Below, in pieces: positions 1 to 64,000 of a stretch of DNA of 64,000 nucleotides. This stretch comes from Ruminococcus sp. (GTDB lineage Bacteria; Bacillota; Clostridia; Oscillospirales; Ruminococcaceae): positions 1 through 64,000 of the forward strand of contig SVNK01000007.1 of the NCBI GenBank assembly GCA_015066935.1, in the 5' to 3' direction. The stretch's first letter is position 1. Each line of letters starts with the position of its first letter. The notes below the pieces were generated by a model. The model worked only from the letters and a program-made list of their open reading frames with translations, did not search any database and was not told the origin of the DNA. The position numbers and the translations under genes are program-made.

Positions 1-267
1 TATCATAAAAGTATGCTCAAAACCTTTGAGAGCAAGGAAAGCGAGCTTATGGCAAAGCTGGAGAGGGTTAAGATGTCCTCTCTCTGCGAGATAATCAATA
101 AGGGCGGTTATGATATTGACGCTCTGCGTGAAGCAGTAAAAATCGGAGATTTCAGCGGCATTCTTTCCAAAGATGAAGCTGAACCCGATACACAGAATAT
201 TGAAGAAACAGCGGCTTTTTCTACCGCTGTTGTTTCAAATACAGAGGAAAGGAAGAGTGATGAATGA
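1..267 (+). CDS. Hypothetical ICE protein, 3' part (frame open to window edge)
   Basis: Frame +1 is open from base 1 through ATG at 13 to the stop at 267; followed directly by ICE genes. Confidence 0.5.
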   Translation, partial: YHKSMLKTFESKESELMAKLERVKMSSLCEIINKGGYDIDALREAVKIGDFSGILSKDEAEPDTQNIEETAAFSTAVVSNTEERKSDE

Positions 268-813
268 TAAGATATGTAAATGTCGCAGATGATTTAAAAG
301 AAGCTATGCTGAAATTCTGCATAGAGCAGTCCCCTTATGAGAGTGTCGAGGATATAAAAAAACTAGTGGACTCGGCTTTTTCCACATTTGAGAAAATCCC
401 TAAAAAGTGGTTCAGAATTATACCTGTTTACTGTTACATTTTTTTATGTAGGAGATAACTATATCGACGAGATTTATCCCGACAGCGTTAAAGAAAATGG
501 CGTTCTCATAGAAAGAGCGATATACCTTGATACATTTTTTATCGGACACTATATTTGCGATTCGGGCGAGAGAATTAAGCGTGGATACGATATTTATTAC
601 GACCTCGACAAGCGTGAAATATCCCTTGTTTATAGGATTGAGGTTATCAACAATGGAGTAAAGAATACATACAGAGTTGAAACGGATTTGTTTGAGGATT
701 TCGATGCGTGGGAGTTTATGTTTGATATAACGACCGATGTTTCGAATATCCTCAAACAGAATTTGATTATTCCTGCAGCAATGTTGATAAAAAAAGAAAA
801 GGAGGCAGTTTAA
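264..813 (+). pseudogene. Hypothetical ICE protein, apparently split by a frameshift near 390-440
   Basis: ORFs 264-458 (frame 0) and 388-813 (frame 1) overlap; the second has no good start (TTG at 388) and continues as a coherent protein up to topB. Confidence 0.4.
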
Positions 814-814
814 T

Positions 815-2905
815 ATGTTCAGACTTATCATTTCAGAAAAGCTCTCGGTTTCCGCTTCCATTGCTTACTGCATAGGAGCAACAGAAAAGATTTCCGAAGG
901 CGATACATTCTACTGGCAGGGCAACGGCTACATTGTAACCAACGCTCTCGGACACCTGTTCGGTATCGGAATGCCCGAGGATTACGGCTGGGAAAGCTGG
1001 GAACTTGAAACACTTCCCCTTATTCCCAAGGAGTTTAAGCTGTTTCCGCTTAACGGCTACGGCGGTCAGATTAAGCTGCTTAAAAAGCTCATCAGCCGTG
1101 ATGATGTGATGGAAATTATCAATGCCTGTGACGCAGGACGTGAGGGCGAATGTATTTTCCGTTACATATATAACTACTTTGGCTGTACGAAGCCGACAAA
1201 ACGTCTTTGGATTTCCTCGCTTACCGATGAAAGTATCAAGCAGGGTATGAAGAATCTGCTTGACGGAAAGGAAAAGGACAACCTTTTTGCGGCAGGCTTC
1301 ACAAGAGCAAAGGCTGACTGGATACTCGGTATGAGTCTTTCACGTCTTTACAGTATTGTAAATGATGACAGCCACAAGGTTGGCAGAGTTAAAACCCCTG
1401 TTCTTAATATCGTCGCAAACCGTGATGAAGCGATTGCGGCATTTACAAAAAGACCGTTTTACAAGGTAGTCCTTGAAAACGGTGCTGGATGTGAAAATGT
1501 TTTTGATACCGCAGAGCAGGCAGAAACCGTGAGAGCAAAATGCAGCGGCAAGATTGCCGTTGTATCTTCCTCAAAAACAGAGCAGAAAAAGGAAAACCGT
1601 CCCTTGCTTCACAGTCTTACCTCTTTACAGCAGGAGGCAAACGATGTGTACGGAATGACAGCCGCCGATACGTTAAAGTCAGCACAGAGCCTTTACGAAA
1701 AGAAGCTTCTTACCTATCCTCGTACAGACAGCAGTTATCTTTCGGACGATATGATACCGCTTGTTGAGAGTATCGTAAAGTGCCTTGCGGGATATGACGG
1801 TGAACGTGTTCAGCGTTTGCAGGAGCAGGGACTTGTGATTGACAAGCGTATCATTGACAACAACAAGATTTCGGATCACCACGCTATTATTCCCACAAAC
1901 CTCATCGGCAGGCTTGACGATGAGAAGCTGGACGATAACGAACAGCGTATTGTAAAGCTGGTAATCAACCGTTTCCTTTGTGCTGTTGACAAGCCGTATA
2001 TCTACTCCGAAACAAAGTACGAATTTCTTGTTGAGGATGAGATTTTCAAACTGACGGTTAAAACTCCGATTGAATGGGGTTGGAAGCAGTACAAGCTGTC
2101 AGAGCCTGCTGAACTTGATGAAGATACAGACAAAGTGCTGTCTGTACTTTATTCCGAAAACGCAACCTTTACCGCAGATAACATTGAGGTAAAGCAGGGC
2201 GAAACAAAGCCGCCGAAGCATTTTACGGAAAGTACATTGCTTGCGGTTATGGAAAACATCGACCGTCTGATTGACGATAAGGAGCTGAAAGGCTTTGTCA
2301 AGGAGAGAGGACTTGGAACTCCCGCAACAAGAGCTTCGATCATCGAAGAACTTATTGTCGCAGGGTATATCGAGCGTAAAAAGAAACAGCTTGTTTCAAC
2401 CGATTATGGCAGAGCGTTTGCGGCTTCTGTTCCCGATAATGTAAAATCGGCAGAGTTGACCGCACATTGGGAACAGGTGCTTTCCGATATTGAAAACGGC
2501 AACGGCAATGCTGATATGCTGCTTGATGAAATCAAGAACAGCGTTTCGGAAATCATTGCTTTTGAAAAGAGCAGGGGCAATCGTGTCAAAGTCACACGAA
2601 AGGTAAGCGTGGGCAACTGTCCTCGCTGTGGAAGTCCTGTTATAGAAAACAGCAAGGCTTTCAGTTGCTCCGCAGGACGTGAAAAATGCGTTTTCTTTAT
2701 TTATAAGCAGGACAAGCGTATCGGCAGAAGCTACAAGGCTGACGAGATTGCGGAACTGCTTTCAAATGGCAAGGTTACGCTGAAGAATTGCACTTCATCA
2801 AAAGGGAATAAGTATAGTGCGGTGTTCTCGCTGGAAGATACGGGCAAGTATGTGAACCTCAAGATGGAGGAGTTTGTGGGCGGTAAGAAAAGGCGTGGTG
2901 CATAA
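815..2905 (+). CDS. topB: DNA topoisomerase III (type IA), ICE-encoded
   Basis: 696 aa; N-terminal TOPRIM (LIISEKLSVSASIAYCIGA), ACDAGREGECIFRYIY, LTYPRTDSSYLS active-site region, GLGTPATRASIIEELI; RBS GGAGG upstream. Confidence 0.95.
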   Translation: MFRLIISEKLSVSASIAYCIGATEKISEGDTFYWQGNGYIVTNALGHLFGIGMPEDYGWESWELETLPLIPKEFKLFPLNGYGGQIKLLKKLISRDDVMEIINACDAGREGECIFRYIYNYFGCTKPTKRLWISSLTDESIKQGMKNLLDGKEKDNLFAAGFTRAKADWILGMSLSRLYSIVNDDSHKVGRVKTPVLNIVANRDEAIAAFTKRPFYKVVLENGAGCENVFDTAEQAETVRAKCSGKIAVVSSSKTEQKKENRPLLHSLTSLQQEANDVYGMTAADTLKSAQSLYEKKLLTYPRTDSSYLSDDMIPLVESIVKCLAGYDGERVQRLQEQGLVIDKRIIDNNKISDHHAIIPTNLIGRLDDEKLDDNEQRIVKLVINRFLCAVDKPYIYSETKYEFLVEDEIFKLTVKTPIEWGWKQYKLSEPAELDEDTDKVLSVLYSENATFTADNIEVKQGETKPPKHFTESTLLAVMENIDRLIDDKELKGFVKERGLGTPATRASIIEELIVAGYIERKKKQLVSTDYGRAFAASVPDNVKSAELTAHWEQVLSDIENGNGNADMLLDEIKNSVSEIIAFEKSRGNRVKVTRKVSVGNCPRCGSPVIENSKAFSCSAGREKCVFFIYKQDKRIGRSYKADEIAELLSNGKVTLKNCTSSKGNKYSAVFSLEDTGKYVNLKMEEFVGGKKRRGA

Positions 2906-2913
2906 ATAAAAAT

Positions 2914-2937
2914 GCGGAAGCCTGAGATGGCTTCCGC
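2914..2937. terminator. Intrinsic-type hairpin after topB
   Basis: GCGGAAGCC-TGAGAT-GGCTTCCGC perfect 9-bp stem. Confidence 0.6.
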
Positions 2938-2956
2938 AGAATATATAAAATTAATA

Positions 2957-3889
2957 CTATGCTTTGGTGTGTTTAATTTTTGCAACACCAGATTCGTGTA
3001 TTACAATTATTATAAGGAAATCATTACTTGAAATAGCGTCTTCTATCAATTTGCATTGTTTTTTACCCGTCACTTGATTATTTGAGTAATTGTAATCAGC
3101 TAATGCTCCACATATGAAATCAGCGACCCTGTTCATCTCATCATAAAACATATTATCATTGATGTTTTCAGGTATTAGTTCGGCACAGGAATTCGACTTT
3201 TCATATGAAATATATTTTGAAATCATATTGTGAGAAGTAATATGATATAAAACTTCATATATTCCATTGTGCCAGTTGGTCATAGCATCTCTGTCAGAAA
3301 GCCAGCTAAAAAGTTCAATGTTAGGTACTTCTCTGTATATAAGGAGTTTTACGTAACTCGCCAAAAAGGTGGTTAAAAAGGTTCTTCTCAGCAATTTGTA
3401 GTTAAATGATTTTTTGTGAATAGAATTTTGAAGTGAAGCGAGTTGCTTGCTCATCTCTTTGTATGTAGAAGTATTTTTTGGCGTTGTTATTTGCCAATTG
3501 TCTGTAATATCTTTATAATCTGAAATTATTTTTTCGAGAGATGCTTTATGTGTATAGTTTTCAAAAATATTATTTTTTTCAAGTTTAAAGCTTATGCTAA
3601 AGAATAGTCCTGATTTGATAAAATTGCAAAATTCGTTTGTAACAGTTCTGCATTTTTTTAAATCCGTCTTTTGCATTGAATTTATAATGTCTTTTAGTTC
3701 AGGTATATTTATAATATGCGGAAATATTACAAAGGTGATAATGTCGTTGGGCTTGTTTGAATCATCAATACAATAATCGCTACAGACATACCATTTGGAT
3801 ACATCAGCATATTTGTTGAAAAAATCTTTGAGTTGTGTGATAGAGGATTTATTTACTGTGCTTTCAAGTAGTTCAAACATTCTGTTCAA
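2957..3889 (-). CDS. Uncharacterised protein, antisense cargo gene in ICE
   Basis: ORF open to 4108 but GGAGG lies 8 nt upstream of a TTG at 3889 (ATG at 3880); AT-rich; sits between topB and the giant helicase gene; no family recognised. Confidence 0.75.
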   Translation of the reverse strand: MNRMFELLESTVNKSSITQLKDFFNKYADVSKWYVCSDYCIDDSNKPNDIITFVIFPHIINIPELKDIINSMQKTDLKKCRTVTNEFCNFIKSGLFFSISFKLEKNNIFENYTHKASLEKIISDYKDITDNWQITTPKNTSTYKEMSKQLASLQNSIHKKSFNYKLLRRTFLTTFLASYVKLLIYREVPNIELFSWLSDRDAMTNWHNGIYEVLYHITSHNMISKYISYEKSNSCAELIPENINDNMFYDEMNRVADFICGALADYNYSNNQVTGKKQCKLIEDAISSNDFLIIIVIHESGVAKIKHTKA

Positions 3890-3971
3890 TGTACCTACCT
3901 CCTGTAGATTTGATTTAACTATATTATACCATATTCTCTGAAAAAACACAATCCGAAAGGAGCGATATTTA

Positions 3972-6900
3972 TTGTCAAGACTACAAACCGTCCGTGAAAA
4001 CTGGACGGACATAACAACAAAACTGCTTCGGGATAAACAGGAGCTTGCACATTTTCTGCGTTTTTCAGCAAAGATGTATAAGCAGAGTTTTTCCGACGCA
4101 GTTCTCATATATCAGCAGAATCCCAATTCCACAAAGGTTGCAACTCTTGAAACTTGGAACAAGCTGGGCAGGCTTGTAAACAAGGGCGAACACAGTATTG
4201 CCGTGTTTGGCGAGGATAGCAAATGCAAGCACCTTTTCGATATTTCACAGACAAACGGCAAGCGTGTTCCTGAGCTTTGGAAGTTGACGGAGGATTTATC
4301 CGCAGACCTTACCGCTGTTATCAATGAAAAGTACGGTAAGGATTGCAAGAACATTCAGGAAACTATTGCGGCTGTTGCTGTGGACAATATCAAAAGCCGT
4401 CTGCCTGATATGCAGTATGCGGTAGGGCAGATGAAGCTGTCAGAAAAGGATATTACGGCATATCAGCAGTCGGTTGTTTCAGCGGTACGATTTGTAATCG
4501 CAAACCGCTGTGAGCTTGACAGCGATATGAAAATATCGGGCGGTATTAACCTTAATGCCGCAGATATGTTTAAAGACAGCCGTGACCTTATCCGCTTTTG
4601 CAATATCGTAAATCAATCGGCAAAGGACGCTCTCTTGGAAATGGAGCGAGAAATTGTAAATATTCTTAAACAAAGGAGAGAACGAAGCAATGACATACAG
4701 ATTAAGTCCGACAGGACAGTATCTTCCCGAAATCCAGTACACACAGAACCCAAGAGAACAGGCACTTCTGAAAAAGTCGATAGGCAGATGGGGCAGAATG
4801 TGGCAGGAGTGGGTGAAAACGGAGTATCCCACAGAGGTTCAGATATTCATAATGGAGGGTCGCTGGAGCATAATTCCGAGGGAAATCGACAGAGAAGCGG
4901 AGAAACGCTTTCAGGAACTGGACGAGCAGTACCGACAGCAGAACCCCCGTCCGACAGCGTTCAGCGAGATACAGACTTGGGAGAAAACAAGAGTGCTGAC
5001 GATAGAACACAGGATAATGGAGGAAATCGTGTTCAGACTCAGAATGTAGTAGTCCAAAACCTTATCGACAGATTTCTTCACGCAGACTTCAATCGCCGCC
5101 TTGACAGTTACGAAACGGCGGGTATGGTCTTTATGGACTATGCAGATACATCATTTGACCCTGTGCAGTTCTTTGACAGATTTCATTCCGACAGATTTTC
5201 CGATACGCAGGCAGAGGAAATCAGAAACATTATCAAAGCGGCAATGCAGAGCCGTGAGTATGCTCCCGAACCTGTGACAGAGGAAGAACCCGTTATCGTA
5301 AACAACGAGGTTATGGAAACAACAGAGCTTCCGCCGCTTCTTGATGAAAACATCATAAACGGCATTATGAAGTACGACAGATTTTTCAAGGTCAAGCGTG
5401 ATGAAATCGCAGAGTTCTTCGAGGAAAATGAGGATTACGATAAACGCTGTGAGTTTATGAAATCAGTTTTCCGTATGGATGAATATACAGAGCTTGATGT
5501 AAATGATGTCCGTGCAGGATACAAGGCGGAAGCTGACGGTCTTACCGTTTGGGAAGGCAGCTATCTTTCCCGTACAAAGGAGTCAAAGTTAAGCTGGGAT
5601 TTGGTACAGAGCTTTACCGCTGACCTTATCGACAAAGGTAAATACCTTGATGAAAAGCCGAAACTGGCTGTTGAAGCTGTTAAGCCGAGTAGCGACTTGC
5701 ATATCCGCAGTTTTTCAGAACGGGACGGACAGATATTTGCAGAGGTTACGCAGGGTGAAAAAAGCTCCGTTGTTCCCGTAAAGCGTACCGATGAGGATAC
5801 TCCATATATCGAAATCGGCGGCAAACCTCACAAGCTGACGGATATTCAGAACTACGATTTGGAGCAATTTGAAATATTCCGTTCTCCCGTTACTCACGAT
5901 GTCAACGGATATTATGCAGATGATTTGGCAGAGGGAGATACCATTAAACTTGACGGAGAGCTGTGGACAGTAAAATCGGCAACTACATATTCCATTTCGC
6001 TTGTAAATGACAACGGTGAAAAGAATATATACAATTCCCCTGAAAGCAAGTGGCAGGAAACTATCACAAAGGAAGGCTTTGAGTTTGTTCCAGAAAAGGC
6101 ACTTGAAATTTCCGAGCCTGTTTTTGCTCAACCTGAACCCTTTTACACACAGGGCGAACAGCTCACTTTTTTCGGGGAGCCTGTTCCCATAGAGCAGACA
6201 GAAAAGAAAACAAGAGCAAAGCCTGTGAATATTGCAGTATCCCATACTGCTCCCACAACGGATATGGTAAATCACGTCCTGCGTGGAGGAAGTGCCGAGC
6301 CGAGAAGCCTTGAAAGAATTGTAGCACAGTTCCAGAAAGGCAAGAGCGTATCCGAAAACGCTGAATTTCTCCGTAAGGAATTTGGTGAGGATGGCAGGGG
6401 ATATAAATACGTTGCTCCTGATTTCAGCAGTGCCGCACTTGTAGCAAGCTGGACGGACAACACGGGCATTACTGTGGCTATCAGCAATACCGCATTTCCC
6501 GAAGGCAAAAACGCACATATTGAATGGAGCGAAGCCGCCGAGCGTATCGGTGAAATGCTTGAAAACGGCGAATACTGTTCACAGGACATTATTGACCGTG
6601 CGATTGACAACGATATGAAGGATATTGCAGGCAAGCTGTGGTATCTTCATCAGGATTGCGAGGTAGAATATTTCATTCCCGATGAAATGTTCAAGGGCGG
6701 TTTTCCCGACAGCACGGAAAGAATTAAGGCAAGCCTTACCAATTCCGCAACCTTGCAGAAATATATTGACGGACTTGAAGATTTAATTCGTCAGTACGAA
6801 CAGGATAGAAACGTTCTGCGTTTCCATTTCCACAAGCCGAAAGAGCTTCTTTCCCGTCTTAAAGATTTACAGCTTCCGAAGCGTGATTTTATTACAAAAT

Positions 6901-9900
6901 CAGATTTCAGCTATGAGCCTAAATTCTTTGTGACAGAGGACGAAAAGGACAAGCTGTTGACAGGTGGAAGCGGTGTGCAGTACGGCAAATTCCGTATCGA
7001 AAAGTTTTTCAAGGGAGAGCATACTGAAAAAGAAAAGATTGCTTTTCTTAAAAACGAATACGGCACAGGCGGACAGGGACGGTCAGGCTTCAACGAATGG
7101 CACGATGCAAAGGGTATAAGCTACAAGAAAGGTTCAATGTCAACTCCCGATTGTGAAACGTTTCTGAAATGGAACGAGGTTTCACAGCGTATCGACAGGC
7201 TTATTGCCGAGGGGCGATATGTCACACAAAAGGACATTGACGAGCGTATCAAGGACGCAAAGCGGACTTTAAAGTACAAGACTCTCGATGATGATTACAA
7301 CAGGGCGATGATTGAACAGGCTAAAAAGGTTCTTGAGGAATACGGGGTTTCTCCCGACGAAGAACCGAGGCAATCACCCCTTGAAAAAATCATTGCAAAA
7401 GCGGAAGCAGAGGGTATTCCCGTAGAGATTACAGACGAGCCTGCAAAGGAACGTGCTGTATTTATGGATAACCGTGATGAAACATATATCGAAGTTCAGC
7501 AGACTGAGGGCGGTGTGGAGTACACAATTTATGCTCCCGACCTTACTCCCGTTGACGGCGGTGAATGGGAAATGGAAGAAGCAATGGAACTGGACGAAGC
7601 TGCCGCCGCACTTTTACAGACTTCAACCTTTGCTCTTACTGAAATTTCCGATTATGACAGGTTTATCGAAATCGCAGACAGAAATACAGAACTTGATGCT
7701 CCTGCTGAGCTTGCAAAGCTGAAAAATGAGGCTTTTTCTGCACCTGTGCAGAAAGCCGAAGATCCGACGCAGAAACAACAGACGGAAATGCAGACAGTAA
7801 ACGATCCCGAAAAGATAACCGTTACAAAGAATGAGCCGAAAAGCGGTGTACCATACACATATCATTTCAATGCTGATGATGTTGTGACAGGCGGTGCAAA
7901 ATCAAAGTTCAAGGCGAATGTTGAAGCAATACAGGTGTTGCAGAAAATCGAAGCCGAGAATCGCTATGCAACGCCCGAAGAACAGTCGGTTATGGCAAAG
8001 TATGTAGGCTGGGGCGGTATTCCGCAGGCGTTTACAACAGACAGAGCCGCCGAAAGTTTAGGCGGTAATTTAGGCGAAGCCGCACCAAGCAGCTGGGAAA
8101 CCGAGCAGAAACAGCTCCGTGAGCTTCTTTCTCCCGATGAATACAAGGCGGCGAGAGCTTCAACGCTTACAAGTTTCTATACACCTCCCGAAGTTACCGA
8201 TGGTGTATATCAGGCACTTTCGCAGTTCGGTTTTGAGGGCGGCAATGTTCTTGAACCGAGTATGGGCGTAGGTAATTTCTTCTCAAAAATGCCTGAAAAT
8301 ATGCGTGACAATTCCCGTCTTTACGGTGTGGAGTTGGACAGCATTTCGGGTAGAATCGCACAGCAGCTCTATCCCAAGGAGCGTATCCAGATTAAAGGCT
8401 TTGAGCAGACCTCTTTCAATAACAACAGCTTTGATGTTGTTGTAGGTAATATTCCTTTCGGAGATTACCGTGTCAGCGATAAAGCCTATGATAAGCATAA
8501 TTTTAAGATACACGATTACTTTGCCGCAAAGTCTGTGGACAAGGTGAAGCCGGGTGGAGTAGTTGCACTTGTTACAAGCAAGTTCACTATGGACAAGCTG
8601 AACGAAAAGGCAAGACGATACCTTGCTGAACGCTGTGACTTGCTGGGAGCTGTCAGACTTCCGAACACTGCTTTTAAGCAGAACGCAGGAACAGAGGTCA
8701 CTACGGATATTCTCTTTTTGAAGAAAAGAGAAACAATGACCGTTGAGGTTCCCGATTGGGTTCATATGAGCGAAACGGCTGACGGTATTCCTTGTAATAA
8801 GTATTTCGTGGATAATCCAGATATGGTGCTTGGCACTATGGCTTGGGATGAGCGAATGAAAGGCAAGTACGGCGATGATAGCAGAGTGACAACCTGTGTT
8901 GCCGATGAGAGTATTCCGCTTTCGGAACAGCTCAAAGCGGCTATTGCAAAAATCGAAGGAAGCATTGAAACTGTCAGAGCCGAAGAAAAACAGCGTGATG
9001 AAGCTGACATTATTCCTGCCGACCCGTCGGTACGAAATTTCACACATACCGTTGTTGACGGAAAACTGTATTTCCGTGAAAACGAAGTTATGACGCAGGT
9101 AGCCGAAACGGGTAAGACCCTTGACAGAATGATGGGTATGCACAAAATACGTCAGGCGGCTATGGCAGTAATCGACGCACAGGCGGCAGGCTGTTCCGAT
9201 GAGGAACTGAAAGAGCTTCAGACAGAGCTTAATGCCGTATATGACAAATTCAGAAAGGCTTACGGAAATATAACGGACAGCGTGAATGAACGCTGTTTCA
9301 GACAGGACGATGATTTCAATACCCTTGCGGCACTTGAAATCGTGGATACAGAGAAAAAGACGGTAGAGAAAGCTGAGATTTTCTCAAAGCGTACCATTCA
9401 GCCCGAAGTTACTGTAACAAAGGTTGATACTCCGCAGGAAGCGTTGCAGGTATCCCTTGACCGCACGGGCAGAGTGGATATTGCATATATGTCACAGCTT
9501 GTAGGCTGTGAGCCTGAAAAGTTGATTGCCGATTTAGGCAATGATATTTTCAGAAATCCCGCCGCAATAAAGGATGATGAACCGCTGTCGGGATATGAGG
9601 AGGCTTCCGAATATCTTTCGGGCAATGTCAGAGAAAAGCTGAAAATTGCAAGAGAATATGCAAAGCATATCGACAGCGGTTTTGAAAAGAATGTTGCGGC
9701 TCTTGAAAAGGTTATCCCGAAAAACCTTGAAGCAAGTGAAATTTCCGTCCGTATCGGTGCGAACTGGATTGATGTTGAGGATTACAACAGATTTCTGAAA
9801 GAGTACGCAAAGGCTGATACAAGTATGTTCGGACATCCCGTAACCCGTACCAAAATGGGCGAATACAAGATTGAGGGTAAGTATCAAGACCACTCTATTG

Positions 9901-12821
9901 CCGCAAATCAGACCTACGGCACAAGCCGTATGAGCAGTTATCATATCTTTGAAAATCTGCTCAATCAGCGTGATGTGGTTATCCGTGACAGAAAAGAGGT
10001 TGACGGAAAGGTATATTATGAGGTCAATGCAAAGGAAACCCAGCTTGCAAAGGAAAAGGCAAGACAGATGAAGGAAGCCTTTAAAAGCTGGGTATGGGAA
10101 GATATTGACCGCCGTGAAAAATATGTTGAGAGATACAACGAGCTTTTCAACGCAATTCGTGGCAGGGAGTATGACGGTTCGCACCAGACCTTTCCTGGTA
10201 TGAACCCTGCTATAAAATTGCGACCACATCAGGAAAACGCTGTACTGCGTGGAAAGCTGGGCGGCAATACGCTTCTTGCTCACTGTGTAGGTGCAGGAAA
10301 GAGCTTCGAGATGATTGCAACAACAATGGAAAAGAAAAGGCTGGGACTTATCAACAAAGGCTGTGTTGTAGTTCCGAAGCACCTTACCTTGCAGATGGCA
10401 AGCGAGTGGATGAGATTGTATCCAAACGCAAAGCTGCTGGTTGCCCGTCCCGAAGATTTTACAAAGGACAACCGACAGAAATTTATCGCCCGTTGTGTAA
10501 CAGGCGATTATGACGCAGTAATTATGTCTTTCACACAGTTTGAAAGAATACCGATGTCAGACCAGTACCGCAAGCAGTTTATGGAGCGTGAGCTTAACGA
10601 AATTATGGACGCTCTTGAGGAAGTCGATGATACCGACAGAGTTTCCGTAAAGGCTCTTGAACGTCAGAAAAGGCAGATTGAGGAACGCTTGGAAAAGCTG
10701 TTGTCCTCCAAAAAGGATAACTCCCTTTGCTTTGAAAAGCTGGGGTTTGACTATCTTGTCTGCGACGAGGCTCACAACTACAAGAACTGTTTTGTAACAA
10801 CAAAAATGTCAAATGTGGCAGGTGTGCAGACAACAGCCGCACAGAAGTCAGAGGATATGCTCATGAAAACGCAGTACCTCAATGACAAGTACGGCTGTAA
10901 CAATATCCTCTTTGCAACGGGAACTCCTGTCAGCAATTCAATGGTAGAGTTTTACGTTATGCAGAGATACCTCCGTCCCGACCTGCTTAAAAATGCAGGA
11001 CTCCAGACCTTTGACGATTGGGCGAGTACATTCGGCGAGGTGGTATCACAGCTTGAAATCAAGCCTGCGGGCAACGGCTTTCAGATGAAGAACCGTTTCA
11101 GCAAGTTTGTGAATATCCCTGAGCTTATGCAGATGTATAAGGAATTTGCGGATATTCAGACGCCCGATATGATTAAGCTCCCTGTGCCGAAGCTGAAAAC
11201 AGGAGAGCCGATTGTTGTTACTGCAAAACCCGATGACAGACAAAAGGCATATATGAAAGAGCTTGCGGCACGTTCCGAAGCTATCCACAACGGCAATATT
11301 GACCCGTCCGTTGATAATATGCTGAAAATAACGCACGAAGCAAGGCTTTTGGGACTTGATTCACGCTGTATTTTCAAGGAAGCAGAGCCTACTCCCGACA
11401 GCAAGGTTATGAAGCTGCTTGATAACCTTGAACAGAACTACCGTGACACTATGGAGCAGAAAGGCGTACAGATTGTATTCTGCGACATTGCAATCAACGA
11501 GGATTCGGAGCATTTCTCGGTATATGAAGCAATCAAGGCTGACCTTGTGAAGCGTGGTATTCCGAAAGAGGAAATCTGCTTTGCTGGTGACGCACAGACA
11601 GATAAGGCGAGAGCCGAAATGTTTGAACAGCTCAGAAAGGGCGAAAAGCGTTTTATCATCGCCTCGACCTCAAAGCTGGGAACAGGTGCTAACGTTCAGG
11701 ACAAAATTTGTGCTATTCACCATTTGGATATTCCGTGGAAGCCTGCCGACCTTACACAGCAGGATGGACGAGGTATAAGACAGGGAAACAGCTTTGATGA
11801 GGTAGGTATTTATCACTATCTGACAGAGGAAACCTTTGACGCATATATGATGGGCATTATAACTAACAAGGCAAAGTTCATCAATCAGATTATGACATCA
11901 AAAGACCCTGTGCGTGTTTCCGAGGACGTAGACGAAATGGTGCTTACATATTCGCAAATGCAGGCAATCGCTTCGGGAAACCCTATGATTAAGGAGAAAA
12001 TTCAGCTTGACAATGATGTTGCAAATCTGAAAAATCTTGAAGCGGAGCATAAGAAAATGGTGTTTTCAATGCAGGAGCTTGCGGAACGTAAGCTGCCGCA
12101 GACCATTGACAATTATGCGGATTTACTTCAGAAGGCAAGCGGAGATTTAAAGGCATTCCAAGAACAGCACCCCGACAATGCAGAATTTAAAATGGAAATC
12201 GGCGGAAAGATTTTTGATGAAAGAGCCGATGTGGGCGAGCAGATTGAAAAAGCAATCATTAAATGTTCAACTACTGGAGAGAGCGTAAAGCTGGGTAAGT
12301 ATTTCGGCTTTGATGTTTCCATTGAGAAAAATCCCGCAAACGGCAATTTCTTCAACAGCGGTACTCCCTGTGTTGCGGTATTGCAGGGCAATCTGAAATA
12401 CACCTCCGAGGTTTCACTCGGAAACAATGTGGGTAATGTCCGCCGTATCGAAAACCTTGCAGGTATTCAGATAAATCAGAAAATTCAGCAGCTTTCCGCT
12501 AATCTTGATAAGGCAAAAAGTGACCTTGAAGAAGCAAAGGCGAATGTTGCAAAGCCTTTCGGACGTGCAGAGGAACTTGCAGAAAAATTAAAGCGGCTTG
12601 AATATGTAAATGCACAGCTCAGTACAGACAAAAATGACGATGAGCCTATGCCTGTATCGGATGTTCCGACAGAGAATGAGCCTGTGCAAGCCGCAAGTGT
12701 TGTGGTTGCTATGCCTGTGTCTGCATGCACGGCAGACAAGATAAATCCTAAACCGCAGACTCCGCCTGATTTACAGCAGCCGAAGGTTGATAGTGGTTTT
12801 ATAAAGCGAAAGGCAAGGTAA
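3972..12821 (+). CDS. Giant ICE polyprotein: N-terminal LPD/ArdC-like region, N6-adenine methylase-like domain, SNF2-type DEAH helicase
   Basis: 2949 aa; TTG start with AAAGGAG RBS; VVVGNIPFG (methylase motif IV-like), AHCVGAGKSFEM (Walker A), LVCDEAHNYKN (DEAH), DLTQQDGRGIRQGN (helicase motif VI). Confidence 0.93.
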   Translation: MSRLQTVRENWTDITTKLLRDKQELAHFLRFSAKMYKQSFSDAVLIYQQNPNSTKVATLETWNKLGRLVNKGEHSIAVFGEDSKCKHLFDISQTNGKRVPELWKLTEDLSADLTAVINEKYGKDCKNIQETIAAVAVDNIKSRLPDMQYAVGQMKLSEKDITAYQQSVVSAVRFVIANRCELDSDMKISGGINLNAADMFKDSRDLIRFCNIVNQSAKDALLEMEREIVNILKQRRERSNDIQIKSDRTVSSRNPVHTEPKRTGTSEKVDRQMGQNVAGVGENGVSHRGSDIHNGGSLEHNSEGNRQRSGETLSGTGRAVPTAEPPSDSVQRDTDLGENKSADDRTQDNGGNRVQTQNVVVQNLIDRFLHADFNRRLDSYETAGMVFMDYADTSFDPVQFFDRFHSDRFSDTQAEEIRNIIKAAMQSREYAPEPVTEEEPVIVNNEVMETTELPPLLDENIINGIMKYDRFFKVKRDEIAEFFEENEDYDKRCEFMKSVFRMDEYTELDVNDVRAGYKAEADGLTVWEGSYLSRTKESKLSWDLVQSFTADLIDKGKYLDEKPKLAVEAVKPSSDLHIRSFSERDGQIFAEVTQGEKSSVVPVKRTDEDTPYIEIGGKPHKLTDIQNYDLEQFEIFRSPVTHDVNGYYADDLAEGDTIKLDGELWTVKSATTYSISLVNDNGEKNIYNSPESKWQETITKEGFEFVPEKALEISEPVFAQPEPFYTQGEQLTFFGEPVPIEQTEKKTRAKPVNIAVSHTAPTTDMVNHVLRGGSAEPRSLERIVAQFQKGKSVSENAEFLRKEFGEDGRGYKYVAPDFSSAALVASWTDNTGITVAISNTAFPEGKNAHIEWSEAAERIGEMLENGEYCSQDIIDRAIDNDMKDIAGKLWYLHQDCEVEYFIPDEMFKGGFPDSTERIKASLTNSATLQKYIDGLEDLIRQYEQDRNVLRFHFHKPKELLSRLKDLQLPKRDFITKSDFSYEPKFFVTEDEKDKLLTGGSGVQYGKFRIEKFFKGEHTEKEKIAFLKNEYGTGGQGRSGFNEWHDAKGISYKKGSMSTPDCETFLKWNEVSQRIDRLIAEGRYVTQKDIDERIKDAKRTLKYKTLDDDYNRAMIEQAKKVLEEYGVSPDEEPRQSPLEKIIAKAEAEGIPVEITDEPAKERAVFMDNRDETYIEVQQTEGGVEYTIYAPDLTPVDGGEWEMEEAMELDEAAAALLQTSTFALTEISDYDRFIEIADRNTELDAPAELAKLKNEAFSAPVQKAEDPTQKQQTEMQTVNDPEKITVTKNEPKSGVPYTYHFNADDVVTGGAKSKFKANVEAIQVLQKIEAENRYATPEEQSVMAKYVGWGGIPQAFTTDRAAESLGGNLGEAAPSSWETEQKQLRELLSPDEYKAARASTLTSFYTPPEVTDGVYQALSQFGFEGGNVLEPSMGVGNFFSKMPENMRDNSRLYGVELDSISGRIAQQLYPKERIQIKGFEQTSFNNNSFDVVVGNIPFGDYRVSDKAYDKHNFKIHDYFAAKSVDKVKPGGVVALVTSKFTMDKLNEKARRYLAERCDLLGAVRLPNTAFKQNAGTEVTTDILFLKKRETMTVEVPDWVHMSETADGIPCNKYFVDNPDMVLGTMAWDERMKGKYGDDSRVTTCVADESIPLSEQLKAAIAKIEGSIETVRAEEKQRDEADIIPADPSVRNFTHTVVDGKLYFRENEVMTQVAETGKTLDRMMGMHKIRQAAMAVIDAQAAGCSDEELKELQTELNAVYDKFRKAYGNITDSVNERCFRQDDDFNTLAALEIVDTEKKTVEKAEIFSKRTIQPEVTVTKVDTPQEALQVSLDRTGRVDIAYMSQLVGCEPEKLIADLGNDIFRNPAAIKDDEPLSGYEEASEYLSGNVREKLKIAREYAKHIDSGFEKNVAALEKVIPKNLEASEISVRIGANWIDVEDYNRFLKEYAKADTSMFGHPVTRTKMGEYKIEGKYQDHSIAANQTYGTSRMSSYHIFENLLNQRDVVIRDRKEVDGKVYYEVNAKETQLAKEKARQMKEAFKSWVWEDIDRREKYVERYNELFNAIRGREYDGSHQTFPGMNPAIKLRPHQENAVLRGKLGGNTLLAHCVGAGKSFEMIATTMEKKRLGLINKGCVVVPKHLTLQMASEWMRLYPNAKLLVARPEDFTKDNRQKFIARCVTGDYDAVIMSFTQFERIPMSDQYRKQFMERELNEIMDALEEVDDTDRVSVKALERQKRQIEERLEKLLSSKKDNSLCFEKLGFDYLVCDEAHNYKNCFVTTKMSNVAGVQTTAAQKSEDMLMKTQYLNDKYGCNNILFATGTPVSNSMVEFYVMQRYLRPDLLKNAGLQTFDDWASTFGEVVSQLEIKPAGNGFQMKNRFSKFVNIPELMQMYKEFADIQTPDMIKLPVPKLKTGEPIVVTAKPDDRQKAYMKELAARSEAIHNGNIDPSVDNMLKITHEARLLGLDSRCIFKEAEPTPDSKVMKLLDNLEQNYRDTMEQKGVQIVFCDIAINEDSEHFSVYEAIKADLVKRGIPKEEICFAGDAQTDKARAEMFEQLRKGEKRFIIASTSKLGTGANVQDKICAIHHLDIPWKPADLTQQDGRGIRQGNSFDEVGIYHYLTEETFDAYMMGIITNKAKFINQIMTSKDPVRVSEDVDEMVLTYSQMQAIASGNPMIKEKIQLDNDVANLKNLEAEHKKMVFSMQELAERKLPQTIDNYADLLQKASGDLKAFQEQHPDNAEFKMEIGGKIFDERADVGEQIEKAIIKCSTTGESVKLGKYFGFDVSIEKNPANGNFFNSGTPCVAVLQGNLKYTSEVSLGNNVGNVRRIENLAGIQINQKIQQLSANLDKAKSDLEEAKANVAKPFGRAEELAEKLKRLEYVNAQLSTDKNDDEPMPVSDVPTENEPVQAASVVVAMPVSACTADKINPKPQTPPDLQQPKVDSGFIKRKAR
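4690..5049 (+). CDS. TnpV-like small protein encoded in an alternative frame inside the helicase gene
   Basis: ATG at 4690 with AAAGGAGAG about 10 nt upstream; 119 aa with KKSIGRWGRMWQEWVKTEYP...FIMEGRWSIIPREIDREAEKRFQELDEQY...MEEIVFRL, matching the recalled TnpV (transposon-encoded protein) pattern. Confidence 0.6.
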   Translation: MTYRLSPTGQYLPEIQYTQNPREQALLKKSIGRWGRMWQEWVKTEYPTEVQIFIMEGRWSIIPREIDREAEKRFQELDEQYRQQNPRPTAFSEIQTWEKTRVLTIEHRIMEEIVFRLRM

Positions 12822-12847
12822 AGAAAAATACCCCGAAAATCGGAGCA

Positions 12848-13159
12848 TTAAATCTTTTTCGTGATATTCTGACCGCCGTATAGAAAACGAGCGATATTTA
12901 CTGTTTCCTCGGTTTCGTTAATGGTGTAAAAGAGAAGATAATTTGAAATAACGGCGTAGCGATAACCTCTTTCAGCGAGCTTTTCATCGTGGTAGAGGGG
13001 ATAAAGAAAAGGATTGTCCTTTATGTAGGAAACAACCTCCTCCGCATTGGCGAGAAGCCTGTTTGCAGCAGTGGGGTTGTAAAGCCTATTTGAGATGTAG
13101 CTTAAAGTATCATCCAAGTCATCTGCAAAGCTTTGTGAGATTACAAGTTTATACGCCAT
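12848..13159 (-). CDS. RelE/ParE-family toxin
   Basis: 103 aa; MAYKLVISQSFADDLDDTLSYISNRLYNPTAANRLLANAEE...YAVISNYLLFYTINE..VNIARFLYGGQN is typical of ParE/RelE. Confidence 0.85.
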   Translation of the reverse strand: MAYKLVISQSFADDLDDTLSYISNRLYNPTAANRLLANAEEVVSYIKDNPFLYPLYHDEKLAERGYRYAVISNYLLFYTINETEETVNIARFLYGGQNITKKI

Positions 13160-13448
13160 ACTTCTCTCTCAATCTGCCGAATACTTCGTCAGCGGTATAT
13201 GTTTTACCTGCTTGGAACTCGGCTTCAGCTTCATCGAGCTTCTTGTAAAGTTCTTCCTTGCTTCTGACAATTACACGCTCGGGAGCAGGGAGCTTTACTT
13301 CAAAAGGCAGACCGCCTGTGAGATTGACCTGACAGAGAAACATATTTACAGCTTCGGAAATGGAAATTCCGAGCATACCGAGAGTTTCTTCGGCGTTTTC
13401 CTTAACGGTTTCATTTACACGTATATGCAGAGTTTCGGTTTTAGCCAT
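13149..13448 (-). CDS. RelB/DinJ-family antitoxin
   Basis: MAKTETLHIRVNETVKENAEETLGMLGISISEAVNMFLCQV (RHH, RelB/DinJ); ATG at 13448; overlaps toxin start. Confidence 0.87.
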   Translation of the reverse strand: MAKTETLHIRVNETVKENAEETLGMLGISISEAVNMFLCQVNLTGGLPFEVKLPAPERVIVRSKEELYKKLDEAEAEFQAGKTYTADEVFGRLREKYGV

Positions 13449-13482
13449 AAAAGCACCATTCCTTTCGTTATTTCTATGATTA

Positions 13483-13512
13483 CATTGTATCACGTTTTTT
13501 ATACAAAGTCAA
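13483..13512 (-). promoter_or_regulatory. Sigma-A promoter of the TA operon
   Basis: Minus strand TTGACT-17 nt-TACAAT upstream of the antitoxin. Confidence 0.65.
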
Positions 13513-13551
13513 CACGATTTTTATTATATTTATAGTTAGGAGGCATAATAT

Positions 13552-16500
13552 ATGGCATGCACAAGAAAAGAATACACCCCTGAAGAAAGAGTCGCCTATA
13601 ACGCACAGAAGCAGGCGGAAATGGACGAAATGATAGAGCGTATCGACGAAGGAGTAAAGGCGGTGTTTCAGTCCGAAAAGTACAAAGAATATCTGAAATT
13701 CGCTTCAAAGTTCACCGACTATTCCGCAAGAAATACGCTCCTTATAAACTTACAGCGTCCCGACGCTACTCTTGTAGCGGCATACGGGAAGTGGAAACAG
13801 CTTGGCAGACAAGTTGAACGAGGTCAGACAGGCATTGAAATTCTTGCACCTGTTGCTTACAAGACAAATCAGGTGCTTGAAACGGAACGTCCCGCCGTTG
13901 ACGAGTTCGGCAATCAGTTATATACCCCCGACGGAACAGAGAAAATGGAAACGGTTGAAAAGCCGATGACAGGACTTGCGTTCAAGAAAGTATATGTTTT
14001 CGATGTTTCGCAGACAAGTGGCAAGGAGCTTCCCGACCCTGTTACTGAACTGACAGGGGATATAGACAGTGCAAGAAAAGAAGCTGTTTTTGCGGCTCTC
14101 AAAAAGGTTACTGGCATTGACATTGAGTTTAAGGACATCAAAGGCGGTGCAAAGGGATATTACAGCGCCACTAACAATGAAATTGTAATCAAAAGCGGTA
14201 TGAGCGACGCACAGACCTTGAAAACTGCCTTTCACGAAGCTGCACATAATCTCTTGCACGACCCTGCAAAGGATATTGTAACGAACAAATCTCCCCGAAA
14301 TGAAAAAGAGGTTCAGGCTGAATCCGTTGCCTTTATGGTAGCGGAAAGGTTTGGCATTGATACCTCGGAATATTCTTTCCCGTACATAGCTTCTTGGAGT
14401 GACGGAAAACAGCTTGAACAGCTTAAAAGTGCGTTACAGGAAATACAGGAAGCGGCGAAGAAGATTTCTTCCGAAATCGAATCGGAACTGCTGAAATTGC
14501 AGAAACGCAATCTCACAATGGACGAAAAGCTGGCTGATACAGAGCTGAACAATATTCAGAAAGCGGAGTTTCTTATTGAAGATTGTGCCGACAGAGGTGT
14601 GAATTTCTCAAAGGAGGATACCGACAAAATTCTTGATTTTGCGGGTAATCACGAAAATATATCCGAAACGGTACAGTTCGTAACGGATATGGAGGAAATT
14701 CAAAGACAGCGTGACAGCTACGGCTATGATTTTACATATATGACGCCGATTGACACAAAGGAAGCTGCTCTTGAAGCCTATGACAGAGGTGAAGCGGTAT
14801 ATCTTCTTTATCCCGATAATACGGAGGGAATGGCAGAGTCACGCTCCGAAATTGAAAATTTTGAGGGATATTTCGGTATCGAAAAAGAGCCGAGTCCCGA
14901 TGTTGTTCGTGAGCAGAACAGTGAGCTGATACCTGTTTCAAAGGAAATCGCCCTTGAAATGTGGGATAAGGATTTGGATGTATATGTTGACGGTGTTCGT
15001 GCTGAAAGCCGAGAAGATATTGAAAACGCTCCCGAAACTGCAAAGCTGTATCTTTCGGAATTTCAGTACACAGCACAGCTTGAATTTGAAAAATCCCAGC
15101 GTGGCAATGTTGACAGAACAGCCGAACCCGTAAGCAAAAATCCGAATGTTATCGGAAACACACCATACAAGGAACTTGGTGAAAAGGGTCAGCTTGAATA
15201 TTTCAAAGACCTTAAAACCCGTCACGCTCTGAATATTGCAAAACAGCTTGATGAGGACGGTATAAAATTCAGCGGACTTAAAAAGGGGAATGTTACTACA
15301 ATAACCATAAACAAGGCTGATAAGGAAAAGTACGAAGCAGCTGTTGCAAAGGTCAAAGCAAGCTATTCCAAGAGTAAGGAGCAGGCTGCCGAACCGAAGG
15401 AGCAGAAGGTTAATGATAAAAAGCCAAAGGCTGAGCCTGTCAGCAAAAATCCAAACGTCATCGGTAATACCCCGTATGATGAGTTGGGTGAAAAGGGTCA
15501 GCTTGAATATATTACAAAACTCAAAACCCGTCACGCTTTGAACATTGCAAAACAGCTTGACGAGGATGGTGTAAAATTCAGCGGTCTTAAAAAAGGCACT
15601 GTTACCACAATAACCATTAACAAGGCTGATAAGGCGAAATATGAGGCGGCTGTTGCAAAGGTCAAGGAAAGCTATTCAAAGAGCAAGGAACAGACCACCG
15701 AGCCGCTTGCAGACAAAGCTCCTGTTCCAAAGCCTGCACCCCAAAAGCCTGTGAACATAGCGGCTGATATTGACAAGGCAATTTCAGATAGCAATTATGA
15801 GTTGTACCGATATAACTTGAAACAGGCGGCTGCAACGGTTATTGAGGAACACGGTGCGGAAAAGGTAAGCAGAACCCTTGCGGAATATATTTCTCGTCAC
15901 GATTATGACGGACGGATTTCTGAAAAGAACAAGGAATGGGCAAAGAGCTTCGATATTCCCGAAAACAGGTATCCTCCCGTATTCCATACGCACCCTGCTG
16001 TGCTGGATGGCTTCATCACAGAAGCACAGACGCAGATAAAAGCACTTGAAAAGTCCGTCAGTCAGCCTGAGTTGCCTGACGTTTGCAAAGATAAATTCCT
16101 GTTGCCTGTTGAACGTGTAGAGCTTCGTGACGATCATCGTGGTATTCCTGAAACGAAATACTACGATTCGTCAGTGAACGAATACTTTGTTGACGGTATA
16201 GGCTGGCTTGACAATGCCGCCTATGACCGTGAGCAGAAATTTTCAGAATTAAGTCCAAAGGACTTTTATGCAAAGGTTACTCAGATAAATTGCTCCTATG
16301 TGGATACAGAGGGAAGAACGGGGCAGATTGACGTTTCAAAAAAGGACTATGACATTTTGACCGAAAAGACCTATTCAAAGGAAAACAGCGAAGCATACAA
16401 GGCAGCAAAGGACAAGCTGGAGCAGAGAAAACAGGAAGCAGGGATAAAGCCGAAGCCTGTTGAGTATTACGCTGTCCGTCAGACCAGTGACCGTAAATTT

Positions 16501-17433
16501 GCGGTAGCGACAATAAGTGCGGACGGACTTGTAACAGTTGCAAAGTCGGGTATTGCTACTATTGAGGAAGCTAAAAAGGCTCTGCTTGATATTTATAAAA
16601 GCAAGCAGAGTACAGTTAAGTGTGAATTTGTTCATCCGCAGACCCTTGATGAGAAATCAGCAGAGATTTACAGAAGTCAGACAAAGGAGCTTCCTGCCGT
16701 AACCTACCGTATTACCCCTAACCCCGACAAGAAATCACCTGATACACATATTTTGCAGGAGTATGTTAAAAACAGCGATGATACCTATGCGATAGGAAAG
16801 GTTATGGCAAAGGGGGATTATGAGAAATGCAACAGCAGGCTTGCAAATCTCATCAATCCTCCGAAGATTGAAGCACCCGTCAAGACCTTTGAAATTTATC
16901 AGATAAGACGAGTTGACGAAACCCGTGACGTAAGGTTTGAACCTTATGAAAGGCTCTTAAAGGCAGGCTTGAAGCCCGATTTCAAGACTTATGACAAGAT
17001 GTATGAAGCTGACGTTTCAATGTTAAGCGGCAAAAGCACAGACGAAAAGCTGGAGTCAGCGTTCTATGTTTTCAATCAGGAACGTCCCGAAGATTTCAAG
17101 GGACACTCGTTAAGCGTTTCCGATGTGGTAGTGCTTGACGATACAGCGTATTACGTTGACAGCGTGGGATTTAAGCCACTGAAAGACTTTATACCGCTTG
17201 AAATTCAGCAGAGCTGTTTTCTTGATACGCTCCCTCAGACCTTGCAGGGTATATCAGATAATGCGGCGGAGCTTGAAGCTGTTTCGGATAAGGCTCTGAA
17301 GCTGAATATACCGCCCGAAATTATCCGAGAAGCCTGTGATATGGTAAATGGCGGTGAAAGCCTTGATAATATGGCAAATGCTTACGAAGAAAAATTTACA
17401 GAGAAAAACGCTCCTGCGGAAAAAGCTCCCTAA
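13552..17433 (+). CDS. ArdC/LtrC-like antirestriction and large polyvalent protein
   Basis: 1293 aa; ArdC-type N-terminus (KFTDYSARNTLLINLQRPDATLVAAYGKWKQLGRQVERGQTG) and zincin HExxH (FHEAAHNLLHD); internal 103-aa duplication. Confidence 0.85.
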   Translation: MACTRKEYTPEERVAYNAQKQAEMDEMIERIDEGVKAVFQSEKYKEYLKFASKFTDYSARNTLLINLQRPDATLVAAYGKWKQLGRQVERGQTGIEILAPVAYKTNQVLETERPAVDEFGNQLYTPDGTEKMETVEKPMTGLAFKKVYVFDVSQTSGKELPDPVTELTGDIDSARKEAVFAALKKVTGIDIEFKDIKGGAKGYYSATNNEIVIKSGMSDAQTLKTAFHEAAHNLLHDPAKDIVTNKSPRNEKEVQAESVAFMVAERFGIDTSEYSFPYIASWSDGKQLEQLKSALQEIQEAAKKISSEIESELLKLQKRNLTMDEKLADTELNNIQKAEFLIEDCADRGVNFSKEDTDKILDFAGNHENISETVQFVTDMEEIQRQRDSYGYDFTYMTPIDTKEAALEAYDRGEAVYLLYPDNTEGMAESRSEIENFEGYFGIEKEPSPDVVREQNSELIPVSKEIALEMWDKDLDVYVDGVRAESREDIENAPETAKLYLSEFQYTAQLEFEKSQRGNVDRTAEPVSKNPNVIGNTPYKELGEKGQLEYFKDLKTRHALNIAKQLDEDGIKFSGLKKGNVTTITINKADKEKYEAAVAKVKASYSKSKEQAAEPKEQKVNDKKPKAEPVSKNPNVIGNTPYDELGEKGQLEYITKLKTRHALNIAKQLDEDGVKFSGLKKGTVTTITINKADKAKYEAAVAKVKESYSKSKEQTTEPLADKAPVPKPAPQKPVNIAADIDKAISDSNYELYRYNLKQAAATVIEEHGAEKVSRTLAEYISRHDYDGRISEKNKEWAKSFDIPENRYPPVFHTHPAVLDGFITEAQTQIKALEKSVSQPELPDVCKDKFLLPVERVELRDDHRGIPETKYYDSSVNEYFVDGIGWLDNAAYDREQKFSELSPKDFYAKVTQINCSYVDTEGRTGQIDVSKKDYDILTEKTYSKENSEAYKAAKDKLEQRKQEAGIKPKPVEYYAVRQTSDRKFAVATISADGLVTVAKSGIATIEEAKKALLDIYKSKQSTVKCEFVHPQTLDEKSAEIYRSQTKELPAVTYRITPNPDKKSPDTHILQEYVKNSDDTYAIGKVMAKGDYEKCNSRLANLINPPKIEAPVKTFEIYQIRRVDETRDVRFEPYERLLKAGLKPDFKTYDKMYEADVSMLSGKSTDEKLESAFYVFNQERPEDFKGHSLSVSDVVVLDDTAYYVDSVGFKPLKDFIPLEIQQSCFLDTLPQTLQGISDNAAELEAVSDKALKLNIPPEIIREACDMVNGGESLDNMANAYEEKFTEKNAPAEKAP
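15121..15738 (+). repeat. Two tandem 309-bp (103-aa) units inside the ArdC-like gene
   Basis: AEPVSKNPNVIGNTPY(K/D)ELGEKGQLEY..LKTRHALNIAKQLDEDG(I/V)KFSGLKKG.VTTITINKAD starts at 15121 and again at 15430. Confidence 0.9.
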
Positions 17434-17488
17434 ATAGAGAAGCCGAAGCTGCAGAAAAAGCCGAAATTATGATTGGAGGATTGATAAT

Positions 17489-17722
17489 ATGATTATGATG
17501 AACAGCGTGCTTACAGCCGAGGAAAGATGTATGTTACAGTCCCTTGGCTGCAGGGATAAGGCTCAGGCTCTCTCAGTGCTTGGAGAAATGAAAATGATAC
17601 TCCCTATTCGTTCAGACCTGTTCGCACAGGTTGTACGGCTCTCTGATAAGCTAGAGAAAGAGAAGATTGATTATGCTTATGAGATGTCGGCGGTTGGGTT
17701 ATCAGAGGATGAAATAGCATAA
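17489..17722 (+). CDS. Small conserved-type ICE protein (77 aa), function unknown
   Basis: ORF directly downstream of the ArdC-like gene; MIMMNSVLTAEERCMLQSLGCRDKAQALSVLGEM. Confidence 0.6.
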   Translation: MIMMNSVLTAEERCMLQSLGCRDKAQALSVLGEMKMILPIRSDLFAQVVRLSDKLEKEKIDYAYEMSAVGLSEDEIA

Positions 17723-17731
17723 ATAGTTGTG

Positions 17732-17757
17732 GCGGTATCGTTTTTGGGCGATACCGC
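17732..17757 (+). terminator. Intrinsic terminator
   Basis: GCGGTATCG-TTTTTGGG-CGATACCGC followed by TATAATTTT. Confidence 0.75.
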
Positions 17758-17855
17758 TATAATTTTGTTGAAATATGAGGGATTATGTGGTATAATAATA
17801 TAATAAAATTACGAAATATATAACATTACGCTATTATATATATGAGGTGATAGTT

Positions 17856-19856
17856 GTGCATTTATCTAAATTGAGAATTGAAAATATGCGGTTATTTAAA
17901 AAACCTGTTACTATTAATCTGCACAAAGGGTTAAATCTTCTTGTCGGAGAAAATGGTTGTGGAAAGAGTACAGTTATTGATGCTATTCGCATGCTTTTAA
18001 ATGAGTCAGAATTTTCTCATAAAGGGATAACTGCAGAAGATTTTAATTCTTCGGGATGTGCTGAAAATACATCGCCTTGCCGACTTTTCATTATTGGTGT
18101 TTTTTCAGAGTTAACAGATGAACAGAAAGTGGAATATTTAACGTGGCTTAATCATAATTTTGATGCTAGACTTAATGTTGAATATTTACATAGCACTAAT
18201 GTTAGAGGAAATTATAAACAGAAAAGATGGGGCGGTTGTTCAAGTAATAGCGCATTTGATTGGGAACCTTTAAATGATATTCAGTGCGTATATTTACCTG
18301 CATTGCGTGATGCTGAGAGATACTTGAGAGCCGGTCGTGGTTCTAGACTTTCTAGATTATTAACTAATTTATCAGCGGATGAGTTAAAAGAAAAGCGTAA
18401 AAACAAAGAAAAAATGGAATTAGAAACAGAAGTTGCTGCTTTTAATCACACAATAGAACAGAAAACAGATATAGAGCGTGCCAATAAATTGATTAATGAT
18501 AGTTTAAAAGAGTCAGCGGGTTCTGTTTTTGCTCAAAGTACCAGCATAAGGTTCAATGAGCTGTCATATGAACGCATTGTAGAGTCGCTTCAGCTATTGT
18601 TTTCAAATGAACTTGATGTAAAAGAAGATACTGCTTTTTTCAGTCTTTGCGAAAATAGTTTAGGATACAATAATTTGATATACATAGCTACTATTTTAGC
18701 TGAATTTGAGGGGTTGAAGGAAAAATATTCATCGCCTAGAATATTACTTGTTGAAGAATTAGAGGCACATTTACACCCACAGTTGCAGATAAAATTGCTT
18801 AAATATTTAAGTAAGCAGGCAGTGGAACACGATATACAAGTTATAATTACAACCCATTCTGCAATTTTGGCAGCGGCAACACCTATAAATCAAATTATAT
18901 GCTTTAATCGTTGTAAAGATGGAATATCAATAACTCCAATTTCAAAATGCAAATTAGAGAATGACAGCGAGAATTTTATAAATAGATGGCTTGATGCAAC
19001 TAAATCAATGCTGCTTTTTTCAAAAGGTAATATTTTTGTTGAGGGAATTGCTGAAGCAATACTTGTACCAAAACTTGCAGAAATCTATTTAAAAAGCAAA
19101 GGGTCATTAGGAGTGACTTCATTAGAAGATGCGGGCATTTCTGTAATAAATTTGAATGGAATTTATTTTCAACATTTTATAAAAATGTATAGTGGATATA
19201 GAATAACCATTCCTGAACAAGAAGAAAGAGAAACCAAGACAGCGTATAAGGAACGTGTGGCTGAATTTAAGAAAAAGAATTCATTTGCCGAAGGTGAATT
19301 TATAAAGGTAAAAAATATTAATGTAAAGTGTGCGGTAATAACTGATAATGACCCTGTTGATAATCAAGAAATATTTATCAATTCTGAGAATGGGGAAGAA
19401 GTAGTAAAAAAGGAACCAGCTACACCTACTAAAGATAACTGTTTACCTAGTGGAAATCCGCAAATTTATCTAAAGGAGCAACTTGAAAATATGACTGATA
19501 ATTGCCGCGTATATTCAAATTTAAAAACGTTTGAATATGATTTAGCAATTGAGAGTCACAGCAATGCAAGAATAATGCTTGAAATAATTCTTGATTCAAT
19601 AACGACCAATGGGGATATTGCTGATAAAGCGCAGAAATATATTGATGAGATTGACAAAGAAGAGCGTGAAGATGAATTTTCAATAAATGACGCTGAAATG
19701 GCATTGTTTATCTTAAAGCAAATTGATAGCTCTTATCTAGGTAAAGGTCTGTTTGCGCAATTATTATGTGATAAAATAGATGATAGTTTTATTGTGCCTG
19801 ATTATATATGTAAAGCTATTGATTTTGTCTTGGGGTTGGAGGAAAATAATGGCTAG
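17856..19856 (+). CDS. OLD-family ATPase-TOPRIM endonuclease (GajA-like)
   Basis: GTG start with GAGGTG RBS; Walker A GENGCGKST, LVEELEAHLHPQLQ Walker B region, TTHSAILA; TOPRIM FVEGIAEAILVPKLAE and CAVITDNDPV. Confidence 0.88.
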   Translation: MHLSKLRIENMRLFKKPVTINLHKGLNLLVGENGCGKSTVIDAIRMLLNESEFSHKGITAEDFNSSGCAENTSPCRLFIIGVFSELTDEQKVEYLTWLNHNFDARLNVEYLHSTNVRGNYKQKRWGGCSSNSAFDWEPLNDIQCVYLPALRDAERYLRAGRGSRLSRLLTNLSADELKEKRKNKEKMELETEVAAFNHTIEQKTDIERANKLINDSLKESAGSVFAQSTSIRFNELSYERIVESLQLLFSNELDVKEDTAFFSLCENSLGYNNLIYIATILAEFEGLKEKYSSPRILLVEELEAHLHPQLQIKLLKYLSKQAVEHDIQVIITTHSAILAAATPINQIICFNRCKDGISITPISKCKLENDSENFINRWLDATKSMLLFSKGNIFVEGIAEAILVPKLAEIYLKSKGSLGVTSLEDAGISVINLNGIYFQHFIKMYSGYRITIPEQEERETKTAYKERVAEFKKKNSFAEGEFIKVKNINVKCAVITDNDPVDNQEIFINSENGEEVVKKEPATPTKDNCLPSGNPQIYLKEQLENMTDNCRVYSNLKTFEYDLAIESHSNARIMLEIILDSITTNGDIADKAQKYIDEIDKEEREDEFSINDAEMALFILKQIDSSYLGKGLFAQLLCDKIDDSFIVPDYICKAIDFVLGLEENNG

Positions 19857-21801
19857 AAGAAAAGCTTTGTTAGAGCAAATTTGTGGTTTTTGTGATGTTC
19901 CTCAAACAACGGGGATATGTAATGGGGTGCTTGCCAACAAAAGCAAAGAAACAAATAAATGTATATTTGATTGTCTTTCAGAAGAACAAATTGATTATAT
20001 TTACTCGGATATTAAGTCTAATGTGTATTTAAACGCCTGTCCCGGAAGTGGCAAAACAGAGGTAATAGGTTTAAAGGGTGCAATCGAAATAAAAAAATGG
20101 GATGAACCTAATTCTGGGATTGCTATATTAACTTTTACTAATTCAGCAGAAGATGAAATTAGAAGCCGGACTGTAGAGTATCTTGGGCACCAAATAGATT
20201 ATCCCCATTTTATAGGTACATTTACAAGTTGGTTGCATGGATATGTTGCCAATCCATTTTTAAGTTTGGTTACAGGATATAAAAATAAAGAAACATTCGA
20301 TAACAGCATTAAATTAATTGACTCAAAATGTACAAGTGATTTTCTCTTTTCTTTTGAAACAAAATATAAATATCACTCTCTAGGTAATATCAAAGCAAAT
20401 GAAATCTATTTTGATTTGAAAAGCCAAAAATATATGTATTGCGGTTTTGAGTCTAATGGACAAAGTGTTTTGGATGGGCTACTATCTCAGGATAAATGGA
20501 GAGAGGAAGAATTAAGTGCATTAAAATCAAAATTTTGGAAAGCAGGATTTGCACTATATGAAGATGTGGAATATCTTTCTCTAAATCTATTAATTAAAGA
20601 AGAGAATATAGCAACATATATTGCCAAAAGGTTTCCTGTGATATTTATAGATGAGTGTCAAGATTTGTCATTTGTTGAATTGCAAATTCTAAAATGTCTT
20701 AACTCTCATGGTTGCAATATTCATATTATCGGAGATTTAGACCAATCTATTTATGGATTTAGGAATATTGATCCTTCTGACACAAATGCTTTTGTAAGTG
20801 AGTTATCAATGGATGAAATGCGTTTATCCCAAAATCATAGAAGTTGTAGTCCAATTGTTGAATCATCAATGTTTGTATTGAATAAAAAAGAAAAGATTAT
20901 TTCAACGCAATCCCCAAAATTAGATAGACCGTTAATCGCAATTCTTTATAAAAAAGGCGAAGAATCACAAGTCGTTTCAAAATTTGAGTATTTAGTTGAT
21001 GTATATGGATTGAATAAAAATAACAGTCGCATAATAGTTCGCAATAATAATTTAAGGAATAAAATGTATGGCTCAAAAGATGTAATCAAGTCCATTAATA
21101 CCATTGAAGAATTTGCAAAAGCCTTATATTGGCATTATAATGGGTGTTCAGTTGAAGATTTTCAGCGTAGCACTCAAAGTTTAGCGAGAGCAATTCAAAG
21201 ATCCTTTTTCTCTGAATCGGAACATCAAAATATTACATATTTATATAAACCGGTCGAGATGGAAAGTTCAGAATGGCGTAGATGTATAAATGATATAAAA
21301 AATGCACTTGTATCTAGTACGGAACTTAATAATTTTGACCTTACTTGGGAAAATTGGAAGAAAGCTTTACAAAAAGCTTTGATGTCCGATTGTGCAAGTA
21401 AATGGAATCGAGGTACATTGAAACTAGGAAAACTCAGAAATAATTGTGCAAAGCAAAAAGTGCAAATTGATATCGGCTCTGGAAGACAAGCTGAATTTAA
21501 TTGTGCCATTGAAACTATTCATAGCTGTAAGGGAATGAGTTTAGATGCTGTATTATTTATGTCGACATATCATAAAAGTAGTAGCGGCGAAAACTCACAG
21601 AATAATGGTTCGCATTGGCATAGCTGGTTTGTAGATGATAGTGGAATTGCAAGGGAAAGCAATAGATTAGCGTATGTAGCATTTTCTCGTGCAAAGCATT
21701 TACTTGTTCTTGGAATTCCTAACCCTCAGACATCACCGATTGATGAAGAACATAAACAGTTACTTATTGATGCTGGTTTTGAAATTGTTTCAGTAAGTTA
21801 G
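19849..21801 (+). CDS. UvrD/Rep-like superfamily 1 helicase (GajB-like)
   Basis: Overlaps the OLD gene by 8 nt; LNACPGSGKTEVI (Walker A), ILTFTNSAEDEIRSR, VIFIDECQDLS, GDLDQSIYGFRNIDP, AYVAFSRAKHLLVL. Confidence 0.88.
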   Translation: MARRKALLEQICGFCDVPQTTGICNGVLANKSKETNKCIFDCLSEEQIDYIYSDIKSNVYLNACPGSGKTEVIGLKGAIEIKKWDEPNSGIAILTFTNSAEDEIRSRTVEYLGHQIDYPHFIGTFTSWLHGYVANPFLSLVTGYKNKETFDNSIKLIDSKCTSDFLFSFETKYKYHSLGNIKANEIYFDLKSQKYMYCGFESNGQSVLDGLLSQDKWREEELSALKSKFWKAGFALYEDVEYLSLNLLIKEENIATYIAKRFPVIFIDECQDLSFVELQILKCLNSHGCNIHIIGDLDQSIYGFRNIDPSDTNAFVSELSMDEMRLSQNHRSCSPIVESSMFVLNKKEKIISTQSPKLDRPLIAILYKKGEESQVVSKFEYLVDVYGLNKNNSRIIVRNNNLRNKMYGSKDVIKSINTIEEFAKALYWHYNGCSVEDFQRSTQSLARAIQRSFFSESEHQNITYLYKPVEMESSEWRRCINDIKNALVSSTELNNFDLTWENWKKALQKALMSDCASKWNRGTLKLGKLRNNCAKQKVQIDIGSGRQAEFNCAIETIHSCKGMSLDAVLFMSTYHKSSSGENSQNNGSHWHSWFVDDSGIARESNRLAYVAFSRAKHLLVLGIPNPQTSPIDEEHKQLLIDAGFEIVSVS

Positions 21802-21856
21802 CGAAGTAGTATTATAAGCAAAATTATGTAGTAAACAACTATAAGGGAGTGATTAT

Positions 21857-22501
21857 ATGTCGATATTATTAAACGTGCCATTTTCAGAAAAAGATGAGGC
21901 AAAAAAATTAGGAGCTTGGTGGAATCCTGAATTGAAAAAGTGGTATGTTAAGAATAGAAATGAGTATATAAAATTTAAAAAGTGGATTTCACCAAGAGAT
22001 TCTTTTTTTGTGGTGTGTGGTCACTTGTATATAATTCAGGGAGAAAATATTTGTTTTAAATGTGGTAAGAAAACACGGGTTATTGGCTATGGCATAGAAA
22101 GCTATATGGAATTTGATGATGAAATTGAAAGTGGAGTATATTATGATAAAGGAGAAGAAATTCATATAGCAGCTCATATTGAACTTGTTCCAAGCAAGTT
22201 AATGGATTATATTCAGAGTACATACAATTATAAAAATAGATATTCGAAATTTGCAAATCGTACTTATTTGGCAAATTGTTGTGATAATTGTGATGTTTTA
22301 CAAGGTGATTTTTTCTTATTTAATGAAGTTGATAGCCCGTTTTGGATTGAAAATAAAGAGGTAGCTTCAAAATTGAATTTGTTTAAAATATCGCTGAAAT
22401 ATGATATGGTCTTAGATAATATTGAAATGGGTTTTGGTTCAAATGACTATATGATAAAACAATTCGCACATACCGAAGAATTGGATTTATCTATCATATA
22501 G
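21857..22501 (+). CDS. DUF5710-domain protein with Cys pairs, third gene of the defence-like island
   Basis: LLNVPFSEKDEAKKLGAWWNPELKKWYV matches the DUF5710 signature; CFKCGKK and CCDNCD cysteine pairs; RBS GGGAG upstream. Confidence 0.75.
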   Translation: MSILLNVPFSEKDEAKKLGAWWNPELKKWYVKNRNEYIKFKKWISPRDSFFVVCGHLYIIQGENICFKCGKKTRVIGYGIESYMEFDDEIESGVYYDKGEEIHIAAHIELVPSKLMDYIQSTYNYKNRYSKFANRTYLANCCDNCDVLQGDFFLFNEVDSPFWIENKEVASKLNLFKISLKYDMVLDNIEMGFGSNDYMIKQFAHTEELDLSII

Positions 22502-22580
22502 GTGAAGCTTACAGTTTCGTTTATAAAATGTGAATATATCATTCTGTTTAATAAAACTAAATTGTAGTATTATAAAGTGA

Positions 22581-22608
22581 CATCGGGTATATTGTTGAAT
22601 ACCCGATG
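22581..22608 (+). terminator. Hairpin closing the cargo island
   Basis: CATCGGGTAT-ATTGTTGA-ATACCCGATG, 10-bp perfect stem. Confidence 0.65.
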
Positions 22609-22624
22609 TTATTGTGATAGACAA

Positions 22625-24052
22625 TTATAACAATTTCCTCTTTTTCCTATCCTCCTCTCGTTCCAGCCTACGTTTTTCTTCCTCGACGAGCTTGGAAATA
22701 TAATCCCCATTAGAAATCTGATAATAGGTGCTAGCAATATCGGTATACACATCATAAAGCTGTTTGCAGTTCTCAAAGCTATATTTGAGAGCTGCAATTT
22801 TTTTGTCTGTTTCTTGCTTGACAAATTTTATGCGTTCAAGGTCGGCAAGGTTCTGAATGTTGCTGCCGTTTATAGCCTGTTTGCAAATATTCAGTTTCAG
22901 CTTTTCTGACAGAGTAAGCTGTGGTTTGTCCGCAAGCTCAAAGTAGCGTTCAGCTTGTTCTATAAGGCTGTCCATACTGTCTTGCTTGGCTGTAAGTTGG
23001 TTCAGTTCTTTTCTCGTTGTTTCATATTCCGCTTTCAATTTTTCAATCTTTCCCTCCAACTCCCCGATAGAATGGATATTGTCACGATTTATAATCGTAA
23101 GCTGGGCGGACAGCTTGTAAATATCCATATCATTATCAGGGGAGTATGGGGCATTGAGGTCACGTTTCCTTTGAACCTTTTTGCCCATAGCGGCAAGCTG
23201 CGTCATTTCATCAATAGTATTTATATAATCTAAACGAAGCGGAGCAGGTTCTCCGTTCAGGGTAACATCTGCCCCCACGTCACGCCAACGAATTCGGGAA
23301 ATAAGGCTTTCTGCCGTGTAATCTTCTCCGAGCGTTTTTGTTCTGACAAATCGCTGTTGACCCTCTGCTTTTATAGAAATATATTTCCCTCGTTTTATTG
23401 AGTATCCCATAAGTTCAAGCTCGCATAACAGTTCATCAATGTTTTTTACAGAACCTATAAGCCTGTCAATATCAAGACGGATTTTCTGTTTCCACGATGT
23501 GCCACGCTTTTTATGCTCCCATTCATTGTAAGCGATATTTTTGCTTTGCCCTCTGTTTTCCTTTATCGGCTGAATGTCAAAGGCAAGGCATACTCTGTCA
23601 GAATATTCCCGTACCTTTTTCAAGGTGGTCTGATTATCATAAAATTTCTTGCCCGATACGGAGTAGCTGTTCAGAATAAAGTGGTTGTGCAGATGTCCTT
23701 TGTCAAGATGTGTGGCAATTACTATCTGGCAATCATCACCAAAAGTCTTTCTTGCAAAAGCCTTTGCAATTTGGTGAGCCTGTTCGGGAGTGATATTTTC
23801 GTTTGGGTCAAAAGACTGGATATAATGAATAGCTTTAACGCTTCCTTTGCCGTCTATCGGCGGAGGGGCGTTATATTTTTTACCCGAAAAATATTCATAT
23901 ACCATTTTCATATCATTATATGCGTCTTTAGCATTTGCCATACAGTTCAGGGCGGTAGTATAAACCATATCTTCCGTCTTTTCAGGATTTAATATGTAGG
24001 CTATGCTGCGGTTGACGGTAGAGTGGATAGGAATAGATTTAACGTATGGCAT
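22625..24052 (-). CDS. MobA/VirD2-type (MobP) relaxase
   Basis: MPYVKSIPIHSTVNRSIAYILNPEKT; HYIQSF, ATHLDKGHLHNHFILNS (HxxxHxH-like histidine triad). Confidence 0.92.
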   Translation of the reverse strand: MPYVKSIPIHSTVNRSIAYILNPEKTEDMVYTTALNCMANAKDAYNDMKMVYEYFSGKKYNAPPPIDGKGSVKAIHYIQSFDPNENITPEQAHQIAKAFARKTFGDDCQIVIATHLDKGHLHNHFILNSYSVSGKKFYDNQTTLKKVREYSDRVCLAFDIQPIKENRGQSKNIAYNEWEHKKRGTSWKQKIRLDIDRLIGSVKNIDELLCELELMGYSIKRGKYISIKAEGQQRFVRTKTLGEDYTAESLISRIRWRDVGADVTLNGEPAPLRLDYINTIDEMTQLAAMGKKVQRKRDLNAPYSPDNDMDIYKLSAQLTIINRDNIHSIGELEGKIEKLKAEYETTRKELNQLTAKQDSMDSLIEQAERYFELADKPQLTLSEKLKLNICKQAINGSNIQNLADLERIKFVKQETDKKIAALKYSFENCKQLYDVYTDIASTYYQISNGDYISKLVEEEKRRLEREEDRKKRKLL

Positions 24053-24339
24053 ATATCTTCGTAGTTCTCCTTTAAATCTTCAATATCTCCTGCATAAATG
24101 CTGTTGATTTCATTTGCCTTTTTAGCAATCTGATTGATATTGTTGCCGATAATACGCAAAGCGTTCATTACGGGAGTGACTTCATTTAGGTCAATCACGT
24201 TGATTTTTCCGTTGAGGGATATTCGCTTTATATATGTACCTGTTTTGAGTGAAGCAGTTTCGGCAAGCCTTTTTATTTCTTCCCATTCTTCAATACTGTA
24301 TATTACTTCCTTGCGTTTCATCTGTTTTGTTTTTCTCAA
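24001..24339 (-). CDS. MobC-like relaxosome accessory protein
   Basis: 112 aa; LRIIGNNINQIAKKANEIN motif; overlaps the relaxase start. Confidence 0.85.
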   Translation of the reverse strand: MRKTKQMKRKEVIYSIEEWEEIKRLAETASLKTGTYIKRISLNGKINVIDLNEVTPVMNALRIIGNNINQIAKKANEINSIYAGDIEDLKENYEDICHTLNLFLSTLPSTAA

Positions 24340-24396
24340 AAATACACCTCCACTATTGTTTTCGGTCTTAGGCAGAGCCTAAAAATATGAGAGAGC

Positions 24397-24484
24397 CACA
24401 TTCAGGGTAAGGGTTCTCTGAATGTGCATTTTTGAGGGGTAATCCTCGAAAATGCGGCGATTTGTGAAAGAATACGTATTCTTT
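24397..24484. other. Candidate oriT: three consecutive inverted repeats upstream of mobC
   Basis: CACATTCAG/CTGAATGTG (24397-24426), GCATTTTTGAGG/CCTCGAAAATGC (24426-24455), AAAGAATACGTATTCTTT (24467-24484). Confidence 0.55.
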
Positions 24485-24851
24485 CTGTGCTTGCTACGCA
24501 TACACAAAACAAAAAAATCCGTATTCTTCATTTTCAGAGGATTTTGCCCGTATGGGCGGCACTTATAAATTCATTTCGTTGTGGCGAGTAGCGAAATGAT
24601 TTATCCCCCTCTAATATTTAAGGTCAGTTACGCCGTTAAAATATAACCTGTTCCTACAACTTTGTATAAAGCTACAATCAGAGTGAGCTGAATAGATAAT
24701 TTTATTGTGCAAATAGCGGAAATTGTAGATTAGGGTTATAAAACAGGGTGCTGAGTGACCGGAATATATGAAAGGGATAATTCCGCAGACAATCACTCGC
24801 CGCATTGTTCTGCACCTCGCCAAAATATTACCCCTTTCAGATTCAGAGATA

Positions 24852-25481
24852 ATGAAAGGGGTTGTGTTATTGAATAATGTCTTTGGTGAAATAAGGGACA
24901 GGGTATCAATGCAGGACGTTGCAAAGTTCTATGGATTGCAGATGAACCATTCGGGTATGGCTTGCTGTCCTTTTCACGAGGACAGCACACCAAGCCTGAA
25001 AATCTATGACGACCATTTCTATTGCTTCGGCTGCGGGGAAACTGGAGATTGCACAGGTTTTACCGCAAAGCTCTTTGGGCTTACACAGATTGAAGCCGCA
25101 AAGAAAATCAGCTATGATTTTGGTCTGCACCTTTTCGACGGGGAAATCGCCGTTCCTGTGAACAAGGTAATGCAGGCAGAAAATGAGTACAAGGCGTGGC
25201 TTAAAAATGCAACTGCCATTGTAGATGAATACCTTAATAAGCTGATTGAATGGAGAAAAATATATGCTCCTAAAAATCCTTCTGAAAGTCTGCACCCGCT
25301 TTTCGTGGAGAGTCTGAAAAAGCAGGGTTACATAGAATACCTTTCAGATTATCTCAGGTTTGGTACTGATAAAGAAAAGCGAGAGCTTTTTAACGAGGAT
25401 AGAAAAAGCATTTCGGATATACGGGAACGTCTTGACAAACTCGCCGCAGATGGACGAACCGTAAAACGCAAAGCAATTTAA
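24852..25481 (+). CDS. CHC2 zinc-finger DNA primase-like protein
   Basis: MACCPFHEDSTPSLKIYDDHFYCFGCGETGDCTGFTAKLFGL zinc ribbon (CHC2); start ATG 24852 preferred. Confidence 0.88.
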   Translation: MKGVVLLNNVFGEIRDRVSMQDVAKFYGLQMNHSGMACCPFHEDSTPSLKIYDDHFYCFGCGETGDCTGFTAKLFGLTQIEAAKKISYDFGLHLFDGEIAVPVNKVMQAENEYKAWLKNATAIVDEYLNKLIEWRKIYAPKNPSESLHPLFVESLKKQGYIEYLSDYLRFGTDKEKRELFNEDRKSISDIRERLDKLAADGRTVKRKAI

Positions 25482-25496
25482 CGGAGGAATACCTTT

Positions 25497-25601
25497 ATGA
25501 TACATTTTATATTAGGTGCTGTTTTCGGTGGTACTGTCGGAATACTGACGATGGCATTGCTTGTTGCAGAAAAGAGAGGTGGCAAGTATGAAGATGAATA
25601 A
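25497..25601 (+). CDS. 34-aa single-TM protein (DUF3789-like)
   Basis: MIHFILGAVFGGTVGILTMALLVAEKRGGKYEDE; ACGGAGG RBS; absent from the supplied ORF track because it is short. Confidence 0.65.
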   Translation: MIHFILGAVFGGTVGILTMALLVAEKRGGKYEDE

Positions 25602-25986
25602 AGAGGTTTGCATCTTTATGAACACCATTAGTTACATTATGAGAAGCGATGGATATTATCTTCTGCACGTCAGTAAAAAAGATGATGTAAATCGTCATAA
25701 AATCCTTGCCGGGTATTATGACGATAAATATGTTTATTTTATTCCGAGTGTGGTTATTGCCGTAAATGATATGGTTTCATTTGCCGAAAAGGAACGTAAG
25801 GTAAATATGCAGAGAGTTCTCAGGCAGCTTGCAAGGGGGAGATTTATAAAATCAACCAAACACAAGTCTGGTGAGGTTAGATACCGTTTAGAAAAGCGGA
25901 TAGGCAAGACCCGATACAGATACATAACCTTTCATAAAAATATCTTCCTGATATGGATTGCCAAAGAAATGCTTGGCTGGGTGTGA
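25588..25986 (+). CDS. Hypothetical ICE protein
   Basis: ATG at 25588 overlapping the DUF3789-like ORF; 132 aa. Confidence 0.65.
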   Translation: MKMNKEVCIFMNTISYIMRSDGYYLLHVSKKDDVNRHKILAGYYDDKYVYFIPSVVIAVNDMVSFAEKERKVNMQRVLRQLARGRFIKSTKHKSGEVRYRLEKRIGKTRYRYITFHKNIFLIWIAKEMLGWV

Positions 25987-26011
25987 CGAAAAGGATTTGG
26001 AGGTGACGATT

Positions 26012-26179
26012 ATGACGCACCAGACAGAATATAAAGAAAATCTTTCTCAGGAAGAAATAGAATCGCTGGCTTCTGTTTTGATGACAGAGATAGCCGCCTT
26101 TTATAAAACGGAGCGAGGCAAGCGTTTTGGGGAGGAGTATCTTCGCAAAAAGGAGAAGGAGGCTCAAAAATCAGCCTGA
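26012..26179 (+). CDS. Small hypothetical ICE protein
   Basis: ATG 26012 with GGAGGTG RBS; MTHQTEYKENLSQEEIESLASVLMTEIAAFYKTERGKRFGEEYL. Confidence 0.6.
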   Translation: MTHQTEYKENLSQEEIESLASVLMTEIAAFYKTERGKRFGEEYLRKKEKEAQKSA

Positions 26180-26233
26180 TTTTCTATCCTCGGTGTATTT
26201 TAATAAAAATTTCAGTTTAGCGCTTTAAAGTAT

Positions 26234-26262
26234 TGACAAATTCTTTTAAAAGTGATATACTA
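26234..26262 (+). promoter_or_regulatory. Sigma-A promoter for the recombinase
   Basis: TTGACA-17 nt-TATACT upstream of ATG 26308. Confidence 0.65.
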
Positions 26263-26307
26263 TTAAATAAAGAAAATCAACAACGCAGCGACAATAAGGA
26301 GGTAGCA

Positions 26308-27499
26308 ATGAAGGCAGTAATTTATGCTCGATACTCTTGTGATAACCAACGTGAAGAGAGTATCGAAGGTCAGCTCCGTGAATGTAAGGCATTTGCGGAA
26401 CGCAAAGGTTTTAAATTGGTTGGTACATACATAGACAGAGTGATGTCCGCTAAAACAGACAACCGCCCTGAGTTCCAGAGAATGATTAAGGAAAGTGCGA
26501 ATGAGCTTTTCGATGTAGTCATTGTTTGGAAGCTGGACAGATTTGCAAGAAACAGATATGACTCGGCACATTATAAGGCTACGCTTCGTAAGAATGGAGT
26601 TAAGGTAATATCCGCAACTGAGGTTATCTCGGAGGGTGCGAAGCGGTAAGGGAAAACCTATAACCAAGACAAGTGCCACATCAATGCTCAGTAATGTAAA
26701 ATACAAGGGTCAGTATAAATACCGTGACATAATTATTGACGGCGGTGTTCCGAGAATTGTTTCTGACGCTCTATTTAATAAGGTACAGGAACGATTGAAG
26801 AAAAACAAATACTCTCGTTCAAGATTTAAGGCAAAGATTGAGTATTTTCTTTCAACCAAGCTCATTTGCGGATACTGCGGTGAGTTTATGATAGGAGAGA
26901 GTGGCACAATCAGACAGAAGATTAAGTACAACTATTATAAATGTACCGGTGTAAAAAGGCACAAAGGTTGTCACAAAAAAACTGTACGCAAGGCAGATAT
27001 TGAAGAAATCGTACTAACTGATGTTATGGACAAGATGTTCAAGGAAGATTTGATAAACGATATTGCAGACAGTGTAATGAGATTGCAGGAGAAAGAAAAC
27101 ACCACTATACCTCTTATGCAGAAGCAGTTGGCTGAAATTCATCAGAGTATAAATAATTTAGTCAAGGCAATGGAGATGGGTATTGTTTCAAGAGAAACCA
27201 AGCAGCGTTTTGAAGAGCTGGAAGCTCAGAGGACAGAACTTGAAACAGATATAATCAAGCAGGAAATCCAAGAGGAGATAATTACAAGAGAGCAGGTAGT
27301 GGAATGGCTGAAAGAAATGAAAAGGCTCGACCTTTCATTGGATGACAACAAACGCAAACTTGTAGATACCTTTGTAAATTCAGTTTATCTTTACGATGAC
27401 AAGGTTGTCATCATCTTTAATTGTAGAGAAGGGGCGAGTACACTCGCCCTCCCTTTGGACGATACTTCGGCTTGTATGCGAATTGGGGAGCCATACTGA
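26308..27499 (+). pseudogene. Large serine recombinase (ICE integrase), internally deleted and frameshifted
   Basis: N-terminal resolvase domain (MKAVIYARYSCDNQREESIEGQ...) stops at 26649; C-terminal part in another frame (GKPITKTSATSMLSNVKYKGQYKYRDI...zinc ribbon...); central recombinase segment missing. Confidence 0.85.
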
Positions 27500-27500
27500 A

Positions 27501-27528
27501 AACCACGCATCAGCGTGGTTTTTTGTTT
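27501..27528 (+). terminator. Intrinsic terminator of the recombinase
   Basis: AACCACGC-ATCA-GCGTGGTT followed by TTTT-GTTTT. Confidence 0.8.
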
Positions 27529-27627
27529 TGTACACTTTATCTGCAATTGAAGAGTACCGATATAATGAAAAGACCGATTGTGAAAACAACCGGTCTTTTA
27601 TATTTTCGCAGTTGAATGAACTAAAGG

Positions 27628-28314
27628 CTACGGGGAATAGTTTTTCCATATATAGCCGACCCCGACAACTGTCTTGATATGGCAGCCTGCTTCGCCCAGA
27701 GCAGCACGCAGCTTCTTCACATGAGTATCCACAGTTCTGTCATAGCCCTCGTAGTCTACGCCCCATACGGCGTCGAGAATCATATTTCTGCTGAGTACGA
27801 TATTTTTATTGTCGATAAAATACATGAGAAGCTTGTATTCTTTTGGCGGCATAACGACTCGTTTGTTGTTCACAGTAACGGAGCGTCTTGCAGGCTCTAT
27901 TTCTATCTCGTCGATTATAATTCTGCCGTTCCTGATGAGGAGTCCGTGGTATCGTTTAATCAGAGCATTGACCTTAACCAGCAGAAGTTTTGTTGAATAA
28001 GGTTTTGTAACGTATTCGTCTGCACCGACTTCATAGCCGTCAACAATATCGGTTTCCTCGCCGAGTGCAGTCAGAAAAATCACTGGGACGTCGTATTTTT
28101 TTCTAATGTGTGTGCAAACCTCTTTGCCGTCTTTTCCGGGCATCATTATATCCAGTATGATAGTATCGTACCTGTTCTTATCGACGAGGGCACATGCTTC
28201 GTCGCCGTCCACAGCAGTGTCAACGTCGAATCCGTTTTTACTGAAGAACAGCGCCGTAATATCACGAAGTGCCTTATCGTCCTCGGCTAAAAGAAGCCTG
28301 TACTTATTTTCCAT
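27628..28314 (-). CDS. OmpR/VanR-type response regulator
   Basis: Receiver LLLAEDDKALRDITALFF, IILDIMMPGKDG, winged-helix C-terminus (TVDTHVKKLRAALGE). Confidence 0.93.
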   Translation of the reverse strand: MENKYRLLLAEDDKALRDITALFFSKNGFDVDTAVDGDEACALVDKNRYDTIILDIMMPGKDGKEVCTHIRKKYDVPVIFLTALGEETDIVDGYEVGADEYVTKPYSTKLLLVKVNALIKRYHGLLIRNGRIIIDEIEIEPARRSVTVNNKRVVMPPKEYKLLMYFIDNKNIVLSRNMILDAVWGVDYEGYDRTVDTHVKKLRAALGEAGCHIKTVVGVGYIWKNYSP

Positions 28315-30013
28315 TTTTATCCATCCTTTTTATTTCAAACCAGAATGTGGTTCTTCCGTTTTTGCTTGTGCACTTGTGTTTAGCCTTATGGAGCCTCAGT
28401 ATGCTACTATTTATAGCAAGACCCATACCGCTGCTTCCGATTCTGTCAGTTCTTGCCTTGTCGCCCTTGTAGAAAGGCTCCCAGATTTTTCTGATATCCT
28501 TTTTGCTTATGGTTTTGCCGTCGTTACCTATAACGAATTTTATCTTTTTCTTATTGCTGTAGAGTTCTACCGTGATTGTACTTTCAGCGTACTTGACGGC
28601 GTTTGTAATGAAATTATTTATAGCGATTCTTATCATTTTAGGATCGGCAAGTACAGAATACATTTCGTCGTCTTTATCGGTAAAGAACCTGACATCAAGT
28701 TCACGTTCACTGATTATAGGCTTCATCCGTTCCAATATCTCAGAAACCATGGAGCGCAGCTCAACTTTCTCCAGCTTCAGATCCTGTTTTGAATCGAATT
28801 TAGACATGTTTATCATATCATTGATAATGGACGCCGTATTGTCGATTTCCGAGTGCAGTCTTTCGGCGTATCTGTGCCTGTCCTTCTCATCAATATATTC
28901 CCAGTTCTCGGTATAGGCTTTTGTGATAGCAAGAGGAGTTTTAAGGTCGTGAGCGATACTTCTTGTAAGGTCCCGACGCATAAGCTCATATTTCATGCGG
29001 TTGCTGTACAACTTTCTCATAACGATCACAACAAAGATTTCCAGCAGAATAAACACAATCAGGCTTGTGATATATTTTTTGATGTTGTTTCTGAACGTTA
29101 TTTCCAGAGGGTGGAAAAGATATATTATGTATGCGTTATCGGTATCTGAATTGATGGCGCGATGGCTAATATAAAATGATGTACCAAGCTCTTTCTGTGA
29201 ATAACTTGTTATCTCTCCATTTTCCATTCTTTCGTTTATATCATCATGTCCGCTATAAGAGATGCTACCATAATTATTTGTCTTAATCACATAGCCTTTT
29301 TCTACTTTATCGATGACCTCTTCAAGCTTTTTCTTTGCTTCATCACATAGCTCAACTTCGTATTCCGTTTCTGCAACTGGATAATATTCAGCTATAGTAT
29401 AGAGTGATAGTGCACGTTCTACCACCTCCATCGAGTCTGTATTTTCTTTCTGTTTTATCCAATCGTGTATATGCACAGCATCTTCAGCGGAAGCTAATTC
29501 GTTTTCGCCTATGGTATACTCAAAACCATTTTGATAATAGTTGTCTTCAGCTGTAATTGTACCGTTGAATATAAAATTTTCATCACACATTGCATCAATT
29601 TTGAAATGATGCAAGGTACCACGGTTATTGTTCTTAAAATCAGGACCTACATAGATGTATTTATTATCTGTAACAGAACTTGTGCCAACTTTAGCAAATG
29701 ATAAAAACAGGTGATTGCATGATTCAATCTTTTTACCGTCATCACGTAAAAAGAATTCATAATAACCGACATCATATAGTCCATTCCAGGATTTGCTAGC
29801 AACATCATAATGAACTTGATATATCATGTTTGTGTCAGGTGATGTAAAATCTGGATTTGTAATTGACATTTGTGCATGTAATTGTGCACGTTCCCATTTC
29901 TTGTTCATAATCTTGGTAGCGGTCTCGTATGTATACACGCCTTCCACAACGACAAACAACACAAGAAGCAGCAGATTTATCACAAGTGTAATAATTCTAT
30001 ATTGTTTTTTCAT
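28304..30013 (-). CDS. Sensor histidine kinase
   Basis: Two TM segments; RSIAHDLKTPLAITKAYTENW H-box, NNFITNAVKYAE N-box, GSSGMGLAI G-box. Confidence 0.93.
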   Translation of the reverse strand: MKKQYRIITLVINLLLLVLFVVVEGVYTYETATKIMNKKWERAQLHAQMSITNPDFTSPDTNMIYQVHYDVASKSWNGLYDVGYYEFFLRDDGKKIESCNHLFLSFAKVGTSSVTDNKYIYVGPDFKNNNRGTLHHFKIDAMCDENFIFNGTITAEDNYYQNGFEYTIGENELASAEDAVHIHDWIKQKENTDSMEVVERALSLYTIAEYYPVAETEYEVELCDEAKKKLEEVIDKVEKGYVIKTNNYGSISYSGHDDINERMENGEITSYSQKELGTSFYISHRAINSDTDNAYIIYLFHPLEITFRNNIKKYITSLIVFILLEIFVVIVMRKLYSNRMKYELMRRDLTRSIAHDLKTPLAITKAYTENWEYIDEKDRHRYAERLHSEIDNTASIINDMINMSKFDSKQDLKLEKVELRSMVSEILERMKPIISERELDVRFFTDKDDEMYSVLADPKMIRIAINNFITNAVKYAESTITVELYSNKKKIKFVIGNDGKTISKKDIRKIWEPFYKGDKARTDRIGSSGMGLAINSSILRLHKAKHKCTSKNGRTTFWFEIKRMDKNGK

Positions 30014-30237
30014 TTGAAAGCATCCTTTCGCATCTTAGTTTATGATTTGATTATAAACAAACGATGTGTACTTATTATGTACATCGGAAATTTTTATGAT
30101 ATGATACATTTATTAAGATAATTATACAGATTAGCAGCTGAGATGTCAACCTGACCGTCAGGATAATTATGGAGAGCCGGCATAAAGCGACAGGGAGCCC
30201 TTTAAGAAAAGGACTCCCTGAATGAAACGATATACAA

Positions 30238-32202
30238 TTATCTGATTTTAGAGCCGACAGGGATTGAGTCGTCCACAAAGACAACCTTAACGCCGTCGGG
30301 GGTATCTGCGGCACAAATCATACCGAAGCTGTCAACGCCGCAGAGCTTGCAGGGTTTGAGGTTAGCGATGAGCTGGATTTTTTTGCCGACGAGCTGTTCA
30401 GGCTCGTAGTACTGAGCAATACCCGAAACGACCTGACGTCCGCCCATACCGTCGTCGAGCTGGAGACAGAGAAGCTTCTTGGACTTCTTTACCTTTTCGC
30501 AGGACACAACCTTAGCGACTCTGATTTCGACCTTTGCGAAGTCGTCGATAGCGATTTCGGGAGCAAGGACGATTTCCTCGGCAGCTTCTTCCTCAGCCTT
30601 TGCAGAAGCAATCTGAGCAGCCATTTTAGCGTTTGCTTCCTCCATGAACTTTTCGGCGTCGATTCTTGCGAAAAGCGGAACAGGCTCACCTACTTCTCTG
30701 CCTGCTTCGAGACCGCCGAAGTTTTCAAGGCTTGCGAGGTCACGCTGAGCCGCACCGATTTCGTCGAGAATCTTCACGGAAGTTTCGGGCATGAACGGTT
30801 CAAGAGAAACGCCGATAAAGCGGATAGTTTCGAGGAGGTTATAGAGAACTGTTCCGAGTCTTGCGGACTTGCTTTCATCCTTGGCAAGAACCCACGGAGC
30901 AGTCTCGTCGATATACTTATTGGCACGGCGGGCGAGGTTCATAACAGCGTCCATGGTGTCAGCCATACGGTACTCGTCCATATATTTAGCGATGAGCTTA
31001 GGAGTTTCAAGAGCCTTGGCGATGAGGTCAGCATCGACGTCCTCAGCTTCGGCAGAGGGCATAATCTTGCCGTCGAAGTATTTCTTTGTCATTGCGACGC
31101 TTCTGTTAACGAGGTTTCCGAGGGTATTTGCAAGGTCGGAATTATATCTTTCTATGAGTGATTCGTAAGTGATAGAACCGTCGGAATTGAGGGGCATTTC
31201 GCTGAGGAGGTAGTATCTTGCGCCGTCAACACCGAATGCTTCAACAACATCGTCGGAGTAGATGACATTTCCCTTTGACTTACTCATCTTGTCCTCACCG
31301 AAGAGAATCCAGTTATGACCGAAAAGCTGCTTAGGGATTTCAAGACCGAGTGCATGAAGGAGAATCGGCCAGTAAATCGAATGGAAACGCATAATATCCT
31401 TACCGATTACATGGCAGTCGCAGGGCCAGTACTTCTCAAAGAGTTCGGAAGAGCCATCGGGGTCATAGCCCATAGCGGTGATATAGTTTGAAAGAGCGTC
31501 GATCCACACGTAGATGACGTGTTTGGGGTCGAAAGTAACGGGAATACTCCACGAGAAAGTTGTTCTTGAAACGCAGAGGTCCTGAAGACCGGGCTTGATG
31601 AAGTTATTGAGCATTTCCTTCTTACGGCTTTCGGGAACGATGAAATCGGGGTGTTCCTCGATATAGTCCTCGAGCCACTGCTGATACTTGGAGAGTCTGA
31701 GGAAGTAAGCCTCCTCGTTGGCAGGTTTCACCTCACGTCCGCAGTCGGGACATTTGCCGTCAACGAGCTGAGAAGCGGTCCAGAAGCTTTCGCAGGGAGT
31801 GCAGTAGAGACCCTCATAGGAGCTTTTATAGATGTCGCCTTGATCGTAGAGCTTCTTGAAAATTTTCTGAACGACTTTTTTATGCTGTTCGTCGGTAGTT
31901 CTGATGAAGCCGTCGTAGGAAGTATTCATGAGGTCACAGATATTTCTGATTTCACCTGCAACACGGTCAACGTGCTCCTGAGGGGAGATACCCTCCTCCT
32001 TGGCGAGCTCCTCGATTTTGAGACCGTGCTCATCGGTACCTGTGAGCATGAAGACATCGTAGCCCTGCATTCTCTTATAGCGTGCGAGAGCGTCGGTAAA
32101 AACGATTTCGTAGGTATTGCCGATGTGAGGCTTTTTTGAAGCGTAGGCAATAGCGGTAGTAATATAATAAGGTTTCTTGTTCATAGCAAGCACTCCTGTC
32201 AT
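30238..32202 (-). CDS. metG: Methionyl-tRNA synthetase
   Basis: PYYITTAIAYASKKPHIGNTYE, KMSKSKGNVI, C-terminal tRNA-binding domain (IDDFAKVEIRVAKVV). Confidence 0.97.
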   Translation of the reverse strand: MTGVLAMNKKPYYITTAIAYASKKPHIGNTYEIVFTDALARYKRMQGYDVFMLTGTDEHGLKIEELAKEEGISPQEHVDRVAGEIRNICDLMNTSYDGFIRTTDEQHKKVVQKIFKKLYDQGDIYKSSYEGLYCTPCESFWTASQLVDGKCPDCGREVKPANEEAYFLRLSKYQQWLEDYIEEHPDFIVPESRKKEMLNNFIKPGLQDLCVSRTTFSWSIPVTFDPKHVIYVWIDALSNYITAMGYDPDGSSELFEKYWPCDCHVIGKDIMRFHSIYWPILLHALGLEIPKQLFGHNWILFGEDKMSKSKGNVIYSDDVVEAFGVDGARYYLLSEMPLNSDGSITYESLIERYNSDLANTLGNLVNRSVAMTKKYFDGKIMPSAEAEDVDADLIAKALETPKLIAKYMDEYRMADTMDAVMNLARRANKYIDETAPWVLAKDESKSARLGTVLYNLLETIRFIGVSLEPFMPETSVKILDEIGAAQRDLASLENFGGLEAGREVGEPVPLFARIDAEKFMEEANAKMAAQIASAKAEEEAAEEIVLAPEIAIDDFAKVEIRVAKVVSCEKVKKSKKLLCLQLDDGMGGRQVVSGIAQYYEPEQLVGKKIQLIANLKPCKLCGVDSFGMICAADTPDGVKVVFVDDSIPVGSKIR

Positions 32203-32261
32203 TTAATGGATTCTTATATTATAGCACAGTTTTGTGTTCAAGTCAAATATTCAGACCGATT

Positions 32262-32612
32262 TTACTCCATAACGTGTTCCATGGCGTGGTAGAAAATTGT
32301 TTTCACGTGAGAATCGGCAAGCGAATAGAAAATCGCCTTTCCCTCACGTCTTGACGCAACAAGCCGTGCCTGTTTCAGTACACGGAGCTGGTGACTTATA
32401 GCGGATTGTGTCATTCCGAGGAGTCCGGCTATATCACAGACGCACATTTCGCTCTGGCAAAGGACGAAGATTATACGGATTCTTGTAGAGTCACCGAAAA
32501 CCTTGAGAAGCTCGGCAGCATCATAAAGGACGGCTTCGTCGGGCATGACTTTTGAGACTTTTTCGATAATATCCTGATGAACGCCATGTTCTTCGCAGAT
32601 AAAATTCTCCAT
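32262..32612 (-). CDS. ArsR/SmtB-family metal-responsive repressor
   Basis: LKVFGDSTRIRIIFVLCQSEMCVCDIAGLLGMTQSAISHQLRVLKQARLV; ELCVCD-like motif. Confidence 0.9.
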   Translation of the reverse strand: MENFICEEHGVHQDIIEKVSKVMPDEAVLYDAAELLKVFGDSTRIRIIFVLCQSEMCVCDIAGLLGMTQSAISHQLRVLKQARLVASRREGKAIFYSLADSHVKTIFYHAMEHVME

Positions 32613-32623
32613 AATTCAGCTCC

Positions 32624-33064
32624 TTAAATCAAACGTAGAATAAAAAAGATTGCGGCGGGAATAAGAAATGCACAGAATGAAAAAACGCAGGCAAAGGTTA
32701 TAAGGGAAGTTCTGTCGAACACAACCCTCATTTTTCTTACGAGCCGCAGTCTGTATATTTTGCTGCAATTATCGGCATTTTTTCTTATAATGGCATCGGT
32801 AGGGTAGATACAGCGGAAGTCGGAACCGTCCACATTATAGATACGTGTTCTGAAGTTAAATTTTTCATTTTTTTCGATTCTGATAAGTGTGCCCTCGGCT
32901 TTTTCCGAGAAGATGAGCAGAACGGCAGATACAAGAAAGAATACACCCATTGCAGCGATAGTCAGGAGAATGAGAGCCAGTGCCGCATAAACGAGATATT
33001 CCATACTGATGCCGAGAATTATGCATAATACTGCGACAACAGATACAATTACAAGGAATTCCAT
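32624..33064 (-). CDS. Membrane protein, unknown function
   Basis: Hydrophobic N- and C-terminal segments, 146 aa. Confidence 0.7.
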   Translation of the reverse strand: MEFLVIVSVVAVLCIILGISMEYLVYAALALILLTIAAMGVFFLVSAVLLIFSEKAEGTLIRIEKNEKFNFRTRIYNVDGSDFRCIYPTDAIIRKNADNCSKIYRLRLVRKMRVVFDRTSLITFACVFSFCAFLIPAAIFFILRLI

Positions 33065-33286
33065 AGTCCCACCTCCGCACTGATTATTATACCACAGATA
33101 CGCAAGAAAAGCAAGCAGATAAAGACGGCGGCGAGGTTAAAGTAATTATAATTACAATTTAATATTTTTTTTATAGATTACAAATGAAATAATAACATTA
33201 AGAGTGGTTTAATGTGATAAAATTATATTGGTACGTTGTAACTATTATCAAGGAATCAGAAATAATAACGGAAGGGGGAGGAAAGG

Positions 33287-34456
33287 ATGAAAGATAAAAT
33301 AAACGCTACAAACAGCTCGGTAATCAGCGTAATAGACGAATTTGATTATTCAACACAGAATGAAGCCTATAACGAAAAATTCAGACAATGGCGCAGCAAC
33401 AAGAACAATCCTTTCGCCTTCAATTATAAAAAGGACCTCAAGGAAACGGTTTTCAGCGACAGTAAAGGCTTTGTAAATACTACGGTTGCGGAAGCGGAAA
33501 AACAGACCGTTACCGGTATAATGCAGATTCTCGGCGTAGCAATGCTGCTTGCCGTTTTTATGGACAGTTTCTTTTCACGTTTGCTTATTCTTATTCTCGA
33601 TACAATCGGAGTTGATATACACTGCGATTTTTTCACAAACGCATTTTACGGCGGCGGATCAGAAGTGGTGGGTATGACAGTCCTGAATTCTTTTCTGTGC
33701 ATACTGACACCCATGATATACCTCCATTACAAACTGAAGCTTCCTTTCAGAGTTGAGGTGATGAGTAAGGTTAATTCCTCGTCCGAGGTTCTGAACTCTA
33801 TCGCACTGACGCTTATGGCGTGTACTGTTGTATGTCTTCCGACGGCTTATTCGGGAGAATCGCATGATATTTACGAATTCTTCATGACGGGTCAGTCCGA
33901 CGATATAAGTCTGTGGGAGCAATCGGACTTCATGCTGTTCTTTGTGTTCAACATTCTCATTCTCCCGATTTTTTCAGAGCTGCTTTTCAGGGGAGCGATT
34001 TTTGCAGCACTGAGACAGTTCGGTGATATTTTTGCTATTATAATCAGTTCACTTACAGCCTGTCTGATGACAAGAGACCTGACAGAAATGCCTGCTGCAC
34101 TTCTTATATCGGTTGTGGCGGCGATAGGAATGCTCAGAAGCGGAACAATTATCACGGCGTTTTTCGTCAGAATAATCCACAGGATGTATTCGGCAGCACT
34201 CATGCTGTTGTCAGTTGACAGCACAGTGCAGTCGCTTGTAAACAGGAATACGTTTATGCTTGCTGCATTTATTGCAGGTGCGGTTGTATTTTGTGCTTTA
34301 TATCTTGTGAGACGTTCAAAAAAGCAGAATTATCTTTCGTTCTATAAGCCGCATACATCGTCGCTCAGACGCTACGGAACAGCACTTGCGTCATTTCCGT
34401 TTTCGCTTATAGCAGGAATCTGCGTTCTTGAAGCTGTGCTTGAGCTTCTTGTGTAA
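33287..34456 (+). CDS. CPBP/CAAX-protease-like membrane protein with degenerate motifs
   Basis: Multiple TMs; IFSELLFRGAIFAALRQFG resembles the EExxxR motif; RBS GGGGAGG. Confidence 0.75.
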   Translation: MKDKINATNSSVISVIDEFDYSTQNEAYNEKFRQWRSNKNNPFAFNYKKDLKETVFSDSKGFVNTTVAEAEKQTVTGIMQILGVAMLLAVFMDSFFSRLLILILDTIGVDIHCDFFTNAFYGGGSEVVGMTVLNSFLCILTPMIYLHYKLKLPFRVEVMSKVNSSSEVLNSIALTLMACTVVCLPTAYSGESHDIYEFFMTGQSDDISLWEQSDFMLFFVFNILILPIFSELLFRGAIFAALRQFGDIFAIIISSLTACLMTRDLTEMPAALLISVVAAIGMLRSGTIITAFFVRIIHRMYSAALMLLSVDSTVQSLVNRNTFMLAAFIAGAVVFCALYLVRRSKKQNYLSFYKPHTSSLRRYGTALASFPFSLIAGICVLEAVLELLV

Positions 34457-34465
34457 GGAGAAAAT

Positions 34466-34927
34466 ATGGAAAAATACATGGAGCGTGCGATAGAGCTTGC
34501 ACGGATGGCTGCTGCGGAGGGCGAAGTTCCTGTGGGAGCTGTCGTGGTCAGGAAGACTACCGGAGAAATAGTCGGAGAGGGTCGGAACAGACGTGAAACC
34601 GACAAAAATGCCCTTGCCCATGCGGAAATCGAAGCGATTGATGCAGCCTGTAAGAAGCTCGGCGGATGGAGACTTCCGGAATGTGCGATATACGTCACGC
34701 TTGAACCGTGTCCGATGTGCTGCGGAGCAATAATAAATTCCCGCATCGACGACGTGATTTTCGGAGCATACGATTATAAAAGCGGCTCAGCTGTTTCGGT
34801 GCAGAGCATGTTTGAACTTCCGTACAACCACAAGCCGACTGTAATGGGAGGCGTTATGGAGGAGAAATGTGCGTCGCTGCTTTCGGAGTTTTTCAGGGAA
34901 CTGAGAAAAAAACACAGCGGAAATTGA
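34466..34927 (+). CDS. tadA: tRNA-specific adenosine deaminase
   Basis: HAEIEAIDAACKKLGGWRL, LEPCPMCCGAIINSRI. Confidence 0.95.
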   Translation: MEKYMERAIELARMAAAEGEVPVGAVVVRKTTGEIVGEGRNRRETDKNALAHAEIEAIDAACKKLGGWRLPECAIYVTLEPCPMCCGAIINSRIDDVIFGAYDYKSGSAVSVQSMFELPYNHKPTVMGGVMEEKCASLLSEFFRELRKKHSGN

Positions 34928-34981
34928 CAATTCCGTGCCGATGTGCTATAATAAATCATCAAATAACTGCGGAGGTGCAAT

Positions 34982-35284
34982 ATGAGCGAGTTTGAAAAGG
35001 ATATGGAAGAGCAGGAGGAAGAAGGCAGCTTCATAACTCTTACCGATGACGACGGTAATGACGTTTCGTTTGAGGTGCTCGACACAATAGAGTATAAGGA
35101 CAGAACATTTTCCGTTCTTCTCCCTTTCGACGATCAGGACGACGAGGTTGTTATCCTCGAAATGCTCTTTGACGGAGAGGATTCCGAATATGTGGACTTC
35201 GTTTCCGTTGACGACGAGGCTCTTATAGAGGAAGTTTTCGAAGAGTTCCTGAAAAGAGAAGAGGAAGCTTTCAGCGAGGAATAA
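34982..35284 (+). CDS. DUF1292 protein (YrzB-like)
   Basis: FITLTDDDGNDVSFEVLDTIEYKDRTFSVLLPFDDQDDEVVILEM. Confidence 0.85.
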   Translation: MSEFEKDMEEQEEEGSFITLTDDDGNDVSFEVLDTIEYKDRTFSVLLPFDDQDDEVVILEMLFDGEDSEYVDFVSVDDEALIEEVFEEFLKREEEAFSEE

Positions 35285-35524
35285 TCCCCGAAAAAAGAAT
35301 GTCTGAGACTGTGGTATGATTCCGGTGCCGTAAAGGCAAGACGGAAAAACTGTCACAGTCTCTTTATTTTTGCTTCGTAAAAAGGCGTTTTGGGACGTTT
35401 TAACGAATATTGCCGAACGGGGAAATTTTTTCGCCATTTGTATTGACTTCTCGGAACAAAAGGAGTATAATAATTAGCGTATGGAAATATATACAAATTA
35501 ATATATAAACGGAGGTTTTTTACA

Positions 35525-36607
35525 ATGAGCAGAGTTTATAACTTCAGCGCAGGTCCCGCTGTACTTCCTGAGGAGGTACTCAAGGAAGCAGCAGACGAAA
35601 TGATGGATTACCAGGGATGCGGCATGTCCGTAATGGAGATGTCACACCGTTCAAAGGTATACGATAACATCATCAAGGAAGCAGAGCAGGATCTCCGTGA
35701 CCTTATGAATATTCCCGATAACTACAAGGTTCTTTTCCTTCAGGGCGGTGCTTCACAGCAGTTCGCAGCAGTTCCCATGAACCTCATGAAGAACAAGAAG
35801 GCTGCTTACATCATCACAGGTCAGTGGGCAAAGAAGGCTTATCAGGAGGCTCAGATGTACGGTGAGGCTGTTGCAGTAGCTTCTTCCGCAGACAAGACTT
35901 TCTCATATATCCCCGATTGTTCAGACCTTGACATTCCCGAGGATGCAGATTACGTTTATATCTGCGAGAACAATACAATCTATGGTACAAAGTTCTGGGA
36001 GCTTCCCAACACAAAGGGTAAGGACCTCGTTTCCGACGTTTCTTCATGCTTCCTTTCAGAGCCTGTTGACGTATCAAAGTACGCTGTAATCTACGGCGGT
36101 GTTCAGAAGAACATCGGTCCCGCAGGCGTTGTAATCGCAATCATCCGTGAGGACCTCATCCGTGATGACGTTCTTGCAGGAACTCCCACAATGCTCAAGT
36201 GGAAGACACAGGCTGACAACGATTCACTCTACAATACACCTCCCTGCTACGGTATCTACATCTGCGGCAAGGTATTCAAGTGGCTCAAGAAGATGGGCGG
36301 TCTTGAGGCTATGAAGGCTCACAACGAGAAGAAGGCTGCTATCCTCTACGATTTCCTCGACAGAAGCAAGATGTTCAAGGCTACAGTTGAGAAGAAGGAT
36401 CGTTCACTCATGAATGTTCCCTTCATCACAGGCAACGACGAGCTTGATGCAAAGTTCATCAAGGAGTCAAAGGCTGCAGGCTTCGAGAACCTCAAGGGTC
36501 ACAGAAGTGTTGGCGGTATGAGAGCTTCCATCTACAATGCTATGCCTATCGAGGGCGTTGAGAAGCTTGTTGCTTTCATGGAGAAGTTTGAGCAGGAGAA
36601 TTCCTGA
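35525..36607 (+). CDS. serC: Phosphoserine aminotransferase
   Basis: MSRVYNFSAGPAVLPEEVLKEAADEM, QGGASQQFAAVPMNL, VIYGGVQKNIGPAG. Confidence 0.96.
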   Translation: MSRVYNFSAGPAVLPEEVLKEAADEMMDYQGCGMSVMEMSHRSKVYDNIIKEAEQDLRDLMNIPDNYKVLFLQGGASQQFAAVPMNLMKNKKAAYIITGQWAKKAYQEAQMYGEAVAVASSADKTFSYIPDCSDLDIPEDADYVYICENNTIYGTKFWELPNTKGKDLVSDVSSCFLSEPVDVSKYAVIYGGVQKNIGPAGVVIAIIREDLIRDDVLAGTPTMLKWKTQADNDSLYNTPPCYGIYICGKVFKWLKKMGGLEAMKAHNEKKAAILYDFLDRSKMFKATVEKKDRSLMNVPFITGNDELDAKFIKESKAAGFENLKGHRSVGGMRASIYNAMPIEGVEKLVAFMEKFEQENS

Positions 36608-36653
36608 TTTCTTCATAAGCCTTAATAAAGAAATATAAAGCGAGGTTATTGAA

Positions 36654-37817
36654 ATGTATAATATTCAGACACTTAACAAGATTTCTGCTATCGGTACAGA
36701 TATTTTTGATAAGAGCGTTTACTCGGTTTCCGACGACTGCGGCAACCCCGACGCTATCATGGTAAGAAGTGCAAAGATGCACGACATGACTTTCGGTGAT
36801 AAGCTCATTGCTATCGCACGTGCAGGCGCAGGCGTAAACAACATCCCTGTTGAACGCTGTGCACAGGAGGGTATCTGTGTATTCAATACTCCCGGTGCAA
36901 ACGCAAACGCTGTTAAGGAGCTTGCTATCTGTGCACTTCTCCTTTCTTCAAGAAAGATTACAGAGTCTGCTGCATGGGCAGCTTCACTCAAGGGCACTCC
37001 CGACGCTCCCAAGACTGTTGAGGGCGGCAAGTCCAAGTTTGCAGGTCCTGAGATTTACGGCAAGACACTCGGTGTAATCGGACTCGGTGCAATTGGCGGA
37101 AAGATTGCAAACACAGCAATCGCACTCGGCATGAAGGTTATCGGCTATGACCCTTACCTCTCCGTAAACGCTGCACTCCACCTTGACCCCGCTGTAAAGG
37201 TTGTTGCAGACATCAACGACATCTACAAGGACAGCGACTACATCACAATCCATATGCCTTACACTCCTCAGACAAAGAACACAATCGACGAGGAGCAGAT
37301 CGCTATGATGAAGGACGGCGTGCGTCTCATCAACCTCGCAAGAGGAGAGCTTATCAACAGCGAGGCTGTTGTAAAGGCAATTGCTGACGGCAAGGTTGCA
37401 AAGTACATTACAGACTTCGCTGACGACGTTGTACTCGGCGTAGACGGCGTTATCGTACTTCCCCACCTCGGAGCTTCAACTCCCGAGAGCGAGGATAACT
37501 GTGCAGTTATGGCTGCTGAGGAGCTTATCGACTACATCGAGAACGGCAACATCAGAAACAGCGTAAACCTTCCCAACGCTTCAATGAACGCAATCGGCAC
37601 AAAGATCTGTGTAATCCACAAGAACGTGCCCACAACACTTGCTTCAATCACAACAGTACTCGGCAACGAAGGTATCAATATCGAGAACATGGTTAATGCA
37701 AGCAAGAAGGAATTTGCTTACACAATGCTCGACGTAACAGGCGACATCCCTGCATCCGTTGAGGGCAAGATCAATGCTGTTGACGGCGTTATCCGTGTAA
37801 GAATTCTTGCAAAGTAA
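36654..37817 (+). CDS. serA: D-3-phosphoglycerate dehydrogenase with ACT domain
   Basis: LGVIGLGAIGGKIANTA, NLARGELINSEAV, C-terminal ACT (ICVIHKNVPTTLASITTVLG). Confidence 0.94.
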   Translation: MYNIQTLNKISAIGTDIFDKSVYSVSDDCGNPDAIMVRSAKMHDMTFGDKLIAIARAGAGVNNIPVERCAQEGICVFNTPGANANAVKELAICALLLSSRKITESAAWAASLKGTPDAPKTVEGGKSKFAGPEIYGKTLGVIGLGAIGGKIANTAIALGMKVIGYDPYLSVNAALHLDPAVKVVADINDIYKDSDYITIHMPYTPQTKNTIDEEQIAMMKDGVRLINLARGELINSEAVVKAIADGKVAKYITDFADDVVLGVDGVIVLPHLGASTPESEDNCAVMAAEELIDYIENGNIRNSVNLPNASMNAIGTKICVIHKNVPTTLASITTVLGNEGINIENMVNASKKEFAYTMLDVTGDIPASVEGKINAVDGVIRVRILAK

Positions 37818-37844
37818 TTCAATACATAAATAAAGCTGCGAAGG

Positions 37845-38090
37845 AGAGTAGTAGCCGTGAGGTTGATTTCAGAGAGCCGTCGTTTGGTGCGAGGCGGTAT
37901 GAGACTGCGGTGAAGTAGCTTCTGAGCTTCGGCGGTGAAATCTGGCAGTAGCCGTCGGCGTGATTCTCACGTTACAGGGAAGCCGTTACGATAAGGACGG
38001 CATTGAGTGCGGAGTGTACTGCTCCGAATTCAGGTGGTAACACGGACTTAGTTCGCCCTGAACCTATTACAGGTTCGGGGCGATTTTTTA
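37845..38090 (+). promoter_or_regulatory. T-box riboswitch leader of valS
   Basis: Long leader with AGGTGGTAACACGG T-box motif (38032-38045) then terminator CGCCCTGAACCT/AGGTTCGGGGCG-TTTTTT (38054-38089) before valS. Confidence 0.85.
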
Positions 38091-38119
38091 TAATTATACA
38101 AAAAAGGAGAGAAAATCCA

Positions 38120-40741
38120 ATGGCAAAGGAACTGGCAAAAGCTTATAATCCCAAGGATTTTGAGGACAGAATCTATGCCGCATGGAACGACAATGGCTGT
38201 TTCCGTGCAGAGGCTGACCCCAAGAAAACACCTTATACTATAGTAATTCCCCCTCCGAACATCACAGGACAGCTCCACATGGGACACGCCCTCGATGAAA
38301 CACTTCAGGACATCCTTATCCGCTGGAAGCGTATGAGTGGATATTCGGCACTGTGGCTTCCCGGTACAGACCACGCCGCAATCGCTACAGAGGCTAAAAT
38401 CGTTGAGGCTATGCGTAAGGAAGGCGTTACAAAGGAGGACCTCGGACGTGACGGTTTCATGGAACGTGCATGGGAGTGGAAAAGACAGTACGGCGGCAGA
38501 ATCTGCGAACAGCTCAAGAAGCTCGGTTCATCCTGCGACTGGTCAAGAGAGCGTTTCACAATGGACGAGGGCTGTTCAAAGGCGGTAAAGGAAGTATTTG
38601 TAAAGTATTACGAAAAGGGACTCATCTACCGTGGCGAGAGAATCATCAACTGGTGTCCCAAATGTAAGACCTCACTTTCCGACGCAGAGGTAACATACGA
38701 GGATCAGGCAGGTCATTTCTGGCACCTCCGCTATAAAATCAAGGACGCTGACGGCTATCTTGAACTTGCAACAACACGTCCCGAAACACTTCTCGGTGAT
38801 ACAGCAGTAGCCGTAAACCCCAACGACGAGCGTTACAAGGAATTAGTCGGCAAGACGGTAATTCTCCCGATTGTTCACCGTGAGATTCCGATTGTTGCGG
38901 ACGATTACGTTGAAATGGACTTCGGAACAGGCGTTGTAAAGATTACTCCTGCCCACGACCCCAACGACTTTGAAGTGGGACTCCGTCACAAGCTTCCCGT
39001 TATCAACGTAATGAACGACGACGCTACAATCGTTGACGATTATCCCAAGTATGCAGGCATGGAACGCTTCGACGCAAGAAAAGCTATCGTTGCAGACCTC
39101 GAAGCAGAGGGAGCACTCGTAAAAATCGAGGACTACAGCCATAATGTAGGTACATGCTACCGCTGTGGAACAACTGTTGAACCCAAGGTTTCAACACAGT
39201 GGTTCGTGAAGATGCAGCCTCTTGCACAGCCTGCAATCGACGCTGTAAAGAACGGCGACACAAAGTTCGTACCTGAAAGATTTGACAAGATTTATTTCCA
39301 CTGGCTTGAAAACATCCGTGACTGGTGCATTTCACGTCAGATATGGTGGGGACACCAGATTCCTGCATTCTACTGTGACGAGTGCGGTGAAATGGTTGTA
39401 ACAAAGGAAGACGGAGCAGTTTGTCCCAAGTGCGGAAAGCCCATGCGTCAGGACCCTGACACTCTTGATACATGGTTCAGTTCTGCACTCTGGCCGTTCT
39501 CAACACTCGGCTGGCCCGAAAATACAGAGGACCTCAATTACTTCTACCCCACAAATACACTTGTTACAGGCTACGACATCATCTTCTTCTGGGTAATCAG
39601 AATGATGTTCAGCGGACTTGAGAACATGGGCAAGGTTCCCTTCGATACAGTTCTCATCCACGGTCTTGTACGTGACGCACAGGGACGCAAGATGTCCAAG
39701 TCGCTCGGAAACGGCATCGACCCGCTTGAAGTTATCGATGAGTACGGTGCGGACGCTCTCCGCTTTATGCTCGCAACAGGCAACTCTCCCGGAAACGATA
39801 TGCGTTATATCGACGACAAGGTTAAGGCAGCACGTAACTTCGCAAACAAGCTCTGGAACGCTTCACGTTTCATCATGATGAATCTCCCCGACGATTTCGA
39901 GTTCACAGGACTTCCTGCCGACCTTGAAACAGAGGATAAGTGGCTTGTAAACAAGTTCAACAAGCTTGCAAAGGAAGTTGGCGAGAACCTTGAAAAGTTC
40001 GAGCTTGGCGTTGCCTCACAGAAGATTTACGACTTCATCTGGGACGTTTACTGCGACTGGTACATCGAAATCACAAAGCCCAGAATTCAGGCAGGCGGCG
40101 AGACAATGGCAAAGGCACAGGCGGTTCTCGTATGGGCAATGCAGGGAATGCTCAAGCTTCTCCATCCGTTCATGCCGTTCATCACGGAGGAAATCTGGCA
40201 GGTTCTCACAAATGAGAAGTCGATGATTATCCTTGAAACTTACCCCACATACGACAGTTCAATCGACTACTCAGCAGAGGAAAAGTCATTTGAAAAGATT
40301 ATTTCAGCTATCAAGGCTGTAAGAAATACACGTACAGAGATGAACGTACCGCCCTCGGTAAAGGCAAAGCTTATCATCGAGACGGACGAGCCTGAGCTTT
40401 ATACATCCTGTGCCGCATTCTTCGAGAAGCTTGCTTCCGCTTCATCTGTAGAGGCAGGTGCTTCCGTTGAACATGAGAACTGTGCAAATGCCGTTACAGA
40501 CTCCGCAAGAATCTTCATTCCCATGGACGAACTCGTTGACAAGGAAAAGGAAATTGCACGTCTTGAAAAGGAAAAGGCAAAGGTTCAGAAGGACATCGAC
40601 TTCCTCAGCGGTAAACTCAATAATCAGGGCTTTATCGCAAAGGCTCCCGAAAAACTCATCGAAGCTGAAAAGGCTAAGCTTGCAGTCGCACAGGAGAAAA
40701 TGGCTAAAATCGAGCAGTCCATCGCTGCATTCAGGAATTAA
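38120..40741 (+). CDS. valS: Valyl-tRNA synthetase
   Basis: ATG at 38120 with AGGAGAG RBS; PPPNITGQLHMGHALDETLQD, GRKMSKSLGNGIDP; the track start at 38003 lies in the T-box. Confidence 0.96.
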   Translation: MAKELAKAYNPKDFEDRIYAAWNDNGCFRAEADPKKTPYTIVIPPPNITGQLHMGHALDETLQDILIRWKRMSGYSALWLPGTDHAAIATEAKIVEAMRKEGVTKEDLGRDGFMERAWEWKRQYGGRICEQLKKLGSSCDWSRERFTMDEGCSKAVKEVFVKYYEKGLIYRGERIINWCPKCKTSLSDAEVTYEDQAGHFWHLRYKIKDADGYLELATTRPETLLGDTAVAVNPNDERYKELVGKTVILPIVHREIPIVADDYVEMDFGTGVVKITPAHDPNDFEVGLRHKLPVINVMNDDATIVDDYPKYAGMERFDARKAIVADLEAEGALVKIEDYSHNVGTCYRCGTTVEPKVSTQWFVKMQPLAQPAIDAVKNGDTKFVPERFDKIYFHWLENIRDWCISRQIWWGHQIPAFYCDECGEMVVTKEDGAVCPKCGKPMRQDPDTLDTWFSSALWPFSTLGWPENTEDLNYFYPTNTLVTGYDIIFFWVIRMMFSGLENMGKVPFDTVLIHGLVRDAQGRKMSKSLGNGIDPLEVIDEYGADALRFMLATGNSPGNDMRYIDDKVKAARNFANKLWNASRFIMMNLPDDFEFTGLPADLETEDKWLVNKFNKLAKEVGENLEKFELGVASQKIYDFIWDVYCDWYIEITKPRIQAGGETMAKAQAVLVWAMQGMLKLLHPFMPFITEEIWQVLTNEKSMIILETYPTYDSSIDYSAEEKSFEKIISAIKAVRNTRTEMNVPPSVKAKLIIETDEPELYTSCAAFFEKLASASSVEAGASVEHENCANAVTDSARIFIPMDELVDKEKEIARLEKEKAKVQKDIDFLSGKLNNQGFIAKAPEKLIEAEKAKLAVAQEKMAKIEQSIAAFRN

Positions 40742-40770
40742 GGCTTATCGCACATTACTGTAATTTATCA

Positions 40771-40974
40771 GGGAAGAACCTTTCTGAGGAAAGGTTCTTC
40801 CCCGAACCCCTTTCCAAAGACTTTTAATACAAATTTCAGTCAGGCAGGGCACACGTAAAAAAACATTGAATTCTTTGTTTGTATGGGGAGTGCCCTGTCC
40901 GACTGAAATTTCATACTGAAAGTTTTAGGGAGGGAGTTTGAGGGAGGACCCTTTTTCAAAATGGTCTCCCTCAA
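40771..40974. repeat. Fold-back repeat element, copy 1
   Basis: GGGAAGAACCTTTC-TGAG-GAAAGGTTCTTCCC hairpin, central stem CAGTCAGGCAGGGCAC/GTGCCCTGTCCGACTG, 3' hairpin; about 80% like 51649-51853 outside the apical stem. Confidence 0.85.
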
Positions 40975-41022
40975 TAAACTGCAGTGATATGGTAAAAGCA
41001 TAAATCTCAGGAGGTAGTTGAG

Positions 41023-41325
41023 ATGATAAAGCACATAGTAATGTTCAGACTCAAAGCCACAGAGGGAATGAGCGAATACGACAACGCACTTGAAGCGAAG
41101 AAGCGTTTTGAGGACGTAATTGCAAAGGTTGAGGAGCTTAAAAAGGGGGAGCTTGTTATCAACTCCGCTGACGCTCCCGAAAGCAATTACACAATCGCTC
41201 TTATCTGTGATTTTGACGATATAGACGGACTTAACGCATATCAGGTGCACCCTGCGCACGTTGAGTTTGCGAAATTCATAGGCACAGTAAAGACAGAACG
41301 TGCCTGCATTGATTACGAATTTTAA
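41023..41325 (+). CDS. Dabb-family (stress-responsive alpha/beta barrel) protein
   Basis: MIKHIVMFRLKATEGMSEYDN...VHPAHVEFAKFI. Confidence 0.85.
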   Translation: MIKHIVMFRLKATEGMSEYDNALEAKKRFEDVIAKVEELKKGELVINSADAPESNYTIALICDFDDIDGLNAYQVHPAHVEFAKFIGTVKTERACIDYEF

Positions 41326-41394
41326 TGCGTAAACTGCATTAAAAATAAAAATTGCCGTCAGCACTGTACGGCGAAGAAAACGGAGGGAAAAATC

Positions 41395-42138
41395 ATGACA
41401 AATGTAAAAGGCAAATGGGCACTTCTCACAGGTGCGAGCAGAGGAATCGGCTATCTTTCGGCGATTTACATGGCGAAGCTTGGCTGTAATCTGGTACTTC
41501 ACAGCAGAAAGGCAGAGCATTGTGCGAAGGTACTTGAGGAGGTAAAGGCACTCGGAGTTGAAGCATACGTGGTTGAAGCTGAACTTTCCGACCTTGATTC
41601 CGTAGAGAAGATGCTTCAGGAAATCGACGCAAAGGGTACACAGATTGACATCATTCTCAACAATGCGGGACTTCAGATTGCATACCGCACTGAATATCTC
41701 ACAACACCTGTGTCCGATTACGACATCAGCTTCAAGGTTAATACTACAGCTCCGATGATGATATGCTACCATTTCCTGCCAGCGATGCAGGAGAGAGGTT
41801 TCGGCAGAATCGTCAACACAACAAGCGGAATAGCACTTGAACCTGAGCAGGCAGGCTATTCGGCTGCAAAAGCGGCTCTCAACAAGGTTACGATTGACCT
41901 CGGCTCGAAGTATCAGGGAAGCGATATTGTGCTGAATCTGGCAGACCCCGGCTGGTGCAGAACAGAGCTTGGAGGACCAAATGCTCCTAACTCACCCGAA
42001 AGTGCACTTCCCGGAGTTCTGGTGGGTGCATTCGTGGACGACAAGAAGTCGGGACGTATCTTCTCTGCACAGGAATTCTCTGGAATGAGTCTTGAAGAAG
42101 CCGTTGCAAAGGCAGAGTCTATGGAGAGTCCGTACTGA
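41395..42138 (+). CDS. SDR-family oxidoreductase
   Basis: WALLTGASRGIGYLSAIYMAKLG, ILNNAG, GYSAAKAALNK. Confidence 0.93.
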   Translation: MTNVKGKWALLTGASRGIGYLSAIYMAKLGCNLVLHSRKAEHCAKVLEEVKALGVEAYVVEAELSDLDSVEKMLQEIDAKGTQIDIILNNAGLQIAYRTEYLTTPVSDYDISFKVNTTAPMMICYHFLPAMQERGFGRIVNTTSGIALEPEQAGYSAAKAALNKVTIDLGSKYQGSDIVLNLADPGWCRTELGGPNAPNSPESALPGVLVGAFVDDKKSGRIFSAQEFSGMSLEEAVAKAESMESPY

Positions 42139-43391
42139 TGAACATTGATGAGACCATGGATTTCATAAATTCCTTTTCGAAATCGGGGAAGGCGATAACC
42201 GACCTTTCCCGTGCGAGAGGACTTATGGAACGTGTGGGAAATCCTGAAAAACAGCTGAAATTCATCCACGTTGCGGGGACTAACGGAAAAGGCTCGACGG
42301 TGGAGTACATCTCAAACGCTCTGATTCGTTCGGGTTTCAGGACGGGACAGTTCACTTCGCCTTTCATCACCCACTATGCCGACCGAATCCGCATAAACGG
42401 TCGGGAAATCGACGAGGAATCTCTCTGTGAAATTGCGGAGACCGTGAAAAATGCCGCAGACAGCAGAGATTATTCGCAGTTTGAGATTACCATGGCGATT
42501 GCGATGCTGTGGTATGTCCGTGAGAAGTGCGACATTGTTGTACTTGAGGTGGGAATCGGAGGTCTGCTCGACTGCACCAATGTTATACCGTCGCCTGTTG
42601 CGTCGGTTATAACGTCCATATCGCTCGACCACACGGCTATACTTGGCGACACCGTGGAGAAAATTGCTGTGCAGAAGGCAGGCATTGTCAAGGAAAACTC
42701 GGCGGTAGTGCTGTCGATGTACAACAAGAAAAGTGTCGGGGAGATTGTCGGCAAGGCGGCGTCTGAAAAGGGGAGTCTGCTCATACAGCCCGACGCAGAC
42801 GCCTTTGAGATTCTTGGGATTTCCGCCGAGGGAAGCCGTTTCAGATACTGCGGCAGAGAATATACTGCGGCAATGATAGGCAGGTGGCAGTGCGTTAATG
42901 CGGTCACTGCGATTGAAGTCTGCCGATATATCCGAAGCTGTGGTTTTGACGTTTCTGAGGATAACATCGCAAAGTCCATTGAGACTTCCCGTGTAAAGGC
43001 GAGAGTCCAGTTTATTGGTGGGAATCCGCCTGTTATCGTGGACGGCGGTCACAATCCCGACGGCGTTGAAAATGTGATTTCCTTTGTCAGAGGAATAAAA
43101 TGTATCGCAGCCGTCATGGGCATGGTCGATTCAAAGGATTACGAAAGCTCTGTCCGTAGAGTTGCACAGTACTGCGACGTAATTTATACCGTGGACGGCT
43201 TTGCCTATAACTGCATTCCTGCGGAAAAACTGGCGGAAACGGCAGGTCGGTATACGTTGTCGGACGCCTGCACAACTCTCGGAGAAGCTGTCGGCAAGGC
43301 AAAAAAATACGCCTGCGAAAACAGCGGCACAGTACTTGTCTGTGGCTCGCTCTACCTCGCAAGCGAATATCTGAACAATACGGAATTATAG
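42138..43391 (+). CDS. folC: Folylpolyglutamate/dihydrofolate synthase
   Basis: FIHVAGTNGKGSTVEYISNAL, TSPFITHYADRIRINGREI, VDGGHNPDGVENV. Confidence 0.93.
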   Translation: MNIDETMDFINSFSKSGKAITDLSRARGLMERVGNPEKQLKFIHVAGTNGKGSTVEYISNALIRSGFRTGQFTSPFITHYADRIRINGREIDEESLCEIAETVKNAADSRDYSQFEITMAIAMLWYVREKCDIVVLEVGIGGLLDCTNVIPSPVASVITSISLDHTAILGDTVEKIAVQKAGIVKENSAVVLSMYNKKSVGEIVGKAASEKGSLLIQPDADAFEILGISAEGSRFRYCGREYTAAMIGRWQCVNAVTAIEVCRYIRSCGFDVSEDNIAKSIETSRVKARVQFIGGNPPVIVDGGHNPDGVENVISFVRGIKCIAAVMGMVDSKDYESSVRRVAQYCDVIYTVDGFAYNCIPAEKLAETAGRYTLSDACTTLGEAVGKAKKYACENSGTVLVCGSLYLASEYLNNTEL

Positions 43392-43420
43392 AATTATTGA
43401 ATTGTCGGTACAATATATAT

Positions 43421-43494
43421 GCGGATGCCCAATGGGCATCCCTACAAATGGCTTTTTACATATATAAATGTAGGGACGACCATTGGTCGTCCGC
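43421..43494. repeat. GTAGGGACGACC palindromic element, locus A
   Basis: GCGGATGCCCAATGGGCATCCCTACA ... TGTAGGGACGACCATTGGTCGTCCGC (inverted, each arm itself a hairpin); conserved right flank to about 43530. Confidence 0.85.
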
Positions 43495-43570
43495 TTGATA
43501 TTTTGATTAAAATATGATTTATTGATAAACTCAATCCCCGATACGTCTGTATCGGGGATTTTTTCGTCAA

Positions 43571-44947
43571 TTATTCCTGTTCGCCGAAGATGCGGACAGC
43601 TTTCATCATGATAGCGCACTCAAGACGCTTCTTTTCGAGCTGACATGAAAGCTTGTGAGCCTTTCTGATGTCGCCCATATACTGGTAGTTATTGGCATTA
43701 CAGCCGCCGCTGCAATAGAATTTAGCCCAGCACTTGGTACACTCCTCCTTGGAGTAAACATGAGCCTTAGCGAAATCGGTTTTCATTTCCTGATTGAAGG
43801 TACCCTCGTCGATGTTGCCCATTTTATACTCGTCGATGCCGACGAACTGGTGGCAGGGGTAGATGTCGCCGTCGGGAGTGATAGCGACGTAATCGTTGCC
43901 GCAGCCGCATCCACGGAGTCTCTTTATAGCGCAGGGACCCTGATCGAGGTCGAGCATGAAGTGGAAGAAGTTGAACTTTCCGCCTTTTTTCTCATTTTCG
44001 ATGATACGGTTTGCGAGGTTCTCGTACTCCTTGAAAACGGTGGGGAGGTCTTTTTCGGTGAGAGCGTACTCATCGGAATCGCCTACAACAGGCTCAACAG
44101 AGATCTGGTCGAAGCCCTCGTTGTAGAGGCTGAAAACGTCCTCAGAGAAGTCGAGATTGCGGTTGGTGAACGTGCCTCTTACGTAGTACTCCTTATCGCC
44201 TCTGCCTGCAACGAGCTTTTTGAACATGGGGAGAATCTTATCATAGCAGCCTGTGCCGTCAACACGCACTCTGAAGTAGTCGTTGACTTCCTTTCTGCCG
44301 TCGATTGAGAGCACGACGTTTGACATTTCCTTATTGATGAAGTCGATTTTATCGTCGTCGAGAAGAAGACCGTTTGTAGTGATAGTGAAGCGGAACTTCT
44401 TGCCGAACTCAGCCTCACGGGAACGAGCGTACTTGACAATCTGCTTTACGACGTCGAAGTTCATGAGAGGCTCACCGCCGAAGAAATCCAGTTCAAGATT
44501 GGGACGGTCGCCTGAATTTTCGAGGAGGAAGTCAATAGCGTGCTTACCTGTCTCAAACGACATAAGTTTTCTGCCCTTACCGAAGTCACCGGTAGAAGCG
44601 AAGCAGTATTTGCAGCGGAGGTTGCAGTCGTGAGCGATATTGAGGCACATAGCCTTCACAGGGGAAGCAACGGAATACTTTGCATATTTTTCATAGTCGT
44701 CCTCGGAGAAGAGGATTTTATCGTTATAAAGCTCCTTGATTTCCTGATAGCACGACTCAATTTCGTCGGCGGGGTATGAGATTGAGAGTTTATCCACGAC
44801 CTTTTCGGGACAGTGCTCATCAAAAGGCGGTTCCACGTTATCGAGGAGGTCATATGTAAGCTCGTCCACAATATGAACGCCGCCGCTGTTTACGTCAAGG
44901 ACTATATTGAAGCCGTTAAGCTTGAACTTATGTATCATTTTCAACAA
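43571..44947 (-). CDS. scfB: SCIFF peptide radical SAM maturase
   Basis: CLNIAHDCNLRCKYCFASTGDF (CxxxCxxC), SPASM-type cysteines GCGCGNDYVAITPDGDIYPCHQFVG, CTKCWAKFYCSGGCNANNYQ; adjacent to SCIFF peptide. Confidence 0.94.
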   Translation of the reverse strand: MLKMIHKFKLNGFNIVLDVNSGGVHIVDELTYDLLDNVEPPFDEHCPEKVVDKLSISYPADEIESCYQEIKELYNDKILFSEDDYEKYAKYSVASPVKAMCLNIAHDCNLRCKYCFASTGDFGKGRKLMSFETGKHAIDFLLENSGDRPNLELDFFGGEPLMNFDVVKQIVKYARSREAEFGKKFRFTITTNGLLLDDDKIDFINKEMSNVVLSIDGRKEVNDYFRVRVDGTGCYDKILPMFKKLVAGRGDKEYYVRGTFTNRNLDFSEDVFSLYNEGFDQISVEPVVGDSDEYALTEKDLPTVFKEYENLANRIIENEKKGGKFNFFHFMLDLDQGPCAIKRLRGCGCGNDYVAITPDGDIYPCHQFVGIDEYKMGNIDEGTFNQEMKTDFAKAHVYSKEECTKCWAKFYCSGGCNANNYQYMGDIRKAHKLSCQLEKKRLECAIMMKAVRIFGEQE

Positions 44948-45017
44948 AACCTTTCAAAAAAGTCTGAGGCAGCATTCATGAATGCCGCCTCATTAATAAT
45001 TCAGAATAAAAATCCGC

Positions 45018-45155
45018 TTATCTCTCGCACTTCTGGTTAGCAACTGTGCAGGATGTCTTGCAGGCAGACTGGCATGAAGCCTGGCACTTACCGCAGCCGC
45101 CCTTCTGAGCTGACTCCTTGAGATTAGCCTTATTGATAGTCTTAATGTGTTTCAT
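45018..45155 (-). CDS. scfA: SCIFF (six-cysteines-in-forty-five) ribosomal peptide precursor
   Basis: 45 aa: MKHIKTINKANLKESAQKGGCGKCQASCQSACKTSCTVANQKCER, six Cys; ATG at 45155. Confidence 0.95.
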   Translation of the reverse strand: MKHIKTINKANLKESAQKGGCGKCQASCQSACKTSCTVANQKCER

Positions 45156-45330
45156 AGTTATAAACCTCCCTTTGGAAAAATGCGGATAATCCGCAGATGT
45201 TACTGATATTATAGCATATTTCCGTATACTTTTCAATAGTTTTTTCCATAATTGCAATTTTTGGTGATTTCCGACAATTTTCACAAAAGCGCAGATGTCA
45301 TTTCGTTACAATACAACGGACGATCTGAAG

Positions 45331-47211
45331 TCAGTCTATTCTGTTTTTCTTTTTTGCTTTTTTCACAGCGTACATTTTATTATCGGCTTTGTGCATAGAC
45401 AGGAGTATGTCGGTGTTTTTGTGGCAGTACTCATAACCTGCACTCATTGAAAGCTCGTAGGGTTTATGCCACTGAAGATTATTTACTCTTAATTTTTCGT
45501 TTATGGTATCTATGAAAGTGACAGCGTCGTTTTCACAGTTTGAAAGGAACATTACAACGAATTCGTCGCCGCCCGTTCTTACAGCGATACCCGATTCAGG
45601 CTTTGAAGCGTCGAGGATTTTTGCGGCAGCCTTGATAGAAGCGTCGCCTTCGAGATGACCGTAGGTATCGTTGATATATTTAAGACCGTCGAGGTCAACG
45701 CTTACGATACAGAAAGTCTGTGATGTATGCTGTAACTGTTCGAACATTTTTCTTATATAACGCTCCATACTTCTTCTGTTGGGGATACCGGTCAGCTCGT
45801 CGATGTAGGACTGTTCTCTGAGTGTCTGGACATTCTTGTTTTCGGAATACATTCTGATTCTGTCGAGGGAGCTTCCGATAGCGAAGACAAGAGGTTTTAT
45901 AAGGTCCTTGAACCTTGAAATATCAGCGTTCTGCATTACAAGGTAGCCGTAGCAATAGTCCTTGCAGTGAAGGGTGAAGACGAAAAGGGGCGAATACGAG
46001 ACTATATATTCTCTCGGGAGTATTTCGTGGCGATTAAATCTGCAGCTGCACCTTTTGATGCCCTTGGAAGTAATTATAGCTTTAAGGTGCATATTATCCG
46101 TGTAGCTCAGATTTTTTTCAAGCTGGAAATCGTGGCGTTCCGATTCGTCGCACATACAGAAATACAGTATTCCGAAATCGTCCTGAGTGCCGAATGATTT
46201 ATTTGAAAGTTTGAGGTAAATACTTGTAATGAGTTCATCGAAGTCGTCGGCGTTTTCGAAATCGAGGGGCAGGTAGGGGGTATATGCGAGGACGAGCTGG
46301 AGGGATTCTTTTTCAAGGTAGATGTCCCTGAAATCCTGCATATTTATTTCGGTGTTGCATCCGCAGCTGTTTCTGTAAATAGGCTCAAGCGGGATGACTA
46401 TCTGTTTATCCTGTGGCTTACCGTCCCAGATATTTTTCAGAACCTCCATTGCCTTGCTGCACATTGATGATACTGAAGCGCGGATACTTGTAATCGGTGG
46501 GATATGGTAGCGGACCTCGTCGATGTCATCGAGACCTGAAACGGCGATGTCATCGGGGATACGGTAACCTTTTGCTCTGAGGGCGTTGCACACTGAAATA
46601 GCCATGTAGTCATTGCTGCACACAATGGCTTGTGGGAGTTCTTTATTCTGACTGAGGAACCATTCAACAGCCTGCATGCCTTTTTTACGCCAGTAATTCC
46701 CGTAGAACACCATACCTTCGGTGACTTCGATACCGTGTTTTGCCATAGTATCCTTGTAAGCCTGAAGTCTCACACGAGCGTCCTCAAGTTCCATTCTGCC
46801 TGTCATAAAGCAGACACGCTTCATACCGTGCTTGACGATGAAATGCTCTGTCATTTGACAGATGGCGTCGTAGTCTCCGAGAGTGATGCTATAGAATCTG
46901 TCGTCACGGACACGAAGGGAAACAACGGGACATTCTGCATTTTTCATAAGAAAGAAGGCAAGTTCCTCTTCCATACCGGGAATGGCGTATGTATCGGGAC
47001 AGATAATGATTCCGTCGTAATTATTCAGATTAGGTATATGCATTATTTTCTTTTCGATTTCTCCGTAGAGCACATTTGCAACAAGAGCATCGAAATTGAC
47101 CATGAATGTGATTTCACAGTTGTTTTCAGCGAAGTGGTCGGAAAAATACTGAGCGATTTCCGCCTGGAAATCAACGAACAGTTCCCCAATAAAACAAATT
47201 ATCTTTTTCAT
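45331..47211 (-). CDS. LacI-type periplasmic-binding-like sensor fused to GGDEF diguanylate cyclase
   Basis: ATG 47211; PBP-like domain (AIVCSNDYMAISVCNALRAKGYRIPDDIAVSGLDDID), C-terminal DELTGIPNRRSMERYI ... RTGGDEFVVMF. Confidence 0.9.
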   Translation of the reverse strand: MKKIICFIGELFVDFQAEIAQYFSDHFAENNCEITFMVNFDALVANVLYGEIEKKIMHIPNLNNYDGIIICPDTYAIPGMEEELAFFLMKNAECPVVSLRVRDDRFYSITLGDYDAICQMTEHFIVKHGMKRVCFMTGRMELEDARVRLQAYKDTMAKHGIEVTEGMVFYGNYWRKKGMQAVEWFLSQNKELPQAIVCSNDYMAISVCNALRAKGYRIPDDIAVSGLDDIDEVRYHIPPITSIRASVSSMCSKAMEVLKNIWDGKPQDKQIVIPLEPIYRNSCGCNTEINMQDFRDIYLEKESLQLVLAYTPYLPLDFENADDFDELITSIYLKLSNKSFGTQDDFGILYFCMCDESERHDFQLEKNLSYTDNMHLKAIITSKGIKRCSCRFNRHEILPREYIVSYSPLFVFTLHCKDYCYGYLVMQNADISRFKDLIKPLVFAIGSSLDRIRMYSENKNVQTLREQSYIDELTGIPNRRSMERYIRKMFEQLQHTSQTFCIVSVDLDGLKYINDTYGHLEGDASIKAAAKILDASKPESGIAVRTGGDEFVVMFLSNCENDAVTFIDTINEKLRVNNLQWHKPYELSMSAGYEYCHKNTDILLSMHKADNKMYAVKKAKKKNRID

Positions 47212-47405
47212 ATTCCCTCCGATCGTTTTAACAGCTATATATAATATTATATCAGTTTTTTTTATTTTTTTCAATGTTTCATACAAAAAAACGATATTTT
47301 CTGTATTGTGCATAAAATGAACGCCGTTCGATTGGTCAGTATAACAACAGACTGATAAAAGATAGTCAAAGTCGGCGGTGTATGTGAGTTTTGTATGGAA
47401 TATCC

Positions 47406-47434
47406 TTGACAATTGTGAAAAGACGTGGTACAAT
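47406..47434 (+). promoter_or_regulatory. Sigma-A promoter of first GH5 gene
   Basis: TTGACA-17 nt-TACAAT. Confidence 0.8.
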
Positions 47435-47529
47435 TACAATATAAAATATGATGGGGAAGCATAACTTCCCAATCAGAACCTTCATACGAACATCCACCTG
47501 TTGTACATATTAAGAGAGAGGGTATAACA

Positions 47530-49356
47530 ATGAAAACATCAAAAAGAATTATGACGGCAGCTACAGCAGCACTTATGCTTGCCGTTTCGGGAGTTTCTCC
47601 CATGTCAATCAAGCCGGAGCCTGTAACGGCTTATGCTGTTGACGACTGTAACGACGACTGGCTCCACGCAGAGGGAAGCCGTCTTTACGACATGAACGGA
47701 AATGAAGTATGGATTACGGGTCTTAACTGGTTCGGCTTCAACTGCGGCGAAAGATTCCCCCACGGATTATGGAGTGCCGATGTTGACGAGCTTATTTCAG
47801 CTGTTGCCGACAGAGGTGTAAACCTTCTTCGTCTGCCTATGGCTACTGAGCTTATCCTCGAATGGATGGAAGGCATCGACGACCATGACCTCATTACTAT
47901 AAATCCAAAGAATGACGACGGTTATAAGTTCAATCCTGATCTGTGCCGTCCCAACGGAGAATGCATGAGCAGTCTTGAGATTTTCGATGTAATCATGGCA
48001 AAGTGCAAGAAGTACGGCGTCAAGATTATGATCGACATCCACAGTCCCGCACTCCACAACTCAGGTCATAACTACAACCTCTGGTACTACGACGAGGGAG
48101 CAGGCAGCTATGATACAATGGCTGTGACAAAGGGCGGAACAGGCGTCCCCGTAACTTCAAAGATGTGGCAGGATTCGCTCGTATGGCTTGCCGACAGATA
48201 CAAGAACGATGATACTCTCATCGCTTACGACCTCAAGAATGAGCCGCACGGAAAATGTCCCGAAGGCAGCGCAGGTGCAAAGTGGGACGGCTCAACAGAC
48301 GAAAATAACTGGGCATATGCTTCAACGAAGTGTGCTCTTGCAATGCTTGAAAAGAATCCCAATGCACTCATTATGATCGAGGGCGTTGAGCAGTACCCCA
48401 GAGAGGGTCACAAGTGGGGCGATCCCGACTCAAGAACAGATCCTCCGGCATACGGCGGCTGGTGGGGCGGTCAGTTCCGTGGCGTAAGGGAGTATCCTAT
48501 CGACCTCGGAAAATATCAGAACAAGCTTGTGTATTCTCCCCACGACTACGGTCCGTCAGTTTACGCACAGACATGGTTCGATAAGGAATTTACAACCCAG
48601 ACTCTCCTTGACGACTACTGGTACGAAACATGGGCATTCATCAATAAAGAGGAGATTGCTCCGCTGCTCATCGGTGAATGGGGCGGATTTATGGACGGCG
48701 GTAAGAACCAGAAGTGGATGGAGCTTCTCCGTGAGTACATGATTGATAATCATATCAACCATACATTCTGGTGTCTTAACCCGAACTCGGGCGATACAGG
48801 CGGACTCCTCGACTACTCATTCAAGACATGGGATGAGGAGAAGTATGGTCTCTTTGAGCCTTCACTCTGGCAGACTCAGAAAACCGGCAAGTTTATCGGT
48901 CTTGACCATAATGTGGCTCTCGGAAAGAACGGTCTTTCACTGAACGAGTTCTACACAAGCTATGCGTCGTCAGAAGGAAGCAACCTTGACGGCGGAAAGA
49001 CTTCCAACGGCAATCCTGTGGACACTTCAACAACTGCTACAACTTCTAAGACAACCACAACTACAACTTCAAAGACAACTACAACGACATCCTCCGCAAC
49101 AACATCCGCAACAACAAGCAGTGCTCCCGATACAAAGGCTTATTACGGCGATTCCAACTGTGACGGAACTGTAAACCTTGCAGATGCAATCCTTATCATG
49201 CAGGTTAAGGCGAATCCGGCAAAGTACTCGTTTACGGAGCAGGGTGAAAAGAATGCTGACTGCAATAATCCCGGCGACGGCGTTACAAACAAGGACGCCC
49301 TTGCAATACAGAGATATCTGCTCGGACTTGTTGCGTCACTCCCTGAAAAAACATAA
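47530..49356 (+). CDS. Secreted GH5 endoglucanase with Thr-rich linker and type I dockerin
   Basis: Signal peptide; LRLPMATELIL, YDLKNEPHG, LIGEWGG; T-rich linker; GDSNCDGTVNLADAILIMQ...DGVTNKDALAIQRYLLGL dockerin. Confidence 0.94.
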   Translation: MKTSKRIMTAATAALMLAVSGVSPMSIKPEPVTAYAVDDCNDDWLHAEGSRLYDMNGNEVWITGLNWFGFNCGERFPHGLWSADVDELISAVADRGVNLLRLPMATELILEWMEGIDDHDLITINPKNDDGYKFNPDLCRPNGECMSSLEIFDVIMAKCKKYGVKIMIDIHSPALHNSGHNYNLWYYDEGAGSYDTMAVTKGGTGVPVTSKMWQDSLVWLADRYKNDDTLIAYDLKNEPHGKCPEGSAGAKWDGSTDENNWAYASTKCALAMLEKNPNALIMIEGVEQYPREGHKWGDPDSRTDPPAYGGWWGGQFRGVREYPIDLGKYQNKLVYSPHDYGPSVYAQTWFDKEFTTQTLLDDYWYETWAFINKEEIAPLLIGEWGGFMDGGKNQKWMELLREYMIDNHINHTFWCLNPNSGDTGGLLDYSFKTWDEEKYGLFEPSLWQTQKTGKFIGLDHNVALGKNGLSLNEFYTSYASSEGSNLDGGKTSNGNPVDTSTTATTSKTTTTTTSKTTTTTSSATTSATTSSAPDTKAYYGDSNCDGTVNLADAILIMQVKANPAKYSFTEQGEKNADCNNPGDGVTNKDALAIQRYLLGLVASLPEKT

Positions 49357-49374
49357 TAGCATAATGAATTAAAG

Positions 49375-49395
49375 GACCGCATCAGCGGTCCTTTT
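49375..49395 (+). terminator. Terminator hairpin of first GH5 gene (copy 1 of duplicate)
   Basis: GACCGCATCAGCGGTCCTTTT. Confidence 0.8.
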
Positions 49396-49419
49396 CCATC
49401 TGTAGAGAAACGTATGCAA

Positions 49420-49494
49420 CGGGACGTCGAGACGCCGTCCCCTACAATTGCAGTGAGCATATTCACCGTGTAGGGACGACCAACGGTCGTCCGC
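49420..49494. repeat. GTAGGGACGACC palindromic element, locus B
   Basis: CGGGACGTCGAGACGCCGTCCCCTACA ... TGTAGGGACGACCAACGGTCGTCCGC; right flank similar to loci A and C. Confidence 0.85.
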
Positions 49495-49536
49495 TGGACT
49501 TTTGATTTTGAAATGAGGATTATTGATAATCTGCAA

Positions 49537-49557
49537 GACCGCATCAGCGGTCCTTTT
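49537..49557 (+). terminator. Duplicate terminator hairpin (copy 2)
   Basis: GACCGCATCAGCGGTCCTTTT identical to 49375-49395. Confidence 0.85.
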
Positions 49558-49634
49558 TGGCTGAGCTTATTGTGAAAAATGAATTGTTTATGAAGGATTC
49601 TTCGGCAATGTATACAGAAATTTACAGCGTACTA

Positions 49635-49663
49635 TTGACATTTCGGTACGTTGATGTTACAAT
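49635..49663 (+). promoter_or_regulatory. Sigma-A promoter of second GH5 gene
   Basis: TTGACA-17 nt-TACAAT. Confidence 0.8.
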
Positions 49664-49713
49664 ATAGTTGATAATGGTGCAATTATGCACCGAATTGAGA
49701 GGGGAAATATATT

Positions 49714-51579
49714 ATGAAGAAATTTTTGAGAGCCGCAGCAGCGGTCTCGGCAGCTGTAATGCTTGCAAACACAGCTGCACCGTACGCTTCCGTCGATACG
49801 GAAAAAACGCTTACTGCAAATGCAGCAGCAGATGACTGCAACGACGACTGGATTCATGCAGTCGGCAGCCGCCTCTATGACAAGGACGGCAATCAGGTAT
49901 GGCTTACAGGTGCCAACTGGTTCGGCTTCAACTGTTCCGAGAATTGTGCACACGGACTTTATGCAGCCGATGTTGACGACTTCCTTGAGGGCGTTGCTGA
50001 CCACGGTATAAATGTGCTTCGTTTTCCGATTTCGTCAGAACTTCTTCTGTCGTGGATGAACGGCGATCCCAATCCCGTAAGCTCGGTGCAGGCTTCCTAC
50101 AATCCTCCGCAGGACGTTGTCGGCGAGGACGGAACAATTACTCCCGCAGGAAAATACGGCGACATCAACAGGGATTTCGTTCTTGAGGACGGAAAAACTC
50201 TGAAGAACTCCATGGAAATCTTTGATATCATCATGCAGAAGTGCAAGAAGTACGGTATCAAGGCGTTTATCGACATCCACAGCCCCGATGCAAACAATTC
50301 GGGACATAACTATGAGCTGTGGTACGGTAAGGCAGGCATCACAACAGAACTCTGGATTGAGACTCTTGTATGGCTCGCAGACAAGTATAAGAACGACGAT
50401 ACACTTATCGGTTATGACCTCAAGAATGAGCCTCACGGTAAGCGTGGATATACAGGTGATTCGTGTCCCTCTGACATTGCCAAGTGGGACGACTCCACCG
50501 ACGAGAATAACTGGAAGCATGCCGCAGAAACATGTGCAAATGCTATTCTTGACGTAAACCCCAATGCTCTTATTATCATCGAGGGCGTTGAGCAGTACCC
50601 CAAGACCGAACTCGGCTACACTTATGATACTCCCGATATCTGGGAGGGCGGCGACAAGTCTCCATGGCATGGTGCATGGTGGGGAGGAAATCTCCGTGGC
50701 GTAAAGGACTATCCCGTTGTGCCGGAATCGGGTACAAGTCAGATTATCTATTCACCTCACGACTACGGAAAGTCTGTTTATGCGCAGACATGGTTCGATA
50801 AGGACTTCACCACACAGACCCTCCTCGATGACTACTGGTACGATACATGGGCTTACATCAACGATCAGGACATCGCACCGCTTCTTATCGGTGAGTGGGG
50901 CGGTCACATGGACGGCGGCGACAACCAGAAGTGGATGGAGCTTCTCCGTGACTACATGATAAACAATCACATCAACCACACATTCTGGTGTCTGAACCCC
51001 AACTCAGGCGATACAGGCGGACTTCTCGGAACTGATTTCAAGACATGGGACGACGAAAAGTACGGTCTCTTTGAGCCTTCACTCTGGCAGACACAGTCAA
51101 GCGGAAAGTACATCGGTCTTGACCACAATGTTGCACTCGGAAAGAACGGTATTTCACTCGGCGATTACTATGCAAACTACGCTTCAAGCGAGGGAAGCAA
51201 TATCGACGGCGGAAGCAAGGGCAATGTAAAGCCACCCTCGGCGTCAACTACTACCAAGACCACAACTACAACATCTAAGACTACTACAACTACCACAACA
51301 AGCAAGACAACGACTACAACAACCATACCTGTTACTACAGGGAGTAATAATCCTGATGTTGATATCGTTTACGGTGATTCGAATGAGGACAAAAAAGTAA
51401 ATCTTGCCGACGCTGTACTCATCATGCAGGTTAAGGCAAATCCGTCAAAGTACAGTCTTACAGCACAGGGCGAGCTTAATGCTGACTGCAATGCTCCCGG
51501 GGGCGGTGTTACAAATGCCGATGCTCTTTCAATCCAGAAATATCTGCTCGGACTTGTAAAATCACTTCCCGAAAATTAA
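49714..51579 (+). CDS. Secreted GH5 endoglucanase with Thr-rich linker and type I dockerin (paralogue)
   Basis: Same architecture as 47530-49356 with strongly similar catalytic domain; dockerin GDSNEDKKVNLADAVLIMQ...GGVTNADALSIQKYLLGL. Confidence 0.94.
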   Translation: MKKFLRAAAAVSAAVMLANTAAPYASVDTEKTLTANAAADDCNDDWIHAVGSRLYDKDGNQVWLTGANWFGFNCSENCAHGLYAADVDDFLEGVADHGINVLRFPISSELLLSWMNGDPNPVSSVQASYNPPQDVVGEDGTITPAGKYGDINRDFVLEDGKTLKNSMEIFDIIMQKCKKYGIKAFIDIHSPDANNSGHNYELWYGKAGITTELWIETLVWLADKYKNDDTLIGYDLKNEPHGKRGYTGDSCPSDIAKWDDSTDENNWKHAAETCANAILDVNPNALIIIEGVEQYPKTELGYTYDTPDIWEGGDKSPWHGAWWGGNLRGVKDYPVVPESGTSQIIYSPHDYGKSVYAQTWFDKDFTTQTLLDDYWYDTWAYINDQDIAPLLIGEWGGHMDGGDNQKWMELLRDYMINNHINHTFWCLNPNSGDTGGLLGTDFKTWDDEKYGLFEPSLWQTQSSGKYIGLDHNVALGKNGISLGDYYANYASSEGSNIDGGSKGNVKPPSASTTTKTTTTTSKTTTTTTTSKTTTTTTIPVTTGSNNPDVDIVYGDSNEDKKVNLADAVLIMQVKANPSKYSLTAQGELNADCNAPGGGVTNADALSIQKYLLGLVKSLPEN

Positions 51580-51584
51580 TAATA

Positions 51585-51913
51585 GTATAATAATAAAGGA
51601 CTGCAAAATGAGGGGAATGACCACATAGAAGTATATATGTGTATTATCGGGGGAAACCTTTCTGAGGAAAGGTTCTCCCCCGACCCCCCTTCCAAAGACT
51701 TTTAATACAAATTTCAGCCCCATAGGGTGCATCCAGAAAATTTTGAACATCGAGTTCATCTGGAATATGCACCCTATGGGGCTGAAATTTCATACTGAAA
51801 GTTTTAGGAAAGGAGTTTGAGGAAGAACCCTTTTTCAAAAGGGTTTTCCTCAATAATTAACGTATATAATCCTGTGCGGACAATAACCTTATTGCAGTCC
51901 TTTATTATTATAC
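51585..51913. repeat. Fold-back repeat element, copy 2, nested in a 22-bp perfect inverted repeat
   Basis: GTATAATAATAAAGGACTGCAA ... TTGCAGTCCTTTATTATTATAC; core 51649-51853 homologous to copy 1; perfect apical stem CAGCCCCATAGGGTGCAT/ATGCACCCTATGGGGCTG. Confidence 0.9.
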
Positions 51914-52189
51914 ACTATGTTTTCTGTTTTCGGCGAGGTTGGCGTATTTACGTTTAGTGGCAAGACCACCACGGATATGACGTTCCTGTTTGTTGATTTC
52001 AAGGATATCTTTCACCTGTCTGTAGAGGGCAGGGTCTTCTTTTTTGAGTCTTTCGCTCACATCTTTATGTACGGTGCTTTTAGAGATACCGAATTGTTTT
52101 GCTGCTGCACGGACAGTTGTTCTGTTTTCGATGATATACTCTCCAAGGACAACAGCTCTGTGAGAAGGGTCGGGTTTCACATATATCAC
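51908..52189 (-). CDS. spoIIID: Sporulation transcriptional regulator SpoIIID
   Basis: RAVVLGEYIIENRTTVRAAAKQFGISKSTVHKDVSERLKKEDPALYRQVKDILEINKQERHIRGGLATKRKY. Confidence 0.94.
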   Translation of the reverse strand: MIYVKPDPSHRAVVLGEYIIENRTTVRAAAKQFGISKSTVHKDVSERLKKEDPALYRQVKDILEINKQERHIRGGLATKRKYANLAENRKHSV

Positions 52190-52426
52190 TCCTTTGGATG
52201 CTTTTATCCGATATAGTAATATATATGCAAAATACGGGAAATAATGAATAAATATGTGAGCGACTTCAAATTTTCAAAAAACGTGAAAAATCGTGAAAAA
52301 GTGCGAAAAAGATTAAAATAATATGATATATTACAAAAAACGGCAAAAAATCCGCCTAAACGTCGAAAGAACACACTTGAAGTTCGTGTGAACTTGTGAT
52401 ATAATCAATGTATCGCAAGAGAGGAG

Positions 52427-53005
52427 ATGAAGAACTTGAATCTGACGATTCCCGGAACTACATTAAAATACTCCGAAGCAGCACGTAATGACTCTTTTTC
52501 AATGATTGCTCCTGTGCTTGAGGCTACAGGCGGACTCACGCTTTCACAGCTTTCGACACTGACTGGTCTTGAAGGAACAACGATTCAGAACTGGATTAAA
52601 CGTGGATGGGTAACTGCAACCAAAGGCAAGAAATATTCTGAAAAGCAGGTGCTTCGCATATTACTGATAAATATGATGAGGGGACCGGTAAAGCTTGAAG
52701 AAATTGCACGGCTTATGGAGTACGTCAATGGTGATGTTGAGGATACATCCGACGACATTATTGATGACAAAACACTTTATAACATACTGTGCAGGATTAT
52801 TTATACTGCTGAGGATGAGGGAGCATATTCTCCCGAAGCTCTGAGAAAGCTTATTGCCGAGGAGATCGGTAAGTGTCCGCAGGAGGTACGTGCCAACGAA
52901 GAAAAGCTGCTCAAGGCGATGTTCGTGATGGCAACAGGGTGCAGGATTGCATACCTGAAAAACGAAATGGATAAGACACTTGCGGAAATACAAACGGAAA
53001 AATAA
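52427..53005 (+). CDS. DUF1836-family protein (MerR-like HTH)
   Basis: GGLTLSQLSTLTGLEGTTIQNWIKRGWVTATKGKKYSEKQVLRILLINMMRGPVKLEEIARLMEYVNG. Confidence 0.85.
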   Translation: MKNLNLTIPGTTLKYSEAARNDSFSMIAPVLEATGGLTLSQLSTLTGLEGTTIQNWIKRGWVTATKGKKYSEKQVLRILLINMMRGPVKLEEIARLMEYVNGDVEDTSDDIIDDKTLYNILCRIIYTAEDEGAYSPEALRKLIAEEIGKCPQEVRANEEKLLKAMFVMATGCRIAYLKNEMDKTLAEIQTEK

Positions 53006-53017
53006 CGGGGTATAGTT

Positions 53018-53224
53018 ATGAATGATATAGTTGGAAAGTTCACGGGGACAGGAAGAATAAAAGGGGTATTGTTTATTCTTTTTGCGGTATCGGTTATTGT
53101 AACGGGAATGCTTTTGTGCATGGAAAGTATAGCCTGCACATTCATATGCATGACGGTTACGATGACAATTGCAATGCTGATAACTTCAGCGGACGAAATC
53201 AATAAGGAACAGAAAATGAAATGA
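53018..53224 (+). CDS. Small two-TM membrane protein
   Basis: 68 aa hydrophobic ORF in the operon; ATGA overlap with next ORF. Confidence 0.6.
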   Translation: MNDIVGKFTGTGRIKGVLFILFAVSVIVTGMLLCMESIACTFICMTVTMTIAMLITSADEINKEQKMK

Positions 53225-53418
53225 TAAAGGGATTATTTGGGATACTGTGCAGACTTTTTGCAGCGGCAGTGATTTTTATAGCAGGCACGTTTATAGTGCT
53301 TGCCGCAGTTGGAATGCTTGTTGTATGGTGTGTGAAGAATGTTATCGGAAAAATGAGAAGAAATGAATCTGGTGAAAACAGAAGGGTCTATGAAGTGATA
53401 GACGTTACGGAGGGTTAA
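53221..53418 (+). CDS. Small membrane protein
   Basis: 65 aa with hydrophobic N-terminal half; ATGA overlap. Confidence 0.6.
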   Translation: MIKGLFGILCRLFAAAVIFIAGTFIVLAAVGMLVVWCVKNVIGKMRRNESGENRRVYEVIDVTEG

Positions 53419-53422
53419 TTAT

Positions 53423-54328
53423 ATGAGTGAATTCAGAAATGTGAAGTTTCAGGAGCTTAATAAGGACGGCTCAGTAAAGAAAGATTTCAAGGGTGCAAAG
53501 TGGATTGCAATTGCTGCTGCGGCAGTTATTGTCGCAGCAAACTCCTTTACAATAGTTCCCGCAGGTCATACGGGAGTTGTAATGACTCTCGGAAAGGTAT
53601 CCGAGGCGAATTATCAGGAAGGCTTCCATTTAAAAGTCCCATTCATACAGCAGGTAGAAAAGATGTCCAACAAGATTCAGGTTTACGAAACACCTTCGTC
53701 GGCTGTTTCAAAGGACCTTCAGACCGTAAGCAGTACCGTTGCGGTAAACTATCGTCTGCTCTCGGACAAGTCGCCTGAGATGTACAAGAACGTAGGTATG
53801 GACTATCAGATGGTGCTTATTACTCCTGCGGTTCAGGAGTGTATGAAGTCGGCAACCGCAAAGTACACCGCAGAGGAGCTTATTACAGAGCGTGCGGCAG
53901 TAGGTGAAGCGGTAAAATCGGCACTTGATTCAAAGCTGAACAGCTACGGAATCTACATAGAAAAGTTCAATATTGTAAACTTTGACTTCTCTGAGGAGTT
54001 CAATAACGCTATTGAAGCCAAGCAGGTTGCAGAGCAGAACCTCCTCAAGACCAAGACGGAACAGGAACAGGCAATTGAAATTGCAAATGCCGACGCTAAA
54101 AGAAAGGTTATTGCAGCCGACGCTCAGGCAGAGGCTACGCTCAAAGAGGCGGAAGCACGTGCTGAAGCCAACAGACTTCTTGAAGAGTCGCTTACTGATA
54201 AGGTAATTGCATATGAGCAGATTCAGAAGTGGGACGGCGTTATGCCTAAGGTTACAAACGGAGAAAACGGCGGACTTCTTTTCAACGTGGATCTTGACGA
54301 CGCTTCATCACAGAAGACAGGTTCATAA
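53423..54328 (+). CDS. Prohibitin/SPFH-domain membrane protein
   Basis: SFTIVPAGHTGVVMTLGKVSEANYQEGFHLKVPFIQQVEKMSNKIQVYE; coiled-coil C-terminal half. Confidence 0.93.
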   Translation: MSEFRNVKFQELNKDGSVKKDFKGAKWIAIAAAAVIVAANSFTIVPAGHTGVVMTLGKVSEANYQEGFHLKVPFIQQVEKMSNKIQVYETPSSAVSKDLQTVSSTVAVNYRLLSDKSPEMYKNVGMDYQMVLITPAVQECMKSATAKYTAEELITERAAVGEAVKSALDSKLNSYGIYIEKFNIVNFDFSEEFNNAIEAKQVAEQNLLKTKTEQEQAIEIANADAKRKVIAADAQAEATLKEAEARAEANRLLEESLTDKVIAYEQIQKWDGVMPKVTNGENGGLLFNVDLDDASSQKTGS

Positions 54329-54347
54329 CCTGACGGAGGATAAATAA

Positions 54348-54422
54348 ATGAACAGGAAGTTGGAAGTATTCATTGAATTCATAATAGAGGTTGTCGGGGA
54401 AATTGTCTTCGAGCTCATCTGA
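54348..54422 (+). CDS. 24-aa hydrophobic micropeptide candidate
   Basis: MNRKLEVFIEFIIEVVGEIVFELI; GGAGG 8 nt upstream of ATG. Confidence 0.4.
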   Translation: MNRKLEVFIEFIIEVVGEIVFELI

Positions 54423-54437
54423 CCATGATACAGGAAA

Positions 54438-54636
54438 GCAGATTGGGGAATCTGCAAAGATGTATAGGGATACTGACGATATAGGAAGCGGATTGGGGAA
54501 TCCGCAGAAAGGGGATTGAGCGTAAGCTCAGGAAGTGAGGCGGAGGTCGTTGGGGAACGGCTTCCGCTATTGGGGTAAACAACATAGTTTTAGACTGATA
54601 AAACAACAGCGGAAACCGTTGGGGAACGATTTCCGC
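54438..54636. repeat. Four hairpins sharing a TTGGGGAA loop
   Basis: GCAGATTGGGGAATCTGC, GCGGATTGGGGAATCCGC, GCGGAGGTCGTTGGGGAACGGCTTCCGC, GCGGAAACCGTTGGGGAACGATTTCCGC+TTTTT. Confidence 0.85.
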
Positions 54637-54643
54637 TTTTTGT

Positions 54644-55384
54644 TCAGACTGTAAAGCCCTTGGCTCTGAAATTGTCGATAACTTCGCCGAGGATTGCGGC
54701 ATTTGTGGACGAAACGGAATGAAGCAGGAGAATTTCTCCGCCGTGAGCCGATTCTGTAAGCTTTTTAAGCCCATCGCCGGGCAAAGGCTGACTGTCGGTT
54801 AACCAGTCCTTATAAGCAAAGCTCCAGAACAGCGTCTTATATCCGCAGTCGTTTACGATTTCAAGTGAATGTTCGGAGTATTCACCGCATGGAAAGCGGA
54901 AATACTGCATTTCATAGCCGTAGTTGTTCAGCACAAAGTTGTGAAGCGACATTATTTCTTCTTTGGCTTTGTCATCGGAAAGTGTCGGCAGACTCGCATG
55001 AGTCATACCGTGATTACCGAGAGTATGACCCTCGGCAATCATACGCTTTACAAGTTCAGGTTCTTTTTTTGCATAGTCTCCTGTCAGGAAGAATATCGCA
55101 CTTACGCCCTTATCCCTGAGAGTATCAAGGATCTTGGCGGTATAGCCGTTCTCGTAGCCTTGGTCGAAGGATATAATGATACGGCTGTCGTCCTCTGTGA
55201 GTGCATAGGCTCCGAGGTCGCTGAACCTGCTGTTGAAAGCCACTGCATCAACGGGACGATTTTTGTTGTCACAGGCGGTACCTTGTCCATAGCCGATTTT
55301 GGTGGTGTCGGCAGCAATTACTGCTGACTGAGGCATTACAGCTGCGGCAAGAACAGCCGCCGTAAGAGGTACTGCTTTTTTCAT
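54644..55384 (-). CDS. Secreted polysaccharide deacetylase
   Basis: Signal peptide from ATG 55384; RIIISFDQGYENGYTAKILDTL, GHTLGNHGMTHASLPTL, FRFPCGEYSEHSLEIVNDCGYKTLFWS. Confidence 0.92.
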   Translation of the reverse strand: MKKAVPLTAAVLAAAVMPQSAVIAADTTKIGYGQGTACDNKNRPVDAVAFNSRFSDLGAYALTEDDSRIIISFDQGYENGYTAKILDTLRDKGVSAIFFLTGDYAKKEPELVKRMIAEGHTLGNHGMTHASLPTLSDDKAKEEIMSLHNFVLNNYGYEMQYFRFPCGEYSEHSLEIVNDCGYKTLFWSFAYKDWLTDSQPLPGDGLKKLTESAHGGEILLLHSVSSTNAAILGEVIDNFRAKGFTV

Positions 55385-55466
55385 TTTAAAAGTCCTTTTT
55401 GTGTTATATGCGGAGAACCTCCGCAGTAGTATTATGTGAAGAATGATGAGGATTATGGGCGGAAGT

Positions 55467-55646
55467 TTAAGGCAACACCGCACAAAGCACGCCTGACGAC
55501 TTTGCACAAAATCTGCTTGCATTTTTTTCGCCATCCTGCACAGAAATTCCTTGACATACGGCAGTATGCCTGCGAAATTTCTGTACAATCTTACGAAAAA
55601 ACTGACTTCGCATCTTTCGCACAAGCTTTGTGCGGTATTGCCTTAA
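55467..55646. mobile_element. 180-bp MITE-like palindromic element
   Basis: 22-bp terminal inverted repeats TTAAGGCAACACCGCACAAAGC / GCTTTGTGCGGTATTGCCTTAA (1 mismatch); inner arms also complementary around CATACGGCAGTATG. Confidence 0.8.
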
Positions 55647-55740
55647 GCCATTGCAGAAAATGAATAATCCTTCGCATAACGTCCATAATAGATACAGGCA
55701 GCGCAGATGCACTGCATATCATAAGACAGGAGAGAATAAA

Positions 55741-55923
55741 ATGGAAAACAAGAAGAAAAACGAAAGCATCAAATGTACTGTATCACAGTGCCAGTACAAC
55801 ATGGTTACAGACAGCTATTGTACCCTCGGCTGTATTACAGTAGGTACTCACGAGGCAAACCCCACAGTTCCCGAATGTACTGACTGTAATTCGTTCGTCA
55901 AGAGAACAGGCTGCTGCGGCTGA
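55741..55923 (+). CDS. DUF1540 cysteine-rich protein
   Basis: IKCTVSQCQYNMVTDSYCTLGCITVGTHEANPTVPECTDCNSF; GGAGAG RBS, ATG 55741. Confidence 0.85.
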   Translation: MENKKKNESIKCTVSQCQYNMVTDSYCTLGCITVGTHEANPTVPECTDCNSFVKRTGCCG

Positions 55924-56130
55924 TTTAACTGCCCGAAAATTACGGGCAGTACATATTGTGCAAAATAAATAAATTCGACAGGTCAATACGGTCAAATGGG
56001 AAAAAATGTCTTTATCACTTGAAAAGTTTTCTGAATTATTGTATAATAGAAGTAAGGTTCGGAGAATACCGTACCTGATTTTCGGGCATGTGTTTACCCG
56101 TAGTTATTTTTCCCGTAAGGAGCTGATAAT

Positions 56131-56376
56131 ATGTTTGATAAAACTATGACATTTTCCGTAAACGAAGACAAAGAGGCAGAACTGAGAAAAAATCTCACCA
56201 TCATTTATGACGCTCTTACCCAGAAAGGCTATAATCCCATAAATCAGATCGTTGGTTATATTCTGTCGGAGGACCCGACTTACATAACCACCTATAATAA
56301 CGCAAGAAGTCTTATTCGTCATATCGACCGTGACGAGCTTCTTCAGGTGCTTGTAAGATCTTATCTCAATTCGTAA
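56131..56376 (+). CDS. IreB-family regulatory phosphoprotein
   Basis: [71 protein letters not shown]. Confidence 0.94.
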
Positions 56377-56473
56377 GAACAATAGCCCGACGGCAGGCAT
56401 TCGCACAAGAATGATACCGATTACGGCAGATGATAACAAAAGGGAGTCCACAGCGGACTCCCTTTTGCTGTTA

Positions 56474-56986
56474 TTATTCCTTTACGTAGACGGCGGTGAT
56501 TTCCGAGATATAGGCACGGTGGTAGGGGTTATTGCCGAAGAATTTTTCTGGGATACCGTCGTTGGTGAGGAAGCCTTTTTCTTCGAGGTCGTAGCAGTAG
56601 AGCTTACGGCAGACGATAATCATTTCAGCTTCTTCAAAGCTCATGCATCCGTCGATTTCCATGGGAGTGAGACCTGTTTCCTTAGCCTTATCGCAGTCTC
56701 TGCCCGAATGAGCACCGCAGAACGCAAGAGCAGTACGCTTATCTTCGCCGAAGAACGAAGCAGTAAAGGAGTCACCGTTTTCCACGAATTCGTAAGTATA
56801 GCGGTTAGGTCTGATGTAGCTTGTGAGGACGTTCATATTCCAGATAACACCGAGCTGTCCCCATGAAGCCGTCATAGTGTTGTAGTTATCCTTACTGCTG
56901 CCGCCTGTGAGGAGCATCCATTCCTCACCGATTTTCTTGAAGGGGTTGAATGAAAGGTCTGAAACGTCAATTTTTCTGAAAGACAT
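56474..56986 (-). CDS. Flavin reductase family protein
   Basis: NPFKKIGEEWMLLTGGSSKDNYNTMTASWGQLGVIWN, RPNRYTYEFVENGDSFTASFF. Confidence 0.85.
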   Translation of the reverse strand: MSFRKIDVSDLSFNPFKKIGEEWMLLTGGSSKDNYNTMTASWGQLGVIWNMNVLTSYIRPNRYTYEFVENGDSFTASFFGEDKRTALAFCGAHSGRDCDKAKETGLTPMEIDGCMSFEEAEMIIVCRKLYCYDLEEKGFLTNDGIPEKFFGNNPYHRAYISEITAVYVKE

Positions 56987-57067
56987 GGTAATACCTCCGT
57001 TATATAATATTTGCAGCCTGTGAATACAGGCATGTGGACTGTTTAAGGCGGCAGGTTCGGGAAGGTG

Positions 57068-57817
57068 TCAGCGTCTGAGAGCCGCCTTGTAGCGAAGTCT
57101 GAGCTTATCGGTGATAAGGGCGATGAACTCGGAATTTGTAGGTTTTCCCTTGCCCGTATCAACGGTATAGCCGAAGAATGAGTTGAGTGTATCGACGTTG
57201 CCTCTGTCCCATGCGATTTCGATGGCATGGCGAATTGCACGTTCAACACGGGAAGAAGTAGTGTCGTAGATACCTGCGACGGTGGGGTAGAGCTGTTTTG
57301 TAACGCTGTCGAGCATATTCTTATCCTCTATAGAGTTGAGGATAGCAGTTCTGAGGTAGTGGTAGCCCTTGATGTGTGCAGGCACGCCGAGCTGGTGGAT
57401 AATCTCAGTGATAACGACCTCCATATCGTCGCTGATACTGTTGGCTTTATCGCCGAGAGCCGAGCTTATGGCACTGAAGAGGTCGTCGGCGTCATAGGGC
57501 TTGAGAAGGAACTTTGAGCCGCCGTTATCAATTACCTGACGTTCAATGAATTCATTGTCGTAGTCTGAGGTAATGATGAAAGCAGGGAACTTCACGCCCA
57601 TTTCCTTTGTTTGTTTCATGATAGTGATGACATCGCCGTTCTGGGCAGTAATGTCGAGAACAGCAGCGTCGGGGGGATCATTTTTGATAGATTCGATAAT
57701 AGTGCGGCAGTCCTTACGCCTTGTATAGGCGTACATTCCACGCTCTCTGAGCTTGTTTGCAACGCTTACGCCTGCACCTGAATCGTCCCCGATAAGTACC
57801 TTGATCTTGTTTTCCAT
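57068..57817 (-). CDS. spo0A: Sporulation master regulator Spo0A
   Basis: Receiver domain plus C-terminal Spo0A domain ([25 protein letters not shown]...[54 protein letters not shown]). Confidence 0.96.
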
Positions 57818-57982
57818 TAATTTCGACCTCCGTTTGTTCTTGCACTGACAGAATATTGTTTTCAGAGCACGTTAAATATAATAACACGTCGAAGGCACAT
57901 ATCGCAACGGAAATTTATGTATCAATAAGTCTTATAGAGATGAGAAATGATGAAAGGAATGACGGAAAAATCTGCCGTCGAA

Positions 57983-59287
57983 TTATTTACGCCCTTTGGA
58001 GAGGATGTCGTCAACAATTGTTCTTACCTGAGAGCCGGGAGGGAACATTTTGTCGGCGAGCTTCGAAAGACGTCCGTTTTTGTCTTTTTGGGGCTTGTAG
58101 CGGACAATCTCAGGTTCCTTGACGGACTTTGCCCATTTCTTCATAAAGCTGTCGGACAAACCGTCGCTTAGGAAGGCTCTGTCGGAGGAAGCACAGCAGT
58201 TTTCGATAAATTCCAGCGGCAGACGGCATCCTTCGGCTTTTGCGGGAAACTCACATCCGCCAAAATGTGCGGAAAACATTGCGGTAAAGTCATTTTTACC
58301 TTCGATTATGCGAGGGTTATTTTCCAAAGCGGAGAGAATCTCCGACTGTTTTGCGGTAAGCGGAGAGGAGTCGGTGGAAAGACTCAGCGTACCGAGGACA
58401 AGGAATCCTAAGAGGTATTCATCCTCGCAGAAATCGCTCATAGGAAGCTTTTTCAGGGGTGTATCGAAGCCGTAAGCGGCATAGAGTCCGAAGCAGCATC
58501 TGAGCTGAAGAAAGTCGGGGTTATCGTAATCGAAGAGTTTTTTATCCTCGGCATAACCACGTACTCTGCCTGATTTGTCCATAAGTTCATACGGAGGCGA
58601 AAGAAGGAGCGCTTTTGCGCCTTTGCAGATTGGCAGTTCGATATCGAAAGCGACGTCTCCGCCGATGTGAATGAGCTTATCCGCAGGGACTCCCGATTTT
58701 GAAAGCACCTCTGAGAAATAGCTTTCAGCCGTGCAGCCTTTGATTTTTGAGACCGGAACAAGTTCATCGTAAGAGGAATAACCGCATTTTTCAAGGATAC
58801 GCTTTACGGTTTCTTCGGGGTAGGGAGAGTCAGCCGTAATCACAACACGTTTTCTGGACTTTTTCGCTTCACGGAAAAGAGCCTTTCCGCATTCTCTGGG
58901 AAATGAATACTTCTCAGCAAGACTACATTCAAGCTCCATGAGCTTCTGAGAGGCTTCGGGACTGACTTTTCCGAGCTTTTCGATTATGCTGTATATGAGC
59001 TTTACCGTTACACGGCACATGACATTCATTTTTTTGAGTGCAGCTTCCTGTGCGGCACTGCGAAGCTCGGTAAAGCTTCTTTTTTCGTCGGGACAAAGCT
59101 CACGGAAATCCTTTTCCATAAGAGCGCAGATGTCTGCAATACCCGAAAACGGCAGCAGAACAAGAGTATCGGTCATTTTGAAGCTTACCGCTCTGAAATG
59201 GCTGTTTGAGACCTCGCCGATGAGTTTGCTGTACAGTTCTTCCTGCGACTGCGAAAGTGGTCGGCGGGGAGTGAAATCGTTATACAT
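57983..59287 (-). CDS. HAD-superfamily hydrolase-like protein (COG5610-like)
   Basis: Start ATG 59287 with CCTCC-complement RBS; VVITADSPYPEETVKRILEKCGY, IHIGGDVAFDIELP; longer ORF to 59629 overlaps GH26 3' end and is unlikely. Confidence 0.65.
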   Translation of the reverse strand: MYNDFTPRRPLSQSQEELYSKLIGEVSNSHFRAVSFKMTDTLVLLPFSGIADICALMEKDFRELCPDEKRSFTELRSAAQEAALKKMNVMCRVTVKLIYSIIEKLGKVSPEASQKLMELECSLAEKYSFPRECGKALFREAKKSRKRVVITADSPYPEETVKRILEKCGYSSYDELVPVSKIKGCTAESYFSEVLSKSGVPADKLIHIGGDVAFDIELPICKGAKALLLSPPYELMDKSGRVRGYAEDKKLFDYDNPDFLQLRCCFGLYAAYGFDTPLKKLPMSDFCEDEYLLGFLVLGTLSLSTDSSPLTAKQSEILSALENNPRIIEGKNDFTAMFSAHFGGCEFPAKAEGCRLPLEFIENCCASSDRAFLSDGLSDSFMKKWAKSVKEPEIVRYKPQKDKNGRLSKLADKMFPPGSQVRTIVDDILSKGRK

Positions 59288-59363
59288 TATATCCCTCCTG
59301 AGGGCAATCAGGTGCAGTAATTCATTATATGCCGCAGATGCGGTTTCTGACCTGTTTTGTTGT

Positions 59364-61022
59364 TTATTCGGAGACTTCGGTGTTTTCGGATGTTTCTGCG
59401 GGAGACTTCTTATCAGTGAATCCGCACATCTGTCTGTACTCATCGAGAGTGAGAGAGCCGTCCGAATTATATACGTGGATGAGGTTTTCACGGCTTGTAA
59501 ATTCCTCGGAAAGACTGCCGTTTTCGTCCTGAACATATTCACCGTGCCAGAGTCCGAAGAATGACCACACGGTATTGTCACGGAATGAGCTGTCAACATC
59601 GGGGACGCTTCCGCATTCACTGATTGCAATAAGCTTATCGCTGCCGAGGAACTTGTTTACGGCGGCAAAATGCTCATAGAATCTGGCACCGTAGTCTTTT
59701 TCGCCGTCCATATAGAGGTCGAGTGCGGCGATGTCGAAAGTGGACTTATCAACGAGGAAATCCTTACTCTGACCGTTCCATATCCAGATTAGATTATCGA
59801 GTTCAAAGTATTCCGCAAGTCGTTTGTAGAGGAGATTCCAGAGCCATTTATAGGCGTCGGGACCGTCTGCACCCCACCAGTACCAGCTTCCGCTTCCTTC
59901 GGGGAGAGGTCGCCAGAGAACGGGGATCCCTCTGTTTCTGAGCGACGTGAGCTGACCTGCCATGCTGTCTATATCGAGAATGAGACTGTAACATTCCTTG
60001 GAAATAATTCCGCTGCCGTAAAGACTTCTGATTTCCTCCTGAGAGAGTAATGCGATATTCTCATCGGTCACAGCGTTTCTGAGAGAAAAATCGCAGTCGG
60101 AGGTGTTGACAGAGCTTTTTGCCGAAGGTGAGCTCCAATACCACGAAACGCAGGAAATACCGCCGTTTCTGTACCATTCGGAGACAGCGTCAAGTTCCAT
60201 GAAGCTGTTGTCGAAGCTGTCACGGGACACGCTGAGGTTTGAAAAGCGGATAACGGGATATTTTCCTGTATTGCGGTAAATGAGGTCAAGCTCGGAGTTG
60301 TCGGGCGACGATGCGTACTGTCCCGTGATGATATATTCCCCATAATTCTCAGTGAGAAAATTCATGAGTTCTTCGGTGTTTTCTGCGGAATTCTTGTTTG
60401 CAAGGGTGTTTTCTGCGGTATATCCTCCCTCACGGAGCGAAGTGTTGTTGGTGAGCTTGAGATAGTCAATGCAGACTTTTTTGCCTTCGGGAGCGATTTC
60501 GATAGTGGAAAGCCCCTTTACGAGAAAGACTCCTCTGAGCGTAACCTGAGTGAATTTTCCGCTTGCGTCAGCTCTGAATGAAGCGATTCTGACGCCGTTC
60601 AGGGAAACATTGCAGGGAGCGTCGTTTTCTGCGGCAATATTGAATGAAATATCGTAGTGCTGGTTGCTGGGGGCATTGATATTGAACGTGAGCGAGCCTT
60701 TTCCGCTTTCGGGGAAGCCCGATACATAACCTTCACCGCTGTAATTATCCTTATCGTATTCAACCGAGAGTCCGCCCTTGAAAACGGCATTTTCGGCTTC
60801 GTAGAGGGTTCCCGTATCTTTTTGTTCAATTTCGGGGTAGGTGACGGGTTCCTGAGGGAAAGTCTCTGCGGGAATCGGCTCTGTGGTTGGTTCTGTGGTG
60901 GGTTCAACCTCTATGACAGGAACCGGAGGAGCCTTTTTTTTATTTTTTCCGCTGCATCCTCCGAGAGAGGAGAATGCTATTGCGGAGGCTGCCGTTACAG
61001 CAATTAAACGTGATAAATTCAT
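59364..61022 (-). CDS. GH26 beta-mannanase lipoprotein with CBM35-like domain
   Basis: Lipobox LGGC; CBM-like YEAENAVFKGGLSV...YVSGFPESGKGSLTF; GH26 WYRNGGISCVSWYWSSP, VLWRPLPEGSGSWYWWG, LIAISECGS. Confidence 0.88.
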   Translation of the reverse strand: MNLSRLIAVTAASAIAFSSLGGCSGKNKKKAPPVPVIEVEPTTEPTTEPIPAETFPQEPVTYPEIEQKDTGTLYEAENAVFKGGLSVEYDKDNYSGEGYVSGFPESGKGSLTFNINAPSNQHYDISFNIAAENDAPCNVSLNGVRIASFRADASGKFTQVTLRGVFLVKGLSTIEIAPEGKKVCIDYLKLTNNTSLREGGYTAENTLANKNSAENTEELMNFLTENYGEYIITGQYASSPDNSELDLIYRNTGKYPVIRFSNLSVSRDSFDNSFMELDAVSEWYRNGGISCVSWYWSSPSAKSSVNTSDCDFSLRNAVTDENIALLSQEEIRSLYGSGIISKECYSLILDIDSMAGQLTSLRNRGIPVLWRPLPEGSGSWYWWGADGPDAYKWLWNLLYKRLAEYFELDNLIWIWNGQSKDFLVDKSTFDIAALDLYMDGEKDYGARFYEHFAAVNKFLGSDKLIAISECGSVPDVDSSFRDNTVWSFFGLWHGEYVQDENGSLSEEFTSRENLIHVYNSDGSLTLDEYRQMCGFTDKKSPAETSENTEVSE

Positions 61023-61050
61023 CTGTCTGTCCTTTAATGTCGTATTGTCA

Positions 61051-63372
61051 TCAGGTTCTGATGACGTATTTTCCGTCCTTTACGGTATCGAAAACGATAA
61101 CGCCGTCCTCGATTCTTGAAGCAGCGGGAACGTCGTTGCTGCCGATAATGCTTGCAACGCAGTTTGTCCTGAGACGACATTCACCGCCTGCACAGGAAGT
61201 CACAACAGCCTTTGTGAGCTTGCAGTCGGACCATTCCATGTCAATGATGAAGCCGCCCTTGCCTCTGAGACCTTTCACATGACCTTCGCTCCATTCATCG
61301 GGGAGTGCAGGGAGAAGAATGATTTCTCCGCCGCAGCTCTGGAGCAGAGCTTCAGCAATAGCTGCTGTACCGCCGAAGTTTCCGTCGATCTGGAAAGGCG
61401 GCTGAGAGTTGAGGAGGTTGGAGTTGAGCGAGTGGGTGATAAGGTTTCTGAGGTTTTCGTAAACCATACGACCGTCGTAGAGTCTTGCCCACATATTTGC
61501 GGACCACGCACAGCTCCAGCCGACATGACCGCCGCCGTGAATGAAACGTCTGATGAGAGTAGCTCTTGCAGCGTCTGCGAGACGTGGAGTTTTATGCGGA
61601 GTAATGAGGTCGGACGGGTGGAGTGCAAAGAGCTGGGAAACGTGACGATGACCGCTTTCGGCTTCGTCGTAATCGACAGCCCACTCCTTGATCTGACCGT
61701 ATTTGCCTGTTTCGGGCTTGGGAAGTTTCACAATCATTTCCGCAAGCTTTTCTGAGAAAGCCTTGTCTCTGCCGAGAATTTCCGCAGCTCTGATAACGTC
61801 GCTGAACAGAACCGTGATAATCTGCGAATCCATTGACGGTCCCGAACACAGACAACCCTTGACGCCGTTTTCGGTCAGATAGGTATTTTCGGGAGAAACA
61901 GACGGACAGGTCACAAGATGACCGTTTTCGTCCTCAATGAGGTATTCGGTGAAAAACTCCGCCGCTTCTCTGAGGATATGGTATTTGTCTGCGAGGAATT
62001 CCGTATCGAGGGTATATTCGTAATGTTCAAAGATGTGGAGTGCAAGCCACGCACCGCCCATAGGCCAGATTGTGGAGGGAAGGAATGTATCCTGCGGAGC
62101 ACAGTCTCCCCATATATCGGTATTATGGTGGCAGACGAAGCCCTTGCTGACGCCGTACATTTCTTTTGCGGCAGTTCTGCCGTTTGTGCAGACACGCTCA
62201 AGCAGGTCGAAAAGCGGCAGATGACACTCTGAGAGATTGCAGCTTTCCGCACACCAGTAGTTCATTTCTGTATTGATATTGACAGTGTATTTGCTTCCAC
62301 GTACAGGCATCATGTCCTCGTTCCAGATACCCTGAAGATTAAGCGGCTGGGTACCGGGACGACTTCCCGAAATCATGAGGTAGCGTCCGTAGTTGAAGAA
62401 AAGTTCAAAGAGTTTATTGTCACGGATAAGACGGTCACACTCCTTGTTGTCAAGCTCGTTTCCACGCAGACGCTGGATTCTGCGGTCAGTGGGGAGCTCG
62501 GCAGCCGAATTTCCGCTGTTATCGTTGAGTGTAAGTTCAACACGGTCGAAAAGCGACCTGTAGTCATTTGCATGGCGGCTGAAAAGGTCATCCCACGTCG
62601 ATTTCAGAGCCATTTCAACGTCAGCAACAGCAGAACGCTCGTAACCTTCTCCGTAGAAGCTTGTTCTTGCCGAGAGGACAAGCATGACCTCGTCGGCTTT
62701 TTCGATTCTGATATGATTTCCGACTGTACGCAGCGTACCGCCTGTGTTTACTGCACCAAGAACGGCTGCAAAGAATATGCCGTCACGACTTCCCGCACCA
62801 CCGTTGAAGAGGAGCATATTCTCGCCGCAGGGACGGTTATCGTCGTATCGTTCTTCTCTGCCGTCGATAAAGCAGTCGAGACAGACAGAAGCCGGAGAAT
62901 CGGCAGAAATTCTGATGACCATCACCTCGTCAGGAGCAGAAACAAATACCGACCTTCTGTAATTGAGTCCGTTCACGCTGAATCCGACTTCTGACACAGC
63001 GTCGGAGAGGTCGAGTGAGCGAGAATAATCCTTTGCCTTGCCGCCTGACTTCATAACGATATTGAGGTTTCCGAGCGGCATATAGTGACGCATATTATCG
63101 GGGACGCCCTGAAGCTTTTCGAAAGCGATTTTTTCGGCTTCGGGGATATTTCCGTCTTTAATGAGACTGCGTACCTCGGCGAGTCCTTCACGGGCATCGG
63201 GATTGATTCTGTGACGTGGACCGCCCGACCATATCGAGTCCTCATTGAGCTTGATGACTTCGTGGAGTGCACCGCCGAAAATCATGCCGCCGATTCTTCC
63301 GTTGCCGACGGGCAGAGCCTCGTTGAAATCAGAGGCAGGTGAATTGTATCTGAGCATCAGGGATTTTTCCAT
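61051..63372 (-). CDS. GH95 alpha-L-fucosidase/galactosidase
   Basis: MLRYNSPASDFNEALPVGNGRIGGMIFGGALHEVIKLNEDSIWSGGPRHRINPDA; GTQPLNLQGIWNEDM; QIDGNFGGTAAIAEALLQS. Confidence 0.94.
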   Translation of the reverse strand: MEKSLMLRYNSPASDFNEALPVGNGRIGGMIFGGALHEVIKLNEDSIWSGGPRHRINPDAREGLAEVRSLIKDGNIPEAEKIAFEKLQGVPDNMRHYMPLGNLNIVMKSGGKAKDYSRSLDLSDAVSEVGFSVNGLNYRRSVFVSAPDEVMVIRISADSPASVCLDCFIDGREERYDDNRPCGENMLLFNGGAGSRDGIFFAAVLGAVNTGGTLRTVGNHIRIEKADEVMLVLSARTSFYGEGYERSAVADVEMALKSTWDDLFSRHANDYRSLFDRVELTLNDNSGNSAAELPTDRRIQRLRGNELDNKECDRLIRDNKLFELFFNYGRYLMISGSRPGTQPLNLQGIWNEDMMPVRGSKYTVNINTEMNYWCAESCNLSECHLPLFDLLERVCTNGRTAAKEMYGVSKGFVCHHNTDIWGDCAPQDTFLPSTIWPMGGAWLALHIFEHYEYTLDTEFLADKYHILREAAEFFTEYLIEDENGHLVTCPSVSPENTYLTENGVKGCLCSGPSMDSQIITVLFSDVIRAAEILGRDKAFSEKLAEMIVKLPKPETGKYGQIKEWAVDYDEAESGHRHVSQLFALHPSDLITPHKTPRLADAARATLIRRFIHGGGHVGWSCAWSANMWARLYDGRMVYENLRNLITHSLNSNLLNSQPPFQIDGNFGGTAAIAEALLQSCGGEIILLPALPDEWSEGHVKGLRGKGGFIIDMEWSDCKLTKAVVTSCAGGECRLRTNCVASIIGSNDVPAASRIEDGVIVFDTVKDGKYVIRT

Positions 63373-63541
63373 AATATTCTCCTTCTTTCGGAATATTCAA
63401 ACCAATCGGATATTATTATACAGAATACATTATAGCATAAAATAGCGGATTTTGCAAACATCCAAAAGAATTTTGCATTTATTTATAAATATTTACAATT
63501 ACAGAATGATGGTGGGAAGCTGTTTAGTAAATATAAACAAA

Positions 63542-63563
63542 AGGACGGCATAAACTGCCGTCC
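63542..63563 (-). terminator. Terminator hairpin, distal duplicate
   Basis: AGGACGGCATAAACTGCCGTCC; minus-strand T-run follows (CCTTTTGTTT). Confidence 0.7.
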
Positions 63564-63591
63564 CTTACTGAGGCTATTTTAAGTGTATAAA

Positions 63592-63617
63592 TGTAGGGAC
63601 GACCATTGGTCGTCCGC
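63592..63617. repeat. GTAGGGACGACC palindromic element, locus C
   Basis: TGTAGGGACGACCATTGGTCGTCCGC, identical to locus A right arm. Confidence 0.85.
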
Positions 63618-63655
63618 ATGAAATCTGATTGAAAATCGGGCTTACAGACAAACTG

Positions 63656-63677
63656 AGGACGGCATAAACTGCCGTCC
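63656..63677 (-). terminator. Terminator hairpin, gene-proximal duplicate
   Basis: AGGACGGCATAAACTGCCGTCC identical to 63542-63563. Confidence 0.75.
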
Positions 63678-63684
63678 TCAGATA

Positions 63685-64000
63685 TTATTTACGGTAACGA
63701 GCCTTGACAATAGTGTAGCTGTAAGGTTCGATGGTAATGGTATCGTTTTCGTACCTGCCGCAGAACGGCATGAACTGTTCGAACACATGCAGATAGCTGC
63801 TCAGATTTTCAATCTGGACCCTGTCACGGCTGCGGTTGACAACGAAGATGTAGTCACGCTCATAACCTGTACGGGTAAAGAGGATTACACGGTCGTCGAT
63901 ACTGCTGCCGTTATTCTCGTAAAAATAGATACCGCCGTCCCTGAGATTGGGGATTGATTTGCGGATACGGCCGAGTTCGGAAACATAGGCGATAAGCTCG
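63685..64000 (-). CDS. C-terminal part of a glycoside hydrolase (GH13-like), truncated by window edge
   Basis: Minus frame open to 64000: ELIAYVSELGRIRKSIPNLRDGGIYFYENNG...GYERDYIFVVNRSRDRVQI...FCGRYENDTITIEPYSYTIVKARYRK*. Confidence 0.6.
   Translation of the reverse strand, partial: ELIAYVSELGRIRKSIPNLRDGGIYFYENNGSSIDDRVILFTRTGYERDYIFVVNRSRDRVQIENLSSYLHVFEQFMPFCGRYENDTITIEPYSYTIVKARYRK

Follow-up and report, generated by a model that had tools for sequence, protein, structure and literature searches.

Small genes that lie in another frame of a giant gene on the same strand are exemplified in bacteria by comS, a very short gene of narrow distribution within srfAB of Bacillus subtilis. Antisense overlapping genes have been described from E. 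coli O157:H7, for instance pop and ano (PMC7103648, PMC5960689). TnpV of Tn4451 belongs to a protein family (Pfam PF14198) whose described genes are free-standing and often stand beside a serine recombinase; open-licence PMC texts mention TnpV merely among annotations or as a gene standing on its own, and a Xis-like role has been postulated for the Tn4451 protein (PMC3158075). Proteins of the polyvalent class, which combine ArdC-N, adenine methylase and SNF2 ATPase domains, are known from a conjugative setting; the text of the paper on them, when searched, refers neither to TnpV nor to overlapping frames (PMC5512222).

The locus analysed here brings these together. In a stretch of 64,000 nucleotides from Ruminococcus sp. 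(contig SVNK01000007.1, positions 1 to 64,000; hereafter the window), a tnpV gene almost certainly forms, as judged from comparative sequence data, a same-strand dual-coding pair with the giant helicase gene that contains it. Its product is a member of the same protein family as TnpV of Tn4451 by curated HMM score, likewise from mobile elements of Bacillota, but its gene is nested in a helicase gene rather than free-standing. The host gene falls into the polyvalent class through its methylase and SNF2 domains and its conjugative setting. Like comS, tnpV is a small gene in another frame of a giant gene, although comS is very short and narrowly distributed whereas nested tnpV, with approximately 115–200 codons, occurs in Clostridia, Bacilli and Tissierellia. 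Like pop and ano it is a coding ORF inside a gene that is itself annotated, and annotation rules leave it out, but those are antisense, while nested tnpV is on the same strand, belongs to a curated domain family and is deeply conserved. We found no report of the arrangement in the open-licence PMC literature, and an earlier report elsewhere is not excluded. As a nested gene retained across much of a phylum, tnpV offers a strong natural test case for bacterial dual coding. The features of the window are given in Table 1.

Table 1. Position of the predicted nested gene, its host gene and neighbouring features in the window.
Feature	Coordinates	Strand	Remarks
383-aa ORF	2957–4108	-	between topoisomerase gene and helicase; overlaps helicase start as listed
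Giant helicase gene	3972–12821	+	2949 aa, TTG start as listed; ArdC-N-like/adenine-methylase/SNF2-helicase protein of conjugative element
Putative Shine-Dalgarno AAAGGAGAG of nested tnpV	4672–4680	+	9 nt before ATG
Inferred dual-coding stretch, helicase frame	4689–5048	+	hydrophilic low-complexity linker from ArdC-N-like domain to remaining helicase
Predicted nested tnpV gene	4690–5049	+	119 aa, ATG start, +1 frame relative to helicase
RelE/ParE-like toxin and RelB/DinJ-like antitoxin pair	12848–13493	-	identified by eye; between two giant genes
Second polyvalent protein, ArdC-N + DUF3849 + YodL	13552–17433	+	directly after helicase
Complete Gabija defence pair	17847–21801	+	GajA-like (PADLOC E=2e-220), GajB-like (E=2.4e-172)
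287-aa ORF	26636–27499	+	matches only later parts of large serine recombinase

The helicase protein exceeds the Pfam cut-offs for SNF2-rel_dom, Eco57I, Helicase_C and LPD16, and its ArdcN match is weak (18.8 bits, below the cut-off of 22.6). The tnpV start is offset from the helicase start by 718 nucleotides (3 × 239 + 1), which places it in the +1 frame, wholly inside the helicase ORF. A preliminary description of this DNA had pointed to a 119-aa ORF so placed behind a strong ribosome-binding site, where the helicase frame is of low complexity, and had likened it to TnpV; coordinates and Shine-Dalgarno agree with this, the helicase frame across tnpV reads SDRTVSSRNPVHTEPKRTGTSEKVDRQMG... and is hydrophilic as well as of low complexity, and the family assignment is borne out by an HMM search, in which the ORF matches PF14198 with 39.9 bits (E=4.5e-10) against a gathering cut-off of 27 bits. 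The match spans profile positions 9–107 of 111, a near full-length domain in 119 residues. There is no second copy of TnpV in the genome of the window at E<=0.001, and sequence searches of NCBIfam and PDB with TnpV gave no useful match.

Other genomes, mostly of Ruminococcus-like rumen and gut bacteria, supplied 23 loci with a TnpV 63–94% identical to that of the window. The helicase-phase frame is open across the complete TnpV ORF in 20 of them; in the other three, all on draft contigs (L004, L007 and L018), the frame is broken within the overlap or close to it, which may reflect assembly errors or decay. PF14198 is matched by all 19 close relatives and by all seven canonical nested members scored, and in approximately 100 loci no stop interrupts the helicase frame anywhere in the overlap. 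As a control, we took the 30 top-scoring free-standing Pfam TnpVs (L045–L074). None adjoins a helicase N-terminus and the helicase-phase frame is interrupted in 28, the remaining two (L051, L052) having an open stretch of just 116 aa in that phase. The TnpV frame is stop-free in all intact homologues. Neither of the grounds for refutation named beforehand, the lack of a TnpV HMM match and frequent stops or frameshifts in the alternative frame, has thus materialised.

Pairwise divergence over 19 relatives locates the constraint. At helicase codon positions 1, 2 and 3 it is 0.27, 0.18 and 0.56 upstream of the overlap and 0.37, 0.28 and 0.61 downstream, and within the overlap the pattern flips to 0.44, 0.24 and 0.20. 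Divergence at four-fold sites of the helicase frame drops from 0.62 upstream to 0.07 within the overlap and returns to 0.60 downstream. This is the suppression at synonymous sites that the preliminary description had led one to expect, and 27 canonical nested loci, taken as an independent set, give corresponding values of 0.63 in the N-terminal flank against 0.14 in the overlap. The dip is restricted to the overlap along some 2100 further downstream codons scanned. In the same 19 relatives, pN/pS in the overlap is 0.33 for the TnpV frame and 1.37 for the helicase frame, a comparison that shows purifying selection on the former. Four-fold divergence of TnpV itself is 0.46, lower than the approximately 0.6 of the helicase flanks, indicating some constraint from the helicase frame too. 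When TnpV was recoded at random with synonymous codons, the helicase frame stayed open in no more than 0.0045 of trials for each of the 19 sequences, such codings introducing 4 to 10 stops on average into the helicase frame of the overlap, and that frame is actually open in 19/19. The reverse test, on whether the TnpV frame is open by chance, is weak (0.03 to 0.40); hence an open alternative frame alone is no proof of TnpV, and the proof is in homology and constraint. With both frames open in intact homologues and constraint confined to the overlap, the earlier proposal of a true overlapping gene in a conjugative element is supported.

The Shine-Dalgarno of the nested gene is conserved as well. 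Among 107 nested TnpV starts, 89 are preceded within 18 nt by a match of at least 6 nt (6–8 nt) to AAAGGAGGTG; among +1-frame ATGs further down the helicase, 2 of 432 are. Where several nested starts were possible, the one with the best Shine-Dalgarno was taken, and this somewhat favours the nested set in the comparison, but the gap is far larger than the choice of start is likely to produce. Internal initiation of TnpV is inferred from this conserved Shine-Dalgarno, in the absence of expression data.

The arrangement extends well beyond close relatives. A profile of the helicase N-terminus was searched over 297 genomes of the order; leaving aside the window itself and two incomplete loci, the best 30 comprise 27 loci, all of which hold a +1-phase TnpV fully inside the helicase ORF. 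Together with 39 of 40 further, weaker matches, this amounts to 66 of 67 other helicases in the order. The same profile applied to a phylum-wide sample of 398 genomes recovered nested TnpV in 14/14 strong matches besides the window and in one further locus (L197), and not in another, L199 (15/16), the remaining matches being mostly small ArdC-N-like proteins. Matches were ranked by profile similarity, several come from one genome and ORF length served as the criterion for a giant helicase; these fractions are therefore no unbiased census. Two giant helicase-like ORFs, L149 and L199, have no TnpV, and nesting is therefore not universal; they also lack the R/G/S-rich linker, whose unusual composition therefore accompanies the second frame.

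Nested tnpV is present in the Ruminococcus albus 7 plasmid pRUMAL02 (NC_014825.1, within WP_013483842.1), in Virgibacillus (within WP_240455872.1), in Cohnella and Monoglobus plasmids, and in plasmids of Bacilli. On pAPRE01 of Anaerococcus prevotii the nested ORF, within WP_012797162.1, scores 25.0 bits, just under the PF14198 cut-off. Streptococcus agalactiae CP138365.1 (L208:4743-5162) has a diverged ORF at the same place and phase of a homologous giant helicase ORF; it has no Pfam TnpV match, a weak match of E about 1e-3, and a resemblance by eye to the Anaerococcus ORF (L207). Standard annotation disallows long overlaps, and intact helicase loci consequently lack an entry for tnpV: for R. 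albus 7 and Virgibacillus the SNF2 protein alone is listed (the plasmid gene tables are known to be incomplete), and the Monoglobus and Cohnella records list tnpV where the table has no helicase CDS over it.

Long-type nested TnpVs of approximately 200 aa (L075:6259-6885 and L076:6522-7124, inside ORFs of 3945 and 3747 aa) are extended at the N-terminus by about 100 aa, and this extension is dual-coding too. Helicases with nested TnpV also occur in four contigs classed as viral in IMG/VR (L155, L156, L163 and L164); since these carry a conjugative-element helicase, some of them are probably not viruses but integrative elements.

We propose that one mRNA of the conjugative element would carry the giant methylase/helicase gene, that ribosomes from the helicase start would read through the tnpV region and make a disordered hydrophilic linker of it, and that other ribosomes would begin at the internal Shine-Dalgarno and ATG to produce TnpV from the +1 frame. 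TnpV, made together with the helicase, would be a compact, all-helical protein of approximately 119 aa. An AlphaFold2 model from 31 sequences (mean pLDDT 88, pTM 0.72) is helical from residue 21 to 114, with two short N-terminal strands of low confidence; Foldseek found no PDB fold for it at E<=0.001 and nothing significant among viral models, the best being an uncharacterised siphovirus protein (E=0.56). As an explanation of the locus, a dual-coding pair with internal initiation is very probably correct on comparative grounds, without transcript, ribosome-profiling or peptide evidence. It would account for the odd low-complexity linker of giant helicases, and it means that knock-outs of such helicase genes, or cargo insertions in them, may remove two products.

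Two readings would dispense with a second translated gene or with the overlap itself. An ancient insertion or fusion of tnpV might have left untranslated sequence in the linker, with only the helicase frame of consequence; the helicase frame is indeed intact in all complete relatives, and the lack of expression data for TnpV leaves room for such a by-product. A fossil, however, would not keep helicase four-fold sites so nearly invariant, nor is it easily squared with purifying selection on TnpV where the helicase frame of the same DNA shows none by pN/pS, with host-like codon usage in TnpV, or with a Shine-Dalgarno that has been kept; this pattern of constraint leaves the fossil reading strongly disfavoured, with hardly any weight. 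Alternatively, an ArdC-N-like protein might end near tnpV and a separate methylase/helicase start downstream, without true overlap. Stand-alone ArdC-N-like proteins of about 300 aa do exist and the linker is poorly conserved (amino acid identity 0.45), but a helicase frame kept open through so many loci despite the stops that random TnpV codings bring, the lowered four-fold divergence of TnpV and the interruption of the same phase in most free-standing TnpVs make two separate proteins very unlikely. Comparison shows that the stretch is dual-coding, that TnpV is under selection and that the helicase frame has been retained.

Within the dual-coding pair it remains to ask which frame came first and what TnpV does. 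The preliminary description called tnpV overprinted, which holds for the overlap; the younger age that the word implies for the TnpV frame is not settled, and codon usage and the low-complexity linker suggest the opposite. TnpV codon usage is closer to the rest of the gene than is that of the overlapping helicase frame (17/19 and 23/27 loci), and newly read frames are often of low complexity, so the linker of the helicase may be the more recent of the two readings; giant helicases without TnpV, moreover, have no linker. On these grounds TnpV could be older, the linker frame having arisen when an upstream ArdC-like and a downstream helicase gene fused across tnpV, to which we give even chances. 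Against this, nested forms are spread over the whole of a tree built from 167 TnpVs, and most free-standing ones fall into a single shallow cluster. Such a pattern is in keeping with the opposite order, but the tree has few columns, long branches and an open root, and does not decide; in a tree of helicase N-termini both TnpV-less helicases are long branches that could not be placed. Identities of TnpV and helicase N-terminus are correlated over 107 nested loci (r=0.90, 0/999 permutations as high), so that, in aligned sequences, the two co-diverge. That the family arose by overprinting in the giant ICE helicase gene, as a near-obligate nested partner across Bacillota from which the free-standing TnpVs of mobilisable elements are escaped copies, is conceivable but rather unlikely; if true, tnpV would rank among the most broadly conserved bacterial genes nested on the same strand. 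As to function, TnpV could be an excisionase-like directionality factor similar to lambda Xis: one free-standing copy adjoins a large serine recombinase (L158), and TnpV shares its element with such recombinases in Tn6104-6106 (PMC3158075). Other free-standing copies, however, adjoin Mob_Pre relaxases (L026, L067, L074) or a T4SS coupling protein (L161). The winged-helix fold of lambda Xis is not seen in the TnpV model, which is all-helical apart from its two short strands, and with no solved fold matching, homology to Xis is not favoured and the excisionase role seems improbable. An accessory role in mobilisation fits these neighbours; inferred from gene neighbourhood only and not demonstrated, it is a tentative assignment that falls somewhat short of probable.

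Additional same-strand nested genes in the helicase were considered and rejected, there being no further four-fold dip in its scannable part. Elsewhere in the window, the true start of the 383-aa minus-strand ORF is probably further inside, the 287-aa ORF is perhaps a serine recombinase remnant, and the GajA-like and GajB-like ORFs of the Gabija pair overlap by 77 nt as listed.
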